DNA of 7,911 nucleotides from Streptosporangiaceae bacterium (GTDB lineage Bacteria; Actinomycetota; Actinomycetes; Streptosporangiales; Streptosporangiaceae), in contig JASHTQ010000357.1 in the NCBI GenBank assembly GCA_030040475.1, positions 1 to 7,911 on the forward strand, in the 5' to 3' direction. Positions 1-7,911 of the stretch are shown here, one piece after another (within the stretch, counting starts at the first letter, position 1; every line of letters starts with the position of its first letter). The position numbers and the translations under genes are program-made. The notes beneath the pieces were generated by a model. That model worked only from the letters and a program-made list of their open reading frames with translations. It made no database searches and was not told the DNA's origin.

Positions 1-19
1 CTTGGCGGGAATATGAAGT

Positions 20-166
20 GGCCCCTGCGGGCGCTGGCGGTGGCCGAGATGCGCCCGCAGGGGCCGACCGGCAGGGTCGGAGCCGGTCTATGGCCGGGTC
101 TCCCCCGAGATGAGGCCCGGACCTTCACGTTGACTGGGGCGCAACCCCCCAAGCGAAACCCAGTCA
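20..166. ncRNA. Array of four hairpins; possible structured leader or small RNA
   Basis: Four stem-loops lie almost end to end. The first is a perfect 15-bp stem, 20-34 with 51-65 (GGCCCCTGCGGGCGC and its complement), with a 16-nt loop. It is followed at once by 66-72 with 82-88 (GACCGGC/GCCGGTC). The third is compound: 94-98 with 116-120 outside and 99-102 with 107-110 inside, with a C-only loop. The fourth is 131-138 with 159-166 (TGACTGGG/CCCAGTCA), with CCCCCC at 145-150 in its loop. No convincing ORF covers the region. Read on the - strand, it could be the long 5' leader of a gene beyond the left edge, transcribed from the AT-rich island at about 205-270. Read on the + strand, two hairpins with C-runs in the loop recall the actinobacterial 6C RNA class. 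The strand is unresolved and the family is not established. Confidence 0.45.
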
Positions 167-178
167 TCTGTAATGACG

Positions 179-228
179 CATGTGACTACCTGGGCGGTTG
201 CTTCGTCTGACTAACTTTGGGTCACATG
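179..228. repeat. Long-spaced inverted repeat CATGTGAC...GTCACATG
   Basis: CATGTGAC at 179-186 and its exact complement GTCACATG at 221-228 flank 34 nt. The half-site contains TGTGA, the core of Crp-type operators, but the spacing is far larger than the 6 nt of a normal Crp site. The arms could be paired binding sites about four helical turns apart, or the stem of a larger RNA fold. An 8-bp match may also be chance. Confidence 0.3.
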
Positions 229-270
229 TTGATAACACAGAGTAGTCATAAGTTACGGACTGTATTCCAG
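205..270. promoter_or_regulatory. AT-rich island, probable promoter region
   Basis: This stretch is markedly richer in A and T than everything around it, with runs such as GTTGATAACA and CATAAGTTAC. In such a GC-rich genome that usually marks a promoter or regulator-binding region. I could not fit a confident -35/-10 pair on either strand. The gene it serves most plausibly lies left of the window on the - strand, because on the + strand only the antisense of the PBP-like gene follows. An 8-bp inverted repeat (179-186 and 221-228) overlaps its left edge. Confidence 0.35.
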
Positions 271-284
271 ACTGCCAGCAGGCG

Positions 285-305
285 GCCAGCCGGGTCCTGG
301 CTGGC
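285..305 (-). terminator. Hairpin downstream of the PBP-like gene, candidate terminator
   Basis: GCCAGCC (285-291) pairs with GGCTGGC (299-305) around a 7-nt loop. It lies about 130 nt past the stop codon of the PBP-like gene on the - strand. It has no U-tract, which is common for actinobacterial terminators, so a terminator role is only a suggestion. Confidence 0.3.
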
Positions 306-310
306 GCCGG

Positions 311-398
311 GGAGCGGGCACTGCGGGAGCGGGCACCGTGGAAAGCGCGCCGTGGGAGCGGGGCGATGCGGGAAGGGCGATGCGACAGGGGCGATGCG
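311..398. repeat. Short tandem GC-rich repeats (periods 15 and 14)
   Basis: GGAGCGGGCAC occurs at 311-321 and again at 326-336, a period of 15. GGGCGATGCG then occurs three times, at 361-370, 375-384 and 389-398, a period of exactly 14. The tract lies in the noncoding 3' flank of the PBP-like gene. Together with the hairpin at 285-305 and the AT-rich island, this is all I see between 205 and 433. Confidence 0.6.
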
Positions 399-433
399 GG
401 AGGTCTGCCGTCTATCGTGGCGGCACGGGCGGG

Positions 434-2956
434 TCAGCTGCCCATTGCGGAGAGGAAGGCTCCGGCGAGGGACGCGGCGGATAGCTGGGCGGTCTTGCCG
501 GTTTCGATGATGGTGAACGCGACGGTGCCGCGGAAGCCCACGAACCAGCTGGTCCAGCCGGACCCCGACTTGACCAGGCCGACCTGGCCGTACACAGGCG
601 ATCCTGGCACGTCGGCCGGATGGGCGGCGCCGCTGCGGACCGCGTCGAGCATGAGGCTGCGCAGCGCCGGCAGCGTGCCGGGATCCAGTGCGGTGCCCGC
701 GTTGTCAGCCGGGTCGCCGGGAGCCTCGATGAATTGCGGCGTGTGCCAGTAGCCCGAGTCCACTGCCGCCGCGACCATGGCCATGGACAACGGGCTCATC
801 TGCACGTTCCCCTGCCCGATCGTCTCGGCGGCGACGTTCGCCTCGCCGCCGAGCGCAGGCACAGACCCGGAGAAGGCGGGCACCTGCAACTGCGACCAGT
901 CCGCTCCGATCCCGAACTCCTTCGCCACGCTGGCGAGCTTGCTGGCGTTGAGTCGCTCCGATAGCCCCGCGAACACGGTGCCGCAGCCGTCGGCGAACTC
1001 GGCGCTGAACGGCTTCAGCTCGCCTGTCCCGTCGCTGGTAAACGTCTGCCCGCCCACGCTGAAGGAGTTCTCGCAGGAAATCTGGCTGGATGTCTTCAGC
1101 CCGGTTGCCAGCAGCGCGGCCGCGGACACGATGGTGAACGCGATGCCCGGTGTCAGCTTCGCGTTGAGCGGACCCGCCGCGGGCAACGCGCCGGAACCCT
1201 GATGCTGGGCCACCGCGAGAACCTGGCCTGTCGTCGACTGGACCGCGACGATCTCGGCGGAGTTCGGCGCGCCGGCCAGGGCGGTCAGCGCGGCATCCTG
1301 GACCGACGCGCTGATCGTGGTGTGCACCGGTGTGCCGGGAGCACCCGGCCACCGCGCGAGGACACGCTGCTGCGCGCCGGCCGAGTTCACGATCACCACC
1401 TCGGTCGTGGGGGTGCCTATCAGCTGTCGCTGATAGGCAGCCTCCAGCCCGGTCAGGCCGACCGTGGTGCCCGGCAGGTAGTACGCGCCGTCGGCGCGCA
1501 GCACCGGATCGATCTCACTGCCGACCTGGCCGACCAACCCAGTGGCCTTGGCCTGGAACAACCGTTCATAGGCTCGCTTCACTACCAGGCCGGGCACGTC
1601 GGCCAGACGCGAGCGCAGGTCGACGTAGCTGGTCGGGTCGAGCGAGGCGAGCCTGAGGAACTCGCGCGGTGGCGCGGCGCTGATCTGGCCGAGGACCTGC
1701 GTCGCCTCGAGCCCGGTGGCCTCGGCGAACGCCCGGGCCGTCACCGCCGGGTGGGCCAGGCTGTCCGGCATCACGCCGAGCACGTAGACCGGGGCGTTCA
1801 CCTGTAGCGGGTTGCCCTCGGCGTCCAGCACGGATGCCCGGCTCGGGAAGTCGGTCACGATGGCCAGCCTGTCGCCTGGACCGAGGTCGGGCTCGATGAC
1901 GCTGGGCGCCCATTCGACCTTCCAGGCGCCGTCGACCTGGCGCAGCCCGAATTGGCCGTGGTAGGCCCAGACCCGTCCCTGCTCAGCAAGGTCAATCGAG
2001 GCGGTAAAGGACGCCACGGCGGTGCCGCCGTGCTGCACGATCGAGTCCATGGCCAGGAACAGCTGGGTGGCGTCGACCTGCGCGAACGCGGTGGACAGGT
2101 CGGCCGCGACCGTTCTTGGCTCCGCCGTCGTCAGCGCTCCCGCGCCGAGGTAGTCCTGCTGCTGCCAGTCGAGCAGGAACGCCTGCACGGTGGGCTCGGC
2201 GGACGAGTCCGTACCGAAGCCGGTGGCCAGGCCGATGACCAGCACCCCGATGGCGACGATGACGACCGCCGCGACACGCGATCGTCTCGCCCGGCGGTTC
2301 GCCGGCGAGGACCGACGATCGGACTTGGCGGGCGGCGGGGCGACATGGCGGGCCGACCTGGGCTTCGCAGCGGCGCGCGCAGAAGCAGCGGCGCCCGCTG
2401 GATCTACGTCAGGCCGGCCGGGGACCGGGCGTACCGGCCCCGGCGGACGGGCCGACGCCGGCCGGCCCACCGGCGTGAACATTGCATTGGACGCTGGCTG
2501 ACCGCCGTTTGACGACGGCTCAACGGGCCTGAACGGACCCGACGGTACTCGCCGGCCTGGAGGCGCCGCCGCACCGGCGGGCGGGAACGGGCCCGAGAAC
2601 GCGGGCGAGCCGGGGCGCGGCGGAGGACTGGCGGACCAAGGCGGACCCGAGGGCCTCATCGGCACGGCGGGTCCTCCCGGCGCCGCGGACCCTGCCGCCT
2701 CTGCAAGCGCTGCCGGCACTGCGGGCCCGGTCGGGTCTGCAGGCCCTGTTGGCGCTGCGGGCACTATCGGGTCGCCGGGGGCTGACGGGCCAAAGCTTGG
2801 CGGTATGGCCCGGGAGAGGGGCGGGCCGGCGGGGGCGGGCGGGCTTGCCGGCACGGTGGGGGGCGCGTCGGCGGACTGGTCGGCGCCACCGGCGCCGGGC
2901 AAACGGGGATCCTGCGGCCTGGCGTGGCCGCCGCGCTCGTTCGCAGGAGGGGACAC
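434..2956 (-). CDS. Class B penicillin-binding-protein-like protein with a degenerate active site
   Basis: This 840-residue protein has a Pro/Ala/Gly-rich, probably disordered cytoplasmic tail (1-225), a basic patch (RRARRSR, 221-227) and one membrane segment (228-247). An NTF2-like/MecA_N-type region (about 254-355), a PBP dimerisation region (about 365-535) and a transpeptidase-like domain (about 540-838) follow. Family hallmarks remain, such as GQG..SPLSMA (714-726) and KSG (796-798, in place of KTG). The catalytic residues do not: the usual PGSTFK reads PGIAFT at 603-608, so the nucleophilic Ser is Ile605 and the Lys is Thr608. The SxN motif (usually SCNT) reads GCGT at 657-660. I checked these codons in the DNA. 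It probably cannot acylate and may act as a scaffold or regulator. The GTG start lies 13 nt after the smpB stop without a strong ribosome site, so the exact start is uncertain. The frame is intact and ends in TGA. Confidence 0.88.
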   Translation of the reverse strand: MSPPANERGGHARPQDPRLPGAGGADQSADAPPTVPASPPAPAGPPLSRAIPPSFGPSAPGDPIVPAAPTGPADPTGPAVPAALAEAAGSAAPGGPAVPMRPSGPPWSASPPPRPGSPAFSGPFPPAGAAAPPGRRVPSGPFRPVEPSSNGGQPASNAMFTPVGRPASARPPGPVRPVPGRPDVDPAGAAASARAAAKPRSARHVAPPPAKSDRRSSPANRRARRSRVAAVVIVAIGVLVIGLATGFGTDSSAEPTVQAFLLDWQQQDYLGAGALTTAEPRTVAADLSTAFAQVDATQLFLAMDSIVQHGGTAVASFTASIDLAEQGRVWAYHGQFGLRQVDGAWKVEWAPSVIEPDLGPGDRLAIVTDFPSRASVLDAEGNPLQVNAPVYVLGVMPDSLAHPAVTARAFAEATGLEATQVLGQISAAPPREFLRLASLDPTSYVDLRSRLADVPGLVVKRAYERLFQAKATGLVGQVGSEIDPVLRADGAYYLPGTTVGLTGLEAAYQRQLIGTPTTEVVIVNSAGAQQRVLARWPGAPGTPVHTTISASVQDAALTALAGAPNSAEIVAVQSTTGQVLAVAQHQGSGALPAAGPLNAKLTPGIAFTIVSAAALLATGLKTSSQISCENSFSVGGQTFTSDGTGELKPFSAEFADGCGTVFAGLSERLNASKLASVAKEFGIGADWSQLQVPAFSGSVPALGGEANVAAETIGQGNVQMSPLSMAMVAAAVDSGYWHTPQFIEAPGDPADNAGTALDPGTLPALRSLMLDAVRSGAAHPADVPGSPVYGQVGLVKSGSGWTSWFVGFRGTVAFTIIETGKTAQLSAASLAGAFLSAMGS

Positions 2957-2969
2957 GATCCGTCGCCCG

Positions 2970-3434
2970 TCACCTTCGCCGTTTCAGCGCACGATCCATT
3001 TCCCTGGCCGCGTCGCGCTTGGCCAGGTCCTGACGTTTATCGTAGGTCCGCTTACCACGAGCCAGGGCCAGCTCCACCTTGACGTTCCCGTCTTTGAAGT
3101 ACATCGACAGCGGAACCAGCGTCAGGCCCTGCTCCGCGATCTTGCTGGCGATGCGGTCGATCTCCCTGCGGTGCAGCAGCAGCTTCCTGATCCGCCGAGG
3201 GGTGTGGTTGGTCCAGGTGCCCTGCACGTACTCGGGGATGTGCACGTTGTGCAGCCACACCTCGCCGTCCGAGATCTGCGCGAAGCCGTCCGCCAGGGAC
3301 GCGCGGCCCGCGCGCAGCGACTTGACCTCCGTGCCGGTCAGTACCAGTCCCGCCTCAAAGGTGTCCTCGATGGTGTAATCGTGACGCGCACGGCGATTGC
3401 GGGCGACGATCTTCTCGCCTTGCTCCCGGGCCAC
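2970..3434 (-). CDS. smpB: SsrA-binding protein SmpB
   Basis: SmpB binds tmRNA (SsrA) and brings it to stalled ribosomes for trans-translation, acting in the cytoplasm. The 154-residue product has the usual family length. It carries the N-terminal core [10 protein letters not shown] (11-20), the signature GTEVKSLR (34-41), AHIPEY-like NVHIPEY (63-69), [10 protein letters not shown] (84-93) and the basic C-terminal tail [17 protein letters not shown] (125-141). That tail enters the empty mRNA channel. I chose the GTG at 3434 because the resulting start, [13 protein letters not shown], matches actinobacterial homologues. An AGGAGG (3438-3443) lies just upstream, although its 3-nt spacing is short. 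An upstream in-frame ATG at 3512 would overlap ftsX and add residues foreign to the family. The gene sits 29 nt after ftsX and 13 nt before the PBP-like gene, so it is probably in their operon. No ssrA gene is visible nearby. Confidence 0.96.
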
Positions 3435-3463
3435 GTCCCTCCTGTCATTGCACCACGAACCGC

Positions 3464-4375
3464 TCAGATACGCAGGTAGCGGCGCAAGGTAAGGAACGAC
3501 GTCGCACCGCACAACAGCACTCCGACGACCATCGAGAAGATAATGACCTCGATCAGGTCACCGACGGACAGACCCACGTTGAACGAGAAGTACTGTTCCA
3601 GGCTATCTAGCATCAGCGACTTGACCGCAACCAGGAGCCCGGCCGCTATCGCCCAGCCGATCAGGCCGGCGATCGTCCCTTCAAGCAGGAACGGCAGCTG
3701 GATGTAGAAGTTCGACGCTCCGACGAGCCGCATGATGGCGGTTTCCCTGCGGCGGTTGAAGGCGGAGAGCCTGATCGTATTGGCCACGAGCAGCACCGCG
3801 GCCACGATGAGGATGAGCGCGATGATGACAACCGCGTTTCTCGCCCCGTCGAGCAGTCGGTAGAACTTATCCAGGATCGTCATCTCGTCGACGACGGTCT
3901 CCACCCCCGCTGCGCCGGTGACGGCACTCGCCACGATGTTGTAATCCGCCTCGGGGTTGCGCAGCTTGACCTCGAACGAATCGGGGATATCACCCTCCTG
4001 GGTGTCCTGCACCAGGGCCGGTTCGTTCGAGAAGTACTGCCTGAATTCGGAGTAGGCCTGCTGCTGGGATACGTAGTAGACGGCCTCCACCTGCGGCATG
4101 GAGGCCAGCTGGTTGTGCAGCGCCGTCCGTTCGGCGTCGGTGGCGGGCCCGTTCTGCTGGCAGGAGGGCTCTGGGCTCGTCTTGATGCACAGGTAGATCG
4201 ACAGCTCGACCTTCCCCTGCCAGTAGGTCCGTGTCCTGTCCACCTGCTTGACGAACAGCAGGCCCGTGCCGAGCAGGGACAGGCTGATGGCCACGACCAC
4301 GATGAGCGCCAGTGTCATGGTGAGATTCCGGCGTAGTCCAATCCAGATCTCGGAGAGGACGAACTGTGAACGCAT
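3464..4375 (-). CDS. ftsX: Cell division protein FtsX, permease-like subunit
   Basis: FtsX is the membrane subunit of the FtsEX complex. It passes ATP-driven conformational change across the membrane to peptidoglycan hydrolases or their activators at the septum. The 303-residue protein shows the family topology: a cytoplasmic start ([17 protein letters not shown]), TM1 (about 20-43), an extracellular domain (about 44-179), TM2 (about 180-202), TM3 (about 226-251) and TM4 (about 272-296). The loop between TM2 and TM3 contains [14 protein letters not shown] (208-221), typical of this permease fold. Cys63 and Cys72 in the extracellular domain could form a disulfide. The ATG at 4375 is supported by the match to actinobacterial FtsX N-termini and by a GAGGG (complement of 4386-4390) about 10 nt upstream. 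It follows ftsE after 59 nt. No hydrolase or peptidase gene sits beside it. Confidence 0.96.
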
Positions 4376-4404
4376 GGTGGCTGATCCCTCGAAGTCCTAG
4401 GCGG

Positions 4405-4427
4405 CACCGCGCTGCACCGGCGCGGTG
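4405..4427 (-). promoter_or_regulatory. Intercistronic hairpin between ftsE and ftsX
   Basis: CACCGCGC (4405-4412) pairs with GCGCGGTG (4420-4427) around a 7-nt loop. On the - strand it begins 7 nt after the ftsE stop codon and ends before the ftsX ribosome site. A smaller competing hairpin, CACCG-CGC-CGGTG (complement of 4415-4427), uses part of the same bases, so the two folds exclude each other. It could pause or partly stop transcription, or protect the ftsE message from decay. Confidence 0.4.
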
Positions 4428-4434
4428 AGTTGGG

Positions 4435-5124
4435 TCAGTAGGCCTGGCCGTACACCCCGCGTGACTGGTCTCGGACAACCTTGCCGTATTCGAGTTCGAC
4501 GACTCGCTTGCGCATCGAGTCGACGATGGCGGCGTCGTGCGTGGCCATCACGACGGTCGTCCCTGTCCTGTTGATCCGGTCCAGCACCTTCATGATGCCG
4601 ATCGATGTGGCCGGGTCGATGTTACCCGTCGGCTCGTCGGCGAGCAGGATCATCGGCCGGTTGACGAACGCACGGGCCATCGCGACCCGTTGCTGCTCGC
4701 CACCGGATAGCTCGTCGGGCATCCGGTCGTGCTTGCCTTCCAGGCCGACAAGGTCGATCACCTCCGGCACGACCTTGCGGATGAAGCGCCGGTGCTTGCC
4801 GATGACCTCAAGGGCGAACGCGACATTCTGGTACACGTTCTTATTCGGCAGCAGCCGGAAGTCCTGGAAAACGCAGCCGATGCGACGCCGCAGATACGGC
4901 ACCTTCCAGTTGGTGAGCCGCGCGAGATCCCTGCCCGCCACATGGATCCTGCCGTCTGTCGGCCGCTCCTCCTTCAGGACCAGCCGCAGGAAGGTCGATT
5001 TCCCCGAGCCTGAGGGGCCGACGAGGAAGACGAACTCGCCCTTGGACACCGAGATGTTCACGTTCTCCAGCGCGGGGCGGTTCTGATTTGGGTAGACCTT
5101 GGTGACGTTATCGAAGTTGATCAC
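4435..5124 (-). CDS. ftsE: Cell division ATP-binding protein FtsE
   Basis: FtsE is the cytoplasmic ATPase of the FtsEX complex, which drives regulated peptidoglycan hydrolysis during division. All ABC ATPase motifs are intact in the 229-residue product: Walker [10 protein letters not shown] (36-44), Q-loop Gln87, signature LSGGEQQR (139-146), Walker B ILLADEP (159-165) and the switch His196. The start [12 protein letters not shown] is characteristic of actinobacterial FtsE, so I chose the GTG at 5124. A TTG at 5175 would extend the frame by 17 residues that do not resemble the family. The ribosome site is weak. A short out-of-frame ATG GTC CCG TGA (complement of 5122-5133) overlaps the start and might affect initiation. 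It is the first gene of the presumed ftsE-ftsX-smpB-PBP operon, with a candidate promoter just upstream. Confidence 0.96.
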
Positions 5125-5292
5125 GGGACCATCACAGCGATGTAGGTAGGGTACGGACCGCGTTGCCGCCGACAACTTGGGCGACTTACGGGTAACCTGG
5201 TTTGGCCAGGGAACAGTCTAGAGGGAAACTGGCAGCTAAGGCCTTACAACGCGGCAAGTGCCGGGGCGCGGGCCAGCCCGGAAGGGGTTCCG
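5125..5292. promoter_or_regulatory. Divergent intergenic region between ftsE and the zinc-ribbon gene
   Basis: This 168-nt region must hold the start signals of both divergent genes. Besides the ftsE promoter candidate it contains TTACGGGTAA (5186-5195), the stem CCTGG/CCAGG (5196-5200 with 5206-5210) and a perfect 10-bp palindrome TAAGGCCTTA (5237-5246). The palindrome lies in the probable leader of the rightward gene. Any of these could be an operator, but none matches a regulator I recognise. I found no convincing -35/-10 pair for the rightward gene. Confidence 0.4.
5148..5175 (-). promoter_or_regulatory. Candidate promoter for the ftsE operon
   Basis: On the - strand, TTGTCG (complement of 5170-5175) and TACCCT (complement of 5148-5153) are separated by 16 nt. 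They resemble the -35 and -10 hexamers of a housekeeping sigma factor. Transcription would start near 5141, giving a leader of about 17 nt before the GTG of ftsE. That short leader fits the weak ribosome site. This call rests on motif similarity only. Confidence 0.45.
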
Positions 5293-5481
5293 ATGAGCTG
5301 CGAACACCTGATCTGCGCTCACTGCGCCAACCCTGTGATCGAGGGACGCTGCCCGGCGTGTCGCGCTGCCCGGCAGCACGTCCACCACCAGCACTTCAGC
5401 GTCTCGCCCCAGCTCATCCTCGCCGCCGTCCTCGCGCTGACCCTGCTCTTGCTCCTCCTGGGCCTCCGCTTCGGAGGGTAA
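5293..5481 (+). CDS. Small zinc-ribbon membrane protein of unknown function
   Basis: This 62-residue protein has two CxxC pairs, Cys8/Cys11 and Cys20/Cys23, with an extra Cys3, giving a small zinc-ribbon-like knuckle. A histidine-rich linker (HVHHQH, 29-34) follows, then one membrane segment (about 41-58, AAVLALTLLLLLLG). The tail is very short. With no signal peptide ahead of the knuckle, the metal-binding part probably faces the cytoplasm. The ATG is supported by AAGGGG about 6 nt upstream. The gene is divergent from ftsE and convergent with prfB. The ordered motif layout and good ribosome site argue that it is real. I do not know its function. A metal-dependent membrane adaptor is one possibility. 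Confidence 0.8.
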   Translation: MSCEHLICAHCANPVIEGRCPACRAARQHVHHQHFSVSPQLILAAVLALTLLLLLLGLRFGG

Positions 5482-5495
5482 GAGAAGAACCACGG

Positions 5496-5566
5496 ACGGC
5501 GAGCGCCGCGATCGGGGCGCGGAGCGCATTAGGGGGGTTCCGGGGGTCGTCCCCCCGGGCCAGCAC
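5496..5566 (-). repeat. Stop-proximal hairpin repeat, copy A; candidate terminator
   Basis: In prfB sense, this element starts 2 nt after the prfB TAG and matches the copy at 7839-7909. Its 54 nt nearest the stop (5513-5566) differ from copy B by about five positions, and the distal 17 nt are more diverged. Hairpin 1 pairs a CCGGGGG arm with CCCCCGG around a short loop. Hairpin 2 is small (TGCG-CTC-CGCG). The distal part folds as CGGC/GCCG (5497-5500 with 5505-5508). It lies between the convergent zinc-ribbon gene and prfB, so it could stop transcription from both sides. Confidence 0.8.
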
Positions 5567-5568
5567 GG

Positions 5569-6675
5569 CTAGCGCCCGTTTTGGCGCATCCAGCGGATCT
5601 CGGCGTCGATGAAGTCGTCGATCTCGCCGTCTAGGACGGAGACGGCGTTGCCGGTTTCCATGCCGGTCCGGACGTCCTTGACGTTCTGGTACGGGTACAG
5701 GACGTAGTTGCGGATCTGGGTTCCCCAGGCACGGGCGCCATCGCCGCGCAGCGTCTGCATCTGCTCGGCTTCCTCCTGCCTGCGCCGCTCGAGCAGCTTG
5801 GCCTGGAGCACGGCCATGGCCGACGCGCGGTTCTGGATCTGGCTGCGCTCGTTCTGGCAGGACACGACGATCCCGGTGGGCAGGTGGGTGATGCGAACCG
5901 CCGAGTCGGTCGTGTTGACCCCCTGGCCGCCCGGGCCGCTGGAGCGGAACACGTCGACCCTGATCTCGTCCTCGGGGATCTCGATGTGGTCGGTCTGCTC
6001 CACCACCGGCATCACGTCCACCCCGGCGAACGAGGTCTGCCTGCGGCCCTGGTTGTCGTACTTGGAGATGCGCACCATCCGGTGCGTGCCGTGCTCGCCG
6101 CGAAGGGTGCCGTAGGCGTAGGGCGCGTTCACCGCGAACGTGGTCGACCTGATGCCCGCCTCCTCCGCGTACGACGTGTCGTACACCTCGGTCGGGAACT
6201 TGTGCCGCTCCGCCCAGCGCAGGTACATCCGCATCAGGTTCTCCGCGAAGTCGGCGGCGTCCGCGCCTCCGGCCTGCGCGTTGATCGAGATCAGTGCCTC
6301 CCTGGCGTCGTACTCGCCGTTCAGCAGGGTGCGCACCTCGAGCTGGTCGATCTCGCTGCGCAGCGCGGCGAGCTCGCGTTCGGCCTCGCCCCTGGTGGGC
6401 TCGTCGTTCTCGGCCTCGGCCAGTTCGAACAGCACCTGGGTGTCGGTGAGCCGCTGGTGCAGGCCGGCCAGCCTGGCCAGCTCCGCCTCCAGGTAGGACA
6501 GGCGCCGGGTAACTTTCTGGCCGCGTTCCTGGTCGGCCCACAACCCCGGATCGGCGGATTGCTCGCGCAGTTCCGCCGCCTCCGTCTCCATGGCGCCGGG
6601 ATTGAGCACCGCCTCGATGCTGGCCAGCTTCGAGGTCAGTGCCGCGATCTCGTCGGCGGGATCGATACCTGCCAT
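5569..6675 (-). CDS. prfB: Peptide chain release factor 2 (RF2)
   Basis: RF2 recognises UGA and UAA in the ribosomal A site and triggers release of the finished peptide. The 368-residue product has a helical N-terminal domain (about 1-110), the RF2-type stretch [12 protein letters not shown] (169-180), [10 protein letters not shown] (195-204) and the catalytic GGQ (249-251) in [10 protein letters not shown]. It ends with a helical tail including [14 protein letters not shown] (274-287). The codon-reading tripeptide, Ser-Pro-Phe in typical RF2, is Ser-Lys-Tyr here (204-206), which I confirmed in the DNA at 6058-6066. It is not RF1, whose motif is Pro-x-Thr. The ATG at 6675 fits the usual RF2 N-terminus, and the much longer open frame upstream is a high-GC artefact. 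There is no in-frame UGA frameshift site of the E. coli kind. The gene ends in TAG, a codon RF1 reads. Confidence 0.95.
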
Positions 6676-6732
6676 GCCGGCAAGCCTACGCGAGGTCGGC
6701 GGGCCGAACTCGCAACCTGCCCAGCGCGCGGA

Positions 6733-6765
6733 ACCGGGCGCGCAAACCCGGTATTCTGCCTTAGC
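6733..6765 (+). promoter_or_regulatory. Candidate leaderless promoter with overlapping inverted repeat
   Basis: TATTCT (6752-6757) is a good -10 hexamer located 8 nt before the GTG at 6766. Transcription would start at or within a couple of bases of the start codon, giving a leaderless message, and no ribosome site is present. The -35 is poor. An inverted repeat ACCGGG (6733-6738) / CCCGGT (6747-6752) with an 8-nt spacer fills the spacer region and touches the -10. It could be an operator, or a site affecting both this gene and the divergent prfB. Confidence 0.5.
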
Positions 6766-7839
6766 GTGACGGACCGAAGGCGCAGGACCTGGGGCGGCAC
6801 CCTGATCGGGTGCCTGGGCGCGGCGGTGCTCGGCGGGGTGGTGCTGCTGTCCGCGCAGGGATGCGCGCCGGCGTCGTCGGCGGCCGAAGGCGGCGGCACG
6901 CACGGCCTGACCATCTCCGACGCACGCGCCGCCTACGACTCCTACCTGGCGGCAAGCAACGCCGCCGCGGCGCAGGGCAACCAGGTCCAGGGGCTGGCGC
7001 TGGCCGCGGACGCGCAGTGGGCGGTCCTTCATGCCCAGTACGTCGCGCTGGCCTCGACCGGCACGCCGGTACCGCAGTACAGGTACGGCACGCCGGTCTT
7101 CTACGTGCCCGCGCTGGCCGGCTACCCGCAGTGGTTCATGGTGGCCACGACGAGGACACAGATCGCCGGTACCGGCCAGGACAGCACCGGGCCTGCCGCC
7201 AGGCCCGCGGGCGGGGCCACGACCAGGACGATCATGGTGTTCGAGCGCTCCGCGGCGGGGCAGCCGTGGACGCTGAACGGCGCTGCCACGCTCGACCAGG
7301 CCCTCCCGGCCATCGCCACGAACCGCGACGGCTATGCCATCGCGGTCTCCCACTCCGCTTCGGACCTGCTGCTGCCGCCCGACGTGGTCGGGGCGTCGCA
7401 GGCGGGCGTGGTCGACGAAGGGCCGAAGAACCCCTCCGCGGCGGTGATCGCCGGCGGACCGCTGACGACCGGGCTCTACGCCTCGCAGCTCGCGGAGTCC
7501 AGCTCGGACACCGCGCGCGGCTTGTCCTACCAGTGGCTGCTGGAGGGATCGCCGTTCCTGCAGTTCGGGCTGCAGACGACCGACGGCGGCGCGCTGGTGC
7601 TCTACGGGATGTACCTGAACACGACAACCGAGCACCCGGGCCTGGTGAGCGGGTCGCCGATTCCGGTCCCGGCCAGCTTCACCCCGCTGCTCGCCGCGCC
7701 GACCGAGGTCGGCTACCACGCGGTCTACGCCAACTGGACCTTCCAGTACGCCGCGATCGACCCGCCGGCCTCCGCCAAGGACGCCAAGATACAGGTCATC
7801 GCCGCCGGCGGCGGCCCCAGCTACGGCCACGCGTACTAG
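6766..7839 (+). CDS. Probable exported lipoprotein of unknown function
   Basis: The 357-residue protein starts with a basic stretch (TDRRRRTW, 2-9), a hydrophobic segment (about 10-30) and a lipobox-like AQGC ending at Cys33. It is probably an outward-facing lipoprotein; the Gln at -2 is unusual, so a membrane anchor is an alternative. The mature part begins with an Ala-rich helix ([20 protein letters not shown]) and continues as mixed sheet-rich sequence with no catalytic motif I can see. The layout resembles actinobacterial lipoproteins annotated as DUF8094, from memory only. The GTG at 6766 is chosen because the signal sequence follows it directly and a -10 hexamer sits just upstream. The frame stays open further upstream, but that part overlaps prfB on the other strand. 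The gene is divergent from prfB, with 90 nt between them, and ends in TAG. Confidence 0.82.
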
Positions 7840-7909
7840 TGCTGGCCCGGGGGGACGACCCCCCGGAACCCCCCGGTGCGCTTCGCGCCCCGCTGCGGTA
7901 CTTCGCCGT
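7839..7909 (+). repeat. Stop-proximal hairpin repeat, copy B; candidate terminator
   Basis: This copy begins at the last base of the TAG stop of the lipoprotein gene, in the same orientation relative to its gene as copy A is to prfB. Hairpin 1 is an 8-bp stem, 7847-7854 with 7859-7866, with loop ACGA. Hairpin 2 pairs GGTGCG (7875-7880) with CGCGCC (7884-7889). A third weak stem lies at about 7893-7911. It may extend past the window edge. A transcription terminator is the simplest role. The repeat nature suggests a dispersed family. Confidence 0.8.
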
Positions 7910-7911
7910 AG

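What the first reader, a model, noticed from the sequence alone, without database searches (positions are those of the whole stretch)
434..2956. Class B PBP homologue that has lost its catalytic residues
The transpeptidase-like domain keeps the fold landmarks (GQG..SPLSMA, KSG), but the SxxK motif reads Ile-Ala-Phe-Thr (DNA 1133-1144) and the SxN motif reads Gly-Cys-Gly (within 977-988). In PBPs the Ser is the acylated nucleophile and the Lys its base, so acylation should be impossible. The open frame of 840 codons is intact, which argues against simple decay. It may be a pseudoenzyme that senses or scaffolds cell-wall machinery, encoded directly after ftsEX and smpB.
Basis: partly seen in the sequence, partly recalled or inferred. 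Interest (0 to 1): 0.7.

Follow-up and report, generated by a model that had tools for sequence, protein, structure and literature searches.

The report
Dead penicillin-binding protein kept by selection
Next to cell-division genes, a group of actinobacteria carry a cell-wall cross-linking enzyme whose active-site residues are gone, yet evolution keeps the rest of the protein intact, so it probably works as a scaffold or sensor instead of an enzyme.

Summary
The ORF (434-2956, minus strand, 840 codons, after prfB/ftsE/ftsX/smpB) is a MecA_N + PBP_dimer + transpeptidase protein. Its SxxK reads I-A-F-T and its SxN G-C-G. The "KSG" at 796-798 is not the KTG box: that aligns with Q791-V792-G793, so all three motifs are lost.

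The loss is ancient and shared. Of 189 genomes read, 186 lack the SxxK Lys and 172 also the Ser; 187 have smpB just upstream. Degenerate copies form one clade. Three of the 189, plus two from a class-level survey, have intact motifs at the same place. Seventeen degenerate pairs show dN/dS 0.014-0.129; AlphaFold2 gives a complete PBP fold (pLDDT 94.8). Conservation has shifted from the transpeptidase-like domain towards MecA_N. The window's subclade has also lost the lipobox Cys and carries a putative transmembrane helix and proline-rich N-terminal tail.

Best reading: a conserved pseudo-transpeptidase, probably a non-catalytic scaffold or regulator of wall synthesis or division; partner unknown. 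My ten literature searches found no description.

The parts
434..2956 (-). Degenerate class B PBP (pseudo-transpeptidase), 840 codons, GTG start
   Evidence: start supported by conserved N-terminal peptide in 11 of 120 listed homologues
2915..2938 (-). Conserved N-terminal peptide ERGGHARP (residues 7-14), putatively cytoplasmic
   Evidence: looser RG-x-H-A pattern in 13 of 25 relatives without lipobox against 2 of 162 other syntenic loci
2282..2956 (-). Proline-rich low-complexity N-terminal tail (residues 1-225, 25-27% Pro), putatively cytoplasmic
2213..2281 (-). Putative single transmembrane helix (about residues 226-248) after a basic stretch; judged by eye, no predictor run
   Evidence: sequence; alignment
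2216..2218 (-). F247, where most relatives at this locus carry the lipobox Cys
1874..2203 (-). MecA_N domain (residues 252-361)
   Evidence: Pfam PF05223, E 2e-10
1364..1846 (-). PBP dimerisation / pedestal domain (residues 371-531)
   Evidence: Pfam PF03717, E 5.5e-13
533..1252 (-). Transpeptidase-like domain without catalytic residues (residues 569-808)
   Evidence: Pfam PF00905, E 1.2e-12; model pLDDT 94.8
1133..1144 (-). SxxK position, reads I-A-F-T (605-608)
980..988 (-). SxN position, reads G-C-G (657-659)
578..586 (-). KTG position, reads Q-V-G (791-793)
1073..1075 (-). Cys628, invariant in the 112 intact and degenerate rows of A2; perhaps disulfide partner of Cys658 (inferred, not measured)
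   Evidence: invariant column C379 of A2
983..985 (-). Cys658, invariant middle residue of the former SxN
   Evidence: invariant column C409 of A2
2970..3434 (-). smpB, 13 bases upstream of the PBP gene
   Evidence: PF01668, E 6.3e-64; smpB just upstream on the same strand in 187 of 189 loci
3464..4375 (-). ftsX
   Evidence: PF18075 and PF02687
4435..5115 (-). ftsE
   Evidence: PF00005, E 4.1e-35
5569..6675 (-). prfB (release factor 2)
   Evidence: PF03462 and PF00472

Best explanation
A conserved pseudo-transpeptidase. Shown by computation: a MecA_N-type class B PBP encoded after ftsE-ftsX-smpB lacks SxxK, SxN and the KTG lysine; copies without the SxxK lysine form one clade spanning nearly all sampled genomes of one actinobacterial order, are under purifying selection, and keep the PBP fold. 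Inferred: one loss on the stem of that clade; with acylation chemistry gone, MecA_N and pedestal are the working parts, and the protein acts outside the cell as a membrane-anchored non-catalytic scaffold or allosteric subunit of a division or wall-synthesis complex (candidates: a SEDS glycosyltransferase, an active PBP, or FtsEX and its hydrolase), while other PBPs do the cross-linking. In the window's subclade the lipid anchor appears to have been replaced by a transmembrane helix with a proline-rich cytoplasmic tail that begins with a conserved RG-x-HA-type peptide, which would let it couple a cytoplasmic partner to the wall machinery.
Against: No direct evidence of a partner, location or phenotype. 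The link to FtsEX is gene order only; smpB is a translation-rescue gene, so the order could reflect co-transcription without shared function. The intact set mixes paralogues with orthologues, and about half of it (8 of 15) has gaps in parts of the pedestal, so 'newly conserved' pedestal positions are partly an effect of those gaps. Window pairs have saturated dS (2.4-9.3), and so has the only intact pair (omega 0.070, dS 3.4), so the comparison with working enzymes is weak. Fourteen relatives keep the Ser while lacking the Lys, so residual acylation there cannot be excluded. Where the intact copies at this locus branch is unresolved.
Confidence: 0.65

Rival explanations
1. Peptidoglycan sensor or lectin: the dead cleft, or the MecA_N/pedestal site that in PBP2a is allosteric (recalled), binds wall fragments without processing them, and the anchor or tail relays the state of the wall.
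For: Fold retained; relative constraint shifted to MecA_N; conserved N-terminal peptide in the window's subclade.
Against: Former catalytic positions vary widely (13 residue types at the Ser position in 189 loci), unlike a conserved ligand contact; most relatives look lipid-anchored, without a cytoplasmic part.
Confidence: 0.22
2. New chemistry: a Thr (T at the SxxK Ser position in 103 of 120 listed homologues, or T608 at the Lys position) serves as nucleophile, so it is still an enzyme.
For: T608 is invariant in the 120 listed homologues.
Against: Across the 186 degenerate loci the former Lys is S, T, G, Q or A, and the Ser position has 13 residue types over all 189; SxN and the KTG Lys are also lost in the window; no polar residue is newly conserved in the dead domain at the thresholds; the window itself has Ile at the nucleophile position.
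Confidence: 0.04
3. Pseudogene or recent decay.
For: Catalytic motifs lost.
Against: Open frame in the window; in 187 of 189 loci the frame is at least 620 aa long, the other two being contig-end fragments; omega far below 1; clade-wide persistence.
Confidence: 0.01
4. Beta-lactam decoy or self-resistance factor.
For: MecA_N architecture is shared with resistance PBPs such as PBP2a.
Against: Without the Ser-Lys pair it should not be acylated; the degenerate form is present in 146 of 149 sampled genomes of the order, not in scattered producers (counted); conserved position after ftsX-smpB.
Confidence: 0.03

Closest known systems
MecA_N-type class B PBPs: S. aureus PBP2a, E. faecium PBP5, B. subtilis PBP3
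   Same: MecA_N + dimer + transpeptidase order and fold; best PDB matches by profile and by Foldseek.
   Different: Those keep the catalytic motifs (SxxK and KTG seen in the alignments printed for B. subtilis PBP3 and E. faecium PBP5); here all three are gone, and the gene sits after smpB.
Intact actinobacterial MecA_N PBPs, including those at the same locus in G003, G005, G007, G222 and G298
   Same: Same domains (Pfam shown for L038), a lipobox-like Cys in all five by eye, same smpB-adjacent place.
   Different: PGSTFK and SCN kept in all five; KTGTAE kept in the four whose reading reaches it (L270 is cut off before it); the four measured are 35-38% identical to the window.
Laboratory-made catalytically dead class B PBPs, e.g. 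B. subtilis PBP 2B S309A (PMC5656894; abstract and outline seen)
   Same: Shows that a class B PBP can have a structural role without catalysis.
   Different: An engineered change in one species; here a natural, clade-wide loss of the whole catalytic set.
M. tuberculosis PbpLipo (Rv2864c; recalled) and PBPA (structures)
   Same: Actinobacterial class B PBP fold; PbpLipo is recalled to be a lipoprotein with MecA_N.
   Different: Catalytic PBPs (PBPA is solved as acyl-enzymes); gene position not compared here.

Membership tests
Class B PBP (peptidoglycan DD-transpeptidase) | PBP_dimer + Transpeptidase domains | tested here: met
   PF03717 and PF00905 above cut-off
Class B PBP (peptidoglycan DD-transpeptidase) | Class B PBP fold | tested here: met
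Class B PBP (peptidoglycan DD-transpeptidase) | SxxK nucleophile and base | tested here: not met
   I-A-F-T; both absent in the 120 listed homologues; Lys absent in 186 of 189 loci, Ser in 172
Class B PBP (peptidoglycan DD-transpeptidase) | SxN motif | tested here: not met
   G-C-G
Class B PBP (peptidoglycan DD-transpeptidase) | KTG box | tested here: not met
   Q-V-G
Class B PBP (peptidoglycan DD-transpeptidase) | Covalent beta-lactam binding | not testable with these tools
   needs protein
PBP2a-like (MecA_N) proteins | N-terminal MecA_N (NTF2-like) domain | tested here: met
   PF05223 E 2e-10
PBP2a-like (MecA_N) proteins | NCBIfam MecA/PBP2a equivalog cut-off | tested here: not met
   27 bits against a cut-off of 750
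Lipoprotein PBPs (PbpLipo-like) | Lipobox Cys | tested here: not met
   Phe247 in the window. Among 189 relatives a Cys is found in 144 by script and in 15 more by eye; 29 lack it, 1 is a fragment
Pseudoenzyme | Homologue of an enzyme lacking catalytic residues, kept by selection | tested here: met
Pseudoenzyme | Absence of activity and a non-catalytic function shown | not testable with these tools
   needs experiment

The most novel reading that the evidence does not exclude
A large actinobacterial group turned an FtsEX-linked class B PBP into a catalysis-free allosteric subunit. In one lineage it was then re-plumbed from a lipid-anchored to a membrane-spanning protein whose conserved cytoplasmic peptide on a proline-rich leash couples the cytoplasmic division machinery to the wall synthase: a natural separation of the structural and catalytic roles of a class B PBP.
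Probability: 0.3. Interest if true: 0.78.

Novelty: new variant of a known kind. Interest (0 to 1): 0.62.

Why it matters
Engineered mutants have shown that a class B PBP can have a structural role apart from cross-linking (PMC5656894, abstract). Here evolution ran that separation across most of a sampled bacterial order and kept the dead protein, which makes the non-catalytic role directly testable by deletion, domain swap and pull-down. It also means that annotation counts dead proteins as PBPs: many of the listed homologues are named cell division protein FtsI/penicillin-binding protein 2. And it marks which parts of a class B PBP stay conserved once catalysis no longer matters.

Tried and rejected
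Own-genome search: none held. First AlphaFold2 run with 19 close sequences and the full 840 aa failed (pLDDT 35.5); redone with residues 250-840 and 112 diverse sequences. The genome-contig scan with the single protein reached four loci, one close. Whether the intact copies at this locus are the sister group of the degenerate clade is unresolved: the first FastTree joined three of them to it at support 1.0, larger or better-modelled trees did not, and the AU test does not reject the joined tree (p 0.43 with five, 0.32 with three). In the midpoint-rooted smpB+ftsX tree the three genomes group with the 167 degenerate ones and one genome without the PBP (0.992), while L286 falls among genomes without it. 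Misalignment as the cause of the motif loss was rejected. An untranslated N-terminal tail (GC3 0.76 against 0.89-0.90 in the domains) was considered and rejected because the N-terminal peptide is conserved. Frame breaks: one search lists one TAG inside the match for several genomes; in the six checked it lies at the edge of the frame (five just before it, one is its own stop). The promoter/terminator scan gave nothing above its shuffles. Ten literature searches (only listings seen), plus the abstract and outline of PMC5656894 and passages of PMC6273383, showed no description of this family; the library holds open-licence papers only.

Limits of the counts: the 189 loci are 149 of the 150 genomes (G013 had no listed place) plus 40 further genomes (150 searched, overlapping the first set). 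L252 and L253 are contig-end fragments and were left out of the tree; one search used 26 degenerate rows and left out par_L006 and par_L148. The intact set has 15 rows; the degenerate set has 97 rows and leaves out the P proteins. One degenerate draw had mean identity 0.411 (intact 0.414); the other draws were not measured. One likelihood ratio (TP domain, L191-L197) came out undefined. The first control (20 of 217) held duplicates of the test loci and paralogues; one search replaces it (2 of 162), with the caveat that upstream frames are shorter in the controls.

Full report
OBSERVATION. The window holds, all on the minus strand, prfB (5569-6675), ftsE (4435-5115), ftsX (3464-4375), smpB (2970-3434) and, 13 bases after smpB, an 840-codon ORF (434-2956) with MecA_N, PBP_dimer and Transpeptidase domains. 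By multiple alignment with intact homologues and by alignment to solved PBPs, the box corresponds to Q791-V792-G793. All three catalytic motifs are therefore lost.

HOMOLOGUES. The protein search found 1158 homologues and listed the best 120. None of the 120 has Ser or Lys at the SxxK positions: the Ser position is T in 103, N 7, I 6, M 3, A 1; the Lys position is T in 120. SxN reads [GDA]-C-[GSR], with the Cys in 120.

SYNTENY AND DISTRIBUTION. Profile searches of 150 genomes of the order and 150 of the family of a close relative (G001; overlapping sets, drawn evenly from larger groups) found a match in every one. I read the best copy from 189 distinct genomes: 149 of the 150 of the order set and 40 more of the family set (loci; analysis). 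smpB lies just upstream on the same strand in 187 of 189 (the PBP's open frame begins between 545 bases before and 54 after the end of smpB's); the other two start at contig ends. The SxxK Lys is lost in 186 of 189 (S 86, T 66, G 32, Q 1, A 1) and the Ser also in 172; 14 keep the Ser without the Lys. The KTG box is kept only in the same three intact copies (L253, a fragment, does not reach the box). Those three (L029, L038, L119; genomes G007, G005, G003) read PGSTFK / SCN / KTGTAE. In a class-level survey of 70 smpB neighbourhoods a PBP frame follows smpB in five: three in genomes of the order set (G008, G012, G013) and two (L270, L286) with intact PGSTFK and SCN. In this sample the smpB-PBP pairing is thus largely confined to the group; 30 of the 70 loci show at most about 1.5 kb downstream.

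ONE LOSS. The degenerate copies form one clade: 185 rows at support 1.0 with or without the motif columns, SH-aLRT 99 for 26 rows in a 44-row site-mixture tree without motif columns. The other MecA_N or PBP rows (17 printed, of which L143 is the syntenic copy of its genome again and L150 repeats L007; 15 distinct) keep SxxK and KTG, with SCN in 14 and SCD in L006, so loss on one stem branch is the simplest history. Whether the intact syntenic copies are the sister group is not resolved (AU p 0.43 and 0.32; the early FastTree favoured it). A midpoint-rooted tree of smpB + ftsX groups the three genomes with intact copies and one genome without the PBP with the 167 degenerate ones (support 0.992 for the union, 0.685 for the degenerate group).

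SELECTION. Pairwise maximum-likelihood codon models on 17 degenerate pairs give omega 0.014-0.129 for the whole aligned protein and 0.010-0.148 for the dead domain alone; likelihood ratios against omega = 1 are 74-344 for the whole protein. Fourteen pairs have dS below 1. The three that include the window are saturated (dS 2.4-9.3), and so is the one intact pair (omega 0.070, dS 3.4), so I do not lean on the comparison with working enzymes. One likelihood ratio for the TP domain came out undefined.

WHERE CONSTRAINT WENT. Nineteen positions are at least 90% conserved in 15 intact rows but keep that residue in under 50% of 97 degenerate rows: S605, K608, S657, N659, K791, T792, G793, T794 (the catalytic set) and 606, 691, 715, 772, 777, 795, 796, 818, 821, 823, 829. 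In the other direction 22 positions are newly conserved: 7 in MecA_N, 2 between MecA_N and pedestal, 10 in the pedestal and 3 in the dead domain (W687, L690, V806); none of these three is a likely catalytic residue. About half of the intact rows have gaps in part of the pedestal, which inflates the pedestal number. In 200 draws of 15 degenerate rows the ratio of TP to MecA_N conservation is 0.89 (0.81-0.96) against 1.36 in the 15 intact rows; TP to pedestal 1.05 (0.94-1.13) against 1.24. One draw had mean identity 0.411, intact 0.414. The intact set mixes paralogues, so this is a lead. Cys628 and Cys658 are invariant in all 112 rows, so they are an inherited pair, perhaps a disulfide, and not a new nucleophile.

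ANCHOR SWITCH. Most copies at this locus, including the five intact ones, have a lipobox-like Cys before MecA_N: 144 of 189 by script and 15 more by eye; 29 lack it and one is a fragment. Of the 29, 26 form one clade with the window (support 0.63-0.73). In the window the Cys position is F247, a hydrophobic segment follows a basic stretch, and a proline-rich tail precedes it. Topology was judged by eye. Eleven of the 120 listed homologues start with the same peptide as the window (ERGGHARP), which supports the GTG start at 2956; a looser RG-x-H-A pattern is present in 13 of 25 such relatives against 2 of 162 other syntenic loci (upstream frames are shorter in the latter).

HOW IT WORKS. Shown: catalytic loss, one clade, purifying selection, predicted intact fold, lipobox loss in the window's clade. 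Supported but weaker: shifted conservation. Inferred: a non-catalytic scaffold or regulator, because a class B PBP is known to have such a role: B. subtilis PBP 2B supports division when catalytically dead, PBP 3 then becoming essential (PMC5656894, abstract). The MAG of L001 keeps five other transpeptidase-domain proteins; SxxK and KTG were seen in three of them and KTG in the other two. The link with FtsEX rests on gene order alone. In some relatives an S41 peptidase with PDZ domains lies between ftsX and smpB (L092).

NOVELTY. None of the NCBIfam families matched by six tested proteins (five degenerate, one intact) reached its cut-off, and ten literature searches listed no description. I file it as a new variant of a known kind: a natural, clade-wide pseudo-transpeptidase of the MecA_N class B PBP family. 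By its defining motifs it is not a member of the catalytic family.

Noticed in passing
window 5293-5481 (+): Small ORF (62 codons; translation) starting MSCEHLICAHCANPVIEGRCPACRAARQ, two CxxC pairs then a hydrophobic segment: zinc-ribbon-like small membrane protein, opposite in strand to prfB and ftsE.
   Followed up: no
window 6766-7839 (+): Secreted or lipoprotein-like gene (lipobox-like AQGC) with no Pfam match at E 0.001.
   Followed up: no
window 5496-5566 and 7839-7909: 71-base element in two inverted copies, 79% complementary, GC-rich, one after prfB and one after the + strand gene; perhaps a dispersed terminator-like repeat.
   Followed up: no
L092:1379-2584: S41 C-terminal processing peptidase with PDZ domains between ftsX and smpB; similar-looking ORFs in L098, L113, L115 and L123 (by eye); absent from the window.
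   Followed up: partly
L231, L238: Degenerate copies that keep GST and SCN but have Gly for the SxxK Lys (LPGSTFGMVTA): possible intermediate or partly reverted states.
   Followed up: no
L017, L024, L032: Three copies outside the window's subclade that also lack a lipobox Cys: possible independent anchor changes.
   Followed up: no
window 434-2956, residues 228-347: Weak match (21.8 bits, cut-off 37) to NCBIfam NF051431, C-terminal part of the Rv0361 family of membrane proteins, over the transmembrane and NTF2-like part.
   Followed up: no
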